A program made the position numbers and the translations under genes. DNA of 64,000 nucleotides from Variovorax terrae. GTDB taxonomy: Bacteria > Pseudomonadota > Gammaproteobacteria > Burkholderiales > Burkholderiaceae_C. The notes beneath the pieces were generated by a model. That model was given only the letters and a program-made list of their open reading frames with translations, made no database searches and was not told the origin of the DNA. Positions 1-64,000 of the stretch are shown in pieces. The DNA lies in contig NZ_JALGBI010000002.1 of the NCBI RefSeq assembly GCF_022809125.1, positions 69,590-133,589 of the forward strand. The letters are read 5' to 3'. Each line of letters begins with the position of its first letter. Positions within the stretch are counted from its first letter, which is position 1.

Positions 1-97
1 GGGCGGGGAGCACGGCCTGGAGCGCAGCAACGACCTGGGCCTGGCGCTCGGCCTGCTTGAGGCGCTGCTGTTCGTCGGAAACAGTGGGTGCGTTCAT
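1..97 (-). CDS. N-terminus of a gene cut by the window edge, possibly a GlcD-like FAD-linked oxidase
   Basis: An ATG at 97 reads leftwards off the window and gives about 32 residues beginning MNAPTVSDEQQRLKQAERQ and continuing QVVAALQAVLP. This polar start followed by an ALxAVLP-like segment is typical of glycolate-oxidase-type FAD-linked oxidases in Comamonadaceae, where it precedes a conserved LLW-x-x-EDTTPYECDG motif that would lie outside the window. The family call is an inference from this short stretch and the rest cannot be checked. It is transcribed divergently from the riboswitch-controlled PLP enzyme. Confidence 0.45.
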   Translation of the reverse strand, partial: MNAPTVSDEQQRLKQAERQAQVVAALQAVLPA

Positions 98-248
98 AGG
101 CCCTTACTTTAGGGCAGCCGGGGCGCTGGTGCCATGAAGGATCATGCACAGGTTTGTGAAAGAAATTCGGGAATGCGTCCATCCGGCTCTGCCGGTGCAC
201 TGCATGGCCCCTGTGTCAGGGAGGCGGCTATAGGCCGCATCGGGGGCG

Positions 249-311
249 TAAAATGGCTTGGCGCCGATTTGAGCTACAGCTTGCGGGCGCCTTATAAATG
301 CCGCTAAAGCG
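249..311 (+). promoter_or_regulatory. SAM-II (SAM-alpha) type riboswitch aptamer
   Basis: A TAAAAT -10-like box (249-254) lies just before a compact pseudoknot. P1 is GGCGC (260-264) paired with GCGCC (287-291). GCGG (283-286) can pair with CCGC (301-304), and the 3' strand TTATAAATGCCGCTAAAG (292-309) matches the SAM-II signature GATAAATG-N-N-GCTAAA. SAM-II riboswitches bind S-adenosylmethionine and turn off methionine/cysteine genes; here the aptamer precedes a Cys/Met-metabolism PLP enzyme and is followed at once by a terminator. The family is best known from alphaproteobacteria. The call rests on motif and pairing, not on a covariance search. Confidence 0.82.
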
Positions 312-320
312 AACGTGACC

Positions 321-357
321 AGCCCGTTTCGTCTCTGCGGTACGGGCTTTGCTTTTT
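321..357 (+). terminator. Rho-independent terminator, expression platform of the SAM riboswitch
   Basis: AGCCCGT (321-327) pairs with ACGGGCT (342-348) around a 14-nt loop and is followed by the T-rich run TTGCTTTTT. It lies between the aptamer and the start codon at 371 of the downstream gene, on the same strand, so premature termination in the leader when SAM is bound is the simplest model. The run of T residues ends about 14 bases before the start codon. Confidence 0.75.
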
Positions 358-370
358 GGGAACGAACACC

Positions 371-1618
371 ATGACCACCCCACCCCGCCAACACGGACTC
401 ACCACCACGCTGCTGCATTCGGACCGCCGCTTCGGCGTCGAGCACGGCGCGATGCACAAGCCGGTGCACCCGTCGGTGGCCTTCGGCTACGAGGACGCGC
501 GCGACCTCGCGGCGGCGTTCCAGGGCACCAAGGCCGGCTACACCTACGGCCGCTCGGGCAGCCCGACCTCGGCCGCGCTGGAGGCCAAGATCACGGCGCT
601 GGAGCAGGGCACCGGCACGGTCTGCTTCGCCACCGGCATGGCGGCCATCGGTCACACCCTGCTGTCGCTGCTGCGCGCGGGCGACCACATGGTGGCCAGC
701 CGCTTCCTGTTCGGCAACACCACCAGCCTGTTCGGCACGCTGGCGCTGCAGGGCATCGCCATCGACGAAGCGGACGTGACCGACGTGGCGAACGTGGAGG
801 CGGCGCTGCGGCCCACTACGCGCGTGGTGTTCCTGGAGACCGTGGCGAATCCGCGCACCCAGGTGGCGGACCTGGCGCGCATCGGCGCGCTGTGCGCCGA
901 GCGCGGCATCCTCTACATCGTGGACAACACCATGACCTCGCCCGTGCTGTTCAACCCGAAGCAGGTTGGCGCGGGGTTGGTGATGAACTCGCTGACCAAG
1001 TACATCGGTGGCCACGGCAACGCCCTGGGCGGCGCGATCACCGACACCGGCCTGTTCGACTGGACGCGCTTTCCCCACATCCACGAGGCCTACCGCAGCG
1101 CCAAGCCCGCGATGTGGGGCCTCACGCAGATCCGCAAGAAGGGCCTGCGCGACATGGGCGGCACGATGGCGCCAGAGTCGGCCCACCACATCGCGGTGGG
1201 CGCCGAAACCCTGGCGCTGCGCATGGAGCGCATCTGCGCCAACGCGCTGCGCCTGGCGGGCTGGCTCGAGCAGCAGCCGCAGGTCGCGCATGTGGACTAT
1301 CCGGGCCTCGCTTCGCATCCGCAACATGCGCGGGCCGCGCAGCTATTTGGTGGTCGCTACGGCGGCCTGCTGGCGTTCGAGCTGGCCGAGGGCATCGACT
1401 GCTTCGACTTCCTCAACCGGCTGCAGCTGGTGGTCTCTTCCACCCATCTGGGCGACAACCGCACGCTGGGCATCGCGGTGGCGCACACCATCTACTTCGA
1501 GATGGGCCGCGAAAAGCGCGCCGCGCAGGGCATCGCCGAATCGCTGATCCGCATCTCGGTGGGCATCGAGGACGCGGACGATCTGCTGGCGGACTTCGCG
1601 CAGGCGCTGGCCGCGTAG
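371..1618 (+). CDS. Cystathionine gamma-synthase/methionine gamma-lyase family PLP enzyme
   Basis: A 415-residue cytosolic fold-type I PLP enzyme of the Cys/Met metabolism family (MetB, MetC, MetZ, MegL). The PLP-binding lysine is K210 in SLTKYIGGHGN, the expected site, and YGRSGSPT near residue 59 is the phosphate-binding segment from the partner subunit. It also has the ETVANPRTQ and VDNTMTSP segments typical of the family. Substrate specificity (synthase, sulfhydrylase or lyase) cannot be read from the sequence. I chose the ATG at 371 over an in-frame TTG at 356, because the TTG falls in the terminator tail. A SAM-II-type leader points to a role in methionine or homocysteine supply. It converges on a LysR gene 7 bp away. 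Confidence 0.88.
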   Translation: MTTPPRQHGLTTTLLHSDRRFGVEHGAMHKPVHPSVAFGYEDARDLAAAFQGTKAGYTYGRSGSPTSAALEAKITALEQGTGTVCFATGMAAIGHTLLSLLRAGDHMVASRFLFGNTTSLFGTLALQGIAIDEADVTDVANVEAALRPTTRVVFLETVANPRTQVADLARIGALCAERGILYIVDNTMTSPVLFNPKQVGAGLVMNSLTKYIGGHGNALGGAITDTGLFDWTRFPHIHEAYRSAKPAMWGLTQIRKKGLRDMGGTMAPESAHHIAVGAETLALRMERICANALRLAGWLEQQPQVAHVDYPGLASHPQHARAAQLFGGRYGGLLAFELAEGIDCFDFLNRLQLVVSSTHLGDNRTLGIAVAHTIYFEMGREKRAAQGIAESLIRISVGIEDADDLLADFAQALAA

Positions 1619-1625
1619 CGGCGGC

Positions 1626-2495
1626 TCACGCCACGCTCTTCTGCAGCCACTCGGCGAAGGCCGCACATTCCCAGCGGTCCATGGTGCCGGTGCGCCAGCA
1701 CAGGTAGTGCGCATGCGGGCTGGGCACGTTGCGGGCCGACAGGCGCTCGAGCGAGCCGTTCTCGATCCAGGGCGCGCCGAGCTTCAGGCGCACCAGCGCC
1801 ACGCCCAGGCCCTGGGCCGCGGCGTCGCACATCAGGCCGATGTCGTTGAACGAGGAACCGTCGGGCGGCTCCGGCCAGTCCAGGCCGTGCGCGCCGAACC
1901 AGGTGCGCCAGGGCTCCAGCGGGCTGCGCAGCAGGGCCGCGCGCTGCAGGTCCTCGGGCGCGTCGAACGGGCCGTTCTCGCGGATGTAGGCGGGCGAGGC
2001 CAGCGGCGTGACCACGTCCTCAATCAGGCACAGGTGCTCCACGTCGGCATAGCGCCCGGTGCCGAAGCGGATGATCAGGTCGGCGTCCTCGGCCACCACG
2101 TCCAGCAGCGGGATGCTGACCTGCAGCGTGAGGTCGATCTCGGGATAGGCTTCGGTGAACTGGCGCAGCCGCGGCATCAGGATCGAGCGCGCGAACGTCG
2201 GCGTGACCGCCAGCTTGAGCTTGCGCTTGCCCGGCGTCGCGTCGGCGCCTGGAAAGCGCGCCAGCACCGCCAGCCCCTCGCGCACATGGGCCAGGTATTC
2301 GCTGCCCTCGGTGGTGAGCGAGAAGTCAGCCCGGCCGAACAGCCGCGTGCCGATGATCTGTTCGAGCTGGCGCACCCGGTGGCTGACCGCGCTGGGCGTG
2401 ACGCACAGCTCCTCGGCCGCCTGCGTCACACTGCGCAGCCGCGCCAGCGCCTCGAAGGTGAGCAGGCACTGGATCGGTGGGATGCGAGCAGTCAT
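1626..2495 (-). CDS. LysR-family transcriptional regulator (GcvA/AmpR-like)
   Basis: 289 residues with an N-terminal winged helix-turn-helix (about residues 6-65; the core VTQAAEELCVTPSAVSHRVR is canonical) and a C-terminal periplasmic-binding-fold effector domain (about 90-289). IPPIQCLLTFEALAR at the start resembles GcvA-type regulators. The ATG at 2495 is preferred to a TTG at 2504. The effector and target are unknown. It converges on the PLP enzyme gene rather than diverging from it, so it is not in the usual LysR arrangement with a visible target. Confidence 0.9.
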   Translation of the reverse strand: MTARIPPIQCLLTFEALARLRSVTQAAEELCVTPSAVSHRVRQLEQIIGTRLFGRADFSLTTEGSEYLAHVREGLAVLARFPGADATPGKRKLKLAVTPTFARSILMPRLRQFTEAYPEIDLTLQVSIPLLDVVAEDADLIIRFGTGRYADVEHLCLIEDVVTPLASPAYIRENGPFDAPEDLQRAALLRSPLEPWRTWFGAHGLDWPEPPDGSSFNDIGLMCDAAAQGLGVALVRLKLGAPWIENGSLERLSARNVPSPHAHYLCWRTGTMDRWECAAFAEWLQKSVA

Positions 2496-2517
2496 GGGCG
2501 CCAACCCTTTTCAGGAG

Positions 2518-2596
2518 GCCACCGCGGAACCGGCTCTGCCGGGCCGCTGGTGGCGCCCCCCCTTGGGGGGGAGGCGCCGCAGGCGCTTCGGGGGGG
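2518..2596 (-). repeat. GC-rich dispersed repeat, family B, copy 1
   Basis: Read on the minus strand, the repeat begins directly after the purU stop codon with CCCCCCCGAAGCGCCTG, has a CCTCCCCCCC/GGGGGGCGCC palindromic centre, and ends with an AGCCGGTTCCGCGGTGGCC-type tail. Related copies lie at 14424-14505 and 42917-43085. All three start within a few bases of a stop codon in the same orientation as the gene. Repeats of this kind are scattered through Comamonadaceae genomes; their function is unknown to me, although the palindrome could act as a 3' end structure. Confidence 0.75.
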
Positions 2597-3445
2597 TCAT
2601 TTGAATATCACGGTTTTGTGGCCATTCAGCAGCACCCGGTGCTCGCTGTGCCACTTGACGGCGCGAGCCAGTACCTGGCTTTCGGTGTCGCGGCCCATGG
2701 CCGTGAGGTCTTCCACCGTCTTGCTGTGGTCCACGCGGGCCACGTCCTGCTCGATGATCGGGCCCTCGTCGAGGTCGGCCGTCACGTAGTGGGCGGTGGC
2801 GCCGATCAGCTTCACGCCGCGGTCATGGGCCTGGTAGTAGGGCTTGGCGCCCTTGAAGCTAGGCAGGAAGCTGTGGTGGATGTTGATGGCGCGGCCAGCC
2901 AGCTTGCGGCACAGGTCGTCGCTCAGCACCTGCATGTAGCGCGCCAGCACCACCAGCTCGGCGCCCTCGGTCTCGATGATCTCGTACTGCCTGGCCTCGG
3001 CCTGGGCCTTGGTGGCCGCCGTCACCGGGATGTGGTGGAACGGCACGTTGTAGCTGGCGGCCAGCTGGTAGAACTCGCGGTGGTTGCTGATGATGGCGCG
3101 GATGTCCAGCGGCAGCAGGCCGCTCTTCCAGCGGAACAGCAGGTCGTTCAGGCAGTGGCCTTCCTTGCTGACCATCAGCACGGCCTTGACCGGCTCGGCC
3201 GTGGCGTGCAGCTGCCAGTCCATGGCGAACGGTTCGGCAAAGAGCTTGAGCTGCGCGCGCAGCTCCGCGTGGCTGAGCCGGTCGCAGGCGAACTGTACCC
3301 GCATGAAGAACAGGCCGGTGCCATGGTCGTTGTACTGCGCGGCTTCCTCGATGTTGCCGCCGCGCTCCAGCAAAAAGCCGGAAACGGCATGCACGATGCC
3401 GGTACGGTCAGGGCAGGACAGGGTCAGGATATAAGCGTGATTCAT
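2597..3445 (-). CDS. purU: Formyltetrahydrofolate deformylase
   Basis: 282 residues. It hydrolyses 10-formyl-THF to formate and THF, balancing one-carbon pools and supplying formate to PurT. An N-terminal ACT domain (about 1-80, LTLSCPDRTGIVHAVSGF) is followed by a formyltransferase-fold catalytic domain. The catalytic motifs are visible: SNHREFYQLA, the HHSFLPSFKGAKPY loop and the DEGPIIEQD segment holding the catalytic Asp. Length is normal for PurU. It diverges from the aminotransferase gene with an 83-bp gap, and family B repeat copy 1 abuts its stop codon. Confidence 0.96.
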   Translation of the reverse strand: MNHAYILTLSCPDRTGIVHAVSGFLLERGGNIEEAAQYNDHGTGLFFMRVQFACDRLSHAELRAQLKLFAEPFAMDWQLHATAEPVKAVLMVSKEGHCLNDLLFRWKSGLLPLDIRAIISNHREFYQLAASYNVPFHHIPVTAATKAQAEARQYEIIETEGAELVVLARYMQVLSDDLCRKLAGRAINIHHSFLPSFKGAKPYYQAHDRGVKLIGATAHYVTADLDEGPIIEQDVARVDHSKTVEDLTAMGRDTESQVLARAVKWHSEHRVLLNGHKTVIFK

Positions 3446-3528
3446 ACGGGGTGAATTGTCGCAGGGTGCCCTGGCCGCCGTGCTTCGATGCCAAAATGGC
3501 CGTTTGCACCGTATTGCAGGAGACGTTC

Positions 3529-4863
3529 ATGGCCTACAACGATTTCAACATGGACAACCACTGGTTGCCCTTCACACCGAACCGCCATTTCCGCAAGGAC
3601 CCGCGCGTCTTCGTGGCCGCCGACGGCATGGAGTTCACCACGCACGACGGCAAGAAGGTGATTGACGGCATCTCCTCGCTGTGGTGCGTGGCCGCGGGCC
3701 ACAACCGCAAGCCGATCAACGAAGCCATCAAGAAGCAGCTCGACACGCTGGACTACTCGACCGCGTTCCAGGCCAGCAACGACAAGGCCTTCAAGGCCGC
3801 CGAGATGATCGCCGCCATGGCGCCCGGCGACCTCAACAAGGTGCTGTTCTGCAACTCGGGCTCGGAAGCCGCCGACACCGCGCTCAAGGTCGCGCTGGCC
3901 TACCACCGCGCGCGCGGCGAGGGCCACCGCAACGTGTTCATCGGCCGCGAGAAGGGCTACCACGGCGTGGGCTTCGGCGGCATGTCGGTGGGCGGAATCC
4001 CGGGCAACCGCAAGGTGTTCGGCTCGGCCTTCCTGCCGCGCGTGGACCACATGCGCTTCATCCACGACCCGGTGAACCACGCCTACATCCACAACCAGGA
4101 GCCGGTCTGGCAGGAAGACATCCTGCTCGAGCTGGAGAACCGCATCCTGCCGCTGCACGACCCGAGCAACGTGGCCGCCATCATCGTCGAGCCGGTGGCG
4201 GGTTCGGCCGGCTGGTACCTGCCGCCCAAGGGCTACCTGCAGCGCCTGCGCGAGATCTGCGACAAGCACGGCATCCTGCTGATCTTCGACGAGGTCATCA
4301 CCGGCTTCGGCCGCCTGGGGCGCAACTTCGGCGCCGACTACTACGGCGTGGTGCCCGACATGCTGACCTTCGCCAAGTGTGTGACCAACGGCGTGATCCC
4401 GCTGGGCGGCGTGATCTGCCGCGACAAGCTGTACGACGCGATGATGAACACCAATGCGCCCGAGCACGTGGTCGAGTTCTTCCACGGCTACACCTACTCG
4501 GGCCACCCGGTGGCCTGTGCCGCGGCCATCGCGACGCTGGAGCTGTTCCAGCAGGAGAACCTGTTCGCCCGCGCCGGCGAGATGGGCCAGATGCTGGGCG
4601 ATGCCTTCCACAGCGCCTTCAAGGGCCTGCCCAATGTGGTGGGCATCCGCAGCCTGGGCCTCGCGGCCGCAGTCGAGCTGGCGCCCATCGCGGGCACGCC
4701 CGGCAAGCGCGCCTACGACATCTTCCTGGACTGCTTCCACCGGGGCTCGCTGGTGCGCCCGGCCGGCGACGTGGTGGTGATCGCGCCGCCCTACATCGTG
4801 GAGAAGTCGCACATCGACACGCTGGTCAACACGCTGGCCGACTCGATCAGGAAGCACGCTTGA
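3529..4863 (+). CDS. Class III omega-amino acid:pyruvate aminotransferase
   Basis: 444 residues of the class III PLP aminotransferase family, closest by feel to beta-alanine:pyruvate transaminases (N-terminal NHWLPFTPNRHF, then ISSLWCVAAGHN). The Asp motif LLIFDEVITGFGRLG and PLP lysine K283 in FAKCVTNGVIPLGG are present. It moves the amino group from an omega-amino acid such as beta-alanine to pyruvate; the real substrate is not certain. The start at 3529 follows a clear CAGGAGA ribosome-binding site. Longer in-frame starts upstream lack one. A strong terminator follows. Confidence 0.9.
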   Translation: MAYNDFNMDNHWLPFTPNRHFRKDPRVFVAADGMEFTTHDGKKVIDGISSLWCVAAGHNRKPINEAIKKQLDTLDYSTAFQASNDKAFKAAEMIAAMAPGDLNKVLFCNSGSEAADTALKVALAYHRARGEGHRNVFIGREKGYHGVGFGGMSVGGIPGNRKVFGSAFLPRVDHMRFIHDPVNHAYIHNQEPVWQEDILLELENRILPLHDPSNVAAIIVEPVAGSAGWYLPPKGYLQRLREICDKHGILLIFDEVITGFGRLGRNFGADYYGVVPDMLTFAKCVTNGVIPLGGVICRDKLYDAMMNTNAPEHVVEFFHGYTYSGHPVACAAAIATLELFQQENLFARAGEMGQMLGDAFHSAFKGLPNVVGIRSLGLAAAVELAPIAGTPGKRAYDIFLDCFHRGSLVRPAGDVVVIAPPYIVEKSHIDTLVNTLADSIRKHA

Positions 4864-4922
4864 GCCGCCCGAGGCCGCTGCGCCAGTCGTCTGGGTCATT
4901 CAGATGATGTTGAGGGGTTCGG

Positions 4923-4957
4923 GGGCTGCACGTATCGTGCAGCCCTTGTCGTTTGTC
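4923..4957 (+). terminator. Rho-independent terminator after the aminotransferase gene
   Basis: GGGCTGCACG (4923-4932) and CGTGCAGCCC (4936-4945) form a perfect 10-bp stem with a TAT loop, followed by TTGTCGTTTGTC. It lies 60 bp after the aminotransferase stop and before the exporter start, so it probably separates the two transcripts. Confidence 0.85.
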
Positions 4958-4982
4958 TGCCTTCTTTCCGAGTACCGCGCCC

Positions 4983-5990
4983 ATGTTCCAGCGCCTTCGC
5001 CATGTTGTGTCCACGAATCTGCCCGGTGTGCTGGTGTGCGGTGTCATCGCGCTGGCCGCCACCTTCCTGTCCGAGCACTACGGCGGTCCGCAGCTGCTCT
5101 ATGCGCTGCTGATCGGGCTGGCCTTCCATTTCCTGATGGGCCACCCGCAGGTCAAGCCCGGCATCGATTTCTGCGGCCGCACCGTGCTGCGCATCGGCGT
5201 GGCGCTGCTGGGCGCGCGCATCACGCTCACGCAGGTGGCCAAGCTGGGCGTGGCCTCGGCCGTGGTGGTCGTGCTGGCGGTCGCGCTCACCATCCTGTTC
5301 GGTGTGCTGCTGGCGCGCTGGCTCGGGCGGCCGCGCGAGGAGGGCTTGCTGTCGGGCGGCGCGGTGGGCATCTGCGGCGCCTCGGCCGCGCTGGCCATCT
5401 CGTCGGTGCTGCCGCAGACCAAGGAGAACGAGCGCTTCACGCTGCTGGCCGTGGTCGGCGTCACGGTGCTGTCCACGCTGGCCATGGTGATCTACCCGTT
5501 CAGCCTGCAGGCGCTGGGCCTCACGCCCGAGCAGTCGGGCATCTTCCTGGGTGGCACCATCCATGACGTGGCCCAGGTGGTGGCCGCCGGCATGATGCTC
5601 GGCCCGCAGGCCGGCGACGTGGCCACGGTGGTCAAGCTGTTCCGCGTGATGCTGCTGATGCCGGTGGTGCTGGTGATCGCCATGCTCTACCGCAGCCACC
5701 CCGCGGCGCGCGCGGCCGACGAACAGGTGCCGCTGGTGCCCGGCTTCCTGCTGGCCTTCATCGTGCTGGTGCTGCTGGCCACCGTGGGCGTGTTCACGCC
5801 GCCGATGACGCAGGCCGCCAGCGACACTTCGCGCTGGATGCTGGTGACCGCGATCGCGGCGGCCGGCGTCAAGACCTCGTTCGAGGACTTGCTCAAGCTC
5901 GGCTGGCAGCCGGTGGCCATGCTGGTGGGCGAGACGGTGTTCATCGCCGCGCTGGTGCTGGCGGCGGTGCTCGGCCTACGGCTGGGCTGA
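4983..5990 (+). CDS. YeiH-family (UPF0324) putative sulfate exporter family membrane protein
   Basis: About 335 residues and almost entirely hydrophobic, with roughly 10 membrane segments. It carries the family signatures VKPGIDFCGRTVLRIGVALL, GGAVGICGASAALAISSV and GTIHDVAQVVAAG. YeiH-family proteins are annotated as sulfate or sulfonate-type exporters, but the substrate is poorly established. The ATG at 4983 is chosen over a TTG at 4953, which overlaps the terminator. Its 3' end overlaps the convergent ChaN-like gene by 15 bp. Confidence 0.88.
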   Translation: MFQRLRHVVSTNLPGVLVCGVIALAATFLSEHYGGPQLLYALLIGLAFHFLMGHPQVKPGIDFCGRTVLRIGVALLGARITLTQVAKLGVASAVVVVLAVALTILFGVLLARWLGRPREEGLLSGGAVGICGASAALAISSVLPQTKENERFTLLAVVGVTVLSTLAMVIYPFSLQALGLTPEQSGIFLGGTIHDVAQVVAAGMMLGPQAGDVATVVKLFRVMLLMPVVLVIAMLYRSHPAARAADEQVPLVPGFLLAFIVLVLLATVGVFTPPMTQAASDTSRWMLVTAIAAAGVKTSFEDLLKLGWQPVAMLVGETVFIAALVLAAVLGLRLG

Positions 5991-6821
5991 CGCGGCGCCC
6001 GTGCGCGCGGGCAAGGCCCGCTCCAGCTCGGCGCAGTGGTCGAGCGGGGGCACCGGCGGCGTGGCCCACACGCTGTCGAAATCTGCTCCGTTTTTCATAG
6101 CATCCAACGACCCGCCGGCCTGGACCTTGACCGCTTTTGCCTTGAAATCCGGCGGCAGGTGGCGGGCCACGCCGAGCGAGCGGTCGACATGGCCCGCGCC
6201 GGCGATCAGCAGCACGGTGCGGCCCGGCACGGCGGCCTGCTGCAGCGTCTGCGCCATGCTGCGGTCGCGCGCGATCTGGATGCGCGTCATCGGCGTGATC
6301 TGGCTTTCGGGCAGCAGGCCGCAGTGGCCGGCGCGGATGGCCTGCTGCTGCGCCTTGAGCGCCGGGCCGGGCAACTGCTGGTCCAGCGCGGCGTCGGCCA
6401 TGGCCTCGCGCAGGCGGCTGCGCGGCAGGTTGGCGCCCAGCACCGGCACACCCGCGCGCACCGCCGCCATCACGGCCGGCCCGTAGGAGCGCCAGGGCCA
6501 GGCGCGCTCATCCCAGTGCAGGGCGTCGCGCACCCGGGCCTCGCCGGCGTCGCGCGGCAGGCCCGCGGTGGAGCCGCCCTGGTCGGCCATCTCCAGCACC
6601 AGGGCTGCCAGCACGCCGCGCTCGGCCAGCAGCGCGGTGCTGTCGCGTTCGAGGCGGTGATGGTCCTCGGCGTCGTGCTGCTCACCGAGCAGCAGGGCGT
6701 CGGCCGGCAGCAGCGCGTCCAGGCGCGTGGCCAGCGCGGGCCCGGCGGGGCCCGGGCCGGCGCAGGCGGCCAGCAACATGGCGGGCAGCAGCAAGGCCAT
6801 GACAGTGGTTCGACAGTGCAT
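5976..6821 (-). CDS. ChaN-family (haem/iron-regulated) lipoprotein
   Basis: 281 residues with a lipoprotein signal whose lipobox is LLAAC, lipidated Cys at position 20. The family motifs GEQHDAEDHH near the N-terminus and LIAGAGHVDRSLGVARHLP near the C-terminus match ChaN/DUF399, an iron-regulated lipoprotein shown in Campylobacter to bind haem. Residues VKVQAGGSLDAMKNGA near the C-terminus are encoded by a degenerate copy of repeat family A (6088-6146) lying antisense and in frame. It diverges from the AbrB-like gene with only a 33-bp gap. Confidence 0.82.
   Translation of the reverse strand: MHCRTTVMALLLPAMLLAACAGPGPAGPALATRLDALLPADALLLGEQHDAEDHHRLERDSTALLAERGVLAALVLEMADQGGSTAGLPRDAGEARVRDALHWDERAWPWRSYGPAVMAAVRAGVPVLGANLPRSRLREAMADAALDQQLPGPALKAQQQAIRAGHCGLLPESQITPMTRIQIARDRSMAQTLQQAAVPGRTVLLIAGAGHVDRSLGVARHLPPDFKAKAVKVQAGGSLDAMKNGADFDSVWATPPVPPLDHCAELERALPARTGAASAQP
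6088..6146 (+). repeat. Dispersed ATAGC repeat, family A, copy 1 (inside the ChaN-like gene)
   Basis: The copy reads TTTTTCATAGC, then CCAACGACC, then CCTGGACCTTGACC, then TTTTGCCTTGAA. These are the ordered blocks shared by copies at 10807, 18629 and 48338. It is embedded in frame and antisense in the ChaN-like gene. Confidence 0.65.
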
Positions 6822-6854
6822 GGCGCGATACTACGCGTTCAGTTGTTCCGCCTC

Positions 6855-7913
6855 ATGCGCCTGCCTTCCCCCGTCCGTATCGCCCTCACCCTGCTGCTGG
6901 CCCTGGCCGCCGCCGGGCTCTGCCTCTGGCTCAGGACGCCGCTGCCCTGGATGATCGGCCCGCTGCTGGCCACGGCCCTGGTGTCGATGGCCGGCGCGCC
7001 CACCGAAAGCTGGGCGCCGCTGCGCAACACCGGCCAATGGACCATCGGCACCGCGCTGGGCCTGTATTTCACGCCGCAGGTCACGACGCTGGTGGCCGGC
7101 TTGTGGTGGGCCATCGCGCTGGGCATCGTCTGGGCGCTGGTGCTGGGCTGGCTGTTCGGGGCCTGGCTGCAGCGTGTGCACGCGCCGCGCATGCCGGGCC
7201 TGTCGCGCGCCACCACCTATTTCGCCGGCGCGATCGGCGGCGCTTCCGAGATGACGCTGCTGTCCGAGCGCGAGCAGGCGCGCACCGACCTCGTGGCCTC
7301 GGCCCACAGCCTGCGCGTGCTGCTGGTCACGGTGCTGATTCCGTTTGCCATGCAGTTCAGCGGCCTGCACGGGCTCGACCAGCTGCCGCCGGCGGTGCGC
7401 GACGTGCAGGGCGGCGGCTTCGCGCTGCTGGCCGTGCTCACCGGCGTGGGCGCGCTGCTGATGCGCTGGCTGGGGCGCGCCAACCCGTGGTTCATGGGGG
7501 CGCTGCTGGTGGCCATGGGGCTCACGATGAACGGCATCACGCTGTCAGCGATCCCGCAGTGGCTGTCCAACGCGGCGCAGCTCGTGATCGGCGTCAGCCT
7601 GGGCGTGCGCTTCACGGCCGAGTTCATCCACACCGCGCCGCGCTGGCTGGCCTCGGTGGCGCTGGGCACGCTGGCGATGATGCTGCTGTGCGCGGGCTTC
7701 GCCTGGCTGCTGTCGCTGGGCACGGGGCTGCACCCGGCCACGCTGATCCTGGGCACCTCGCCCGGCGGCATCACCGAGATGTCGATCACGGCCAAGGTGC
7801 TGCAGCTCGGCGTGCCGGTGGTCACGGCGCTGCAGGTGTGCCGGCTGATCGCGGTGCTGATCCTGGTGGAGCCGATGTTCCGCTGGCTGTACCGGCACTC
7901 GCAGGGGCGGTGA
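6855..7913 (+). CDS. AbrB-family (duplicated domain) membrane protein
   Basis: 352 residues made of two repeats of the AbrB/pfam05145 membrane unit: PWMIGPLLATALVSMAGAP in the first half and PWFMGALLVAMGLTMNGI in the second. FAGAIGGASEMTLL and GTSPGGITEMSITAK are the paired conserved loops. Roughly 9-10 membrane segments. The family is named after E. coli AbrB, a putative regulator of aidB; the molecular role is not settled, and a small-molecule transporter is also possible. Confidence 0.85.
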   Translation: MRLPSPVRIALTLLLALAAAGLCLWLRTPLPWMIGPLLATALVSMAGAPTESWAPLRNTGQWTIGTALGLYFTPQVTTLVAGLWWAIALGIVWALVLGWLFGAWLQRVHAPRMPGLSRATTYFAGAIGGASEMTLLSEREQARTDLVASAHSLRVLLVTVLIPFAMQFSGLHGLDQLPPAVRDVQGGGFALLAVLTGVGALLMRWLGRANPWFMGALLVAMGLTMNGITLSAIPQWLSNAAQLVIGVSLGVRFTAEFIHTAPRWLASVALGTLAMMLLCAGFAWLLSLGTGLHPATLILGTSPGGITEMSITAKVLQLGVPVVTALQVCRLIAVLILVEPMFRWLYRHSQGR

Positions 7914-7983
7914 ACACACGCCCCCGACTTGGCCGCCGTGCGGGGCGCGGCCCCTCTCTCCTTCGTCTGGAGATGGCTGGGGG

Positions 7984-8011
7984 ACGAAAAAAAGCGCCCC
8001 GAAAGGCGCTT
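7984..8011 (-). terminator. Rho-independent terminator of the polyglycine lipoprotein gene
   Basis: On the minus strand AAGCGCC and GGCGCTT pair around TTTCGG and are followed by TTTTT. It lies 20 bp beyond the stop codon of the lipoprotein gene. Confidence 0.85.
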
Positions 8012-8030
8012 GAGCCGCGAGGAGCAAAGG

Positions 8031-9452
8031 TCAAAAGACGGTTTGACGCGAGCAGTTGAGGTTGGGGCTGCCGTTCAACTGGCGCAGACTCATCACGTTG
8101 GATGTCGAGCCGTAAGTCAGGCTGATCTGGGCCGGCCCCGTCGGGTAGCCGGGGAAGGCCGCGGTTTCCGAGTAGCTGCCGCCGGTCTGCAACAGCCAGT
8201 CGGCCGGTAGCGCGCCGCCGCCGGCCAGGCTGCTTTGCACCACGCCGACCGCGGTGTTCGAAAACGAGTAGGTGCTGGGCGAGGTGCCGCAGGTCTTGGG
8301 GCCTCCGGCCTGGTTGCCCAGCAGCTTGCCGATGCGGGCGACTGGGTCGAAGTGGTTGAGCGTGGCGGGCGTCAGCGCGGCCGAGGCGACCTGGGTGCAA
8401 GCGTACAGCGCGGAGGAGGTGATGTACATGCGCAGCGGCTGCGTGTAGGTGCCCGTGGTGTCGTAGTTGAACAGGTTGCCGCTGTTGTCCAGAAGCAGCA
8501 CGACGAAGCTGGAGGTGGCATTGGCCGTCATGCTCCAGCGCATGCCGGCGTCCGTGGTCAGGTCGAAGCCGCCATTGTGCGTGGTGTCGAGCGTGCCGGC
8601 GACATCGACCCGCACGCCGTTGCTCTTGCGTGTGAGCGTGAAGGTGGTGGTGCCCAGCGAGGCGGAGGTGCTGCCGCTGTAGATGCAGTCGGTGCCCGTG
8701 AAGACCCGCGTGCCTTGCGTGCCGAACAGCACCCGCCATGGCTGGTAGCCGGGGCTGCCGCCGGCCTGCGCGAACTGCTCGAGCAGGCTGTCGATCGAGG
8801 CGCCGCCCAGGGCGGTCTTGAATTGCTCCAGCAGGCCGTCGAAGGCATCGCCCTGGGCCGCGTTGAAGGCCTGGTTGAGCCAGGCCGCAGTGACGGAGGG
8901 CGGCGCCGCGCCACCCAGCAGCGCGGTCAGCAACTGGCCCACCTGGCCCATGGCGCTGCCCGCGGTGCTGCCGGTCCAGGTGGCGCCGACGGGCTGGCTG
9001 CCGCTGGCGATGGCCGCGTACACGGCGGCCAGGTCGCTGCCCGGACTGGCGGCGCCGGCCACCAGGGTGCTGAAGGTGGTGAGGTTGATGTTGCCCTTGG
9101 CGTCGGCATAGGCGTACAGCGTGACCGTCGCGCCGTTGACCTGGCCCGTGGCGCGCAGCAGGTAGGGCGCGGCGCAGTCGCTGGGCAGCGTGAGGCTGTA
9201 TTTGCCGTCGGCGCCGGCGGTGGCGGTGTTGGCGCGGCCATCGTTGCACAGCAGGCTGATGCTGGCGTTCTGCAGCGCGGCGCCTACCGCGGCCGTGCCG
9301 CTCACGGTGGCGGCCGCGGGCGTGTCACCGCCTCCGCCACCACCTCCACCACCGCCGTTGCTGGAGCCGCCGCCTCCGCCGCCGCAGGCGGTCACGAACA
9401 GGGCGAGGGCGAAAGCGGGCGCGGCCCACCAGGGTGTTGTGCGGAATGACAT
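8031..9452 (-). CDS. Secreted lipoprotein of unknown function with polyglycine linker
   Basis: 473 residues. The signal peptide ends in a lipobox (LFVTAC, Cys 23). A run of glycines interrupted by SSN follows (about residues 24-42), then a carboxypeptidase-regulatory-like start (AATVSGTAAVGAALQNASI). The rest is Ser/Thr/Ala-rich with a few cysteines, probably beta-rich and extracytoplasmic. I recognise no enzyme motif. The polyglycine tract typically tethers a folded domain away from the membrane in lipoproteins of this group. It has its own terminator and no obvious partner. Confidence 0.75.
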   Translation of the reverse strand: MSFRTTPWWAAPAFALALFVTACGGGGGGSSNGGGGGGGGGGDTPAAATVSGTAAVGAALQNASISLLCNDGRANTATAGADGKYSLTLPSDCAAPYLLRATGQVNGATVTLYAYADAKGNINLTTFSTLVAGAASPGSDLAAVYAAIASGSQPVGATWTGSTAGSAMGQVGQLLTALLGGAAPPSVTAAWLNQAFNAAQGDAFDGLLEQFKTALGGASIDSLLEQFAQAGGSPGYQPWRVLFGTQGTRVFTGTDCIYSGSTSASLGTTTFTLTRKSNGVRVDVAGTLDTTHNGGFDLTTDAGMRWSMTANATSSFVVLLLDNSGNLFNYDTTGTYTQPLRMYITSSALYACTQVASAALTPATLNHFDPVARIGKLLGNQAGGPKTCGTSPSTYSFSNTAVGVVQSSLAGGGALPADWLLQTGGSYSETAAFPGYPTGPAQISLTYGSTSNVMSLRQLNGSPNLNCSRQTVF

Positions 9453-9559
9453 CGTGAATTCCTCCAGGGTTTTGAGGCTGGCGACGGCATTCTTGGCGCT
9501 GGCGCGAGGCGAGGCAATCCACGAAATCAGGTAATTTGCGGGGCCCGGGCATGAAAAAT

Positions 9560-9632
9560 GGCCCCCACGCTCCGCCGCTGCGCGGGTCGCTTCCCCCCGA
9601 GGGGGCGCTTTTCGTCTTGGGGCGGCCCGGCA
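9560..9632 (+). repeat. GC-rich dispersed repeat, family C, copy 1
   Basis: The copy reads CCCCCACGCTCCGCCGCTG, CGCGGGTCGC, CCCCCCGAGGGGGCGC, then a CTTGGGGCGGCCCGGC end. A second full-length copy lies inverted inside recG (42001-42070), and a shorter one follows ubiA (45868-45920). Here it is intergenic, between the DUF3567 and lipoprotein genes. Confidence 0.75.
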
Positions 9633-9634
9633 AC

Positions 9635-9666
9635 GAAAAACCCCCGGCTGCGGTGCGCAGGCGGGG
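9635..9666 (-). terminator. Rho-independent terminator after the DUF3567 gene
   Basis: On the minus strand CCCCGCCTGCG and CGCAGCCGGGG form an 11-bp stem with one mismatch around a CAC loop, followed by GTTTTTCG. It sits 24 bp beyond the DUF3567 stop codon. Confidence 0.75.
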
Positions 9667-9689
9667 TTGGGGGGAGGGCGCTCAGCCGC

Positions 9690-9980
9690 TCAGTGCACCA
9701 CGACGGGGTTCTGTGCGAGTTCGGCGTAGCGGTCCAGCATGTCTTCCACTTCTTCCTGGGTCGGGGTGTTGAGCTGCCAGGCGGTGATCTGCTGCTGGAA
9801 CAGCTCGGCCCAGGAGCCGTCGAGGTAGACCTCCTTGCCGGAACGTTTGTCCACGATCTCGAACCCGTGGCGCGCCAGCATGGGCGTGCTGGGCTGTGGC
9901 GCATCCTCGGCCGCGGCATCGGCCTGCATGTGCACAACCACAAAGGAGTCGGAATCGTAGAGCATGTGCATGGTGTTCAT
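9690..9980 (-). CDS. DUF3567 family protein
   Basis: 96 residues, starting MNTMHMLYDSDSFVVVHM. This matches DUF3567, a small family largely restricted to Burkholderiales, with the GFEIVDKRSGKEVYLDG core and an acidic helix at the end (PTQEEVEDMLDRYAEL). Probably cytosolic; function unknown. It stands alone between the DUF3108 gene and the lipoprotein gene and has its own terminator. Confidence 0.85.
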   Translation of the reverse strand: MNTMHMLYDSDSFVVVHMQADAAAEDAPQPSTPMLARHGFEIVDKRSGKEVYLDGSWAELFQQQITAWQLNTPTQEEVEDMLDRYAELAQNPVVVH

Positions 9981-10078
9981 GGTCCTTCTGCGTATACCTG
10001 TTAGATAGCAACGCCCGGGCCAGTTTCAAGGCCGACCGGGTTTTCAGGACTTTTGTCCGCTTCTGGCAAATTTTTGTG

Positions 10079-11110
10079 TCAAGGCTTCTCGACGGAGCGC
10101 AACTGCTGGTCCGCGAAGTCGCCGTTGGACTGCGTCAGCTTCAGGCGCACCGGCAGGTAGCCGAGCGAGGGCGCCAGCCAGAGCTCCACCTTCTGGTCGA
10201 ACTCGCGGCGCGGGCTGCGCACCAGCTTCAGCGCCGGCATGGTGCCGGCGGGCAGGCTCAGCGGTTCCTCGCCTTCCACGGTGAATAGCCAGACGTCGGC
10301 CTCGCGCGCGCCGACGGTCTGCATGCTGAGGGCGGTGCCTGCGGGGTAGCGGGCCGGGTCGCCGGCGATCATGGCGCCGAGCTGCAGGAACACGCTCAGG
10401 CGGTCCTGCGCGCCGGCCAGCAGCGGCGCGTCGGGCGTGTTGGCGCTGAACACCACCTTGCCCTTGTCGCGCTCGAAATGCGCAGCCTGCTCGCTGCGCT
10501 GCTTGTCGCCAAACCGGGTGGGGGCCAGCCCCTCGGCGGTGATGCGTCCGGCGCTGCTCTGCGTGCGCGAGCCCATCAGGAAGGCGCTGACCTCGAGCCG
10601 GGCGTCGTAGCTGCTGCCGTCCTGCAGCCACAGCAGCTCGCTGCGCACGTTGTAGGACTGCTTCCTGGATTCGCCGTTGACGCTGTAGCCGAGCCGGACC
10701 GAGCCGGGAATGCTGAAGGCCGTGGTGCGCGCGGCATCCACCGGCGGCGCGGCAGGGGGCACGGGCGCGGCGGCCACGGCTTCGGCGGCTGGCGGCGGTA
10801 CCTCGGATGCTATCGAATCAATAGCAGAAAATGACCGCTGCACCTGGACCTGCGGCGTATTTGCATCTGAAACGGAGCTGCGCGGCGGCCGGGGCGCCGG
10901 CCGCGCGGCCGGTGGGGCGGCGGGCGGGGCCGGCGCGGGTGCCGCGGGCTTGATCTCGATGCTGCGCGTGATGAACTGGCGCAGGGCGGGCGGCGCGCGC
11001 CCGTCCGGCGCCGGAGGAACGGCCCGCAGCAGCGCCAGGTGCGCCAGCACGACCGCCGCCCCCAGCGCGGCCAGCGGCCGCCAGCGCACCGCGGGCGCCG
11101 CCCCGTTCAT
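10079..11110 (-). CDS. DUF3108 domain protein with a proline/alanine-rich linker
   Basis: 343 residues. An N-terminal membrane anchor (about 9-29) is followed by a Pro/Ala-rich linker (about 50-75) and a DUF3108 domain (about 120-343) with SIPGSVRLGYSVNGESRKQ and VELWLAPSLGYLPVRLKL. It is likely inner-membrane anchored with a periplasmic domain; function unknown. Its ATG overlaps the IclR stop codon (ATGA), which suggests coupled translation. Residues QVQVQRSFSAIDSIAS between linker and domain are encoded by an in-frame antisense copy of repeat family A. Confidence 0.83.
   Translation of the reverse strand: MNGAAPAVRWRPLAALGAAVVLAHLALLRAVPPAPDGRAPPALRQFITRSIEIKPAAPAPAPPAAPPAARPAPRPPRSSVSDANTPQVQVQRSFSAIDSIASEVPPPAAEAVAAAPVPPAAPPVDAARTTAFSIPGSVRLGYSVNGESRKQSYNVRSELLWLQDGSSYDARLEVSAFLMGSRTQSSAGRITAEGLAPTRFGDKQRSEQAAHFERDKGKVVFSANTPDAPLLAGAQDRLSVFLQLGAMIAGDPARYPAGTALSMQTVGAREADVWLFTVEGEEPLSLPAGTMPALKLVRSPRREFDQKVELWLAPSLGYLPVRLKLTQSNGDFADQQLRSVEKP
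10807..10872 (+). repeat. Dispersed ATAGC repeat, family A, copy 2 (inside the DUF3108 gene)
   Basis: One of the best-preserved copies. A TGCTATCGAATCAATAGCA palindrome is followed by ATGACCGCTGCACCTGGACC, then a TTT-rich gap and ATCTGAAAC. It is antisense to, and in frame with, the DUF3108 gene and encodes part of its linker. Confidence 0.8.
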
Positions 11111-11883
11111 CCGCCGCCGTACCCCAGGTCGCTCGACAGCTGCGCGGCGGCCTTCTTGAGGGACTGGGCCACCTTGCCGTCCCACTGGGCGTCGAAGCTC
11201 GAGGCTGGCCCGAGCGAGACGATGCCCAGGGCGATGTGGCCGTCCGAATCGAACACCGGCGCGCAAAAGCCCACCACGCCCGGCAGCAGCGAGTCGATCA
11301 CGCGCCCGAGGCCGTGGCGGCGCACCTCGTCGAGCATGCCGTCGACCTCGGCCAGGCTGGTCGGCAGGTCGCGCCGGTTGAGCTTCTGCGCGCGCGCCAG
11401 CTCCGCGTTGAGCAGCGGCGCGATGGCCTCGCGCGACATGTGGGCCGCAAAGCAGCGGCCGGTGGCCGACGACAGCAGCGGCATCACGTCGCCCAGGCGC
11501 AGGATGGTCATGGCGTTGGGCGATTCCTCCCAGTGCACGATGGTGGGCCCGTGGTTGCCCCAGACCGCCAGCGCCAGCGTGTGGCCGATCTGCTCCATCA
11601 GCGGCACCACGCGCTCGCGCGCCAGCTTCACGGCGTCCAGCCGCGACAGCGAGGCCAGGCCCAGCTTGAGCGCGGCGGGGCCGAGGTCGTAACGGGTGCT
11701 GGTGGCGTCCTGCGTCACCAGATCGAGCCGCTGGAAGCTCACCAGGTAGCGGTGCGCCTTGGCCGCGCTCATGCCGGCAGCGGCGGCCAGGTCGCGCAGC
11801 ATCAGCGGGCCGGCGGCCTGGGCCAGCACGCCCAGCAAGCTGAACCCCACTTCGACAGACTGGATACCGGCGCGCTCTTTCAT
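11107..11883 (-). CDS. IclR-family transcriptional regulator
   Basis: 258 residues. An N-terminal winged helix (about 8-70, LRDLAAAAGMSAAKAHRYL as recognition region) is followed by an IclR effector domain (about 80-250) with LSSATGRCFAAHM and GVVGFCAPVFDSDGHIALGI. It diverges from a fumarylacetoacetate-hydrolase-family gene across a 101-bp AT-rich gap, the usual arrangement for an IclR regulator and its catabolic target, so control of that hydrolase is the likely role. Its stop overlaps the DUF3108 start. Confidence 0.92.
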   Translation of the reverse strand: MKERAGIQSVEVGFSLLGVLAQAAGPLMLRDLAAAAGMSAAKAHRYLVSFQRLDLVTQDATSTRYDLGPAALKLGLASLSRLDAVKLARERVVPLMEQIGHTLALAVWGNHGPTIVHWEESPNAMTILRLGDVMPLLSSATGRCFAAHMSREAIAPLLNAELARAQKLNRRDLPTSLAEVDGMLDEVRRHGLGRVIDSLLPGVVGFCAPVFDSDGHIALGIVSLGPASSFDAQWDGKVAQSLKKAAAQLSSDLGYGGG

Positions 11884-11984
11884 GACGTTCTCATCGGTTT
11901 CTTATACAATTACGTTTAGGTAAATTCATTCAACAATGCGTAACGGTCAAAGACTTTAGCGCATTCATCCACTGGGGACATTTC

Positions 11985-12995
11985 ATGAAATTGGCTACGT
12001 ACAAGGATGGCTCGCGTGACGGTCAACTGGTTGTGGTGTCGCGTGACCTGAGCACCGCGCATTATGCGACCGGCATTGCCAGCAAACTGCAGCAGGTGCT
12101 CGACGACTGGAGCTTCCTGTCGCCCCAGTTGCAGGACCTGTACGCCACGCTCAACAGCGGCAAGGCCCGCCATGCGTTCCCGTTCGACCCGGCCCAGTGC
12201 ATGGCGCCGCTGCCGCGCGCCTACCAGTGGGCCGACGGCTCGGCCTACATCAACCACGTGGAGCTGGTGCGCCTGGCGCGCCACGCGGAGGTGCCGGCCA
12301 ACTACTACACCGAGCCGCTGATGTACCAGGGCGGCAGCGACGACTTCATCGGCCCGACCGACGACGTGGTCTCGCCCAGCGAGGATTTCGGCATCGATTT
12401 CGAGGCCGAGGTGGCCGTGATCACCGGCGACGTGCCCATGACCGCCACGCCCGAGCAGGCGCTGGACGGCATCCGCCTGGTGATGCTGGCCAACGACGTC
12501 TCGCTGCGCAACCTGATCCCCGACGAGCTGGCCAAGAGCTTCGGCTTCTTCCAGAGCAAGCCCGCCACCGCCTTCAGCCCGGTGACCGTGACGCTGGACG
12601 AACTCGGCGAGGCCTGGGACGGCGGCCGCCTGCACCTGACCATCCAGAGCACCTGGAACGGCCGCACCGTCGGCATGTGCGACGCCGGCAAGGAGATGAC
12701 CTTCCACTTCGGCCAGCTGATCGCCCACATCTGCAAGACCCGCAACGTGCGCGCCGGCAGCATCGTCGGCTCGGGCACGGTGAGCAACCGCGCCGCGGAA
12801 GTCAACGGCAAGAAGGAATGGACCAAGGGCTACAGCTGCATCGCCGAGAAGCGCGCGATCGAGACCATCCTCGACGGCAAGCCCGCCACCGGCTACATGA
12901 AGTACGGCGACACCATCCGCATCGAGATGAAGGGCCGCGACGGGCAATCCGTGTTCGGCGCGATCGACCAGAAGATCGTCCCGCTGGCCAAATAA
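11985..12995 (+). CDS. Fumarylacetoacetate hydrolase family protein
   Basis: 336 residues of the FAH superfamily, with the C-terminal domain carrying metal ligands in DFGIDFEAEVAVITGDVP and the LANDVSLRNLIPDELAK and GSIVGSGTVSNR segments. Members cleave C-C bonds of 1,3-diketo acids (fumarylacetoacetate in tyrosine/homogentisate breakdown) or act as hydratases or decarboxylases. The long form with the N-terminal MKLATYKDGSRDGQLVVVSR fits fumarylacetoacetase-like enzymes, but no homogentisate gene is adjacent. It is likely controlled by the divergent IclR regulator. Confidence 0.88.
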   Translation: MKLATYKDGSRDGQLVVVSRDLSTAHYATGIASKLQQVLDDWSFLSPQLQDLYATLNSGKARHAFPFDPAQCMAPLPRAYQWADGSAYINHVELVRLARHAEVPANYYTEPLMYQGGSDDFIGPTDDVVSPSEDFGIDFEAEVAVITGDVPMTATPEQALDGIRLVMLANDVSLRNLIPDELAKSFGFFQSKPATAFSPVTVTLDELGEAWDGGRLHLTIQSTWNGRTVGMCDAGKEMTFHFGQLIAHICKTRNVRAGSIVGSGTVSNRAAEVNGKKEWTKGYSCIAEKRAIETILDGKPATGYMKYGDTIRIEMKGRDGQSVFGAIDQKIVPLAK

Positions 12996-13019
12996 CAGCC
13001 GGCCGCCGCGCGCCGCCGC

Positions 13020-14408
<1,389 letters not shown>

Positions 14409-14423
14409 CTCAGCGATCCAGGC

Positions 14424-14505
14424 CAGGGCACCCGCGGAGCGGGCTGGGCCCGGCCGCTGGGTGCGTCCCCCTCGAGGGGGAAGGCGCGAAGCGACTCAGG
14501 GGGTG
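14424..14505 (-). repeat. GC-rich dispersed repeat, family B, copy 2
   Basis: On the minus strand it starts two bases after the stop codon of the GH15 gene with CACCCCCTGAGTCGCTTCGC, has a CCCCCTCGAGGGGG palindrome, and ends with a GGCCGGGCCCAGCCCGCTCC-type tail. It has the same orientation relative to the upstream gene as the copies after purU and recG. Confidence 0.75.
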
Positions 14506-14507
14506 CT

Positions 14508-16331
14508 TCATATGACACTGTCCCACGGCGCCGACAGCCGCACCGCGGCGTTGATCAGGCCGACCATGGAGTAGGTCTGCGGGAAGTTGCCCCACATCTC
14601 GCCGGTGACCGGGTGCGTGTCCTCCGACAGCAGGCCCAGCGGGTTGCGCCGCGCCAGCATGGTCTCGAAGATCTCGCGCGCCTGCGCCTTGCGGCCGATG
14701 CGCGCCAGCGCGTCGATGCGCCAGAAGGTGCAGATGTTGAAGGCGGTCTCGGGCCGGCCGAAGTCGTCGGGCGCCTCGTAGCGGCGCATGTAGGGGCCGT
14801 CGCACAGCGTCTGCTCGAGCGCCTCCACCGTGGCCAGGAAGCGGGCGTCGTGCGGGTCGATGAAGCCGACCTCGGCCATCAGCAGCACGCTGGCGTCGAG
14901 GTCGCTGCCGCCGAAGCTCTCGGCGAAGGCCTGGCGCGGCTCGCTCCAGGCCTCCTGCAGGATGCGCGTGCGGATGGTGTCGGCGCGCTGGCGCCAGTGC
15001 AGGATGCGCTCGGGCAGGGCCAGCGTGGCCGCCACCTTGGCCAGCCGGTCGCAGGCGGCCCAGCTCATCAGCGCCGACGAGGTGTGGATGCGGGTGCGCG
15101 TGCGCAGCTCCCACATGCCGGCGTCGGGCTGGTCGTACAGCGCCCAGGCCTGCTCGCCCACGGCCTCCAGGTGGATGAATTCGACGCGCCCGCCGCGGCG
15201 GAACAGCCGGTGGTCGTGGAAGGCCTGGGCCGCGCCGAGCACGATGTTGCCGTAGACGTCGTGCTGGAAATGCTCGTGCGCCTGGTTGCCCGCGCGCACC
15301 GGGCCCTGGCCGCGGTAGCCGGGCAGGTGGTCGATCACGGCCTCGTGCAGCGCCTCTTCCTGGCCGATGCCGTACAGCGGCTGGATGTGGCCGCCGCGCG
15401 AGCGCACGATCACGTTGCCGAGCCAGCGCAGGTAGTCCTCCATGGTGCCCACTTCCGACAGGCTGTTGAGAGCGCGCACCACGAAGAAGGCGTCGCGCAG
15501 CCAGCAGTAGCGGTAGTCCCAGGTGCGCCCGCTGTGCGGCGCCTCGGGGATGCTGGTGGTCATGGCCGCGACGATGGCGCCGGTGTCCTCGAACAGCGAG
15601 AGCTTGAGCGTGAGGGCGGCGCGGATCACCGCGTCCTGCCATTCGAGCGGGATCGCCAGGCGCCGCGTCCAGCTGCGCCAGTAGGTGGCGGTTTCCACCT
15701 CGAAGGCGTGGGCCGTGTCCTCGATGCCGCCGCTCAGGGTCTCGTCGGGCCCGAGGATGAAGTTCATGGCGTGGCCCGGCACGAACCAGCTCTGCGCCAG
15801 CACGTAGCTCAGCGGCGCGTCGCTGGTCACGCGCAGCACCTGGCCGGTGCCCACGTAGCGGATGTGGTGGCTGCCCTGCGTGACCACGGGCGCCTGGCGG
15901 CCCCAGTCGAAGCGCGGGCGCAGCAGCACGCGCACGCGCGGCGTGCCGGCCAGCAGCTTGACGCGCCGCACCAGCGTGAGCGGGCGGAACATGCGGTCAC
16001 GGCTCATGAAGCGCGGCGCGAAGTCGGTGATCTCGATGGCCTGGCCGCGCGCGTCGTACAGCCGGGTGCGCAGGATCGCGGTGTTGGGTTCGTAGGCCTG
16101 CTCGCTGCGCGCGAAGTCCTCGATCTCGAACGACCAGTCGCTGCCCGCGTCGCCCGGGTCGAGCAGCGCGTTGAACACCGGGTCGCCGTCAAAGCGCGGC
16201 AGGCAGCACCAGACGACGCGTCCGCGCGCGTCGATCAGGGCGCTGTAGGCGCAGTTGCCGACCAGGCCGAGGTTCAGCGAGGCGGCCAGCGGGCCGGTGT
16301 CGGCCCGCGCGAGGCTGGGAATGGAGGTCAT
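14508..16331 (-). CDS. Glycoside hydrolase family 15 protein (glucoamylase/trehalase type)
   Basis: 607 residues. An N-terminal beta domain (about 20-230, LNLGLVGNCAYSALIDARGRVVWCC) is followed by an (alpha/alpha)6 catalytic barrel. The GH15 motifs are present: GRTWDYRYCWLRDAFF and, near the end, EDTHPVTGEMWGNFPQTYS, where one catalytic glutamate is expected. GH15 includes glucoamylases, glucodextranases and bacterial trehalases. Its position between otsB and otsA, with a 4-bp ATGA overlap with otsB, suggests a trehalose or maltooligosaccharide substrate, but the sequence alone does not decide this. Confidence 0.9.
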   Translation of the reverse strand: MTSIPSLARADTGPLAASLNLGLVGNCAYSALIDARGRVVWCCLPRFDGDPVFNALLDPGDAGSDWSFEIEDFARSEQAYEPNTAILRTRLYDARGQAIEITDFAPRFMSRDRMFRPLTLVRRVKLLAGTPRVRVLLRPRFDWGRQAPVVTQGSHHIRYVGTGQVLRVTSDAPLSYVLAQSWFVPGHAMNFILGPDETLSGGIEDTAHAFEVETATYWRSWTRRLAIPLEWQDAVIRAALTLKLSLFEDTGAIVAAMTTSIPEAPHSGRTWDYRYCWLRDAFFVVRALNSLSEVGTMEDYLRWLGNVIVRSRGGHIQPLYGIGQEEALHEAVIDHLPGYRGQGPVRAGNQAHEHFQHDVYGNIVLGAAQAFHDHRLFRRGGRVEFIHLEAVGEQAWALYDQPDAGMWELRTRTRIHTSSALMSWAACDRLAKVAATLALPERILHWRQRADTIRTRILQEAWSEPRQAFAESFGGSDLDASVLLMAEVGFIDPHDARFLATVEALEQTLCDGPYMRRYEAPDDFGRPETAFNICTFWRIDALARIGRKAQAREIFETMLARRNPLGLLSEDTHPVTGEMWGNFPQTYSMVGLINAAVRLSAPWDSVI

Positions 16332-17071
16332 CGCAGCGCCTTTCCGGTCCGGGCCAAGGCGGCCTGGGCCAATTCATGCCGCAGCGCGGCGGCGCTGCCC
16401 AGCCGGTGCCAGGCCACGCTGGCCCCGCTGCCGATCTTCACACCGAGCCCGCCCAGGCGCTGCACGGTGCTGAAGCCCACTTCGTCGGTGAGGTCGTCGC
16501 CGGCGAACACGGGGGTGCGGCCGGCGAACGGCGGCTCGCGCAGGAAGGCCTCGATCGCCAGCCCCTTGCTGGCGCCGCCCGGCTTGGCCTCCACCACCAT
16601 CTTGCCGCGCAGCAGCGTGAGCCCCGGCGAGTCGGCCACCGCGGCCTGCAGGGCCTCGAGGCACAGGTTCTCCAGCGCCGGGGCCTGACGGTAGTGCAGG
16701 GCCACCGAGCCGCGCTTGAACTCCACGCGCAGGGCCGGGTAGCTTTGGGCCAGCGCCCGGGCGGCCTGCTCCACGCGCTCCAGCGGCACGGTGGGCAGCA
16801 GCGCCAGCGCGCCGTCGGCGCCGCGCCGCTCGGCGCCGTGCACGCCGGCCGCCGGCAGGCGCAGGGGGAACAGGTAGGCGTCGATCTGCGCGATGGGCCG
16901 GCCCGAGATCACGGCCAGCGCGCCGTCCAGGTAGCCGGCCAGCGCCTCCAGGCTGTCCACCAGCCCGGCGGGCACGCGCACCGCTTCGGGCTGCGGGGCC
17001 AGATCCACCAGGGTGCCGTCGAAGTCCAGGAACAGCGCGCACGACGGACAGAGGATGTCCACGAAATTCAT
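16328..17071 (-). CDS. otsB: Trehalose-6-phosphate phosphatase
   Basis: 247 residues, HAD superfamily. LFLDFDGTLVDLAP carries the nucleophile D16 and acid/base D18. ISGRP is motif II, and PVFAGDDLTDEVGF is the C-terminal metal-binding motif. It dephosphorylates the OtsA product to trehalose. I prefer the ATG at 17071 to a GTG three codons earlier. It is first in the otsB-GH15-otsA operon and overlaps GH15 by 4 bp. Confidence 0.95.
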   Translation of the reverse strand: MNFVDILCPSCALFLDFDGTLVDLAPQPEAVRVPAGLVDSLEALAGYLDGALAVISGRPIAQIDAYLFPLRLPAAGVHGAERRGADGALALLPTVPLERVEQAARALAQSYPALRVEFKRGSVALHYRQAPALENLCLEALQAAVADSPGLTLLRGKMVVEAKPGGASKGLAIEAFLREPPFAGRTPVFAGDDLTDEVGFSTVQRLGGLGVKIGSGASVAWHRLGSAAALRHELAQAALARTGKALR

Positions 17072-17157
17072 CCGGACCACCTTAGCAGCGCGGTGGCGCG
17101 CGGGCTAGGCCGCGGCGGCCCGTGTGCGTGTAGGACGGCGCCTACGGGGCGCCGGCG

Positions 17158-17586
17158 TCAGGCGGCGTAGACGCTGTCCAGCGAGCGGAAGCCCTTGATC
17201 TCGATCGGGTTGCCGAACGGGTCGCAGAAGAACATGGTCCACTGCTCGCCGGGCTGGCCCTCGAAGCGCACCTGGGGCGCCAGCACGAAGTCGGTGCCGG
17301 CTTCGGTGAGCCGCTGCGCCAGCGCCTGCCAGTCGGGCAGCGCCAGCACCAGGCCGAAGTGCGGCATCGGCACCAGCACGTCGCCCACGTGGCCGGTGCG
17401 CTCGGTCTTGAACGGCGGGCCCAGGTGCAGCGAGATCTGGTGGCTGAAAAAATCGAAATCGACCCAGGTGCCGGTGCTGCGCCCTTCGGCGCAGCCGAGC
17501 ACGCCGCCATAGAAGCGGCGCGCCTGGTCGAGGTCGGTGACGTTGAAGGCCAAATGGAACAGGCTGCGGGGGCGGGCATCACTCAT
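17158..17586 (-). CDS. VOC-family (glyoxalase/dioxygenase fold) protein
   Basis: 142 residues, one vicinal-oxygen-chelate module pair. FHLAFNVTDLDQARRFYGGV starts the first beta-alpha-beta unit with a metal-ligand His. FFCDPFGNPIEIKGF at the end holds the ligand Glu. HQISLHLGPP and MPHFGLVLAL lie between. The substrate is unknown; such proteins are often annotated as glyoxalase-like or dioxygenase-like. It is divergent from the TraB/GumN gene. Confidence 0.85.
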   Translation of the reverse strand: MSDARPRSLFHLAFNVTDLDQARRFYGGVLGCAEGRSTGTWVDFDFFSHQISLHLGPPFKTERTGHVGDVLVPMPHFGLVLALPDWQALAQRLTEAGTDFVLAPQVRFEGQPGEQWTMFFCDPFGNPIEIKGFRSLDSVYAA

Positions 17587-17624
17587 GCCGGCGAGCATAG
17601 CAGCGCGCTGCGTATCATGGCCGC

Positions 17625-18620
17625 ATGATGGTTCTCGCCCCTTCCCCGCGCCGGGCGCTCGCCGCCGCACTGCTGGCGCTGTCGGCCTGGGCGGCGCAGG
17701 CACAGCCCGCGCCCACCGCGCCCACCGCCTCCGATTGCCCGCCGGCGCCGCCGGCCCTCACGCCCGAGCGCCTGCAGCAGGAGGTGCGCGCGGCGCGCGA
17801 CCGTGGCCTGCTGTGGCGCGTGGAAAAAGACGGGCGCCGCTCCTGGCTCTACGGCACGCTGCACGTGGCGCGCGCCGACTGGGTGGTTCCCGGCCCCACG
17901 GTGCTGCGCGCGCTGCAGGGCAGCGACCTGCTGGCGCTGGAGCTCAATCCGCTCGATGCCGAATCGCTGCGGCCGCTGATGGCGCCGGCCGATCCCGCGA
18001 TCGCGCAGCGCGTGCTCGGCCTTGCGCGGCGCGCGCGGCTGGCCACCCAGGCCGCCGCCCTGTGCCTGCCGCTGCAGGCGCTGGCCCACCAGCGGCCGGT
18101 GATGCAGGCCGTCACGCTCACGGTGCTGGCGGCGCGCCGCGAGGCGCTGTATGCCGAGTTCGCCGTCGACGCGGTGCTGGCCAGCACCGCGCAGGCGCAG
18201 CGCCAGCCCATCGTCGCGCTGGAGCAGGCCAGCGAGCAACTGGCGCTGCTGGCCGGGCGCGACGATGCCGAGGAGGGCGATCTGTTCGACAGCGCGCTCG
18301 ACGAGCTGGCGTCGGGCGAGGGCGCCGAGCAGTTGCGCGCCCTGGCGCAGGCCTGGGCCGACGGCGACCTGGCGATGCTGGAGCGCTACCCGCAGTGGTG
18401 CCACTGTCTGGACACGCCGGTCGAGCGCGAGCAGATGAAGCGCCTGCTGGACGACCGCAACGCGCCGATGGCCGGCAAGATCGCCGCGCTGCACGAGGGC
18501 GGGCGCCGCGTGTTCGCGGCGGTGGGCGCACTGCACATGATCGGGCCGCAGGGCCTGCCCACGCTGCTGCGTGCGCGCGGCTTCAGCGTGACGCGCGAGC
18601 CCTGGCCGGCGGCTCCCTGA
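17625..18620 (+). CDS. TraB/GumN family protein, exported
   Basis: 331 residues. A signal peptide (about 1-27, ALLALSAWAAQAQ) is followed by a TraB/GumN (Tiki-like) domain. WRVEKDGRRSWLYGTLHVAR carries the first conserved GTxH motif, LLALELNPLDAES a conserved acidic segment, and VFAAVGALHMIGPQGLP the second GxxH motif. The family is related to metal-dependent proteases and to erythromycin-esterase/ChaN folds. Likely periplasmic; substrate unknown. Confidence 0.82.
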   Translation: MMVLAPSPRRALAAALLALSAWAAQAQPAPTAPTASDCPPAPPALTPERLQQEVRAARDRGLLWRVEKDGRRSWLYGTLHVARADWVVPGPTVLRALQGSDLLALELNPLDAESLRPLMAPADPAIAQRVLGLARRARLATQAAALCLPLQALAHQRPVMQAVTLTVLAARREALYAEFAVDAVLASTAQAQRQPIVALEQASEQLALLAGRDDAEEGDLFDSALDELASGEGAEQLRALAQAWADGDLAMLERYPQWCHCLDTPVEREQMKRLLDDRNAPMAGKIAALHEGGRRVFAAVGALHMIGPQGLPTLLRARGFSVTREPWPAAP

Positions 18621-18628
18621 TTGCTCCT

Positions 18629-18690
18629 GATTTGATAGCTAAAAAAGACCGCTGCACCTGGACATCCGGCACTTTTCTTTCTGAAAACAC
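18629..18690 (+). repeat. Dispersed ATAGC repeat, family A, copy 3 (intergenic)
   Basis: TTTGATAGCTAAAAAAGACC is followed by GCTGCACCTGGACATCCGGC, then ACTTTTCTTTCTGAAAA. This is close to the consensus of the family. It fills most of the gap between the TraB/GumN and enoyl-CoA hydratase genes. Confidence 0.8.
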
Positions 18691-18711
18691 CTTTTTGGAG
18701 GCTCCCACGCC

Positions 18712-19512
18712 ATGCCCGCCGACTACACCCGCTACCAGACCCTGAACATCACGCGCCGCGGCCCCGCGGGCGCTGTGCTGGACATCCAGATGAAGGCCCA
18801 GAACGGCAAGCTGCCCACCGCCGGGCATGAGGGCCACTGGGAGCTCAGCGAAATCTGGCGCGACGTCGGCGCCGACGACAGCGTGCGCTGCGCCGTGCTG
18901 CGCGGCGAGGGCCTGGGCTTCTCGGGCGGCGGCGACCTCGCGCTGGTGCAGGATATGGCGGACGATTTCGCCGTGCGCACCCGCGTCTGGAAGGAGGCGC
19001 GCGACCTGGTCTACAACGTCATCAACTGCGACAAGCCCATCGTCTCCGCGCTGCACGGCCCGGCCGTGGGCGCGGGCTTGGTGGCCGGGCTGCTGGCCGA
19101 CATCTCCATCGCCAGCAGGACGGCGAAGATCGTGGACGGCCACACCCGCCTGGGCGTGGCTGCCGGCGACCACGCGGCCATCGTCTGGCCGCTGTTGTGC
19201 GGCATGGCCAAGGCCAAGTACTACCTGATGCTGTGCGAGCCCGTGAGCGGCGAGGAGGCCGAGCGCATCGGCCTGGTGTCGCTGGCGGTCGATGAGGCCG
19301 ACCTGCTGCCCAAGGCCTACGAGGTGGCCGAGCGCCTGGCCGCCGGCAGCCAGACCGCCATCCGCTGGACCAAGTACGCGCTCAACAACTGGCTGCGCCA
19401 GGCCGGGCCGAGCTTCGATACCTCACTGGCGCTCGAATTCATGGGCTTCGGCGGGCCCGATGTGAAGGAGGGCGTAGCCTCGCTGCGGGAGCGCCGGGCG
19501 CCGAAGTTTTGA
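18712..19512 (+). CDS. Enoyl-CoA hydratase/isomerase family protein
   Basis: 266 residues of the crotonase superfamily. The oxyanion-hole segments are [19 protein letters not shown] and [39 protein letters not shown] is the conserved active-site helix region, with acidic residues less conserved than in classic hydratases, so the reaction (hydratase, isomerase or other) is open. Probably cytosolic in CoA-thioester catabolism. An unusual N-terminal [19 protein letters not shown] segment is present. Confidence 0.88.
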
Positions 19513-19636
19513 GCGTGTTCAGGGCCGGCCCCACCCGGCCTGCCTGTTGCGCCGGAGCGCGAGCCCGCGTGGGCTGCGGCCCCGGCGACGCTTCCCCAAA
19601 AAGCCGCTCCCGCCACATCCGCGATAATCCTCCCCC

Positions 19637-19990
19637 ATGCATGTCCTGCGCAACGCCCAACTGCTCACCCGCCTCGTGCTGGTGTGGTTCGCGTTGTCCA
19701 TCGGCGCGGCCATTGCCTCGCCGGTCATCAAGCCGGTGCCGATGGAGCTGGTGTGCTCGTCTTCCGGCGCGATGAAGCTGCTGGTCAAGACCGACGACGG
19801 CGTCAAGGAAGTGCGCAGCCACACGCTCGACTGCCCGCTGTGCGCCGGCACCGGGCCGCTGCCGCCCGCCGTGCAGACCACGGCCGAGCCGGCCAGCCCG
19901 CTGGCCCATGTGCTGCGCCCGATTCCCGCGGCGCACATCGCCTGGCTGACCGCGGCACCCCTGCCCGCGCGCGGGCCCCCGCTTCTCTGA
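19637..19990 (+). CDS. DUF2946 family protein
   Basis: 117 residues. An N-terminal signal or anchor ([20 protein letters not shown]) precedes [13 protein letters not shown], which holds a Cys, and LDCPLCAG, which has a CxxC pair. Both are typical of DUF2946, commonly found next to copper TonB receptors. It starts the copper cluster. The Cys motif suggests metal or redox function, but none is proven. Confidence 0.8.
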
Positions 19991-20050
19991 ACTATCAAAT
20001 TCATAGCGCCTGATGACCGCTGCATGCGGACATCCGGTGGTTTTGGTTGA
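19991..20050 (+). repeat. Dispersed ATAGC repeat, family A, copy 4 (intergenic)
   Basis: It starts at the base after the DUF2946 stop codon. ACTATCAAATTCATAGC is followed by TGATGACCGCTGCATGCGG, then ACATCCGG and TTTTGGTTGATTTTT. It lies just upstream of the TonB receptor gene. Confidence 0.78.
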
Positions 20051-20071
20051 TTTTTCGGAGTTGTTCCACCC

Positions 20072-22423
20072 ATGCGTCTCCCACGCACGGCTGCGGCCCT
20101 GGCCGCGGTCTTTCCTCTTTCGTTCGTTGCCCCGGTGCGGGCCGCCGAGTCCCCGGCCGAACCGCCGGCGCAGACCAAGTCGCTCGGCGTCGTCACCATC
20201 CACAGCGGCCAGCCGACTTCGCTGCCCACGCAGATTCCCACCACCATGGAGGGCATCACGCGCGAGCAGATCGAGCAGACCGTCAACGCCACCGACAGCG
20301 AGGACGCGCTCAAGTACTTCCCCAGCCTGCTGGTGCGCAAGCGCTACATCGGCGACTACAACCACGCCATCCTGTCCAGCCGCGCCTCGGGCACGGGCAA
20401 CAGCGCGCGCTCGGCGGTCTATGCCGACGGCATCCTGCTGTCCAACTACCTGGGCAACGGCGTCGGCGGCCTGAGTTTCCCGCCGCGCTGGGGCATGGTC
20501 ACGCCCGAGGAGATCGAGCGCGTGGACGTGATGTATGGCCCGTTCTCGGCCGCCTACCCGGGCAACTCGGTGGGCGCGGTGGTGGACTACGTGACGCGCA
20601 TGCCCACCAAGTTCGAGGCCCACGCGCAGATGGGGTTCACGAGCCAGCCGTTCTCGCTCTACAACACCAGCGCCACCTACCGGTCCTGGCAGACCAGCGC
20701 CTCGCTGGGCAACAGGAGCGGCGACTGGTCGTGGTGGCTCAACGTCAACCACACCGACAGCCAGGGCCAGCCGCTGACCTTCGCGACCCGGCTCGCCAGC
20801 GCCGGCACGCCGGGCGCCGGCGGCACGCCCGTGAGCGGCGCGGTGGCCGGCCTCAACAGCGCCGGCCAGCCCTGGGTCATCCTGGGCACGGGCACCCAGT
20901 ACCACACGCGCCAGGACCACCTCAAGGCCAAGCTGGCCTACGACCTCACGCCCACGGTGCGCGCCACCTACACCCTGGGCTTGTGGGAGAACCGCTCGGA
21001 AGGCCGCCCGGTGTCCTACCTGCGCAACGCGGCCGGCCAGAGCGTCACCAGCGGCGGCATCAACATCAACGGCACGGCCTTCACCGGCGCGCAGGCGCTC
21101 GCGGGCGGCGACTTCGCGCTCACCAACCAGAGCAGCCTGCACCTGATGCACGGCCTGTCGGTCAAGAGCCACACCCAGGGCCGCTGGGACTGGGAGGCCG
21201 TGGCCAGCGTCTACGACTACCAGCGCGACACCCTGCGCCAGAATGCCGCCGCCAACCCCCTGCCCGGCGCCGCCGCCGGCGGCCCCGGCACGGTGGCCGA
21301 CGGCAGCGGCACCGGCTGGCGCAACCTGGCGCTCAAGGGCACCTGGCGCCCGCAGGGCGTGAAGGGCGCGCACATCGTGGATTTCGGCTGGCAGCTTGAC
21401 GACTACACCCTGAGCTACCTCACCTCGGGCATCGCCGCCAACTGGCAGGCCGATCCGGCCGGCGCCCTCGTCAGCAACGTGCAGGGCCGCACGCAGCTGC
21501 AAAGCCTCTGGGCGCAGGACGCCTGGGCCCTGGCCGAGCGCTGGAAGACGGTGCTGGGCCTGCGCGCCGAGCAGTGGCGGGCCTTCGACGGCGCGACGGT
21601 GTTCTCGGCCGCCAGTGCGCTGGCCTACCCGGCGCGCCGCGAAACCTATCTCTCGCCCAAGGCCGCGCTGTCCTACCAGTGGGCGCCGGACCTGGTGCTC
21701 AAGGCCTCGGCCGGCCGCGCGGTGCGCATGCCCACGGTGGGCGAGCTGTACGGCGCCACCTCCACCACCAACTCGCAGTACCTCAACGACCCGAACCTGC
21801 GGCCCGAGCGCTCGGTGACCACCGAACTCTCGGCCGAGAAGGACCTGGGCAGCGCGCTGCTGCGCCTGACCTTCTTCACCGAGGACACGCACGACTCGCT
21901 GTACTCGCAGACCACCTACGACCCGGTGGCCAACCGCAACATCAGCCGTGTGCAGAACGTGGGGCGCATCCAGACCCGGGGCCTGGAGATGGCCTACAGC
22001 GGCAGCGACGTGGGCACCAAGGGCCTGGACCTGAACGCCAGCCTCACCTATGCCGACTCCGTCATCAAGGAGAACGCCGGCTTCGTGAGCGTGCCCGGCG
22101 ACACCCTGGGCAAGCAGCAGCCCAACATCCCGAAGTGGCGCGCCACCGCGCTGGCCAGCTACCGCCTCGGCGAGCGCTGGAGCGTGGCCTTCGGCGCGCG
22201 CTACAGCGGCAGCCAGTACCGCACGCTCAACAACAGCGACACCAACGGCTTCGCCTACATGGGGGTGAGCAAGTACTTCACCACCGACCTGCGCGTGCGC
22301 TATCGCATCAGCAGGCAGCTGGCCGCGAGCTTCGGCATCGACAACCTCAACAACGCCCAGTACTGGAACTTCCACCCCTACCCGCAGCGCAGCTATTCGG
22401 CCGAGCTGAAATTCGACCTCTGA
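20072..22423 (+). CDS. TonB-dependent outer-membrane receptor, probably for copper
   Basis: 783 residues. The signal peptide (about 1-24) is followed by a TonB-box-like segment (KSLGVVTIHSG), a plug domain (about 50-170; SEDALKYFPSLLVRKRY, IERVDVMYGPFSAAYPG) and a 22-strand barrel that ends in an aromatic residue (SYSAELKFDL; terminal motif less ideal than usual). ATSTTNSQYLNDPNLRPE is the conserved barrel segment. The neighbours DUF2946, DUF1775 and PCuAC indicate copper or a copper chelate as substrate, as for OprC/NosA-type receptors; this is inference from context. Confidence 0.88.
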   Translation: MRLPRTAAALAAVFPLSFVAPVRAAESPAEPPAQTKSLGVVTIHSGQPTSLPTQIPTTMEGITREQIEQTVNATDSEDALKYFPSLLVRKRYIGDYNHAILSSRASGTGNSARSAVYADGILLSNYLGNGVGGLSFPPRWGMVTPEEIERVDVMYGPFSAAYPGNSVGAVVDYVTRMPTKFEAHAQMGFTSQPFSLYNTSATYRSWQTSASLGNRSGDWSWWLNVNHTDSQGQPLTFATRLASAGTPGAGGTPVSGAVAGLNSAGQPWVILGTGTQYHTRQDHLKAKLAYDLTPTVRATYTLGLWENRSEGRPVSYLRNAAGQSVTSGGININGTAFTGAQALAGGDFALTNQSSLHLMHGLSVKSHTQGRWDWEAVASVYDYQRDTLRQNAAANPLPGAAAGGPGTVADGSGTGWRNLALKGTWRPQGVKGAHIVDFGWQLDDYTLSYLTSGIAANWQADPAGALVSNVQGRTQLQSLWAQDAWALAERWKTVLGLRAEQWRAFDGATVFSAASALAYPARRETYLSPKAALSYQWAPDLVLKASAGRAVRMPTVGELYGATSTTNSQYLNDPNLRPERSVTTELSAEKDLGSALLRLTFFTEDTHDSLYSQTTYDPVANRNISRVQNVGRIQTRGLEMAYSGSDVGTKGLDLNASLTYADSVIKENAGFVSVPGDTLGKQQPNIPKWRATALASYRLGERWSVAFGARYSGSQYRTLNNSDTNGFAYMGVSKYFTTDLRVRYRISRQLAASFGIDNLNNAQYWNFHPYPQRSYSAELKFDL

Positions 22424-22436
22424 CAGGACGCTTCCC

Positions 22437-22976
22437 ATGACTTCATTTGCTATCAAAACCATCGCAGCCTGCGCCCTCGCGGCGGGGACCCTGGGCGCTT
22501 TTTCCACTGCCCATGCCCACATCACGCTGGAATACCAGGTGGCGCCCGCCAACAGCAGCTACAAGGCCACCTTCAAGGTCGGCCACGGCTGCGCGGGCTC
22601 GCCGATCCGCCAGATCGTCGTCACCCTGCCGCCGGGCGTGCGCGGCGCCAAGCCCATGCCCAAGCCGGGCTGGCAGATCGAGATCGAGCGCCAGCCGGCG
22701 GCCCCGGGTGCGGCCGGCGAAGCCCGCCGCATCAGCTGGACCGCCCGCACCCGCGAAGACATGCTGCCCGATGCGTACTACGATGAGTTCGTGCTGCAGG
22801 CCCGCCTGCCCGGCCAGAGCGGCGCGCTGTACTGGCCGGTCAGCCAGGTCTGCGAGCAGGGCCGCGCCGACTGGACCGAGGTGCCCGGCCCGGGCCAGAA
22901 GCTGTCCGACCTCCAGGCCCCGGCCGCCTACCTCGAGATCCTGCCGGCCGAGGGCGGCGGCGGCCATCAGCACTGA
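22437..22976 (+). CDS. YcnI-like DUF1775 copper-binding protein
   Basis: 179 residues, periplasmic. The signal peptide is cleaved after AHA, which would leave HITLEYQ as the mature N-terminus; an N-terminal His is the copper ligand in YcnI. GHGCAGSPIRQIVVTLPPGV and a conserved Trp (DAYYDEFVLQARLP, TGWQ-like segment KPGWQIEIE) match DUF1775. A His-containing tail, GGGGHQH, follows. It is 13 bp after the receptor gene and the same operon is likely. The signal-peptide codons TTTGCTATCAAAACCATCGC resemble a degenerate half of repeat family A. Confidence 0.87.
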   Translation: MTSFAIKTIAACALAAGTLGAFSTAHAHITLEYQVAPANSSYKATFKVGHGCAGSPIRQIVVTLPPGVRGAKPMPKPGWQIEIERQPAAPGAAGEARRISWTARTREDMLPDAYYDEFVLQARLPGQSGALYWPVSQVCEQGRADWTEVPGPGQKLSDLQAPAAYLEILPAEGGGGHQH

Positions 22977-23025
22977 AGCCGTGCCCCGTCCCTTTTTTTC
23001 AACTTCATTGATATCGGAGAACACC

Positions 23026-23523
23026 ATGAAATCGACTTCCCTCCTGGCCGGCCTGGCCCTGGGCTTCGGCCTGATCGCGGGCGCCGTGGCGCAGCCGGCC
23101 GCCACCGGCATCACCGTGGACGGCGCCTGGGCGCGCGCCAGCGTGCAGGGGCAGAAAGCCTCGGGCGCCTTCATGAAGCTCACCTCGAAGGAGGCCACCC
23201 GGCTGGTGGCCGTCTCGACGCCGGTGGCCGGCGTGGCCGAGGTGCACGAGATGAAGATGGAGGGCGACGTGATGAAGATGCGTGCCCTGCCCGGGCTCGA
23301 CCTGCCCGCGGGCCAGACCGTCGAGCTCAAGCCCGGCGGCTACCACGTGATGCTGATGGACCTCAAGGCGCCGCTGGCCAAGGGCACGAGCGTGCCGCTG
23401 ACGCTGACCTTCAAGGATGCCAAGGGCGCCGACAGCAAGCTCGAGATCCAGGTGCCCGTGGCCACGGCGGCGCCGGGCGCGATGCCGGGCATGGGCGGCG
23501 GCATGGCCGGCCACAAGCACTGA
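23026..23523 (+). CDS. PCuAC copper chaperone
   Basis: 165 residues, periplasmic. A signal peptide (about 1-22) precedes the PCuAC (DUF461) domain. The Cu(I) site is visible as VHEMKMEGDVMKMRALP followed by YHVMLM, the H-x-M...M...H-x-M pattern. The C-terminal MPGMGGGMAGHKH is an extra Met/His-rich tail that may bind copper as well. PCuAC delivers Cu(I) to cytochrome oxidase assembly or buffers periplasmic copper. It is last in the copper operon. Confidence 0.92.
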   Translation: MKSTSLLAGLALGFGLIAGAVAQPAATGITVDGAWARASVQGQKASGAFMKLTSKEATRLVAVSTPVAGVAEVHEMKMEGDVMKMRALPGLDLPAGQTVELKPGGYHVMLMDLKAPLAKGTSVPLTLTFKDAKGADSKLEIQVPVATAAPGAMPGMGGGMAGHKH

Positions 23524-23633
23524 AGGCTGGCGGGCTACTGCGGGGCCGGCGCGCCGGGCAAGGCCGGGCATCGCTCGCGCCACGAGAGCCGAATGGACCC
23601 GTGGAGTGATGGCCGCCTTGAAGGGCGCACCCG

Positions 23634-23969
23634 TCATCCTCCGAGAGCGTGGCCAACCGAAATCGACCCAAAGCCCGTCAACGCCGCGAGAACGCAGGCC
23701 GCCATCACCGCTCTCGCGGCGCTCGCACTCACGGGCGCAACGGATCGGCCTGTTGTCAGCACAAGCCGCCGCTGCCGACCGAATCCGAACGTCGCTGCGG
23801 CCGCGATCAGCAGCATGCACGACAGGCCGAGGAGAGGCAGGGACTCGCTCGCGTAGCCCACGCGCAGGTTGAGCACGCCGTTGAGCAACAGGCCCGAAGC
23901 CGTGCGCGTCCAGGACAGAGACGTGCGTTCCGGCTGCAGTCCTGGGTCTCTGGAGAGGGGTGGCCTCAC
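23634..23969 (-). CDS. DUF202 family membrane protein (distal copy)
   Basis: 111 residues starting from a GTG at 23969 that overlaps the stop codon of the upstream DUF202 gene (GTGA), the best argument for this start. PGLQPERTSLSWTRTASGLL is the DUF202 signature (ER-T-x-L-x-W-x-R). It has about three membrane segments. Function unknown; it is the second member of a tandem pair. Confidence 0.75.
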   Translation of the reverse strand: MRPPLSRDPGLQPERTSLSWTRTASGLLLNGVLNLRVGYASESLPLLGLSCMLLIAAAATFGFGRQRRLVLTTGRSVAPVSASAARAVMAACVLAALTGFGSISVGHALGG

Positions 23970-24430
23970 GATTGGATCCCGATGATTGAGGCTGTGATGA
24001 GCACCGCGAGCGCGGCGCTCGTGGCGAGAACGGCCCCGGCCAGCCAGGCAAGAACGCGCGAGTGTGGGAGCGGCGACTTGTGACGCATGGCGATTTCGTT
24101 GTGCTGCCAGCGCCGGTACGCCATCACGCTCAGCATGGCCGCGAGCAGGCATAGTGCACTTGCCACGAGTACCACCAACAGGTGCGGGCGCAGCTTCGTG
24201 GAAAACTGATCCAGCAGCACGCCCGCCGCGAGGACTGCGAGTGCTGTCCGGATCCACGCAAGAAATGTGCGCTCGTTGGCGAGCGTGAAACGATAGTCGG
24301 GCTCTTCGCCCGTCGTTCGCCACTCAGGTTCGCGCGCGCGCTGCGCATCCATTCGATTGCCGGAACGAAGGTGGTTCATCTCTCGTGTTGGTTGATCATG
24401 CCGATCCATGGGGGCGTGAGGAATCGCCAT
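23966..24430 (-). CDS. DUF202 family (YidH-like) membrane protein
   Basis: 154 residues. A polar N-terminus of about 50 residues precedes FTLANERTFLAWIRTALAVL, the DUF202/YidH signature, and three membrane segments. The start at 24430 follows a GAGGAG site. The pair of DUF202 proteins with overlapping codons suggests a heteromeric membrane complex (inference). It lies at the edge of a block with less GC-biased codon use and is transcribed in the same direction as the AcnX operon but with a 217-bp gap, in which I see nothing. Confidence 0.82.
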   Translation of the reverse strand: MAIPHAPMDRHDQPTREMNHLRSGNRMDAQRAREPEWRTTGEEPDYRFTLANERTFLAWIRTALAVLAAGVLLDQFSTKLRPHLLVVLVASALCLLAAMLSVMAYRRWQHNEIAMRHKSPLPHSRVLAWLAGAVLATSAALAVLITASIIGIQS

Positions 24431-24647
24431 GGCACGTGTCTCCTCGACCACCACGATTCAGCGGCGGCTGCCTGCTGCGGGCCAAGCTGACGATGGGCTG
24501 GACTGTCGACCTCCGCGCCGAAGACCGCTCGCCCGGGTGGCGCGAAGCATCCGGGCAGCGTCGGCCACCTTGTCGTTCGACTCCATGGCGGTCCGAAGAG
24601 GGCTGCGCGGCTTGGGGCGCCATGCCAAGCCGCGTCAAAAGTATCGC

Positions 24648-25121
24648 CTAGAGAAGACCGTGGATTTTCCGGGTGTCCGGGGCGCCTGGCGCTTCGGCCG
24701 GATACTCGCTCGGGTCCAATACACGGATGGTGAACGTGTCGGGATCAACCTCCACCATGGCCCCATGAGGAATCTGAGCGGTGATGTCAACGTCGAAGCC
24801 CGCCAGCATCGTGACGTCGCCCAGCGCCGCACCTTGAGCGAGGATGGTGTTGACCGTGTTGAAGACGATGGCCGACGGCACCATGTTGCGAGAGCGCATC
24901 TCGTGAAGCATCCAGGCCGTGGCGACACCGCCCTTGGCCGTGTCGAGGACGAGGATCTTGTCAACATAGGATTGGCCGACGAGCTTGTGCGCCGGCCGCG
25001 AGAAGACGCCCTGCAGCCGATTCAAGTCGTAGCGCGCGGAGAGCCCATCATGGGCGACGAGCGCCTGGCCGATGACGCGCCGACCCATCGCGTGGCGGGA
25101 TTGGTATCTGGTGGTGCTCAT
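24648..25121 (-). CDS. AcnX small subunit (aconitase X swivel domain, DUF126)
   Basis: 157 residues. GQALVAHDGLSARYDLN and the SYVDKILVLDTAKGGVATAWML region match the swivelling domain of aconitase X. In type II AcnX the small and large subunits are separate; they form a lyase related to cis-3-hydroxy-L-proline dehydratase or mevalonate-5-phosphate dehydratase. The start at 25121 overlaps the stop of the large-subunit gene by 4 bp (ATGA). Last gene of the GntR-Bug-AcnX operon. Confidence 0.88.
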   Translation of the reverse strand: MSTTRYQSRHAMGRRVIGQALVAHDGLSARYDLNRLQGVFSRPAHKLVGQSYVDKILVLDTAKGGVATAWMLHEMRSRNMVPSAIVFNTVNTILAQGAALGDVTMLAGFDVDITAQIPHGAMVEVDPDTFTIRVLDPSEYPAEAPGAPDTRKIHGLL

Positions 25122-26347
25122 TGCAGTTCTCCCGATTCGGCGGCACTGACGCAGGCTTGCATGGAGGCAAGCATCGGCACGTAGCCATAGCCGCCCAGAA
25201 TGTTGACCAGCTTGGCGCTGTTGGTCGCCAGGCGCTTCCATCCTTTTGCCTCGCTCATTTCACGCGCATAGGACTGGTAGAAACACATCCCCGCGAGGAC
25301 CGTGCCGCCCGCCTCTTCAATTGCCTTGGTGTAGCCGAAGCGATCGCAGTCCGGTTTGACCTGGGGGCTGGTGACTGCCAGCAGCGGACGCTTGAAGTTC
25401 CTGCCTTCGCAAAGCCTGGCCAGGTCTCGCAGCTCGAAGATGCTCAGCTGCGGTGCGGAGAAGACCACCACGTCGATGCCGGCATCGACCAGGTAGCTTT
25501 GCTTGAGGGCGTTCACATCGGATTCGCCGATCCGGTGGGTCACCGCCAGCTTGTCGCCGCCCACGTCGGAGAGCCGCAGGGCCTCGGGCGTGATACCCAG
25601 GAGGTGGAACAAGGCGGTCGAACCGAAGCTCGCCATTGCCGCGCCGAAGTGCTTGAGTTCGTCCGAGGTCGGAGCGGTTTCCAGGCCCTCCACCAGAGGG
25701 ACTTGCCAATAGTTGTTGGAAAGCCGGCCGACGATCCCGCCCAGTGCGCCCCAGTCGTCAAGTGTGCGCGGCGTCCAGTCCGTACGGATGCGCAGCGTGG
25801 CTTGGCGATGGCTGTCAAGGTGGTATCCGTATCGTGGCGTACGGCCGGTGAGGCCGGCCGACAGCGCGGAGGGACCGCCTTCGAAATTCGAACGCGCGCC
25901 TCCCACCGAATTGGAGTAGATGACCACACCCGTGTCACCGAATGCGACATGTTCGCCGCGCGTTGCTGCCAGCACGGTCTGGTAGTTGATGCAGGTATCG
26001 GTCATGCTGACCCCGAGCCGGGTGAACGCTTCGATCGCGCGCCGCTCAAGCTCGAGCATCCAGTCCGCCTGGCCCAGGAGCGAGGCCTTCTCGAAATCCG
26101 TGCCGCGTGGATCGGTGATGGTCGGGATCCGGACTCCCGCCTCGCCCGCATCGGCCAGCTTCTCCAGCCACATGACGCCGGCCTGGCCGAGGCTTTCGGT
26201 ATCGGCCATGATGTGCGCTTGCGTGACCGGTACGAAGTCCTCTGCCTTGAAGAAGCGTCCAACCTTGATCTGGTGCTCTATGGCGATCTTGGCGACACTT
26301 CCGGCTTCGCCGGCGAGCATCGCCTGCTCTTCATCGTTGAGTCTCAT
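25118..26347 (-). CDS. AcnX large (catalytic) subunit, DUF521
   Basis: 409 residues of aconitase X catalytic domain: MRLNDEEQAMLAGEAG start, HIMADTESLGQAGVMWLE, SMTDTCINYQT and LAGMCFYQSYAREM, where the cysteines are candidate Fe-S or active-site ligands, and YSNSVGGARSNFEGGPSAL. AcnX enzymes dehydrate hydroxy acids or hydroxyproline isomers. The substrate here is not predictable; the neighbouring Bug transporter component suggests a carboxylic acid taken up from outside. It is 4 bp after the Bug gene. Confidence 0.9.
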   Translation of the reverse strand: MRLNDEEQAMLAGEAGSVAKIAIEHQIKVGRFFKAEDFVPVTQAHIMADTESLGQAGVMWLEKLADAGEAGVRIPTITDPRGTDFEKASLLGQADWMLELERRAIEAFTRLGVSMTDTCINYQTVLAATRGEHVAFGDTGVVIYSNSVGGARSNFEGGPSALSAGLTGRTPRYGYHLDSHRQATLRIRTDWTPRTLDDWGALGGIVGRLSNNYWQVPLVEGLETAPTSDELKHFGAAMASFGSTALFHLLGITPEALRLSDVGGDKLAVTHRIGESDVNALKQSYLVDAGIDVVVFSAPQLSIFELRDLARLCEGRNFKRPLLAVTSPQVKPDCDRFGYTKAIEEAGGTVLAGMCFYQSYAREMSEAKGWKRLATNSAKLVNILGGYGYVPMLASMQACVSAAESGELQ

Positions 26348-26351
26348 GCTT

Positions 26352-27335
26352 TCACTCCAGGGTTAGGCCAGAGGTGCGCACGGCGGCGCCCCACTTGGCA
26401 GTCTCATCCCGCTGCAACTGCGCAAGCGGTACGTTCAGGGGCTGGACACCCATATTGCCCAGGCCACGTTCGAACTCGGGGCTTTTCGTCAAGCGTTGGA
26501 TCTCATTCACGAGGCGCGTGGTTACGTGAGGCGGCATCCGCGCCGGTCCATAGACCGCCCACCAGGCGACCATCTCAAAATCGGGAATGACACTCTCTGC
26601 GACCGTGGGAATGGTTGGCACGGCCGTGGCGCGTTGGCGGCTGGTGACGCCGAGAATCTTGAGCTTCCCCGCTTGCACATGGGGCAAGACCGACTGGAGC
26701 GGATCAAACATCACCTGGATCGTCCCGCCCAGAAGGTCCGTCACTGCCGGGGCGCTGCCTTTGTATGGCACATGGCGAAGCTTGATGCCCGCGCCAGAAC
26801 AGAACATGGCGCCGGCGAGATGGCCTGGTGTGCCGTTGCCAGCAGACCCGTACGTCAGCGTGTCCGGTTGTGCCTTGGCTTTTGCCACGAGATCGGCAAG
26901 TGAATTGATTCCCGTCGCAGGATTCACCACGACGGCGACGGGCGCGCTGGCGACAGTCGCCAACGGTGTGAAGTCGGCAACCGGGTCGTAACCCATTTTC
27001 TTGTAGAGCGCCGGGTTGATCGCACTTGTCCCGACGGTCCCCATGAACAGCGTGTATCCATCCGGACTGGAGGCGGCCACGCTGCTGGCGCCGATGCCGC
27101 CGCCTGCTCCGCCGCGGTTGTCGATGTAGACCTGTTGGCCCAAGGAGTCGCCTAGCAGCTTGGCAAAAGGCCGCGCCACGATGTCTGTTGGCCCGCCGGC
27201 CGGAAAGGGGACGACCATGCGCAGGGGCTTGGAGGGAAAGCCTTCTGCCAAGGCCCGCCATGGTGCGAGGGCAGCCACGGCTCCCGCAGCCGCCGGAAGC
27301 TTCAGCAATAGGCGACGAAATCGATCGTTGTTCAT
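26352..27335 (-). CDS. Bug-family (TctC-like) periplasmic solute-binding protein
   Basis: 327 residues with a signal peptide (about 1-28, Arg-rich RFRRLLLKLP start that might be Tat-like). FPSKPLRMVVPFPAGGPTDI is the Bug signature, and DNRGGAGGGIGASSVAASSP and HVPYKGSAPAVTDLLGG are the ligand-binding loops. Bug proteins bind carboxylates or amides in the periplasm. No TctA or TctB membrane component is adjacent, which is common for Bug genes. The start at 27335 has GGAGA seven bases upstream. Confidence 0.92.
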   Translation of the reverse strand: MNNDRFRRLLLKLPAAAGAVAALAPWRALAEGFPSKPLRMVVPFPAGGPTDIVARPFAKLLGDSLGQQVYIDNRGGAGGGIGASSVAASSPDGYTLFMGTVGTSAINPALYKKMGYDPVADFTPLATVASAPVAVVVNPATGINSLADLVAKAKAQPDTLTYGSAGNGTPGHLAGAMFCSGAGIKLRHVPYKGSAPAVTDLLGGTIQVMFDPLQSVLPHVQAGKLKILGVTSRQRATAVPTIPTVAESVIPDFEMVAWWAVYGPARMPPHVTTRLVNEIQRLTKSPEFERGLGNMGVQPLNVPLAQLQRDETAKWGAAVRTSGLTLE

Positions 27336-27378
27336 TGTGGGGTCTCCATCGTTGGGGGTGAGGGCGTCATGACCTCTG

Positions 27379-28176
27379 TCAAGAAACCATGGCCGGCTGA
27401 ATGGCTGACGCGAGTTGCATGGGCCCGGGGACACTCATGCGGAACGTGTAGCGCTCCGGCACGATGTAGATGCGCATGTGCTCGCACGGGGCGCCAGATA
27501 CGGCGAATGAAGTTCGTTGCATCAGAAGCACGTGACTGCGTGGAGGCAGGCCCAGTTCGGCGGAGATCCTGTTTTTCGGCTTCGCGCACTGAATGGCGAT
27601 GTCTGCTCGACCGATCCGAAGGCCAAGGAACTGCTGAAGGATGTCGTACACCGACAGGCGTTCCGCCCGCACTGGACCGACTGCTTCTGCTTCGGCAGGA
27701 AGGTAGGCCTCGACAACGGCAAAGGCTTCGCCGTCAACGCAGTAGCGCCTGCGCAGGCGCACTGGCAAATTGAGGCCTGTTGGCAGCTGGCCGTCGATCC
27801 GGCCTGCCGATGCAGAAAACTCCAGCAGCTCCGTCTCCGGCTCGATACCTTGCAGGCGCAAGGCCTCCTGGAACCCTTGCAGGCTGGAGAGATCCTGCTG
27901 AAACGACGCCCGCGAGACGAAGGTTCCCTTCCCCCTCCTCGACACAACCTGGCCATTGCGAGTCAGCAGCTGGATCGCTTGTCGAACCGTGACGCGGCTG
28001 ATTCCGAAGTCGCTCATCAGCCTCGCTTCCGGCGGGAGTTGCTGGCCGGGGCCGTAGGTCCCGCTGGAAATCGCATCGGCAAGCCGGTTGGCCAGCTGGA
28101 CATAAAGCGGGTCAGCGCTTGAGGCATCCAGCGGCTTGTCCATGGCCTGCGAACGGGAAGTGATTGGCTTGGTCAT
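27379..28176 (-). CDS. GntR/HutC-family regulator with UTRA domain
   Basis: 265 residues. A GntR winged helix (about 24-90; PLYVQLANRLADAISSGTYG, then FGISRVTVRQAIQLL) and a UTRA effector domain (about 110-250; SFAVSGAPCEHMRIYIVPERY). Probable local repressor of the downstream Bug-AcnX operon, released by the substrate or a product. Its promoter region carries three GTATT elements spaced exactly 10 bp apart. Confidence 0.92.
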   Translation of the reverse strand: MTKPITSRSQAMDKPLDASSADPLYVQLANRLADAISSGTYGPGQQLPPEARLMSDFGISRVTVRQAIQLLTRNGQVVSRRGKGTFVSRASFQQDLSSLQGFQEALRLQGIEPETELLEFSASAGRIDGQLPTGLNLPVRLRRRYCVDGEAFAVVEAYLPAEAEAVGPVRAERLSVYDILQQFLGLRIGRADIAIQCAKPKNRISAELGLPPRSHVLLMQRTSFAVSGAPCEHMRIYIVPERYTFRMSVPGPMQLASAIQPAMVS

Positions 28177-28181
28177 GACAT

Positions 28182-28206
28182 GTATTTTGTTGTATTAAAA
28201 CGTATT
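28182..28206 (-). promoter_or_regulatory. Phased GTATT triplet, candidate GntR operator and promoter
   Basis: GTATT occurs at 28182, 28192 and 28202, precisely one helical turn apart, within an AT-rich stretch right before the GntR start codon at 28176. On the minus strand the AATAC copies overlap the expected core promoter; TTGACC at 28207-28212 could be a -35 box. This fits an autoregulatory operator, but no binding is shown. Confidence 0.4.
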
Positions 28207-28334
28207 GGTCAAGGCTGAATGTGGTTGATGCAATCAGGGCCATGTTTTCAACCTTGCTTTTCCGCCCGGTGCCTGCCGGACACGCGTCTTTGCCAAACGG
28301 CAACGCCGAGCGCCGTGGTCCGCCGTCGCCCATC

Positions 28335-28457
28335 CTGAAGGCGCTTCACGCCAGCCTGCCCGGCCACCTCCTGCTCTGGCAGTCTGAAGACGCCACGCCC
28401 TGCGAATGCGACGGTCGCCCGGGCCCGCCCATCGCCAGTCGCGCGGTCTTGGAGTAA
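28335..28457 (+). pseudogene. Remnant of a GlcD-like FAD-linked oxidase gene
   Basis: About 40 codons read LKALHASLPGHLLLWQSED then ATPCECDG and run to a stop at 28455-28457. This matches the N-terminal LLWxxEDTTPYECDG region of glycolate-oxidase-type FAD-linked oxidases, but the FAD domain and everything else is missing. The next gene, phaM, starts 39 bp later. The first gene of the window may be an intact member of the same family. The remnant lies at the edge of the accessory block and could mark a deletion or insertion junction. Confidence 0.6.
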
Positions 28458-28496
28458 GCTGTCATGGCGCAGTAAAACAACGACCCAGGAGCGGCC

Positions 28497-29213
28497 ATGA
28501 GCGACACCCCCAACCCCTTCGGCTTCGGTAAATTCGTCCCCGGATTCGACTTCCTGCAGAACCTGGCCAAGGGGGCGTCGCAGAACATCCCCCAGATGCC
28601 CAACCTCGCCAACTGGGTGGCGCCCACGCTCAACGTCGAGGAGCTGGACAAGCGCATCGAGGAGCTCAAGGCCGTGCAGTTCTGGCTCGACCAGAACGCC
28701 ACCGCGCTCAAGGCCACCATCCAGGCGCTGGAGGTGCAGAAGATGACGCTGGCCACGCTCAAGGGCATGAACTTCAACATGGGCGACGTGGCCAATGCGT
28801 TCAAGCTCAAGGCCGCCGACACCGTGCTGTCGGGCGTGCAGAAGGTGACCGACACCGCCGCCGACACGGCCAAGACCCTGTCCGGCGTGGCCGCCAAGGG
28901 CCGCGCCTCGCGCAAGAAGAGCGCGGCCGCACCGGCCGCGGCGGCCGGCGTGGTCGATCCGATGCAGTGGTGGGGCGCGCTCACCAGCCAGTTCCAGCAG
29001 ATCGCGGCCGGCGCGATGAAGGACGCGGCGCGCCAGACCGCGGTCGACACCACCCGGAACATGGCCACCGGCCTCGCCAAGGGCGCGCTCAAGACAGCCG
29101 CCGATATGGCCCAGGTTGCTACCAAAACCGTAGCAGCCAGTGTCGGCGGGACGCGGACCCCGGCCCGAAAATCCGCTAAAAAGAGCCCCGCGCGCAGCCG
29201 CCGGGCCGGCTGA
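28497..29213 (+). CDS. phaM: PhaM-type polyhydroxyalkanoate granule regulatory protein
   Basis: 238 residues. The N-terminal FGFGKFVPGFDFLQNLAKG, then VEELDKRIEELKAVQFWLD and IQALEVQKMTLATLKGM, match PhaM of Cupriavidus. PhaM activates PHA synthase and links granules to the nucleoid. The C-terminus is Lys/Arg/Ala-rich ([18 protein letters not shown]), the expected DNA-binding tail. The middle is phasin-like helical. KSAAAPAAAAG is a flexible linker. Confidence 0.85.
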   Translation: MSDTPNPFGFGKFVPGFDFLQNLAKGASQNIPQMPNLANWVAPTLNVEELDKRIEELKAVQFWLDQNATALKATIQALEVQKMTLATLKGMNFNMGDVANAFKLKAADTVLSGVQKVTDTAADTAKTLSGVAAKGRASRKKSAAAPAAAAGVVDPMQWWGALTSQFQQIAAGAMKDAARQTAVDTTRNMATGLAKGALKTAADMAQVATKTVAASVGGTRTPARKSAKKSPARSRRAG

Positions 29214-29223
29214 GCCGCCGCGC

Positions 29224-30492
29224 ATGAAGCTGTTTCCCTACGGCCACGCCACCCATCCGCAATGGCGCATGGCGGCCGGCCTCGTGCTGGCGCAGCTGCG
29301 CGCGCACATGGCGCTGCCGGACTACGCCAGCGCCCCCACGCTGGGGCTGCTCTACATCACCGACCACTACGCCGGCGCGGCGCAGGACATCCTGGACCAC
29401 CTGGGCGCCGAGCTGCCCGAGATCACCGACTGGTCGGGCACGGTGGGCGTGGGCATCGCCTCGAACAACGTCGAGTACTTCGACGAGCCCGCGCTGGCCG
29501 TGATGCTGTGCGAGCTGCCGCCCGAGCAGTACCGCGTGTTCTCCGGGGTGGCGCCGCTGGGCCTCAACTTCGAGCCGCACACCGCGCTGATCCATGCCGA
29601 CGCCGCCACGCCCGACGTGGCCGAGCTGATCGGCGAGATGGCCGCGCGCACCGCCACCGGCTACCTGTTCGGCGGGCTGGCCTCGAGCCGCTCGCGGACG
29701 GTGCAGTTCGCCGTGGGCGGCAACGGCAACATCAAGGGCCATGGCGCGGCGCGCGGCGTGTTCAGCGGCGGCCTCTCGGGCGTGGCCTTCGGCGAGGGCG
29801 TGGCCCTGGTGTCGCGCGTGACCCAGGGCTGCCAGCCGGTGTCGCCGGTGCACGAGATCACCGCGGCCGAGGGCAACGTGGTCACCGGGCTCGACGGGCA
29901 GCCCGCGCTCGAGGTGCTGATGCGCGACCTCGGCGTCTCGCTCGACGAGCCGCGCGGCGCGCTGGCCAAGGTGCGCGCCACGCTGGTGGGCCTGATGCGG
30001 CCCGGCGACGGCGCGGCGGGCGAGCTGGTCAACCGCGCCGGCCATTTCGGCGTCGACACCCAGGTGCGCCACATCATCGGCCTCGACCCGGCGCGCCAGG
30101 GCGTGGCGGTGGCCGACCCGGTGCAGCCCGGCACGCGCCTGGCGTTCTGCCAGCGCAATGCGCAGGCCGCGCGCGCCGACCTGATCCGCGTCTGCGCCGA
30201 GATCCGCGAGGAGCTCGAGCCCGAGGAAATGCCGCTGTCCGCGGCGGCCGCGCTGGCCGCACCCGAGGCCGAGTCGGCCCCCAACCCGGCGCGGCGCATT
30301 GCCGGCGCGGTCTACGTGAGCTGCGCCGGGCGCGGCGGCCCGCATTTCGGCGCGCCCAGCGCCGAGCTGCAGATCGTGCGCCGCGCGCTCGGCGACGTGC
30401 CGCTGGTGGGCTTCTTCGCCGGCGGCGAGATCGCGCGCCACCACCTGTATGGCTACACCGGCGTGCTCACGGTGTTCACGGCGGCAGACTGA
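29224..30492 (+). CDS. FIST domain sensor-like protein
   Basis: 422 residues. A FIST N-terminal domain (about 1-210; TDWSGTVGVGIASNN, GYLFGGLASSRSRTVQF) and a FIST_C domain (about 220-420; RAGHFGVDTQVRHIIG, CAGRGGPHFGAPSAELQIV, VPLVGFFAGGEIARHHLYG). FIST proteins are thought to bind small ligands, perhaps amino acids, in signal transduction. No signalling partner is adjacent. It lies 10 bp after phaM, so co-transcription is likely. Confidence 0.88.
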   Translation: MKLFPYGHATHPQWRMAAGLVLAQLRAHMALPDYASAPTLGLLYITDHYAGAAQDILDHLGAELPEITDWSGTVGVGIASNNVEYFDEPALAVMLCELPPEQYRVFSGVAPLGLNFEPHTALIHADAATPDVAELIGEMAARTATGYLFGGLASSRSRTVQFAVGGNGNIKGHGAARGVFSGGLSGVAFGEGVALVSRVTQGCQPVSPVHEITAAEGNVVTGLDGQPALEVLMRDLGVSLDEPRGALAKVRATLVGLMRPGDGAAGELVNRAGHFGVDTQVRHIIGLDPARQGVAVADPVQPGTRLAFCQRNAQAARADLIRVCAEIREELEPEEMPLSAAAALAAPEAESAPNPARRIAGAVYVSCAGRGGPHFGAPSAELQIVRRALGDVPLVGFFAGGEIARHHLYGYTGVLTVFTAAD

Positions 30493-30499
30493 GGCGGGG

Positions 30500-30871
30500 A
30501 TGACGCGCCGCCTCCTGCCGTTGCTGCTGCTGGGCCTAGGCCTGCTCGCCGGCACCGGCGAGGCCGCGCAGTGCTACCGCAACCCGCAGGGCGCGCTGCG
30601 CTGCCGCGCCGCGCCCGACACGCCCTGCATGGCCGGCCGCAACGGCGAGGTGATGTGCGCGCCTAGGGGCGGCGGCATCGTGGCCGACCGCGAAGGCAAC
30701 CCGCTGTGCGGCATCGGCCGCTGCGTGCAGGCGCCCAACGGCGACCCGGTCTGCGCCACGCAACTGCGCGGCGCCGTGACCATGCGCACCGACGGCACGC
30801 CGGTCTGCGCCGGCGGCTGCGTGCCGGGCCAGGCCGGGCTGTGCCGGCCCGAGACGCCGCAAAGCCCCTGA
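30500..30871 (+). CDS. Small secreted cysteine-rich protein of unknown function
   Basis: 123 residues. A signal peptide (about 1-22, LLPLLLLGLGLLAGTGEA) is followed by about eleven cysteines, several in repeated N-G-x-x-x-C units (RNPQGALRC, NGEVMC, GNPLCGIGRC, NGDPVC, DGTPVC). The D/N-G-x-x-x-C spacing repeats about five times, suggesting a disulfide-stabilised small repeat fold. I recognise no family. The start 8 bp after the FIST stop suggests one operon. Confidence 0.7.
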   Translation: MTRRLLPLLLLGLGLLAGTGEAAQCYRNPQGALRCRAAPDTPCMAGRNGEVMCAPRGGGIVADREGNPLCGIGRCVQAPNGDPVCATQLRGAVTMRTDGTPVCAGGCVPGQAGLCRPETPQSP

Positions 30872-30902
30872 GCCATGGACGTGCCGGCATAAACTCCGCT
30901 CC

Positions 30903-32012
30903 ATGAACCCTGCCGACGCTGCCGCCACCGATTCCAAGCCGCCCGGCCTCGGGCGCAGCCTGTCATGGGCCTGGCAGGCCCCGCCCGCCGGCGGCGTGTC
31001 GCGGCTGAACCTCACCTGGCGCCTGCTGAAGGCGCAGCTGCGCTCCAACCTGGCCTTGCGCCGCTGGATGGCGGTGGTCCACGAGCACCACGAGCGCGGC
31101 CTGATGCCCGACCTGCCGGCCGAATTCCTGCGCGCGGTGCGGCCCGACGTGAACCGGGGCGTGTCGCTGCCCCAGCGCATCACGCACCTGATCGACCATG
31201 CCGACTGGCTGGAGACGGCGTTCCAGCCCGCCGCGCTGCAGCAGCTGGCGGCTGGGCAGCCGGTGGTGCTGGCCGAGCTGCCGTCGTCCGGCCATGACCC
31301 GCTGCGCCTGCAGCTGCAGCGCGCCGCGCCCCACAGCCTGGAAGGCGACCTGCTGCTCACGCTGACGACGCTGCCGGACGACGGCCGCGCGGTGGACCTC
31401 GCGGCGCTCGCGTTCAGCTGCTTTCGCATCCAGGGCCAGCCCTGCCTGGCGATCGGCGGCCTGCGCGGGCCGCGGCAGCCCGGCGGGCGCCTGAGTCCGG
31501 AAGACCTGCTGCGGGCCCTGCGGGGCTGGAGAACGCCGGTGTTCCTGGTGCGCGTGATGCAGTCGCTGGCCCAGTTCTGGAACCTGCCGCTGGTTGGCCT
31601 GGACCCGGCCTGGCACTCGCTGCAGGCCGGCGGCCGGCTGCCGCGGGACGCCGGCCGCCGCGAGCTGGCCCAGCGCATTGCCGACAGCCACAACGCCCTG
31701 TGGGAGCACTTCGGCGCCAAGCATGGCGCCGAAGGCTGGCGCGTGCTGTCGCGCGAATCCGACGACGCGCTGGCGGCCACCGCCTCGTCGGCCGACAAGC
31801 GTGCGCGCCAGGCCCGGCGCGCAGACTACTGGATCCGTGTCAACACCCGGCTGAGCCGCGGCCTGGGCGAGGTGCTGCTGCGCCCCGGCCGGCACGCCAG
31901 CCTGCACGGCATGACCGAGAGCCACACGATCCAGGACAACCCGTTCACCCGTTCGGGCGCGCCCTCCAGCGTGCTGGACTCGGGGCCCGGCGAACTGATC
32001 GGCCGGCTCTGA
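30903..32012 (+). CDS. DUF535 (VirK/YbjX-like) family protein
   Basis: 369 residues. The DUF535 segments LNLTWRLLKAQLRSNLALR, LPQRITHLIDHADWLETAF, FRIQGQPCLAIGGLRGPR and ADYWIRVNTRLSRGLGEVL are visible. VirK/YbjX proteins are linked to envelope and antimicrobial-peptide tolerance in enterobacteria; the molecular activity is unknown. It stands alone and converges on dadA. Confidence 0.82.
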   Translation: MNPADAAATDSKPPGLGRSLSWAWQAPPAGGVSRLNLTWRLLKAQLRSNLALRRWMAVVHEHHERGLMPDLPAEFLRAVRPDVNRGVSLPQRITHLIDHADWLETAFQPAALQQLAAGQPVVLAELPSSGHDPLRLQLQRAAPHSLEGDLLLTLTTLPDDGRAVDLAALAFSCFRIQGQPCLAIGGLRGPRQPGGRLSPEDLLRALRGWRTPVFLVRVMQSLAQFWNLPLVGLDPAWHSLQAGGRLPRDAGRRELAQRIADSHNALWEHFGAKHGAEGWRVLSRESDDALAATASSADKRARQARRADYWIRVNTRLSRGLGEVLLRPGRHASLHGMTESHTIQDNPFTRSGAPSSVLDSGPGELIGRL

Positions 32013-32051
32013 GGTTCGCCTGCCGGCAGGGCAGGGCGCGCACGGTCCCGT

Positions 32052-33374
32052 TCAGGCCTTGCCGGCGGGCTGCGGCAGCGTCATCGAGGCACCGGCGCCG
32101 CGCCGCACGCTGCCCGTGAACGCAAAATCGACCTCGGGCGCGAGCCCGCTCACGATGCGCGCGATCGACTTGCCCGAGCCGCAGGCATGGGTCCAGCCCA
32201 GCGTGCCGTGGCCGGTGTTGAGGAACAGGTTCGGCAGCTTCGTCCCGCCGATCAGCGGCACGTTGCTCGGCGTGGCGGGGCGCAGGCCGGTCCAGAACTG
32301 GGCCTGCGTGGTGTCGCCGGCGCCAGGGAACAGTTCTTCGACGCGGCGCACGATGGCTTCGCAGCGCACGCGGTTCAGGTCGCGGTCGTAGCCGTTGAGC
32401 TCGGCCGTGCCGGCGATGCGCAGGCGGTCGCCCGACTCGGAGGTGTAGCGCGAGAACACGAGCTTGAACTCGTCGTCGGTCAGCGAGACCTGGTGCGCCT
32501 TCGAGGCGTCCTTCACGGGCAGCGTCACCGAGTAGCCCTTGGCCGGATAGATCGGCAGGCGAATGCCCAGCGGCGCGGCGTACAGCGGGCTCAGCGAGCC
32601 CATGGCCAGCACGAAGGCGTCGCCGCGGATGCGCTGGAAACGGCCTTCGCTGTCGGTGGCCTCGACGTGGTCGATGCTGCCGCCGGCTTCGCGCAGCGCG
32701 GTCACCGTGTGGCTCATCAGGAACCGGACGCCGGCGGCCTGTGCCAGCGTGACGAGCTCGCGCGCGAAGCGGTTGGCGTCGCCCGATTCGTCCTCGGCCG
32801 TGTAGGTGGCGCCGGCCAGTTGCGGACGGATGTGGGCGAGCGCGGGCTCGATCTTCACGGCCTCGTCGGCCGAGATCACCCGGCGCTCGCAGCCCAGCGC
32901 GCGCATCTGCTCGGCGGGCTGGAGGGCGGCGTCGAACTCCTTTTGCGTCGTGTAGAAGTGCAGGATGCCCTGCGTGCGCTGGTCGTAGGCCAGGCCGGTG
33001 TCGCGGCGCAGCTGCTGCAGCACGTTGCGGCTGTAGGTGCCCAGGCGCACGATCTGCTCGATGTTGTGCCGGGTGCGCGCCGGCGTGCATTCGCGCAGGA
33101 ACTGCAGGCCCCAGAGCCACTGGCGCAGGTCGGCGCGCAGGCGGAACAGCAGCGGCGCGTCTTCCTTGCCCAGCCACTGCAGCACCTTGAGCGGCGCACT
33201 CGGGTTGGCCCAGGGCTCGGCATGGCTGACCGAGATCTGCCCGCCGTTGGCGAAGCTGGTTTCGGCGGCCGGGGTGGCCTGCCGGTCGATCACGGTCACG
33301 TCGTGGCCGAGCTGCTGGAGGTAATACGCCGAGGTGACGCCGAGCAGGCCGGCGCCGAGAACGATCACTCGCAT
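32052..33374 (-). CDS. dadA: D-amino acid dehydrogenase
   Basis: 440 residues, FAD-dependent DAO-family oxidoreductase. The dinucleotide-binding start is MRVIVLGAGLLGVTSAYYLQ with a GxGxxG core. The RATPSNVPLIGGTKLPNLF, then NTGHGTLGWTHACGSGK, segments near the C-terminus are typical of DadA. It oxidatively deaminates D-amino acids (often D-alanine) and passes electrons to the membrane chain. A tandem glycine riboswitch in its leader suggests that glycine or a related amino acid is a substrate or signal, so a glycine-oxidase-like role is also possible. Confidence 0.9.
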   Translation of the reverse strand: MRVIVLGAGLLGVTSAYYLQQLGHDVTVIDRQATPAAETSFANGGQISVSHAEPWANPSAPLKVLQWLGKEDAPLLFRLRADLRQWLWGLQFLRECTPARTRHNIEQIVRLGTYSRNVLQQLRRDTGLAYDQRTQGILHFYTTQKEFDAALQPAEQMRALGCERRVISADEAVKIEPALAHIRPQLAGATYTAEDESGDANRFARELVTLAQAAGVRFLMSHTVTALREAGGSIDHVEATDSEGRFQRIRGDAFVLAMGSLSPLYAAPLGIRLPIYPAKGYSVTLPVKDASKAHQVSLTDDEFKLVFSRYTSESGDRLRIAGTAELNGYDRDLNRVRCEAIVRRVEELFPGAGDTTQAQFWTGLRPATPSNVPLIGGTKLPNLFLNTGHGTLGWTHACGSGKSIARIVSGLAPEVDFAFTGSVRRGAGASMTLPQPAGKA

Positions 33375-33427
33375 GATGAGAGCCTTTTTGACAGAAGGTC
33401 CGCGCGGGGTGGACGCGAGCTGCTATC

Positions 33428-33473
33428 AAAAGAGGAGCAACCCGGCGCTGTCCGCGTGGTTGCCGCTCCCCCT
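33428..33473 (-). terminator. Candidate terminator/expression platform between glycine riboswitch and dadA
   Basis: On the minus strand GGAGCGGCAACC can pair with GGGTTGCTCC around a short loop and is followed by TCTTTTGATAGC. It lies right after the second aptamer and before dadA. The stem has a bulge and the T run is modest, so the call is tentative; an ON-switch antitermination scheme would be typical for glycine riboswitches. Confidence 0.5.
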
Positions 33474-33478
33474 GTCCT

Positions 33479-33650
33479 TGGTACCTGAGAGATTCACCCG
33501 CCGGTTCTCCGGGGGGCTTGCTCCTTCGGTGCATCACGGTGGTGATGGCTCTCCAGACGGCTTTTCAGTGTGTGCAGTACGGAACCTGAGCGTGTATGGG
33601 AGTTTGCGCCTTCGGTGGAACGCGGCTGGCGCGTTCGCTCTCCTGCAGCT
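33479..33650 (-). promoter_or_regulatory. Tandem glycine riboswitch upstream of dadA
   Basis: Two aptamers are seen on the minus strand. Aptamer 1 (about 33583-33647) has GCAGGAGAGCG, CCACCGAAGGCGCAAAC and CGCTCAGG. Aptamer 2 (about 33479-33558) has CTGGAGAGCC, CACCGAAGGAGCAAGC and CTCTCAGGTACC. The CCGAAGGxGCAA and GGAGAG...CTCAGG pattern is the glycine riboswitch hallmark, and tandem arrangement with a short linker is usual. A TACAAT box (33655-33660) fits a -10 just upstream. Glycine binding normally turns expression on; here the target is dadA. Confidence 0.93.
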
Positions 33651-33870
33651 GTCCATTGTAGAGGGAGTCGGGCAGTGCGGTATCGCCTGCCGGTACGCGG
33701 CGTGCCGCCTGGCAGGCCCCGGCGAAGCAGCGCCGCCGGCCGGGGGCCGCGCGGCCACACTGGCGCCGTGGATGCCACCCGGGAGAAGGCATGAGCCGCC
33801 CCCGGAACCGCCACAGGCCTGCGGCACAATCTGCCGCAACATCGACGCCGACCGTGAAGAGGAGCCCCGT

Positions 33871-35793
33871 ATGACGAGCCAGAGCAGCCCCGCCGCCGCC
33901 CCCGCGCCGGGCGAGCACCCCAACCAGTTCGCGCTGCTCCGGCAACGCCGCTTCGCGCCCTTCTTCTGGACGCAGTTCTCGGGCGCGGCCAACGACAACC
34001 TGTTCAAGTTCGCCTTCACCGTGATGGTGACCTACCAGCTCAGCGTGGGCTGGCTGCCGCCGGCGATGGCGGGGCTGGTGATCGGTGCGCTGTTCATCCT
34101 GCCGTTCCTGCTGTTCTCGGCCACCAGCGGCCAGCTCACCGACAAGCACGACAAGACGGTGATGATCCGCTTCGTGAAGAACCTGGAGATCGTGATCATG
34201 GCGATCGCGGCCTGGGGCTTCTACAGCGAGAACGCGGCGGTGCTGCTGGGCTGCACCTTCCTCATGGGCCTGCACTCCACGCTGTTCGGCCCGGTCAAGT
34301 TCGCCTATCTGCCGCAGGTGCTCAATGAGCGCGAACTGACCGGCGGCAACGGCATGGTGGAGATGGGCACCTTCGTCGCGATCCTGCTGGGCAACGTCGT
34401 GGGCGGGCTGATCATGGCGGTGCCCGAGGTCGGCCACCGCGACGTGGCCATCGCCTGCGTGCTGCTGGCGCTGGCGGGGCGCGCGGTGGCGCAGTTCATC
34501 CCGAGCGCGCCGGCCACCGACCCGGGCCTGAAGATCAACTGGAACCCGGTCAGCGAGACCTGGCGCAACCTGCGGCTGGCGCACGACAACATCGTGGTCT
34601 TCCGATCGCTGCTGGGCATCAGCTGGATGTGGTTCTTCGGCGCGGTGTTCCTGAGCCAGTTCCCGAGCTTCGCCAAGGAGGTGCTGCACGGCAACGAGCA
34701 GGTGGCCTCGCTGCTGCTGGTGGTGTTCTCCATCGGCATCGGCACCGGCTCGCTCCTGTGCGAGGTGCTGAGCCGCCGCCACATCGAGATCGGCCTGGTG
34801 CCGCTGGGCGCGATCGGCATGAGCGTGTTCGCGGTGGACCTGTACTTCGCCGCGCGCGGCCTGCCGCCGGCCGACAGCCTCACGTTGGGCCAGTTCGTGG
34901 CGATCGGCGCGCACTGGCGCGTGATGGCCGACCTGGCGCTGCTGAGCCTGTTCGCGGGCCTGTACAGCGTGCCGATGTACGCGCTGATCCAGATGCGCGC
35001 GCAGCCCACGCACCGCGCCCGCATCATCGCGGCCAACAACATCCTCAATGCGCTGTTCATGATCGCCAGCTCGGTGATCGCGGGCGGGCTGCTCGAGGCC
35101 GGCTTCACCATCCCGCAGATCTTCCTGCTGGTGGGCCTGGCCAATGCGGTGGTGGCCTTCTACATCTTCATGCTGGTGCCCGAGTACCTGCTGCGCTTCA
35201 TCGCCTGGGGCGCCTCGCGCTTCATCTACCGCTTCCGGGTGCGGGGCGACGAGCACATCCCGATGCAGGGCGCGGCCGTGCTGGTGTGCAACCATGTGAG
35301 CTTCGTCGATGCGGTGCTGCTGATGGCGGCCAGCCCGCGGCCGATCCGCTTCCTGATGGATCACCGCATCTTCCGTTTCCCGGTGCTGGGCTGGCTGTTC
35401 CGGCTGGCCAAGGCCATCCCGATCGCGCCGCAGAAGGAAGACCCGGCCGCCTACGAGGCCGCCTTCGAGCAGGCCGCCGAGGTGTTGCGTGAGGGCGACC
35501 TGCTGGCCATCTTTCCCGAGGGCGGCATCACGCGCGACGGGCAGATCCAGGAGTTCAAGGGCGGCATCATGAAGATCCTCGAGCGCGCGCCGGCGCCGGT
35601 GATCCCGATGGCGCTGACCAACCTCTGGGGCTCGTACTTCAGCCGCATCGAGAAGGAAGGCGCCATGGTGCGGCCGTTCCGGCGCGGCATGTTCAGCCGC
35701 GTCGGCCTCAACGTGGGCGCGGCCCTGGCGCCGGCCGAGGTCCAGCCGCAGCCGCTGCGCGAACGCGTGGCGGCCCTGCTGGCGCAGGGCTGA
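33871..35793 (+). CDS. LplT-like MFS transporter fused to a PlsC-type acyltransferase
   Basis: 640 residues. An N-terminal MFS domain of about 12 membrane segments (about 20-430; FWTQFSGAANDNLFKFAF is the LplT-type start) is fused to a 1-acyl-glycerol-3-phosphate acyltransferase domain (about 450-640). The acyltransferase motifs are NHVSFVD (474-480, H-x4-D) and FPEGGITRDG. In other bacteria this pair is often followed by an acyl-ACP synthetase domain (Aas); none is present here. It probably flips lysophospholipids inwards and reacylates them. The 205-bp stretch upstream (33666-33870) holds no other gene. Confidence 0.9.
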   Translation: MTSQSSPAAAPAPGEHPNQFALLRQRRFAPFFWTQFSGAANDNLFKFAFTVMVTYQLSVGWLPPAMAGLVIGALFILPFLLFSATSGQLTDKHDKTVMIRFVKNLEIVIMAIAAWGFYSENAAVLLGCTFLMGLHSTLFGPVKFAYLPQVLNERELTGGNGMVEMGTFVAILLGNVVGGLIMAVPEVGHRDVAIACVLLALAGRAVAQFIPSAPATDPGLKINWNPVSETWRNLRLAHDNIVVFRSLLGISWMWFFGAVFLSQFPSFAKEVLHGNEQVASLLLVVFSIGIGTGSLLCEVLSRRHIEIGLVPLGAIGMSVFAVDLYFAARGLPPADSLTLGQFVAIGAHWRVMADLALLSLFAGLYSVPMYALIQMRAQPTHRARIIAANNILNALFMIASSVIAGGLLEAGFTIPQIFLLVGLANAVVAFYIFMLVPEYLLRFIAWGASRFIYRFRVRGDEHIPMQGAAVLVCNHVSFVDAVLLMAASPRPIRFLMDHRIFRFPVLGWLFRLAKAIPIAPQKEDPAAYEAAFEQAAEVLREGDLLAIFPEGGITRDGQIQEFKGGIMKILERAPAPVIPMALTNLWGSYFSRIEKEGAMVRPFRRGMFSRVGLNVGAALAPAEVQPQPLRERVAALLAQG

Positions 35794-35911
35794 ACGGTAC
35801 TGCCAACCGATACCGGCCGACGCATCCGCCACGACTTTGCAGCGCCGCGCGGGTACCCGGCCGCGCCGCGCCACACTGCGCTCCATGTTCAACCAACCGG
35901 AGGGGTTTTTT

Positions 35912-36382
35912 ATGCAAGTGATGGTGCATCGCGATTCCAAGGCCTGGCAGCTGCAGGTGTGGGCGTCCTTCGGGATCGCCGTTTTTCTGTGTGCCGTGGG
36001 GCTGGCCTGGCTGCCGGGCCGGGACCTGGACCGGGCGTTCATGATCATGGGCTACTTCTTCTGCCTGTCCGCGGCCTTCGTCCTCGCCAAGTTCGTGCGC
36101 GACAACGAAGCGGGCCGCGCCGAACGCCGCCCGTCCGATACGCCGATGTTCCGCATGGTGGTGTGGGGCGGCTTCTTCCTGGCCATGGGGCTGACCGGCT
36201 GGGGCCTGTGGCGCATGGAGGTCAACGAGACCTACAAGGCCTTCCTGCTGGTGAGCTGGCTCTACCTGATCACCTGCACCTTCACGCTGGCCAAGACCCT
36301 GCGCGACCGCCACGAAGCCGACCTCGCCGAAGCGCGCCTGCAGGGCCGCATGGCGCGCGGCGAAGAAGCCGCTGCCCGCTGA
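35912..36382 (+). CDS. YiaA/YiaB-type two-helix membrane protein
   Basis: 156 residues with two YiaAB units: AWQLQVWASFGIAVFLCAVG with FMIMGYFFCLSAAFVLAKFVRDN, and FRMVVWGGFFLAMGLTGWGLW with YKAFLLVSWLYLITCTFTLAKTLRD. Four membrane helices and a basic tail. The start at 35912 has a strong CCGGAGGGG site; an ATG nine codons earlier is in frame but less well placed. Function unknown. Confidence 0.85.
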   Translation: MQVMVHRDSKAWQLQVWASFGIAVFLCAVGLAWLPGRDLDRAFMIMGYFFCLSAAFVLAKFVRDNEAGRAERRPSDTPMFRMVVWGGFFLAMGLTGWGLWRMEVNETYKAFLLVSWLYLITCTFTLAKTLRDRHEADLAEARLQGRMARGEEAAAR

Positions 36383-36415
36383 AGCACCGGCACCCATAAC
36401 GACGAAGGAATCCTC

Positions 36416-36877
36416 ATGAAACTCCGAATGACGGCATCGGCCTGCCTCCTGGCCGCCAGTCTTCTGTCCGGCCTGCCTGCGCAGGCCCATGCCCAGGGCG
36501 CGGCCTCGGCCGTGAGCGCCGTCTCGGCCCTGCCGCTGGCCTCCGTGGTGACGGTGGGCGCCAGCGCTGCCAGTGCCGCGCTGGCGCTGCCGCTGCCGGT
36601 CGCGCTGTCGGCGGGGGGCGCGGTGCTCACGGTCAAGGCCGTGGAGGCCAGTGCCCGCGGCACGGTGTACCTGCTGGAGCGGGCCTCTGACGGCGCGCGC
36701 GTGAGCGTGGAGGTGGTGGGCCGGGGCGCGAGCCAGGCCGTGCTGTCGGCCGGAACGGCGGTGACCGTCAGCGTCATCGGCGCGGGCGTGGTGCTGTCGG
36801 CGCTGGGCGAGGCCATCGCCTTCGTGCCCAATGAACTGGGCCGCGCCCTGCTGCACAACGAGCGCATCACGTTCTGA
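36416..36877 (+). CDS. Small exported protein of unknown function
   Basis: 153 residues. A signal peptide (about 1-26, LLAASLLSGLPAQAHAQ) is followed by long Ala/Val/Ser-rich hydrophobic stretches and ERASDGARVSVEVVGRGASQ. I do not recognise a family. It is followed closely by the DUF2145 gene, and the two are probably one transcript. Likely periplasmic or membrane-associated. Confidence 0.7.
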   Translation: MKLRMTASACLLAASLLSGLPAQAHAQGAASAVSAVSALPLASVVTVGASAASAALALPLPVALSAGGAVLTVKAVEASARGTVYLLERASDGARVSVEVVGRGASQAVLSAGTAVTVSVIGAGVVLSALGEAIAFVPNELGRALLHNERITF

Positions 36878-36881
36878 CGCC

Positions 36882-37682
36882 ATGAAGCTGCACCTGTGGC
36901 CGGTCGTCGTGCTGGCGGGCCTGCTGGCCCTGGCGCCGCCCGCGCAGGCCGGCCGCTCCTGCGAAGCCGGCAAACCCACCGCGCAGACGATCGAGAAGGG
37001 GCTCACGCTGGCCGAACGCACGATGCAGGCGCTGGACGCCGAGCATGCGCGTTCGGGCGCGAAGCTGGTGGTGCTGGCCCGCATGGGGCAGAACCTGAGC
37101 GCGTACGGGCTGCGCTACTCGCACCTCGGCTATGCCTACAAGACCCCCGAGGGGCCCTGGCGCGTGGCGCACAAGCTCAACACCTGCGGCACGGCCGAGT
37201 CGGCGCTGTACCGCCAGGGGCTGGGCGAGTTCTTCCTGGACGACCTGTGGCAGTACGAGGCGGCCTGGGTGGTTCCCACGCGCGAGGTGCAGGAGCGGCT
37301 GTACGCGCTGTTGCAGGACGACGGCCGGACCGCCGCGCTGCATGGCAAAGCCTACAGCATCGTGAGCTACGCCTGGGCGCAGAAGTACCAGCAGTCCAAC
37401 CAATGGGCGATCGAGACGCTGGCGCTGGCCATGGAGCCGGCGGCCGGCACGCGCGAGCGGGCCCAGGCCTGGCTCAGGGCGCAGGGCTACGAGCCCGGCG
37501 TGCTGACGATCGGGCCGCTCACGCGGCTGGGCGGGCGCATCGGCTCGGCCAATGTGGCGTTCGACGACCACCCGCCCGGCAAGCGCTTCTCGGACCGCAT
37601 CGAAACCGTCACGGTGGACTCGGTGTTCGCCTGGCTGGCGCGCGCCCGGCTCGGCGGCGCGCCGGTGGCGATCCGGCTGTAG
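36882..37682 (+). CDS. DUF2145 family exported protein
   Basis: 266 residues. The signal peptide ends near residue 23 (LLALAPPAQAG). The body carries VVLARMGQNLSAYGLRYSHL, VAHKLNTCGTAESALYRQGL and AYSIVSYAWAQKYQQSNQW, conserved in DUF2145. The family fold resembles periplasmic hydrolase-like proteins, but no catalytic role is established. It starts 4 bp after the preceding exported protein, supporting a two-gene unit. Confidence 0.85.
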   Translation: MKLHLWPVVVLAGLLALAPPAQAGRSCEAGKPTAQTIEKGLTLAERTMQALDAEHARSGAKLVVLARMGQNLSAYGLRYSHLGYAYKTPEGPWRVAHKLNTCGTAESALYRQGLGEFFLDDLWQYEAAWVVPTREVQERLYALLQDDGRTAALHGKAYSIVSYAWAQKYQQSNQWAIETLALAMEPAAGTRERAQAWLRAQGYEPGVLTIGPLTRLGGRIGSANVAFDDHPPGKRFSDRIETVTVDSVFAWLARARLGGAPVAIRL

Positions 37683-37717
37683 CAGGCGTCGGCCCGGGCG
37701 GGCCCGCAGCAGGGCGC

Positions 37718-38404
37718 TCAGGCGCTGCGGATGCCGCAGCCGTGCAGCACGAAGGCAATGACTTCGCGCGCGATGGCTTCGCGGTCCAGCGGCTCGCCGT
37801 CGGCCTGCCCGAGCAGGGCGCGGGCCTGCAGCGCGAAATCGGCGTAGTGCTGGGTCATGGCCCAGATGTGCATGAGCAGCAGGCGCGCATCCATCGGCCG
37901 CAGCAGGCCGGCGGCGGTCCATCCCTGGATGATGTCGACCTTCTTTTGCGTCCAGGCACGGGCATTGGGCCAGTAGCGCTCGAGGTTGTGGCCGCCGTCG
38001 AGCACCTCGCGCGTGAAGATGCGCGAGATCTCGGGGTGGTCGAAGGCGTGGTCGAGCTTCTGGCGGATGTAGCCGGCCAGCACCGCGCCGGGATCGCTGC
38101 CCGCTTCCTCGACCGGGAACACCACCTTCCAGTCGTTCAGCACCGAGGTCAGGAGTTCCTCGTAGAGCTCCTCCTTGCCGGCGATGTAGTAGTGCAGCTG
38201 CGGCTTGGTCAGGCCGGCGCGTTCGGCGATGGCCTGGGTCGAGGTGCCCTTGAGGCCGTGCAGGCTGAACTCGGCGATGGCCGCCGCGCGGATCGCCGCC
38301 ATGATGCGCTGGCGTGCCGGCCGCGTCCGCGACGGCGCTGCGCTGGGCGCGGGGCGGCCGGAGGCGGTGGCTGGGTGGGAGCGGGTCGGGCGGTCCAGGG
38401 ACAT
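37718..38404 (-). CDS. TetR-family regulator, RutR/YcdC-like
   Basis: 228 residues. An N-terminal helix-turn-helix (about 35-85; FSLHGLKGTSTQAIAERAG then LTKPQLHYYIAGKEELYEE) and a RutR-type C-terminal domain (SRIFTREVLDGGHNLERYW, IWAMTQHYADFALQ). RutR senses pyrimidines in E. coli; members in Burkholderiales often sit near pyrimidine or amidase genes. None is seen here, so the target is open. A Pro/Ala/Arg-rich N-terminal extension of about 30 residues is present. Confidence 0.9.
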   Translation of the reverse strand: MSLDRPTRSHPATASGRPAPSAAPSRTRPARQRIMAAIRAAAIAEFSLHGLKGTSTQAIAERAGLTKPQLHYYIAGKEELYEELLTSVLNDWKVVFPVEEAGSDPGAVLAGYIRQKLDHAFDHPEISRIFTREVLDGGHNLERYWPNARAWTQKKVDIIQGWTAAGLLRPMDARLLLMHIWAMTQHYADFALQARALLGQADGEPLDREAIAREVIAFVLHGCGIRSA

Positions 38405-38469
38405 GGGGGTTCTGGCAGGAGCGGAGTCTGGGCGGCATCCTACTCCGAGCCCGGCGCGGCGGGCCCGCG

Positions 38470-40672
<2,203 letters not shown>

Positions 40673-40741
40673 GTGCTTGAGGGCCTGACAAACCCGTGCC
40701 AAGTGGGAAGGGAAAAAGAAAAGACAGGGCAGAATTGTCCC

Positions 40742-42913
40742 ATGACCGACAAGAAGGAGATGTCCGCGCCGCAAAAAGCCTTGCTCAAGCTTGGCCTGGC
40801 GCGTGACATCGACCTGGCCCTGCACCTGCCGCTGCGCTACGAGGACGAGACCCGCATCGTGAAGCTGAGCGAGGCGCGCGAGGGCGACACGGCGCAGATC
40901 GAGGCCACGGTCACGGCCTGCGAGGTGACGTTCCGCCCGCGCCGGCAGCTGCTGGTGACGGTGGACGACGGCAGCGACACCTGCGTGCTGCGCTTCTTCA
41001 ACTTCTACCCCTCGCAGCAGAAGGCGCTGGCCGTGGGCACGCGCATCCGGGCGCGCGGCGAGCTCAAGGGCGGCTTCCTGGGCTGGACCATGATGCATCC
41101 CTCGTTCCGCGCCGCCGGCGGCGAGCTGCCCAACGCGCTGACGCCGGTCTATTCCACGGTGGCCGGCCTGCCCCAGGCCTACCTGCGCCGCGCCGTGCTG
41201 GGCGGCCTGGCGCGCGCCGACCTGTCGGACACCTTCCCGCCGGGCGTGGCGGTGCCCGAGGCCGTTTTTTCAAGGAAAAATGGCCAGAGGTCCGCGTGGG
41301 GCCTACGTGAGTCGCTATCATTTTTGCACCAACCTGCGCCCGATGTGGCACTCGCCACGCTGGAGGACCACAGCCACCCGGCCTGGCAGCGGCTCAAGGC
41401 CGAGGAACTGCTGGCGCAGCAGCTGTCGCAGCTGCAGTCCAAGCGCGAGCGCGCCCGGCACCGCGCGCCCGCGCTGGCGGCGCCGGCCGGCGGCCTGCAC
41501 GAGAAGCTGCTGGCGGTGCTGCCGTTCCAGCTCACGCGCGCCCAGCACCGCGTGGGCGAGGACATCGCGCGCGATCTGGCGCGCCCCGTGCCCATGCACC
41601 GCCTGCTGCAGGGCGACGTGGGCTCGGGCAAGACCGTGGTGGCCGCGCTGGCCGCGGCGATCTGCATCGACGCCGGGCGCCAGTGCGCGCTGATGGCGCC
41701 CACCGAAATCCTGGCCGAGCAGCATTTCCGCAAGCTCATCGGCTGGCTCGAGCCGCTGGGCGTGCGCGTGGCCTGGCTCACCGGCGGCCAGAAGAAGAAG
41801 GAGCGCGCCGCCATGCTCGCGCTGATCGCCAGCGGCGAGGCCGGCCTGGTGGTGGGCACGCATGCGGTGATCCAGGACCAGGTGCAGTTCCGCAGCCTGG
41901 CGCTGGCCATCATCGACGAGCAGCACCGCTTCGGCGTGGCGCAGCGGCTGGCGCTGCGCGGCAAGATGCAGGAAAGCGCGCGGCCCGGCAGCATCGCCGC
42001 CAGGCCGCCCCAAGGCGATGCTGCCCCCTCGGGGGGCAGCGACCCGCGCAGCGGCGGAGCGTGGGGGCTGTCAGTTTCCGAGCCGCATCTGCTGATGATG
42101 ACCGCCACGCCGATCCCGCGCACGCTGGCCATGAGCTACTACGCCGACCTCGACGTCTCCACCATCGACGAGCTGCCGCCAGGGCGCACGCCCATCGTCA
42201 CCAAAGTGATCGCCGAACAGCGGCGCGAGCAGGTGGTCGAGCGCATCCGCGCGCAGCTCGCGCAGGGCCGGCAGGTCTACTGGGTCTGCCCGCTGATCGA
42301 AGAGAGCGAGACCGTGGACCTGACCAACGCCACGGCCACGCACGAGGCCCTGAGCGCGGCCCTGCCCGGCGTCATGGTGGGCCTGCTGCATTCGCGCATG
42401 CCGGCGGCCGAGAAGAAGGCGGTGATGTCGCTGTTCACCGGCGGCCAGATGGGCGTGCTGGTCTCCACCACCGTGATCGAGGTCGGCGTGGACGTGCCCA
42501 ATGCCTCGCTGATGGTGATCGAGCATGCCGAGCGCTTCGGCCTGTCGCAGCTGCACCAGCTGCGCGGGCGCGTTGGGCGCGGCGCGGCGGCCTCGGCCTG
42601 CGTGCTGCTGTACTCGGCGGGTGACAGCGGCCGGCTCGGCGAGACCGCGCGGGCGCGGCTCAAGGCCATGGCCGAGACCGGCGACGGCTTCGAGATCGCG
42701 CGGCGTGACCTCGACATCCGCGGCCCCGGCGAGTTCCTGGGTGCGCGCCAGTCGGGCGCGGCGCTGCTGCGTTTTGCCGATCTGGCCACCGACACCGACC
42801 TGCTGGAATGGGCGCGCGCAACTGCACCGGCCATGCTGGATCGGCACCTCGAATGGGCCCGCCGGCACGCCGAACGCTGGTTGGGTGGAAAATCGGAGTA
42901 TCTGAAGGCCTGA
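40742..42913 (+). CDS. recG: ATP-dependent DNA helicase RecG with two repeat-derived insertions
   Basis: 723 residues. Branch-migrating helicase for stalled forks and Holliday junctions. Wedge/OB domain (about 50-150), Walker A GDVGSGKT (291-298), DEQH box (392-395), TATP (454-457) and RGRVGRG. Two segments look foreign. Residues 174-197 ([20 protein letters not shown]) are encoded by a repeat family A copy, and about 420-443 ([20 protein letters not shown]) by a family C copy. The DEQH-to-TATP distance is 62 residues, against about 30 in E. coli RecG. Both insertions keep the frame and lie in loops, so the enzyme may still work. Confidence 0.95.
41262..41330 (-). repeat. Dispersed ATAGC repeat, family A, copy 5 (inside recG)
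   Basis: On the minus strand AAAAATGATAGCGACTCACG is followed by GCGGACCTCTGGCC and ATTTTTCCTTGAAAAAA. It has the same ordered blocks as the intergenic copies. It is antisense to recG and encodes about 24 residues, but in a different frame from the copies in the ChaN, DUF3108 and ubiA genes. Confidence 0.72.
42001..42070 (-). repeat. GC-rich dispersed repeat, family C, copy 2 (inside recG)
   Basis: The reverse complement reads CCCCCACGCTCCGCCGCTGC, GCGGGTCGCTG, CCCCCCGAGGGGGC, then GCCTTGGGGCGGCCTGG. It is nearly identical over its length to the intergenic copy at 9560-9632. It lies in frame between the helicase motifs of recG. Confidence 0.9.
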
Positions 42914-42916
42914 AAT

Positions 42917-43085
42917 GAAAACCACCCCCGAAGCGCCTGTGGCGCCCCGTGCACGCAGCCAGAGGCTGCGGCTCTTCGGGCTGTCCAAGCCTGCGCAGGC
43001 AGGCTTGGAGCCGCAGCCCTCAGCTCCCAAGGGGGCGCCACCCGCGGCCCGGCCAAGCCGGCTCCGCGGTGGCCGGGGTCTGGGC
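42917..43085 (+). repeat. GC-rich dispersed repeat, family B, copy 3, interrupted by a palindrome
   Basis: It starts a few bases after the recG stop with ACCACCCCCGAAGCGCCTG and ends with the AAGCCGGCTCCGCGGTGGCC tail shared with copy 1. In its middle an extra palindrome is present: GGCTGCGGCT (42964-42973) pairs with AGCCGCAGCC (43009-43018), and inside it CCAAGCCTGC (42985-42994) pairs with GCAGGCTTGG (42999-43008). Copy 1 lacks that palindrome. Confidence 0.8.
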
Positions 43086-43107
43086 CGCACCGCTATGGAT
43101 AAATGAA

Positions 43108-44070
43108 ATGACTCTGACGGAGCTCAAGTACATCGTCGCCGTTGCGCGCGAAAAGCACTTCGGCAAGGCCGCCGAGGCCTGCTACGTCTCGCAGCCCACG
43201 CTGTCGGTGGCGATCAAGAAGCTGGAGGACGAGCTCGAGGTCAAGCTGTTCGAGCGCAGCGCCAACGAGGTCACCGTCACGCCGCTGGGCGAGGAGATCG
43301 TGCGCCAGGCGCAGAGCGTGCTGGAGCAGGCCGCCAACATCAAGGAAATCGCCAAGCGCGGCAAGGACCCGCTGGCCGGGCCGCTGAAGCTGGGCATCAT
43401 CTACACCATCGGCCCCTACCTGCTGCCCGACCTGGTGCGCCAGGCGATCGCGCACACGCCGCAGATGCCGCTGATGCTGCAGGAGAACTTCACCGTCAAG
43501 CTGCTGGAGATGCTGCGCACCGGCGAGATCGACTGCGCCATCCTGGCCGAGCCCTTCCCCGACACCGGCCTGGCGATGGCGCCGCTGTACGACGAGCCGT
43601 TCATGGCCGCCGTGCCGAGCCACCACGCGCTGGCCACGCGCCAGGCCGTCACCGCCCAGGAGCTCAAGAGCGAGACCATGCTGCTGCTGGGCACCGGCCA
43701 CTGCTTTCGCGACCACGTGCTCGAGGTCTGCCCCGAGTTCGCGCGCTTCTCCAGCGATGCCGAAGGCATCCGCAAGAGCTTCGAGGGCTCGTCGCTGGAG
43801 ACCATCAAGCACATGGTGGCGGCCGGCATGGGCGTGACGCTGGTGCCGCGGCTGAGCGTGCCCCGGGAGGCGTTCGAGCCCAAGAAGCGCAAGAAGGACG
43901 AGGACGCTTTCGTCAAGTACCTGCCGATCACCGACGAGCAAGGCGGTGGCCCGCCGATGCGCCGCGTGGTGCTGGCCTGGCGCCGCAGCTTCACCCGCTA
44001 CGAAGCCATCGCCGCCTTGCGCAACGCCATCTACGCCTGCGAGCTGCCAGGCGTGAAGCGCCTGTCCTGA
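43108..44070 (+). CDS. oxyR: Peroxide-sensing LysR regulator OxyR
   Basis: 320 residues. Winged helix at the N-terminus (about 1-60, FGKAAEACYVSQPTLSVAIK) and effector domain. The redox cysteines are exactly at C199 and C208 (GTGHCFRDHVLEVC), as in E. coli OxyR. It activates catalase, alkyl hydroperoxide reductase and related genes on H2O2 oxidation. It follows recG as in other betaproteobacteria and precedes a DyP peroxidase gene. An extra basic segment, PKKRKKDED, is present near residue 260. Confidence 0.96.
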   Translation: MTLTELKYIVAVAREKHFGKAAEACYVSQPTLSVAIKKLEDELEVKLFERSANEVTVTPLGEEIVRQAQSVLEQAANIKEIAKRGKDPLAGPLKLGIIYTIGPYLLPDLVRQAIAHTPQMPLMLQENFTVKLLEMLRTGEIDCAILAEPFPDTGLAMAPLYDEPFMAAVPSHHALATRQAVTAQELKSETMLLLGTGHCFRDHVLEVCPEFARFSSDAEGIRKSFEGSSLETIKHMVAAGMGVTLVPRLSVPREAFEPKKRKKDEDAFVKYLPITDEQGGGPPMRRVVLAWRRSFTRYEAIAALRNAIYACELPGVKRLS

Positions 44071-44101
44071 CCCCTGCCTTCTTGACTGCCCCTTGACTGG
44101 A

Positions 44102-45001
44102 ATGATGAACCACGCACAACCCGGCATCCTGCCTCCCGTGCCCGCCGTCGGGCGCTACGTCTTTTTCTCGCTGGCGCACCGCGAGGGCGCGCGCGACGCC
44201 CTGGCCCGGCTGGCGCCGCTGGCGGATGGCGCGACGGTGGTGGTGGCGCTCGGGCCGTCGCTGGTGGCCGCCGTGGGCGCCGCGGTGCCTGGCCTGCGGG
44301 AGTTTCCCGCGATGGCGGGCCCTGGCGTCGAAGTGCCTTCCACGCCCACGGCGCTGCTGTGCTGGCTGCGCGGCAGCGACCGCGGCGACCTGGTGCTCAA
44401 GACGCGCCTGCTCGAAAAGGCCCTGGCGCCGGCGTTCCACCTGGACCGCGCGATCGAGGCCTTCCGCCACGGCCCGGTGGACAGCGACCATGGCCGCGAC
44501 CTCACGGGCTATGAGGACGGCACCGAAAACCCCGAAGGCGAGGCTGCCGAGGCAGCCGCCTTCGTGCAGGCCGGCGGGCCGGGGCTGGACGGGTCGAGCT
44601 TCGTGGCCGTGCAGCAGTGGGTGCACGATTTCGACGCCTTCGAGCGCATGAGCCCCGCCGAGCAGGACAATGCCATCGGCCGCCGGCGCAGCGACAACGA
44701 GGAGCTGGAAGACGCGCCCGAGGCCTCGCACGTCAAGCGCACGGCGCAGGAGAGCTTCGATCCCGAGGCCTTCGTGCTGCGCCGCTCCATGCCCTGGGCC
44801 ATGGGGTCGCGCGCCGGCCTGCTGTTCGTGGCCTTCGGCAAGTCGCTGGACGCGTTCGAGGCGCAGATGCGCCGCATGGCCGGGCAGGACGACGGCATCG
44901 TGGACGCGCTGTTCGGTTTCTCCCGGCCGCTGTCGGGCGCCTACTTCTGGTGCCCGCCGATGCTGGGCGGCCGGCTCGACCTGCGGCAGCTCGGCCTGTG
45001 A
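44102..45001 (+). CDS. DyP-type haem peroxidase
   Basis: 299 residues. The GxxDG motif is GYEDG at 136-140, with catalytic Asp 139. The proximal haem His is probably H210 (EASHVKR), followed by [11 protein letters not shown] with the conserved Arg. [19 protein letters not shown] is the C-terminal haem-side segment. No Tat or Sec signal is visible, so it is probably cytosolic or encapsulin cargo, though no encapsulin gene is nearby. The position after oxyR suggests peroxide-stress control. Confidence 0.92.
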
Positions 45002-45861
45002 TGCGGCGCGAGCGGCTGCGGCTGTACCTGGACCTGATCCGCTGGGATCGCCCGGCCGGCTGGCTGCTGCTGCTGTGGCCCTCGCTGAGCGCGCTCTGGA
45101 TCGCCGCCCACGGCTTCCCCGGCTGGCCCCTGGTGGCGGTGTTCACGCTGGGCACCATCCTGATGCGCAGCGCGGGCTGCTGCGTCAACGACGTGGCCGA
45201 CCGCGAGTTCGACCGCCACGTCAAGCGCACCGCGCAGCGGCCGGTGACGGCCGGCAAGGTGTCGGTGAAGGAAGCGCTGGTGCTCGGGGCCGTGCTGGCC
45301 CTGGCGGCCTTCGCGCTGGTGCTGACCACCAACGCCGCCGCCATCGCCTGGTCGTTCGCGGCGCTGGCCGTCGCGCTGATCTATCCCTATGCCAAGCGCT
45401 ACGTGTCGATGCCGCAGGCGGTGCTGGGCGTGGCCTTCAGCTTCGGCATCCCGATGGCGTTCGCCGCCGTGCAGTCGCGCGTGCCGCTGACGGCCTGGGT
45501 GCTGCTGCTGGGCAACCTGTTCTGGGTGCTGGCCTACGACACCGAGTACGCCATGGTGGACCGCGACGACGACCTGAAGATCGGCATGAAGACCTCGGCC
45601 ATCACGCTCGGCCGCCTCGATGTGGCCGTGGTCATGCTCAGCTACCTGGCTTACCTGGCAATTTGGGTCGGGGTCCTTGCCAGCCGGTCATTGGGTGCTA
45701 TCTTTTATGTAGCAATCGGCATCGCGGCGGCGCAGGCGGCCTGGCACTACACGCTGATCCGCGGGCGCACCCGCGAGGGCTGCTTCAAGGCTTTCCGGCT
45801 CAACCACTGGGTCGGGTTCACCGTGTTCGCGGGCATCGCGGGCAGCTACGCGCTGGCGTGA
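45001..45861 (+). CDS. ubiA: 4-hydroxybenzoate octaprenyltransferase
   Basis: 286 residues, integral membrane prenyltransferase of ubiquinone synthesis. Both Asp-rich motifs are visible: NDVADREFD and [12 protein letters not shown]. About 8-9 helices. The start overlaps the DyP stop by one base (TGATG), indicating translational coupling. Residues 220-239 ([20 protein letters not shown]), a membrane helix, are encoded by an in-frame antisense copy of repeat family A. Confidence 0.95.
45664..45718 (-). repeat. Dispersed ATAGC repeat, family A, copy 6 (inside ubiA)
   Basis: On the minus strand TTGCTACATAAAAGATAGCA is followed by CCCAATGACCGGCTGGCAAG and GACC. It keeps the palindrome and the CCCAAxGACC block, and encodes part of a membrane helix of UbiA in the same frame as the copies in the ChaN and DUF3108 genes. 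Confidence 0.7.
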
Positions 45862-45867
45862 GACCTG

Positions 45868-45920
45868 ACCCCCACGCTCCGCCGCTACGCGGGGCTTTTC
45901 ATTCTGGGGCGGCCCGGCGA
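45868..45920 (+). repeat. GC-rich dispersed repeat, family C, copy 3 (shortened)
   Basis: CCCCCACGCTCCGCCGCTAC, GCGGGGCTTTTC and TGGGGCGGCCCGGCGACG; the central GAGGGGG palindrome of copies 1 and 2 is missing. It begins 6 bp after the ubiA stop codon. Confidence 0.7.
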
Positions 45921-45946
45921 CGAAAAAGCCGCCCGGCGGGCGGCTT
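45921..45946 (-). terminator. Rho-independent terminator of the small Lys-rich protein gene
   Basis: On the minus strand AAGCCGCCC and GGGCGGCTT form a 9-bp stem with a GCC loop, followed by TTTCG. It lies 23 bp beyond the stop codon of the small exported protein gene at 45969. Confidence 0.8.
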
Positions 45947-45968
45947 GGCGGGTGGCGCCGCGGGGCGC

Positions 45969-46160
45969 TCAGTGCTTGGTGTGCGACGCCGTGCGGGCCT
46001 TGGACTTGGCCTTCTTGGCTTTCTTGCCCTTCTTGGCGTGCGTTCCCTTCTTCTTGCTGTGGGCGTGCGTCTGCGCCTTGGCGGAAGCCGTCGAGGGGAT
46101 CACGGCCAGGGGCACGGCCAGCACGGCTGCGCTGAGCACAGCGCAAAGCAGTTTCTTCAT
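45969..46160 (-). CDS. Small exported lysine-rich protein
   Basis: 63 residues. A signal peptide (about 1-27, LLCAVLSAAVLAVPLAVIP) is followed by a tail of Lys, Ala, Thr and His (KKKGTHAKKGKKAKKAKSKA). The mature part of about 36 residues is strongly basic and low-complexity. The convincing signal peptide and terminator support a real gene. Function unknown; such histone-like exported tails may bind the cell surface or DNA. Confidence 0.72.
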   Translation of the reverse strand: MKKLLCAVLSAAVLAVPLAVIPSTASAKAQTHAHSKKKGTHAKKGKKAKKAKSKARTASHTKH

Positions 46161-46287
46161 GAATGACTCTTCAAATGGTGTGATGTTTTTCTAGGGCCTG
46201 CAGACCGTCGGCAGGCTCTTGGAGAACGCCCGCCGGCAGGCCGGCGGACGCCGCGCTTTATAGCATGCGCTGCGCGCGAAACAAGGC

Positions 46288-47106
46288 TCAGCCCGCGCCG
46301 AATTCGTCGCCCAGCTCGTGGGCGCGGCGCCGGGCGGCGTGCAGGGCGCGCTCGAACAGCGTCTTGAGGTTGTCCTGCTCCATCGAGCTGATGGCGGCAT
46401 GCGTGGTGCCGCCCTTGGAGGTGACGCGCTGGCGCAGGATCTCGGGCGGCTCGTTGGAGCTGCGGGCCAGCTCGGAGGCGCCGACGAACGTGCCCACCGA
46501 CAACTGGTGCGCCTGCTCGCGCGACAGGCCCATGTCGGTGCCGGCCTGCGTCATGGCCTCGAGGAAATAGAACACATAGGCCGGGCCCGAGCCTGACAGC
46601 GCCGTCACCGCGTCGAGCAGGTCTTCGCGCTCGACCCAGAGGAACTCGCCCGTGGTGCGGATGACCTGCTCCGCCGCCTGCCGGTCCTGCGCCGTGACGG
46701 CGGGCCGCGCGTACAGGCCCGTCATGCCCTTGCGCACCAGGGCCGGCGTGTTGGGCATGCAGCGCACCACGCGCTCGGTGCCGAGCCAGCGGGCGATGCT
46801 GTCGCTGGGGATGCCGGCCGCCACGCTCAGGTGCAGCGCGGCCTTGGTGTGGAAGCGGCTTTGCAGGGCGGCGTCCTTGAAGCTCTGCGGCTTGACGGCC
46901 CAGACCACCAGGGTGGCCCGGTCCAGCGCCGCGCCGGGGCCTTCCAGGGCGGTGATGCCGAACTGCTGCTGGAGCTTGGCGCGGGCCTCGGCAAACGGCT
47001 CGACCACGTCGATCTGGCCCGCGGTGAAGCCCTGCTTGAGCAGGCCGCCGATGATGGCGCTGGCCATGTTGCCGCCGCCGACGAAGGCAATGTGCTGTGT
47101 GTTCAT
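46288..47106 (-). CDS. proC: Pyrroline-5-carboxylate reductase
   Basis: 272 residues. Last step of proline synthesis, NADPH-dependent. IAFVGGGNMASAIIGGLL is the Rossmann start, VVRCMPNTPALVRKG a conserved loop, and TALSGSGPAYVFYFLEAM and SKGGTTHAAISSME the dimer and active-site region with the P5CR signature. Normal length. It is 13 bp after the broken phytase-like gene on the same strand. Confidence 0.96.
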   Translation of the reverse strand: MNTQHIAFVGGGNMASAIIGGLLKQGFTAGQIDVVEPFAEARAKLQQQFGITALEGPGAALDRATLVVWAVKPQSFKDAALQSRFHTKAALHLSVAAGIPSDSIARWLGTERVVRCMPNTPALVRKGMTGLYARPAVTAQDRQAAEQVIRTTGEFLWVEREDLLDAVTALSGSGPAYVFYFLEAMTQAGTDMGLSREQAHQLSVGTFVGASELARSSNEPPEILRQRVTSKGGTTHAAISSMEQDNLKTLFERALHAARRRAHELGDEFGAG

Positions 47107-47119
47107 GGGAAGGGTGCCC

Positions 47120-48282
47120 TCATTCGATGAATTCAAAGGCCGCGAACTGGGTGATCTGGCCGGGGTTGAAATTGTCGTCGCTCACGAAGACCAGCGTGCG
47201 CCCGCCGCCGGGCAGGGGCGGGCCCCAGGTCATGCCCTCGGTGTTGTCGAGGCGGCGCAGGCCGGTGTGCGCGAAATCGGCCACCAGGGCCTTGGCGGCC
47301 GGGCGGTGGTTGCCGGGCTGCAGCGCCGGCAGCGCCAGCGTGTCGCTGGCCTGGCGCGTGTCGATCAGATAGAGCCGCAGCGAGGTGCCCACGCCGGCCA
47401 TGTAGGCGCGCTCCAGCACCAGCAGCGCTCGCCGTCGACCATCAGGATCTCGCTCACGCCGTTGTCGGCCGGGCCGCCGGGCGGCACCGGGGCCTGCGGG
47501 ATGGCGTCGGGCACGTAGGCGATCTGGCGCACGGCCTCGCCCCGGTCCAGATCGACCAGCGTGAAGCGGCAGGGGCCGCCGGGCGCGCCCACCGTGGGCA
47601 TGGGGCCGTCCTGCACCAGCGCGTTCTCCATCGCCACCCAGGCCTGGCGGCCGTCGGGCGTCAGGCTCAGGCCCTCGAAGCCGAGGTTGTCGCGCGGCCC
47701 CCGCGCGGCATCGGGCGAGGGCTGGAACAGGGCCGGCAGGTTGAATTCGCGCAGCAGCGTGCCGTCGGGGCGGGCTTCGCGCAGCGCCGGGCCGAAGCCG
47801 CGCCGCAGGTCGCCCTCGCTGGTCCACAGCAGCGTGCCGGTCTCTGGGCGCCGGCGCAGGGCCTCGGGGTCGGGCACGTCCACGCCCGGCGCCGGGCTGC
47901 GGCGTCCCGGGTAGGGCTGGCCGTCGGCGCGCCGCAGCGTGACCACGGCCTGCAGCTCCACCGGGCCGAGCCGGTCCGCCTGCAGCGCCATGCGGGCCGT
48001 GTAGAGGCGGGCCGGCTGCAGATCGGAGCGGTCGTCGCTGAGCAGGTAGTAGAGGCCGCTGGCCGGGTCGTAGTCGATGCCCGACAGGCCGCCCACGGTG
48101 GTGCCCTGGAACGCCAGCCGGTGCGCCAGCGTGGTGTCGCCGATCAGGCGCAGGCGCGGCGTTGCGCGCGCCGCCGGGCCGGCCGTCGAGGCGCAGCCCG
48201 CAGTGGCGCCGAGGGCCACCGCGCCGGCGCCGAGCAGCAGGCGGCGGCGGGCGAGGAGGGCGGGCATCGGGGAGGTCGTCAT
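47120..48282 (-). pseudogene. Phytase-like esterase family gene with a frameshift
   Basis: The N-terminal part (48282 to about 47430) reads in one frame: a Tat-like signal with RRRLLLGAG and a lipobox-like AGC, then LSGIDYDPASGLYYLLSDDR and NLGFEGLSLTPDGRQAWVA, which match the phytase-like (esterase-like activity of phytase) family. After MVDGER the sense continues in another frame as LLVLERAYMAGVGTSLRLYL to FVSDDNFNPGQITQFAAFEF. One missing base in the codon after GGCGAG (about 47425-47432) explains it. This is either a true mutation or a sequence error; both halves keep good codon use. Confidence 0.85.
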
Positions 48283-48337
48283 GGCCGGAAGTTTAGAGCT
48301 TGCCGCGCCCTCTGGGGCGGCGCCGGAGGCCCGGATC

Positions 48338-48402
48338 AGGTCCAAAAAGGGCGGAGGTCCAGGTGTGCTGGTCGTTGGGTGCTATTGATTTTGTAGCATT
48401 CT
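48338..48402 (-). repeat. Dispersed ATAGC repeat, family A, copy 7 (intergenic)
   Basis: On the minus strand ATGCTACAAAATCAATAGCA is followed by CCCAACGACC, AGCACACCTGGACCTCCGCC and CTTTTTGGACC. It lies between the divergent phytase-like and glpD genes. Confidence 0.8.
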
Positions 48403-48457
48403 GCATAACCGGCTCCTGCGGGCGCATGGCCCCGGGGCGGTGTGGACAATGGAGCCC

Positions 48458-50053
48458 ATGACGACCGACCTCCTTCCCCGGCCGACACACCGCGCCGAGC
48501 TGATGGCCCGCCTGGGCGAGCCGCGCCGCTACGACGTGGCCGTGATCGGCGGCGGCGCCACCGGCCTGGGCGTGGCGCTGGACGCCGCCGCGCGCGGTTT
48601 TTCGGTGGTGCTGGTCGAGTCGCACGATTTCGCCAAGGGCACGTCCTCGCGCGCCACCAAGCTGGTGCACGGCGGCGTGCGCTACCTCGCGCAGGGCAAC
48701 ATCTCGCTGGTGCGCGAGGCCCTGCACGAGCGCGCCACGCTGCTGCGCAACGCGCCGCACCTGGCCCAGCCGCTGCCGTTCGTGATGCCGTCCTACCGCC
48801 TCTGGGAGACCCCGTTCTACGGCGCCGGCCTCAAGATGTATGACGCGCTGGCCGGCCAGGCCGGCCTGGGCGCGACCGAGTTCCTGGGCCGCGAGGCCGC
48901 CCTGCGCCACCTGCCCAACGCGCAGCCGCAAGGACTGCGCGGCGGCGTGAAGTACTGGGACGGCCAGTTCGACGACGCCCGGCTGGCGCTGGCGCTGGCG
49001 CGCACGGCGGCGGCCCGGGGGGCGCTGCTGGTCAATTACTGCGCGGCCACCGGCCTGGTCCACGAGGACGGCAAGGTGGCCGGGCTGCTTTGCCAGGACC
49101 GCGAAACCGGGCGCGAGTACCGGCTGCAGGCCGGCTGCGTCGTCAATGCCGCCGGCGTCTGGGTGGACGAGCTCCGCCAGAAGGACGGCGAGGCCGGCGG
49201 CCGGGCGACCCGGCCCCTGGTGGCGCCCAGCCAGGGCACGCACCTCGTGGTGGACCGGTCGTTCTCGCCCACGGACCACGCCATCCTGGTGCCCCGAACC
49301 GCCGACGGGCGGGTGCTGTTCGTCGTGCCCTGGCTGGGCAAGACGATCCTCGGCACCACCGACACGCCGCGCCATGACCTGGCGCGCGAACCGGATGCGT
49401 TTGCCGCCGACATCGAATTCATCCTGGGCGAATCGGCCCGCTACCTGCGCCGCGCGCCCACCCGCGCCGATGTCCGCAGCCTCTGGGTCGGCCTGCGGCC
49501 GCTGGTCCGGCCGCAGGGCGACGACGGCGACAGCACCAAGGGCCTGAGCCGCGAGCACACGGTGCTGGTCAGCCGCAGCCGCCTCGTCACCGTGACCGGC
49601 GGCAAATGGACCACCTACCGCGCTATGGCCGAGGATGTGCTCGACAAGTGCTTCGAGCATGGGCTGCTGCCCCGGGCCCGGCCCGGGGCGACCGTGCACC
49701 TGCCGCTGGTGGGGGCCCGGGAGCGCCAGCCGGGCCAGCCCGGCATCAGCGATCCGCCCGGCCTGCATGCCTACGGCAGCGAGGAGGACGCGGTGGCCGC
49801 CCTGCCCGGGGCGCAGCGCGAGCTGGGCGGCGGCCTGACCGAGGCGATGGTGCGCTTCGCCGCCCGGCATGAATATGCGCGGACGGTGGAAGACGTGCTG
49901 GCAAGGCGCTCCCGGCTGCTGTTCCTGGACGCCCGCCAGGCCGGCGCCCTGGCCACGGAGGCGGGCGCCATCCTGCAGCAGGAAACCGGGGCCGACCCCC
50001 AGGTGGTCGCGTTTTCGGCCCTGGCGCGACACTATGGCCAATTGCCCGGCTGA
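48458..50053 (+). CDS. glpD: Aerobic glycerol-3-phosphate dehydrogenase
   Basis: 531 residues, FAD-dependent membrane-associated enzyme that oxidises sn-glycerol 3-phosphate to DHAP and passes electrons to quinone. [20 protein letters not shown] is the FAD motif, [20 protein letters not shown] the GlpD signature, and [17 protein letters not shown] the C-terminal signature. I chose the ATG at 48458; two others, 3 and 6 codons upstream, are possible. No other glp gene is adjacent. Confidence 0.94.
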
Positions 50054-50059
50054 AGGCAG

Positions 50060-50088
50060 TTGACAGCCCCTTCAGGGTTTGCCATAAT
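50060..50088 (+). promoter_or_regulatory. Sigma-70 promoter of the ribosomal operon
   Basis: TTGACA (50060-50065) and CATAAT (50083-50088) are separated by 17 bp, a near-consensus promoter just after glpD. Transcription from about 50095 would give a leader of about 150 nt before rplN. The leader holds two hairpins (50114-50133; 50202-50220). Confidence 0.8.
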
Positions 50089-50247
50089 CGCTGGCTGCGC
50101 TTTAAAAGCGTGTGGAAGTTCGGAAGAGCTTCCAGTTCTGCCCAGCGAAAACGCCGTGAGTGGTTCATGGCGCGGACGACGGGCCCAAGACTGACTGCGG
50201 CGTCTTTGCGAGGCAAAGACCCTTGGTACAAGTTGGGAATATTTGAA

Positions 50248-50616
50248 ATGATCCAGACTGAATCCCGGTTAGAGGTTGCCGACAACACCGGCGCGAAGTC
50301 CGTTCTGTGCATCAAGGTGCTCGGCGGCTCCAAGCGTCGTTACGCAAGCGTTGGCGACATCATCAAGGTGAGCATCAAGGAAGCTGCTCCGCGTGGCCGC
50401 GTCAAAAAAGGCGAGGTTTACAGTGCGGTGGTGGTGCGTACGGCCAAGGGCATCCGCCGTGGCGATGGCTCGCTCGTCAAATTCGATGGCAACGCAGCCG
50501 TGTTGCTGAACAACAAGCTGGAGCCCATCGGCACCCGCATCTTCGGACCCGTGACGCGTGAACTGCGTACCGAGAAGTTCATGAAGATCGTGTCCCTGGC
50601 TCCTGAAGTTCTGTAA
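50248..50616 (+). CDS. rplN: 50S ribosomal protein L14 (uL14)
   Basis: 122 residues. [20 protein letters not shown] and GVxKKGEVY-like core [20 protein letters not shown] are uL14 signatures. The start at 50248 gives the usual 122 residues. An in-frame extension up to 50110 is open but has no family support. It is the first gene of the operon, with the S10-operon genes absent upstream, where glpD lies. Confidence 0.97.
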
Positions 50617-50625
50617 GGACGCGCC

Positions 50626-50946
50626 ATGAACAAGATTCGCAAAGGCGACGAAATCATCGTGCTCGCGGGGCGCGACAAGGGCAAGCGCGGCAAGGTATCG
50701 CTGCGCAAGGACGATTCCCATCTGGTGGTCGACGGCATCAATCTGGTGAAGAAACACACCAAGCCGAACCCCCTCAAGGGCACCACCGGTGGCATCGTCG
50801 AGAAGGCCATGCCGATCCACCAGTCCAACGTGGCGATCTTCAACGCCGCCACGGGCAAGGCTGACCGCGTGGGCATCAAGTTGCTGGCTGACGGCAAGCG
50901 CGTTCGCGTTTACAAGTCCAGCGGCGAAGAAATCAAGGTGGCATGA
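50626..50946 (+). CDS. rplX: 50S ribosomal protein L24 (uL24)
   Basis: 106 residues with a KOW motif at the N-terminus ([20 protein letters not shown]) that binds 23S rRNA and helps start 50S assembly. It lies 9 bp after rplN and ends next to the rplE start. Confidence 0.97.
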
Positions 50947-50948
50947 CC

Positions 50949-51488
50949 ATGGCACGACTGCAACAACACTACCGCGAAAAAGTGGCTCCCGAGCTCACGC
51001 AGAAGTTCGGCTACAAGTCGCCCATGGAGGTGCCGCGCATCACCAAGATCACGCTCAACATGGGCGTGAGCGAGGCGGTGTCCGACAAGAAGGTCATGGA
51101 CAACGCTGTGGGCGACCTGACCAAGATCGCCGGCCAGAAGCCGGTGGTGACCAAGGCCAAGAAGGCCATCGCGGGCTTCAAGATCCGCGAAGGCCAGGCC
51201 ATCGGCGCCATGGTCACGCTGCGCGGCGTGCGCATGTATGAGTTCCTGGACCGTTTCGTCACCGTGGCCCTGCCGCGCGTGCGCGACTTCCGCGGCATTT
51301 CCGGCCGCGCGTTCGACGGCCGCGGCAACTACAACATCGGCGTCAAGGAACAGATCATTTTCCCCGAGATCGAGTACGACAAGGTTGATGCCCTGCGCGG
51401 TCTGAATATCAGCATCACCACGACGGCCAAGACCGATGAAGAGTGCAAGGCACTGCTCGCCGGCTTCCGTTTCCCGTTCAAGAACTGA
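50949..51488 (+). CDS. rplE: 50S ribosomal protein L5 (uL5)
   Basis: 179 residues, the same as E. coli L5. [19 protein letters not shown] and [20 protein letters not shown] are uL5 signatures. It binds 5S rRNA. An ATG at 50943 that overlaps the rplX stop is an alternative start two codons earlier; I prefer 50949, which gives MARLQQHY. Confidence 0.96.
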
Positions 51489-51496
51489 GGTGGCGT

Positions 51497-51802
51497 GTGG
51501 CTAAAGTAGCTTTGATCGAGCGTGAGCTCAAGCGAGAAAAACTGGCTGCCAAGTACGCGAAGAAATACGCGGAACTCAAGGCCATTGCAAATGATGCCAA
51601 GCGTAGCGACGAAGAGCGCGCTGCAGCCCGTCTGGGCCTGCAGAAGCTCCCGCGCAACGCCAACCCGACGCGTCAGCGCAACCGTTGCGAGATCACGGGC
51701 CGTCCGCGCGGAACCTTCCGCCAGTTCGGCCTGGGTCGCGCCAAGATCCGTGAACTGGCCTTCGCCGGTGACATCCCCGGTGTCACCAAGGCCAGCTGGT
51801 AA
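51497..51802 (+). CDS. rpsN: 30S ribosomal protein S14 (uS14)
   Basis: 101 residues from a GTG start, the usual length of the non-zinc (long) form. [19 protein letters not shown] and RIKxRELA-like [19 protein letters not shown] are present. It has no CxxC zinc ribbon. Found between rplE and rpsH as in the spc operon. Confidence 0.96.
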
Positions 51803-51823
51803 GCCAGGCAGGAGAGATTAAAC

Positions 51824-52219
51824 ATGAGCATGAGTGATCCCATCGCCGACCTGCTGACCCGTATCCGCAATGCGCAAATGGTGGCCAAGGCCACCGTGTC
51901 GGTGCCCTCTTCCAAGGTGAAGGTGGCCATTGCGCAGGTGCTGAAGGACGAAGGTTACATCGACGGCTTCCAGGTCAAGACCGAAGCCGGCAAGTCCGAG
52001 CTTGAAATTGCCCTGAAGTATTACGCCGGCCGCCCCGTGATCGAGCGTATCGAGCGCGTGAGCCGTCCCGGTCTGCGCGTGTACAAGGGCCGCGACGCCA
52101 TTCCCCAGGTCCAGAACGGCCTGGGTGTGGCCATCGTCACTACGCCTAAGGGCGTGATGACCGACCGCAAGGCGCGCGCTACCGGTGTCGGTGGCGAAGT
52201 GCTGTGCTACGTGGCTTAA
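51824..52219 (+). CDS. rpsH: 30S ribosomal protein S8 (uS8)
   Basis: 131 residues. [20 protein letters not shown] and [20 protein letters not shown] are S8 signatures. In E. coli S8 is the translational repressor of the spc operon, binding near the L5 start; whether that site exists here was not assessed. Confidence 0.97.
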
Positions 52220-52234
52220 AGCGGAGAAACTGAA

Positions 52235-52768
52235 ATGTCCCGTGTAGGAAAAATGCCCGTCGCCGTCCCCGCTGGTGTGGACGTGTCGATCAAGGAAGAC
52301 CAGATCAGCGTCAAGGGCGCCGGCGGCACGCTGTCGCTGGCCCTGAACGTGCTGGTCAACGTAAAGAACGATGCCGGCAAGCTGAGCTTCGAGCCCGCGA
52401 ACGAATCGCGCGAAGCCAACGCCATGAGCGGCACCATGCGTCAGCTGGTGAACAACATGGTGGTCGGCGTGACCAAGGGCTTCGAGAAGAAGCTGAGCCT
52501 GGTCGGCGTGGGCTACAAGGCCCAGGCGCAAGGCGCCAAGCTGAACCTGTCGGTGGGCTTCTCCCACCCGGTCAACAAGGACATGCCCGCCGGTATCACC
52601 GTGGCGACGCCTGCCCCGACCGAAATCGTGATCAAGGGCGCTGACCGTCAGCGCGTGGGTCAAGTGGCCGCTGAGATTCGTGCGATTCGCCCGCCCGAGC
52701 CCTACAAGGGCAAGGGCATCCGCTATGCGGATGAGAAGATCACGATCAAAGAGACCAAGAAGAAATAA
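52235..52768 (+). CDS. rplF: 50S ribosomal protein L6 (uL6)
   Basis: 177 residues, two similar domains. [20 protein letters not shown] at the start and [20 protein letters not shown] at the end are the L6 signatures. It binds near the sarcin-ricin loop. 16 bp after rpsH. Confidence 0.97.
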
Positions 52769-52779
52769 GGAGCTGCAAC

Positions 52780-53145
52780 ATGTTGACCAAGAAAGAGCAG
52801 CGTCTTCGCCGGGCCCGTCAGACCCGCATCCGCATCGCCACGCAAGGCGTTGCGCGCCTGACGGTGAACCGTACCAATCTGCATATCTATGCCAGCGTGA
52901 TCTCGGGCGACGGCGCCAAGGTGCTGGCCAGCGCGTCCACGGCCGAGGCCGATGTGCGCAAGGCGCTGGGCGGCTCCGGCAAGGGTGGCAACACCGCCGC
53001 GGCCCAGGCCATCGGCAAGCGCATCGCCGAGAAGGCGAAGGCTGCCGGCGTCGAGAAGGTGGCATTCGACCGCTCGGGCTTTGCCTACCACGGTCGCGTC
53101 AAGGCGCTGGCCGATGCCGCGCGTGAAGCCGGCTTGCAGTTCTAA
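52780..53145 (+). CDS. rplR: 50S ribosomal protein L18 (uL18)
   Basis: 121 residues. [20 protein letters not shown] and [20 protein letters not shown] match L18, a 5S rRNA binder of the central protuberance. 12 bp after rplF. Confidence 0.97.
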
Positions 53146-53162
53146 CGGACACGGAAACAGAC

Positions 53163-53693
53163 ATGGCTAAAGTTCAAGCAAAAATGCAAACTAAGGGTCA
53201 GGACGAAGGTCGTGACGATGGTCTGCGCGAAAAAATGATCGCGGTCAACCGCGTGACCAAGGTGGTGAAGGGGGGCCGTATCCTCGGTTTCGCCGCACTG
53301 ACCGTGGTCGGCGACGGTGACGGCCGCGTGGGCATGGGCAAAGGCAAGTCCAAGGAAGTGCCGGCCGCCGTGCAGAAGGCGATGGAAGAAGCCCGCCGCA
53401 ACATGACCAAGGTCACGCTGAAGAACGGCTCGCTGCACCACAAGGTGTTCGGCCAGCACGGCGCCGCTTCCGTCATGATGAGCCCCGCCCCCAAGGGTAC
53501 CGGCATCATCGCCGGCGGCCCGATGCGCGCGGTGTTCGAAGTCATGGGCATCACCGATATCGTGGCCAAGAGCCATGGTTCGACCAATCCCTACAACATG
53601 GTTCGTGCCACGTTCGACGCGCTGAAGAACTCCACCACCCCGGCGGAAGTTGCAGCCAAGCGCGGCAAGACCGTTGAAGAACTCTTCGCCTGA
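53163..53693 (+). CDS. rpsE: 30S ribosomal protein S5 (uS5)
   Basis: 176 residues. The S5 double-stranded RNA-binding domain is [20 protein letters not shown] and the C-terminal part has [21 protein letters not shown]5 takes part in translational accuracy. Confidence 0.97.
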
Positions 53694-53707
53694 TCGGGAG
53701 TTTCAAG

Positions 53708-53890
53708 ATGACGACGCAACAAACAGTCAAGATCCAGCTGGTTCGCAGCCCTATCGGCTGCAAGGAATCGCACCGCGCCACCGTTCGCGGCCTGGGCCTG
53801 CGCAAGCTCAACAGCACGAGCGAACTGCAGGATACGCCCGCGGTGCGCGGCATGATCAACAAGATCAGCTACCTGATCAAAGTGCTTTAA
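53708..53890 (+). CDS. rpmD: 50S ribosomal protein L30 (uL30)
   Basis: 60 residues. [20 protein letters not shown] and [20 protein letters not shown] are L30 signatures. Usual size for the bacterial protein. Confidence 0.96.
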
Positions 53891-53900
53891 GAGGTTGATG

Positions 53901-54335
53901 ATGGAACTCAATGGCATCAAGCCCGCCGCCGGCGCCAAGCACGCCAAGCGCCGCGTGGGCCGCGGCATCGGCTCCGGCCTGGGCAAGACCGCAGGCCGCG
54001 GTCACAAGGGCCAGAAGTCGCGTTCGGGCGGCTACCACAAGGTGGGCTTCGAAGGCGGTCAAATGCCGCTGCAGCGCCGCCTGCCCAAGCGCGGCTTCAA
54101 GTCGCACCTGCTGAAGTTCAACGCCGAAGTCACCCTGAGCGCGCTCGAGCAGCTCGGCGCCGCCGAGGTGGACCTGCTGGCACTCAAGCAGGCTGGCTTG
54201 GTCGGCGAACTCGCCAAGGTGGTCAAGGTCATCAAGTCGGGCTCGATCAGCAAGGCTGTCAAGCTCACCGGGATCGGTGCAACTGCGGGTGCCAAGGCTG
54301 CCATTGAAGCGGCTGGTGGCAGCGTGGCCGCCTGA
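53901..54335 (+). CDS. rplO: 50S ribosomal protein L15 (uL15)
   Basis: 144 residues, equal to E. coli L15, starting from the second of two adjacent ATG codons with GAGG six bases upstream. [20 protein letters not shown] and [20 protein letters not shown] are L15 signatures. A TTG and another ATG lie directly upstream in frame. Confidence 0.95.
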
Positions 54336-54362
54336 CCTGTGCTGGTGAAAGAAGGCATTTAA

Positions 54363-55682
54363 GTGGCAACCAGCGCGGCACAAATCGCAAAGACGGGCAA
54401 GTTCGGCGACCTGCGTCGCCGGCTGGTCTTCTTGCTGCTGGCCCTGGTGGTGTACCGTATCGGTGCCCACATTCCGGTGCCCGGCATCGACCCCGGCCAG
54501 CTGCAGCAGCTGTTCAAGGGCCAGCAGGGCGGCATCCTGAGCCTGTTCAACATGTTCTCGGGTGGCGCTCTGTCGCGCTTCACGGTGTTCGCGCTGGGCA
54601 TCATGCCGTACATTTCGGCGTCGATCATCATGCAGCTGCTCACCTATGTCGTTCCGACATTCGAGCAGCTCAAGAAGGAAGGCGAAGCCGGCCGTCGCAA
54701 GATCACGCAGTACACGCGCTATGGCACGCTGGGTCTCGCGATTTTCCAATCGCTCAGCATTGCGCTGGCGCTGGAAAGCTCGCAAGGGCTGGTTCTGTCT
54801 CCCGGTTTCGGCTTTCGCATGACGGCTGTGGTCAGCCTGACGGCGGGAACGATGTTCCTGATGTGGCTGGGTGAGCAGATCACCGAGCGCGGCCTGGGTA
54901 ACGGGATCTCGATCCTGATCTTTGCCGGTATTGCAGCGGGCCTGCCCAATGCGATCGGCGGCCTGCTGGAACTGGTTCGCACGGGTGCCATGAGCATCCT
55001 GGTGTCGGTGTTCATCGTGGCCGTGGTGGCGCTGGTGACCTACTTCGTGGTGTTCGTCGAGCGCGGCCAGCGGAAGATTCTGGTCAACTACGCACGCCGC
55101 CAGGTGGGCAACAAGGTGTATGGCGGGCAGTCGTCGCACCTGCCGCTGAAGCTGAACATGGCGGGCGTCATTCCGCCGATCTTCGCTTCGTCGATCATCT
55201 TGCTGCCGGCAACGGTGGTGAGCTGGGTCAGCTCCGGCGACTCGATGCGCTGGTTGAAGGACATTGCCGGTGCGTTGACGCCCGGGCAGCCGATCTACGT
55301 GATGCTGTACGCAACGGCGATCGTGTTCTTCTGCTTCTTCTACACGGCGCTGGTGTTCAACAGCCGTGAGACGGCGGACAACCTGAAGAAGAGTGGTGCG
55401 TTCATCCCCGGTATTCGTCCCGGTGAACAAACGGCTCGGTATATCGACAAGATCCTGGTCCGGTTGACGCTGGCGGGGGCGGTCTACATCACGTTCGTGT
55501 GTCTGTTGCCCGAGTTCCTGATCCTGAAATACAACGTACCGTTCTATTTTGGGGGCACGTCGCTGCTGATCATCGTGGTGGTGACCATGGACTTCATGGC
55601 CCAGGTTCAGAACTACATGATGTCTCAGCAGTACGAATCGCTGTTGAAGAAAGCTAACTTTAGGACTTCATTAGGTGGTTGA
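54363..55682 (+). CDS. secY: Preprotein translocase subunit SecY
   Basis: 439 residues, ten membrane helices, protein-conducting channel. [38 protein letters not shown] and [20 protein letters not shown] are SecY signatures. GTG start at 54363. It lies between rplO and infA as in most bacteria. Confidence 0.97.
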
Positions 55683-55687
55683 CTTGC

Positions 55688-55906
55688 ATGGCAAAGGACG
55701 ATGTCATTCAGATGCAGGGCGAGGTGGTTGAAAACCTGCCCAACGCGACCTTCCGAGTGAAGCTGGAAAATGGACATGTGGTCCTGGGCCACATTTCCGG
55801 AAAGATGAGGATGCATTACATCCGCATCCTTCCTGGTGACAAAGTCACCGTTGAGTTGACGCCCTACGACCTGTCGCGGGCACGCATTGTGTTTCGCGCC
55901 AAATAG
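55688..55906 (+). CDS. infA: Translation initiation factor IF-1
   Basis: 72 residues, S1-like OB fold. [20 protein letters not shown] and [20 protein letters not shown] match IF-1, which occupies the A site during initiation. 5 bp after secY. Confidence 0.97.
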
Positions 55907-55929
55907 GCTAAGAGTTTTAGGAGAATGAA

Positions 55930-56043
55930 ATGAGAGTTTCGGCTTCGGTCAAGAAAATTTGCCGCAACTGCAAAATCATCCGCCGTAAAGGCGTGGTTCG
56001 CGTGATCTGTACGGATCCGCGTCACAAGCAGCGCCAAGGCTGA
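55930..56043 (+). CDS. rpmJ: 50S ribosomal protein L36 (bL36)
   Basis: 37 residues, beginning [20 protein letters not shown] and ending with [11 protein letters not shown]. The zinc ligands are the two cysteines of CRNC, then C and H of CTDPRH, i.e. the zinc-binding (C+) form. 23 bp after infA. Too short for most gene length cut-offs but certain by context and sequence. Confidence 0.96.
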
Positions 56044-56067
56044 TTGCAAGAGTTATAGAGGACGCAC

Positions 56068-56433
56068 ATGGCACGTATCGCTGGCATCAACATTCCGCCG
56101 CATCAGCATGCTGAAATTGGCTTGACCGCCATTTACGGCATCGGTCGCACCCGCGCTCGCAAGATCTGCGAGGCTTGCGGCATTGCTTATTCCAAGAAGG
56201 TCAAGGATTTGACCGACGGTGACTTGGAAAAAATCCGCGACCAGATCGCCCAGTTCACGATCGAGGGTGACCTGCGCCGCGAAACGACGATGAACATCAA
56301 GCGCTTGATGGACATCGGTTGCTACCGTGGCTTCCGCCACCGCCGTGGTTTGCCGATGCGGGGTCAACGTACCCGCACCAATGCCCGCACCCGCAAGGGC
56401 CCGCGTAAGGCAGCCGCAGCACTGAAGAAATAA
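56068..56433 (+). CDS. rpsM: 30S ribosomal protein S13 (uS13)
   Basis: 121 residues. [20 protein letters not shown] and [20 protein letters not shown] are S13 signatures. It is the first gene of the alpha-operon part and contacts the 50S subunit through helix 38. Confidence 0.97.
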
Positions 56434-56446
56434 TTGAGAGATCAAT

Positions 56447-56851
56447 ATGGCAAAAGCTCCCGCCAATAACGCCGCACAGCGTGTGCGCAAGAAGGTCCGC
56501 AAGAATGTGGCGGACGGCGTCGCGCACGTTCACGCGTCGTTCAACAACACCATCATCACCATCACCGACCGTCAGGGCAACGCATTGTCCTGGGCTTCGT
56601 CGGGTGGTCAGGGGTTCAAGGGCTCGCGCAAATCCACGCCGTTTGCGGCCCAGGTGGCCTCCGAAGTGGCGGGGCGCGCAGCCATCGAACAAGGCATCAA
56701 GAATCTGGATGTCGAGATCAAGGGTCCCGGCCCGGGTCGTGAGTCCTCCGTGCGCGCCCTGGCCGCACTGGGCATCCGGATCACCTCGATCGCCGATGTG
56801 ACGCCGGTTCCCCACAACGGCTGCCGTCCGCAGAAGCGCCGTCGCATTTAA
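56447..56851 (+). CDS. rpsK: 30S ribosomal protein S11 (uS11)
   Basis: 134 residues. [20 protein letters not shown] and [16 protein letters not shown] match S11 of the platform. 13 bp after rpsM. A TTTTTTTT run follows the stop codon at 56853. Confidence 0.97.
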
Positions 56852-56873
56852 GTTTTTTTTAACCAAGCCCACC

Positions 56874-56914
56874 GCCATCGGCATCGCGCCGATGGCTCCC
56901 GCAGGCGACTGCGG
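56874..56914 (+). promoter_or_regulatory. Two tandem hairpins before rpsD
   Basis: GCCATCGGC (56874-56882) pairs with GCCGATGGC (56888-56896) around ATCGC. Then CCGCAG (56899-56904) pairs with CTGCGG (56909-56914) around a GCGA tetraloop. They occupy the 88-bp rpsK-rpsD gap, the longest gap among the 30S genes here. They could be an mRNA element for S4 autoregulation or a processing site; no such element at this site is known to me. Confidence 0.5.
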
Positions 56915-56939
56915 TAGATGACGTCAAAAGGAAGATCAA

Positions 56940-57563
56940 GTGGCACGCTATCTCGGCCCCAAGGCCAAACTCTCCCGCCGTGAAGGCACTGACCTGTTCC
57001 TGAAGAGCGCCCGTCGCTCGATCAGCGACAAGGCCAAGTTCGACTCCAAGCCTGGCCAGCACGGCCGCACTTCGGGTCAGCGCACCTCCGATTTCGGTCT
57101 GCAGCTGCGCGAAAAGCAGAAGGTCAAGCGCATGTACGGCGTGCTGGAAAAGCAGTTCCGCCGTTACTTCGAGGAAGCCGACCGCCGCAAGGGCAACACC
57201 GGCGCGAATCTGCTGTTCATTCTCGAATCGCGCTTGGACAACGTGGTCTACCGCATGGGCTTTGGCTCCACGCGCGCAGAAGCCCGCCAGCTGGTGTCGC
57301 ACAAGGCGATCACGGTGAATGGCCAGTCGGTCAACATCCCGTCGTACATGGTCAAGACCGGTGACGTGATCGCCGTGCGCGACAAGTCGAAGAAGCAGAA
57401 CCGCATCGTGGAAGCGCTGCAATTGGCTCAGCAAGTTGGCATGCCGGCATGGGTGGAAGTGAATGCCGACAAGGCAGAAGGCACGTTCAAGAAGGTGCCG
57501 GATCGCGACGAGTTCGCCGCCGACATCAACGAATCGTTGATCGTCGAGCTGTACTCGCGCTGA
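56940..57563 (+). CDS. rpsD: 30S ribosomal protein S4 (uS4)
   Basis: 207 residues from a GTG start. [20 protein letters not shown] and [20 protein letters not shown] are S4 signatures; the S4 RNA-binding domain is near residues 98-160. In E. coli S4 represses the alpha operon. Here it is preceded by two hairpins. Confidence 0.97.
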
Positions 57564-57670
57564 TAGTCTTTTTTCGTTTGAAATCGTTCCCGATCTCCAG
57601 GGCACTGGGCATCGGGTGCTTCACCAGCCTTACCGGTGTAACGAGCCGGGGGTATTGAGAGGAAGTCTGC

Positions 57671-58660
57671 ATGCAAACCAACCTGCTGAAACCCAAAGCC
57701 ATCAACGTAGAACAACTCGGCACCAACCGTGCCAAGGTGACGCTGGAGCCGTTCGAGCGCGGCTATGGTCACACGCTGGGCAACGCCCTGCGTCGCGTTC
57801 TGCTGTCGTCCATGGTGGGTTATGCAGCAACCGAAGTCACCATCGCTGGCGTTTTGCATGAGTACTCGTCCATTGACGGTGTGCAGGAAGATGTCGTCAA
57901 CATCCTGCTGAACCTCAAGGGCGTGGTGTTCAAGCTGCACAACCGCGATGAAGTGACGCTGAGCCTGCGCAAGGATGGCGAAGGCGTGGTGACGGCGGCC
58001 GACATCCAGACGCCGCACGATGTCGAGATCATCAACCCCGATCATGTGATCGCCCACCTGTCCCAGGGCGGCAAGATCGACATGCAGATCAAGGTCGAAA
58101 AGGGCCGTGGCTATGTGCCCGGGACCATGCGCCGCTATGCGGATGAGCCGACGAAGTCCATTGGCCGCATCGTTCTCGATGCCTCTTTCTCTCCTGTGAA
58201 GCGCGTCAGCTACACGGTGGAAAGCGCTCGGGTGGAGCAGCGTACCGACCTGGACAAGCTGGTGGTCGAGATCGAAACCAACGGCGCCATCACGGCGGAA
58301 GATGCCGTGCGCGCGTCGGCCAAGATCCTGGTGGAGCAACTGGCGGTCTTTGCCCAGCTGGAAGGCAGCGAACTGGCCGCTTTCGACGCACCTGCCCCGC
58401 GCAGCTCGCAGCAATTCGACCCCATCCTGCTGCGCCCTGTTGACGAACTGGAGTTGACGGTCCGTTCCGCCAATTGCCTGAAGGCCGAAAACATCTACTA
58501 CATCGGTGACCTGATTCAGCGCACCGAGAATGAGCTGCTCAAGACCCCGAACCTGGGTCGCAAGTCGCTCAACGAAATCAAGGAAGTTCTGGCCTCCCGC
58601 GGCCTGACCTTGGGTATGAAACTCGAAAGCTGGCCGCCCGCCGGCCTGGACAAGCGTTAA
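57671..58660 (+). CDS. rpoA: DNA-directed RNA polymerase alpha subunit
   Basis: 329 residues. N-terminal dimerisation domain (about 1-235; [20 protein letters not shown]) and C-terminal domain (about 250-329; [40 protein letters not shown]) for UP elements and activators. Usual length. It follows a 107-bp gap after rpsD. Confidence 0.98.
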
Positions 58661-58746
58661 AATCTCCCGCCCTGCCATCGAGGCCGGGCAGTGCACCGGG
58701 TGGTACCTGATACGGCCATCCGTTTTATAAAGTAAAGGTAAGCACC

Positions 58747-59142
58747 ATGCGTCACGGACACGGACTCCGAAAACTCAATCGCACCAGCGAGCACCGCCTC
58801 GCCATGCTGCGCAACATGATGAATTCGCTGATTCAGCACGAAGTCATCAAGACCACGCTGCCCAAGGCCAAGGAACTGCGCCGTGTGGTTGAGCCGATGA
58901 TCACCCTGGCCAAGGAACCGACGCTTGCCAACAAGCGCTTGGCATTCAATCGTCTGCGTGACCGCGATATGGTGGTCAAGCTGTTCGCGGAAATCGGACC
59001 GCGCTACAAGGCCCGTCCCGGTGGCTACACCCGCATTCTGAAAATGGGTTTCCGTGTGGGGGACAATGCACCCATGGCGTTGGTCGAGTTGGTCGACCGC
59101 CCGGATGTTGTCGCTGCCGAAGAGCAGGCAGCAGCAGAATAG
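58747..59142 (+). CDS. rplQ: 50S ribosomal protein L17 (bL17)
   Basis: 131 residues. [20 protein letters not shown] and [18 protein letters not shown] are L17 signatures. It ends the operon. The end of the gene lies just before a TATAAT box that probably drives the initiator tRNA. Confidence 0.97.
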
Positions 59143-59144
59143 GC

Positions 59145-59150
59145 TATAAT
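59145..59150 (+). promoter_or_regulatory. TATAAT -10 box of the initiator tRNA gene
   Basis: A perfect TATAAT lies 10 bp before the tRNA 5' end and directly after the rplQ stop codon. No convincing -35 is seen. The tRNA could also be cut out of the rplQ transcript. Confidence 0.5.
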
Positions 59151-59160
59151 ATTGGATTGC

Positions 59161-59237
<77 letters not shown>

Positions 59238-59260
59238 ACAAACAGCGATCTTCGCTGACA

Positions 59261-59292
59261 AAACGCCCGCATCATGCGGGCGTTTTTGTTTT
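59261..59292 (+). terminator. Strong Rho-independent terminator after the tRNA gene
   Basis: AAACGCCCGCAT (59261-59272) and ATGCGGGCGTTT (59274-59285) form a perfect 12-bp stem with a single-base centre, followed by TTGTTTTC. It ends the rplN-tRNA transcription unit. Confidence 0.93.
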
Positions 59293-59997
59293 CTGGCTTC
59301 CCTCCTCTCTTTTTTCTTTCTGTCTTTCTTTTTTCGAGGATGGCCATCGGCGGTCGCTGCTCGCCGCGCGACCGCTGTTCGAGCAATGCATTGGCTCGCG
59401 AAAGCTTCTGAGGTGCCGCAACTCTGGTGTGGTTCGATGGGCTATTGATCCTTCTTGGCATCATGTGGAAGGGCTCATAAGCAAAAATCAGGCCCAAAAA
59501 CTCATTTGGTAAGAAAAAAGCAAGCCCTCATCGATGATGAGGTGGCGCAACTCTCGTGTCAGAGCCATCCGATATCACGTCATGAATGCAGGCATGAGAA
59601 ATTGGCTACTGAAATTCCTCTTCTTAATCAGTGATTTAGCTTTCATTTCTAAGCTTCTTTGGATGTGTGCGAACGCCCTGTCCGATGTGACTTTCCGCAC
59701 GGAAATATTGAATTTTGGGTGAAAACCCTGAAATGAATGGTTACTAAAAGCTCTTCCTAACTAGACTCGGGCCCCAAGCCATTTTGCTTGTGGCGGTCAC
59801 GTTGAGGGTGGGCTTTTGCTTTTGGATAGCGTTGGCATCGAAGAAGAGGATGGAGTTGCAACTCAGGAGATGAGTGGCGTGTGCACAAGCACGTCACTCG
59901 TGGCCCGGGTTGGCTGCCTCTTGCTGCCAATCGCTGGATCCAAGAGTGGGAGAGTCTGCGCACAGCTTGCTGCAAACTGCCTGGAGCGCACATAAAG
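59293..59997 (+). other. AT-richer spacer without a recognisable gene
   Basis: About 700 bp between the tRNA terminator and the giant repeat protein. It is clearly less GC-rich than the flanks. It holds two 21-bp near-direct repeats, GAGGTGCCGCAACTCTGGTGT (59410) and its two-mismatch copy (59540). A 62-codon reading frame at 59534-59722 has no ribosome site or family match and is not taken as a gene. The promoter of the giant gene should lie here but I see no clear consensus boxes. Confidence 0.5.
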
Positions 59998-62900
59998 ATG
60001 TGGCGCTTCTTGAGCAGGGCATTTCGCTCGCCCATCGGATCGCCACGCGCAGCGGGGGCACCGACTTGGTTGGCGGCGCTGCTCCTGCTGATGTTGTCGC
60101 TGCAGGCTGCTGCGCAGGTCTGTGCGCCACCCGCCAGTCTAGGGACGGGGCCGACCAGTGGTGTCGTCAACAACTACTACCAAGGAAGCGGCAACCTTTC
60201 CCCGGGGGCGACGTCGCTGACGCTCGGAGCGCGTGATACCTCATCGCTTGATGCCAATGCGCTGGTGATTGGTGATTTGCTGCTGGTCATCCAAATGCAG
60301 GATGGCTCGATCAATTCATCCAACAACAGCACCTATGGCGATGGTTCCGGTAGCGGAGCGGGCAGTACCAGCGTCGGCTCAGCAGGCTTGTACGAGTACG
60401 TTCGTGTGACCGGGGTGGCAGGCACCACGATCTCGTTCACGCCGGCGCTGAACAACGCGTATGTCCAGGCCAATGCCACGGCCACGACCAGCCAGAAGCG
60501 CTACCAGGTCATCCGTGTCAGGCAGTACAGCAGCCTGTCTGCCCAGGGCATTGTTGCGCCGGCATGGAATGGCCTGACCGGGGGCGTGGTGGCGGTGGAT
60601 GTGCGCGACACCTTGACACTGACAGGCGGCACCGTTGAGGGGCAGACAAATCGCGCTTTTTTTGTCGCGGGCAAGGGCTTTCGCGGTGGCGCCGGGGTCA
60701 GCCTGAACTCCAGTGGAGGAGCGCCGACAGACTTTGCCACAGCTTCCACTTTGGGCTATCACGGTTCCAAGGGGGAGGGCATTATTGGCACGCCTTTCTA
60801 CACTTCGACGAAAACCAACAACTGGAGTTTTCAAGCTACAAATGCCCCGCCAGTCTTGACGATTCCCGCGGGACCGGCTGCGATTGAGGGATATCCGGGT
60901 GGCTCCTACGCGAAGGGCGCTCCTGGCAATGCTGGTGGTGGTGGCTCGGACGGGCAAACACCAACGACGACAAATCAGGAGAACGCCGGTGGTGGCGGTG
61001 GTGGCAACTATGGGCCAGGTGGTTTGGGCGGGCGGCCTTGGAATGATCCGCTGGTGGACGCCGGCGGCCGTGGCGGCGCCGGATATGCTGGAACTCTAGA
61101 TTTCAATCGGGTTTTCATGGGCGGTGGCGGCGGTGCTGGAGGCACCAATAACGCAACGTTTGATGCAGGGACGTACAACAACCAAGGTATTTCCTGCAAC
61201 CTGGGGAACGGCAACTGTTCTTCGGGCGCGGCGGGCGGCGGGGTCGTCATCATTCGTGCCCGGGCGATTACCGGCAGCGGCGTTATTGATGCGCGGGGCG
61301 CCCATGGCTACAACGTGGCGAACGATTCGGGCGGTGGCGGTGGCGGCGGCGGTTCTGTCATTCTGGAAACTCCTAGCGGAGGCAGTGCGACCGTCGATGC
61401 TTCGGGGGGCGATGGTGGCAATGCGTGGGCGAATCCGCCTGCAGCCAACAACAACTTGGGTGGTCGCCATGGCCCTGGTGGCGCGGGCGGTGGAGGTTTT
61501 GTGGCCTATGCGCCCAACACCATGGCGGTATCGGCCAACGTCAATGGAGGAGCACCGGGCGAGACCATGAGCGGTGCTGTGAGAGAAAACTATGGTTCAG
61601 TCGGTTACAACGGGGGACTGACCACCTACCAGGTTCCCGATGTGCCGGGCGTACCGCCAGCCGCGCTGTGTGATCCGAATCTCACTTTGGCCAAGACGGA
61701 TGGTGTGACGCTGGTGACATCGCCCAGTGTGACAACCTACACTTTCACCGTGGCCAACATCGGCAATGGCGCCACCTCGGGCACCATCACCGTGTCCGAC
61801 AAGTTGACAACAGGTTTGACGGTGACGCCGGGCGTTCTGACGCCGACCGGGCCACAGGCTGCCAACTGGAGCTGCAGTGCGGCCAATGCCACGGACATCG
61901 TCTGCACATCAACCACTGCCATCAATGGAGGTGGGACCAGCGTTTTTGCTCTTCCCGTGTCGGTGGCTGCAGCCAATGGCACTTCGCTGGTTAATCGAGC
62001 GCGGGTGTTCGGGGGGGGGGACCCCAACAAGGCAAATCCGGCGAATGCGGCAGCTGCGGTGACGGCGGCCATCGCGTGTACGGCCAACAACAATCCGGCC
62101 GGCTGCGCCTTGGATACCGATACGGTGCAGGCTCCCAACCTTGTGCTGACCAAGACGGACAGTACCAGCGTGCTTGCCCGGGGCGGGACAACAACTTATA
62201 CCTTGGTGGTGACCAACGGTGGAGGCACGGCGACGACTGGCACCATCACGGTGGCCGATCTGTTGCCAACCGGGTTGACTTTTGCTGGAACCGCCACGGT
62301 CAGCAATTTTGTTTGTACGACTTCCGGGCAAGGCATCACCTGCAATCGGACGACAGCGTTGGCTGCTGGTGCATCGGCCACTATCACGTTCAGGGTGACT
62401 GTCGACAACAATGCGCCTTCGGCCGTAACCAATCTGGCTCAGGTGGGCGGGGGAGGAGATCCGAGTCCCAACAAGTCGACACGGCCCACCACGGCAACGG
62501 CGGCCTTGTGCCCCGCGCCGGTTTCTCCGGCGGATACTTCTTTTGACCCCAACAATGGTTGTGCCGCAGATACCGATGAGGTGCGCTATGTTCGTCTCCA
62601 GTTGAGTAAGGACGACGGGCAGATTTTTGTGAATGCCAACTCCAACACGGATTACGTATTCACCGTGCTTAACAACGGTACCATGGCGACGGTGGGGACC
62701 ATCAACTTTCGCGATGTTTCTCCTGGCACCCTGACTTTCGTCACCACGGGAACCTTCACGCCAGCAGGTCCTAATGGCGCTGACTGGTCATGCACTCGCG
62801 TCTCCACGGTCAACGTCAGTTGTACTTCCAGCGTGTCTATTCCCGCAGGAGGTGCGTCGAGCTTCATACTGACTGCCAGCGTCGGTAATGCGACGGTAGG

Positions 62901-64000
62901 TAGCCAGCAGCGCAACAAGGCCCGGATTGGTGGGGGCGGGGATGTGACGCCGGGTATCGTGCAAAGTCCTGCAGTGGCGGATGTGAATGCCTGTACGACC
63001 GATGGCAATCCGGTGGGGTGCGCGATTGATCTCAACACGGTTCAGAACGCGGCCGAAGTCCGGCTTACCAAGTCGCACGCGAATCCGCAGACCAAATTCC
63101 CCGGGCAAACGGTGACTTTCTCATTGGTTGTGAGCAATGGTGGTGGGACCTCTGCCACAGGCACGACCACGGTGGCGGATGTGCTTCCGACGGGGTTGAC
63201 CTACACCTCGCCGGCGTCGCCGTTCACCCAGAACGGGTTTACGTGCACGGTCACGGGCCAGAATATCTTGTGCAATCGAACGACCGCGCTGGCGGCCGGA
63301 GCCTCGGCAACGATCACCTATACGGCAACCGTCGCGCTGACGGCAACGACAACGTTGGTGAACCAGGCAAAGGTCGGTGGCGGAGGCGACCCCCAGAATG
63401 GGACACTGCCGAACGCCGCAGCCGCAGCGCTGTGCAGCGGCCAGGATGTTCCCAACCTCGGCTGCGCTGTCGATCCGGTTCCCTTGCCTGTGGTTGCAAC
63501 CAATGTGAGCAAAGCAGTGGGAAGTGCAACGGTGGCTGCAGGGAGCACAACCAGTTTCACCTTGGTGTTCACGAATGCGGGCCCCAGTACCCTGACAGGA
63601 GCTAGCTTCAATGATGTGATGCCTGCCAATTTGCAAGCATCAAATTACAGCAGCACCGTGACGGGGGGCGCTAGTACGGCAAACTTCACAGTGAGCGCGA
63701 GCGGGATTGCGGGAAGCGTCACGATTCCAGTGGGCGGGCAAGTGTCCGTATCGGTGAACGTGACGGCCACAGCCAGTGGTAGTTATGTAAACACTGTGAC
63801 GCTGAACATGCCGGCTGGAACCACGAATAACGGGACGAGCACGGCAACCGTAAGCGGTGTGGTGACGCCGGTCGCCGACCTGGTGGTGAGCAAGGTGGCG
63901 TCCAGCGCCAACGGCACGGCAGGCGCGACGATCAGCTACACGGTGACGCTGGTGAACCTGGGCCCGAGCGCGGCGCAGAACGTGACCCTGACCGACGTGA
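59998..64000 (+). CDS. Giant secreted protein with glycine-rich N-terminus and DUF11 repeats (partial, 3' end off the window)
   Basis: 1334 codons are seen with no stop. A signal peptide (about 1-45, ends LLLLMLSLQAAAQ) is followed by a glycine-rich beta-rich part (about 310-530; GGGGSDGQ, GGGGGGNYGPGGLGG-like runs, GGGVVIIRARAITGSG). Then DUF11 modules begin near residues 562, 715, 865, 1021, 1165 and 1294. Each starts with an L-x-L-[TS]-K-x-like strand; the first four end with a VGGGGDP motif, and the seams after them carry Cys pairs such as CTANNNPAGC. GGG GGG GGG G (62011-62020) encodes one VFGGGDP. Likely a cell-surface adhesin-like or matrix protein; AT-richer codons than the core genes, except the last module. 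Start at the ATG at 59998, with GGAG eleven bases upstream, chosen for the signal peptide. Confidence 0.85.
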   Translation, partial: MWRFLSRAFRSPIGSPRAAGAPTWLAALLLLMLSLQAAAQVCAPPASLGTGPTSGVVNNYYQGSGNLSPGATSLTLGARDTSSLDANALVIGDLLLVIQMQDGSINSSNNSTYGDGSGSGAGSTSVGSAGLYEYVRVTGVAGTTISFTPALNNAYVQANATATTSQKRYQVIRVRQYSSLSAQGIVAPAWNGLTGGVVAVDVRDTLTLTGGTVEGQTNRAFFVAGKGFRGGAGVSLNSSGGAPTDFATASTLGYHGSKGEGIIGTPFYTSTKTNNWSFQATNAPPVLTIPAGPAAIEGYPGGSYAKGAPGNAGGGGSDGQTPTTTNQENAGGGGGGNYGPGGLGGRPWNDPLVDAGGRGGAGYAGTLDFNRVFMGGGGGAGGTNNATFDAGTYNNQGISCNLGNGNCSSGAAGGGVVIIRARAITGSGVIDARGAHGYNVANDSGGGGGGGGSVILETPSGGSATVDASGGDGGNAWANPPAANNNLGGRHGPGGAGGGGFVAYAPNTMAVSANVNGGAPGETMSGAVRENYGSVGYNGGLTTYQVPDVPGVPPAALCDPNLTLAKTDGVTLVTSPSVTTYTFTVANIGNGATSGTITVSDKLTTGLTVTPGVLTPTGPQAANWSCSAANATDIVCTSTTAINGGGTSVFALPVSVAAANGTSLVNRARVFGGGDPNKANPANAAAAVTAAIACTANNNPAGCALDTDTVQAPNLVLTKTDSTSVLARGGTTTYTLVVTNGGGTATTGTITVADLLPTGLTFAGTATVSNFVCTTSGQGITCNRTTALAAGASATITFRVTVDNNAPSAVTNLAQVGGGGDPSPNKSTRPTTATAALCPAPVSPADTSFDPNNGCAADTDEVRYVRLQLSKDDGQIFVNANSNTDYVFTVLNNGTMATVGTINFRDVSPGTLTFVTTGTFTPAGPNGADWSCTRVSTVNVSCTSSVSIPAGGASSFILTASVGNATVGSQQRNKARIGGGGDVTPGIVQSPAVADVNACTTDGNPVGCAIDLNTVQNAAEVRLTKSHANPQTKFPGQTVTFSLVVSNGGGTSATGTTTVADVLPTGLTYTSPASPFTQNGFTCTVTGQNILCNRTTALAAGASATITYTATVALTATTTLVNQAKVGGGGDPQNGTLPNAAAAALCSGQDVPNLGCAVDPVPLPVVATNVSKAVGSATVAAGSTTSFTLVFTNAGPSTLTGASFNDVMPANLQASNYSSTVTGGASTANFTVSASGIAGSVTIPVGGQVSVSVNVTATASGSYVNTVTLNMPAGTTNNGTSTATVSGVVTPVADLVVSKVASSANGTAGATISYTVTLVNLGPSAAQNVTLTDV
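62011..62020 (+). repeat. Poly-G(10) tract in the DUF11 surface-protein gene
   Basis: Ten consecutive G residues read in frame as Gly-Gly-Gly and the first base of Asp within VFGGGDPNK. The equivalent VGGGGDP motifs in other modules use mixed glycine codons, so a pure G run is not needed for the protein. Loss or gain of one G would end translation in the first DUF11 module. Confidence 0.75.

Follow-up and report, generated by a model that had tools for sequence, protein, structure and literature searches.

The leader and its SAM-II-type aptamer

The window (the whole stretch of DNA analysed, 64 kb in length) very probably begins with a SAM-sensing RNA switch of known type, situated 5' of a sulfur amino acid enzyme gene. 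Re-reading of the sequence placed TAAAAT at 249-254, P1, P2, GCUAAA, a 7-bp stem and a T run where a preliminary description had put them, and its compact layout of ~110 nt was also borne out, with aptamer and terminator both inside 249-357. The features are as follows.

249-254, + strand: -10 box TAAAAT, read from the sequence
251-328, + strand: SAM-II (SAM_alpha) aptamer match, RF00521
260-265, + strand: P1 5' strand GGCGCC, from sequence, folding and covariation in 118 leaders
266-271, + strand: L1 GAUUUG, triplex third strand with U10-U12 at 268-270, from sequence, with pocket residues after excerpts of PMC3764141
283-286, + strand: P2 5' strand GCGG, 286 being common to P1, from complementarity and leader counts
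286-291, + strand: P1 3' strand GGCGCC, from folding and covariation
301-304, + strand: P2 3' strand CCGC, with 337-340 as predicted alternative partner, from folding
303-308, + strand: GCUAAA core, pocket residues G42, C43, U44, A45, A46 and A47, from sequence and excerpts of PMC3764141
309-317, + strand: predicted antiterminator 5' strand (pairs with 324-332), also weak distal P2 (309-311 with 277-280), from folding
321-348, + strand: intrinsic terminator hairpin, 7-bp outer stem and inner 4-bp hairpin, -15.4 kcal/mol
348-357, + strand: T tract TTTGCTTTTT, from sequence
371-1618, + strand: Cys/Met metabolism PLP enzyme of the cystathionine gamma-synthase family (PRK05939), from NF004609, PF01053 and 3ri6

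Using Rfam we identified a match to RF00521 (SAM_alpha) at 251-328, which scored 40.6 bits against a cut-off of 36, with an E-value of 1.1e-5 over the 64-kb window and 2.0e-7 over the genome. This was the top scorer among four RF00521 matches in the genome (E up to 1), and none of 14 control genomes had a match at or above the cut-off, with weak matches (E up to 1) in 10 of these. The SAM-II-type aptamer proposed in the preliminary description, for which a covariance-model search had been set as the refuting check, therefore came through with a score above threshold, and its pocket is also intact. Of the nucleotides given as completely conserved in SAM-II (crystal structure 2QWY) in excerpts of PMC3764141, namely U10-12, U20, U21, G22, C23, G42, C43, U44 and A45-47, all 13 are found in the window at 268-270, 281-284 and 303-308, with the mapping anchored on UUGC and GCUAAA. 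P1 was read from the sequence as a core of 260-264/287-291 that can be extended to 260-265/286-291, and the distal P2 is short (C277-G311, G279-C310 and C280-G309, with a bulge). The pocket numbering follows the sequence of 2QWY.

The linker from P1 to P2 (292-300) is 9 nt in length and has no P3, which bears on whether the site could be SAM-V or another SAM class. SAM-V does have the same core fold (PMC6061858); however, SAM_alpha was the only Rfam match at this site at E up to 0.5, no Shine-Dalgarno was seen in P2, and a terminator is present downstream, leaving such an assignment with next to no likelihood. SAM-V identity itself was rejected, with no SAM_V match at E up to 0.5, no P3, and no Shine-Dalgarno seen in P2. 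From its sequence we assign the element, with high confidence, to SAM-II and not to a novel class.

A promoter and terminator scanner run over window positions 1-700 found neither. This scanner demands a -35 box for a promoter call, and inspection gave no convincing -35 box upstream of TAAAAT, while the terminator was missed because loops were limited to 3-8 bases and the loop here has 14. The transcript is expected to start near 260-261, at the edge of P1. Elsewhere in the window, Rfam matches comprised a glycine riboswitch aptamer on the minus strand (33462-33566; 56.8 bits, cut-off 32) and Bcj11 (Burkholderia RNA 11; 34565-34686; 93.4 bits, cut-off 49).

The downstream gene and recurrence of the arrangement

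The preliminary description had noted a Cys/Met PLP enzyme gene downstream, and this was confirmed by matches of 371-1618 to NF004609 (688 bits, cut-off 555) and PF01053 (347 bits), with 3ri6, an O-acetylhomoserine sulfhydrylase, as the best solved chain for the product. SAM-II is therefore placed 5' of a methionine-biosynthesis-type gene (PRK05939/PF01053; predicted enzyme), whose ATG start codon at 371 is ~60 nt from the GCUAAA core.

Close relatives of this gene were present in 15 of the 120 genomes searched (source included), and in two of the 15 it is preceded by SAM-II as judged by Rfam. In a second set, judged by sequence pattern and formed of 80 named relatives kept from 179 found, core and terminator were detected in 10 leaders, with none among 1600 shuffled controls; the ten include one Pseudomonadales MAG and two from the same assembly. 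Across these two sets, which possibly overlap, 12 of 95 leaders of PRK05939-type genes (window included) have SAM-II, all 12 with a terminator-like hairpin, and this type of enzyme is a less usual SAM-II target. A switch found in only 12 of 95 leaders, in a genome with another SAM-II before metX (L031, 22.6 bits), could be a relic or stray copy whose aptamer has no function here. We consider this very improbable, as the element has the best SAM-II score of the genome, 13 intact pocket bases and an unbroken P1, and the arrangement recurs at 11 other loci (0/1600 shuffled controls in the 80-relative set).

SAM-II relatives across the family

RF00521 matched 111 of 200 family genomes at E <= 0.001, with 50 matches above the cut-off. 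From 113 rows, 111 were fetched (a second G134 match and G029 were left out), and tblastn context placed 103 of these before metX and one before metK, with one being the window and six falling elsewhere. Above the cut-off, 49 of the 50 are before metX and the remaining one is the window, and 54 of the 103 metX leaders score below it. By reading, two of the six other matches (G162 and G080) appear to fall within the coding sequence of dnaK and were treated as false positives. The relatives recovered agree with the betaproteobacterial source named in the preliminary description.

Some further elements were observed during this survey. The source genome has a second SAM-II with terminator before metX (L031:1501-1620; 22.6 bits, below cut-off), and locus L097 (G121) has a pair of nearly identical SAM-II-like elements, one on each strand and ~1.9 kb apart, neither of them before metX, which look like inverted copies. 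In addition, L031, L228, L236 and L249 each have a below-cut-off match to RF02424 (Burkholderia sRNA Bp2_287) on the strand complementary to their SAM-II leader. When the RF02424 consensus is reverse-complemented, it shows GATTTG, GCTTGC, GCTAAA and, ahead of TTTTT, a hairpin; this Rfam family was probably derived from the antisense strand of such a leader.

Covariation was assessed in 118 parsed SAM-II leaders (window included), with one of 119 unparsed, at least three mis-parsed, and G162, G080, G031 and one G121 copy left out. At the P1 pair 260-291, 100 of the 118 have a standard pairing, including A-U in 76, C-G in 9, U-G in 8, U-A in 4 and G-C in 2, and pair 265-286 is C-G in 99, U-G in 13 and U-A in 5. 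The compensatory changes in P1 that the preliminary description had proposed to look for among relatives are thus seen at both pairs, and the helix is maintained by them. In P2, pair 285-302 is standard in 74 leaders and not in 44 (G-A in 36); GCGG and CCGC are complementary in the window, and in the leader set 283-304 and 284-303 were fixed by the search pattern and 286-301 hardly varies. A chance match was ruled out by the RF00521 scores in window and genome together with leader covariation.

Terminator and predicted antiterminator

The claim that this leader has its own terminator held on folding, with a hairpin at 321-348 (-15.4 kcal/mol) formed of an outer stem 321-327/342-348 and an inner hairpin 329-332/337-340, and a T tract composed of TTT (348-350) and TTTTT (353-357), broken by GC. 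Likewise, a terminator-like hairpin is present 3' of 96 of the 113 RF00521 matches examined, at -12 kcal/mol or lower in 92 of the 96. One metK leader and one of the G121 copies are among these 96, and the matches with no hairpin (17) comprise the two dnaK false positives and 15 others. The criterion is permissive, as 54 of 92 metK leaders pass it, mostly via a stem with the Shine-Dalgarno.

A simple antiterminator formed of GCGGGC (283-288) and GCCCGU (322-327) is complementary, but at -15.8 kcal/mol compared with -20.0 for P1 (fold of 260-330) it is the weaker structure, and this model was therefore replaced by a pairing that involves 301-304 and 309-317. Nascent RNA 260-345 folds as this antiterminator (301-304 with 337-340 and 309-317 with 324-332), and RNA 260-355 folds as the terminator.

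Over the 96 leaders, the RNA following GCUAAA showed stronger pairing to the leader's own terminator arm than to arms taken from other leaders (-11.5 vs -10.2 kcal/mol, p 1e-6), for example AGGGACGCC/GGUGUCC against AGGAACGCC/GGUGUUCC, with 17 of the 96 singly beating their own shuffles at 0.05. For the window element, pairing in a short test amounted to -7.3 kcal/mol against a stronger swapped mean of -8.7, with 57% of shuffles equally good (69% in a second run), and an extended test gave -15.6 with 7.1% of shuffles equally good. Among the 12 SAM-II leaders of the PRK05939-type gene, own pairing exceeded shuffled (p 0.007), with p 0.37 for own against swapped. These data support an antiterminator design across SAM-II leaders, and for the window member make it only plausible.

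This statistical weakness of the window antiterminator leaves some weight for a real aptamer whose control is mainly translational, or acts via an sRNA produced by constitutive termination, with a terminator that SAM does not switch. There is precedent in Sinorhizobium meliloti metA, where the terminator following SAM-II is not predicted to respond to SAM binding (excerpts of PMC9373788). We regard this as unlikely here, given that ~60 nt separate the start codon (371) from the core, that inspection of P2 gave no good Shine-Dalgarno, and that antiterminator pairing is on average sequence-specific over 96 relatives.

The window RNA is, in our assessment, highly likely to be a SAM-II transcriptional OFF switch. 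Sequence and comparison show the aptamer, P1, the pocket bases, the terminator hairpin and the gene context, and we infer the start site, SAM binding, the switching between folds and the size of effect. Transcription would begin at the P1 edge, and at high SAM P1 and the P2 pseudoknot would close round the ligand (U268-U270, U281-C284 and G303-A308), with P2 retaining 301-304 and part of 309-313, so that the terminator 321-348 forms and RNA synthesis halts near 353-357, giving a product of ~95 nt. At low SAM, the free 301-304 and 309-317 would pair with 337-340 and 324-332, which are inside the loop and 5' arm of the terminator, leading to read-through. The label of a full SAM-off switch used in the preliminary description would suit such a mechanism, for which the antiterminator statistics of the window element itself are weak.

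A candidate SAM-II-related RNA before metK

In the same genome, the metK leader (L032, minus strand 1501-1583; G000 contig C2:395955-396037) gave a sub-threshold RF00521 score of 22.2 bits. A metK-leader probe detected similar sequences in 99 of 200 family genomes, with 0 of 200 for the reversed control, and all 92 extracted loci (L129, L131-L220 and L032) are directly before metK. These 92 are 91 extracted from the 99 probe genomes, with eight left out, plus L129 (G330) from an order-wide pattern search; probe and extraction pattern both contained GCTAAAGCGTTCG, so conservation at that stretch is biased.

The layout starts in most with a TAAAAT-like box and a P1 of GUCGC/GCGAC or AUCGC/GCGAU, followed by GAGUUA (GGGUUA in one), G(A/G)(A/G)C, ACUUGC(A/G), a linker and GCUAAAGCGUUCGC, then CUCC a short distance on (66 of 92), GGCAACGC or GGCAGCGC (74 of 92), GGAG and the start codon. 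The linker from P1 to the P2 3' strand is 9-14 nt in 70 of 92 and 31-92 nt in the other 22 (e.g. L138, L143 and L214). All 92 carry G at the pocket position U10; at least one metK leader of another family (L244) retains U there. Excerpts of PMC3764141 name the triples G8 with C23-G42, U11 with U21-A45 and U12 with U20-A46, and by this register position 10 would share a layer with U44 and the adenine of SAM.

Alignment A1 comprised 66 metK sequences, with the 22 long-linker sequences and four duplicates left out. Both helices covary. P1 pair 2-36 is G-C in 54, A-U in 11 and U-A in one, and in P2 pair 29-53 is A-U in 52, G-U in 7 and G-C in 5 (two gaps) and pair 30-52 is G-C in 65 and A-U in one. 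Cells changed on both sides numbered 24, a value reached by 0 of 500 shuffles, and pairs with a double change numbered four, reached by 7 of 500, both counts being uncorrected for relatedness. Further pair types were not above shuffles in A1 (241/500), and 38 of the 66 sequences leave the outermost P1 pair unformed. Outside this family, several families have a distal P2 of GAC/GUC, compared with GA(A/G)C/GUUC here.

A model built on A1 ranked the window SAM-II second among its matches in the genome (27.6 bits, E 0.001) and did not find the metX SAM-II of that genome at E up to 10, which indicates two classes that are related yet distinct. Across the order, it matched 101 of 200 genomes at E <= 0.01, with metK-type RNAs mixed with ordinary SAM-II. 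When 14 metK leaders (three of this family and 11 of others) were compared with Rfam, no SAM_alpha match was detected at E up to 0.5. Judged by sequence comparison, the metK class very likely represents a genuine, conserved RNA with a relationship to SAM-II. Separately, seven loci (L228, L229, L231, L233, L234, L236 and L237) have tandem pairs, with a SAM-II core followed by a metK-like core 97-201 nt on (start to start), and those in L228, L229, L231 and L233 precede a short protein beginning MYDC.

The metK RNAs have several pairing alternatives. Pairing between the GGAG region and the segment past the tail reaches -9.4, compared with -5.1 for shuffled (significant at 0.05 in 65 of 92 leaders taken singly) and -8.6 for swapped (p 0.002), and the tail GCGUUCGCC pairs with the downstream GGCAACGC at -11.3, compared with -7.8 for shuffled (38 of 92 singly at 0.05). 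The tail GCGUUCGCC is also complementary to the metK start AUGGCGAACG. Codon 2 of metK, where Ala, is GCG in 67 of 73, compared with 28% in the rest of metK (script-called starts, uncorrected for relatedness), and in a second count GCG was used in 61 of 64 metK and 9 of 26 other genes with Ala at codon 2.

Closure of the metK Shine-Dalgarno by SAM was unsupported by folding, as its mean accessibility was 0.07 free and 0.11 with the P2 strands blocked, with blocking raising accessibility in 20 and lowering it in five of 92 leaders. The idea that metK leaders have no terminator was also dropped, since a hairpin before a T-rich stretch is present in 54 of 92, mostly a CUCC/GGAG stem followed by TTTATT.

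Taken jointly, we think it probable that metX, the Cys/Met gene and metK form a three-member SAM-II-type set, in which metK has an undescribed related class that controls SAM synthetase. This class would be widespread in the family and present in other families of the order, with a SAM-II core in which U10 is changed to G and a long linker perhaps at the place of the SAM-V P3. Its conserved tail GCGUUCGCC may pair with P2, the downstream GGCAACGC or the metK start AUGGCGAACG, and the upstream CUCC with the Shine-Dalgarno GGAG, so that control might act at translation start, or the same U-flanked stem might serve as a terminator. The ligand would be SAM or a related one admitted by U10G. A conserved pseudoknot before metK with one pocket base exchanged offers a concrete candidate in which to examine SAM synthetase feedback and ligand specificity.

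Comparison with known systems

The window element resembles RF00521 SAM-II (Corbino 2005; 2QWY) in score, P1, P2 complementarity, pocket, -10 box at P1, terminator and sulfur amino acid gene, and differs from the usual members in its short distal P2 and its PRK05939-type target in place of metX. The preliminary description had presented a terminator-bearing SAM-II in a betaproteobacterium as a rarity, which does not stand, as these are already in print (PMC2258182, as excerpted), and the first SAM-II paper described Bordetella bronchiseptica, many putative terminators and promoters just 5' of P1 (excerpts of PMC1273637). On its own, the window element extends an established riboswitch class to a target gene that is less usual for it.

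The nearest functional parallel is S. meliloti metZ, where terminated RNA of ~100 nt increases under high SAM and, as proposed here, the terminator is predicted to form on SAM binding (Scheuer 2022, PMC9373788, in part). Unlike the window element, which is known from sequence, that case is from an alphaproteobacterium, concerns another enzyme and was measured in cells. SAM-V has the core fold in common with SAM-II (PMC6061858, in part). The window element has the same pseudoknot core and SAM pocket but, unlike it, SAM-V has a P3 hairpin and acts on translation; 22 of 92 metK RNAs resemble SAM-V in having a long linker where P3 would be. We take SAM-V to be RF01826.

In the excerpted text of Leyn 2014 (PMC4239095), SAM_alpha is reported in Rhizobiales and Rhodobacterales only, and a 'metXZ' element of beta-proteobacteria is called novel. 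By that description, metXZ is like the window SAM-II in its conserved-region pseudoknot, consistent terminator and location in metX/metZ leaders, and because 103 metX leaders match RF00521 at E <= 0.001 it is most likely SAM-II, as judged by text description and position. This identity would reconcile Leyn 2014, with no SAM_alpha there, and Barrick and Breaker 2007, with SAM-II and terminators. For a SAM-II-type metK leader in beta-proteobacteria, no description was found among the open-access papers searched, and the class is apparently undescribed. The excerpts of Leyn 2014 (PMC4239095) further state that beta-proteobacterial metK was under no known methionine regulator and that attempts to find one had failed, and the metK RNA, which outweighs the window element as a follow-up, fits exactly this place.
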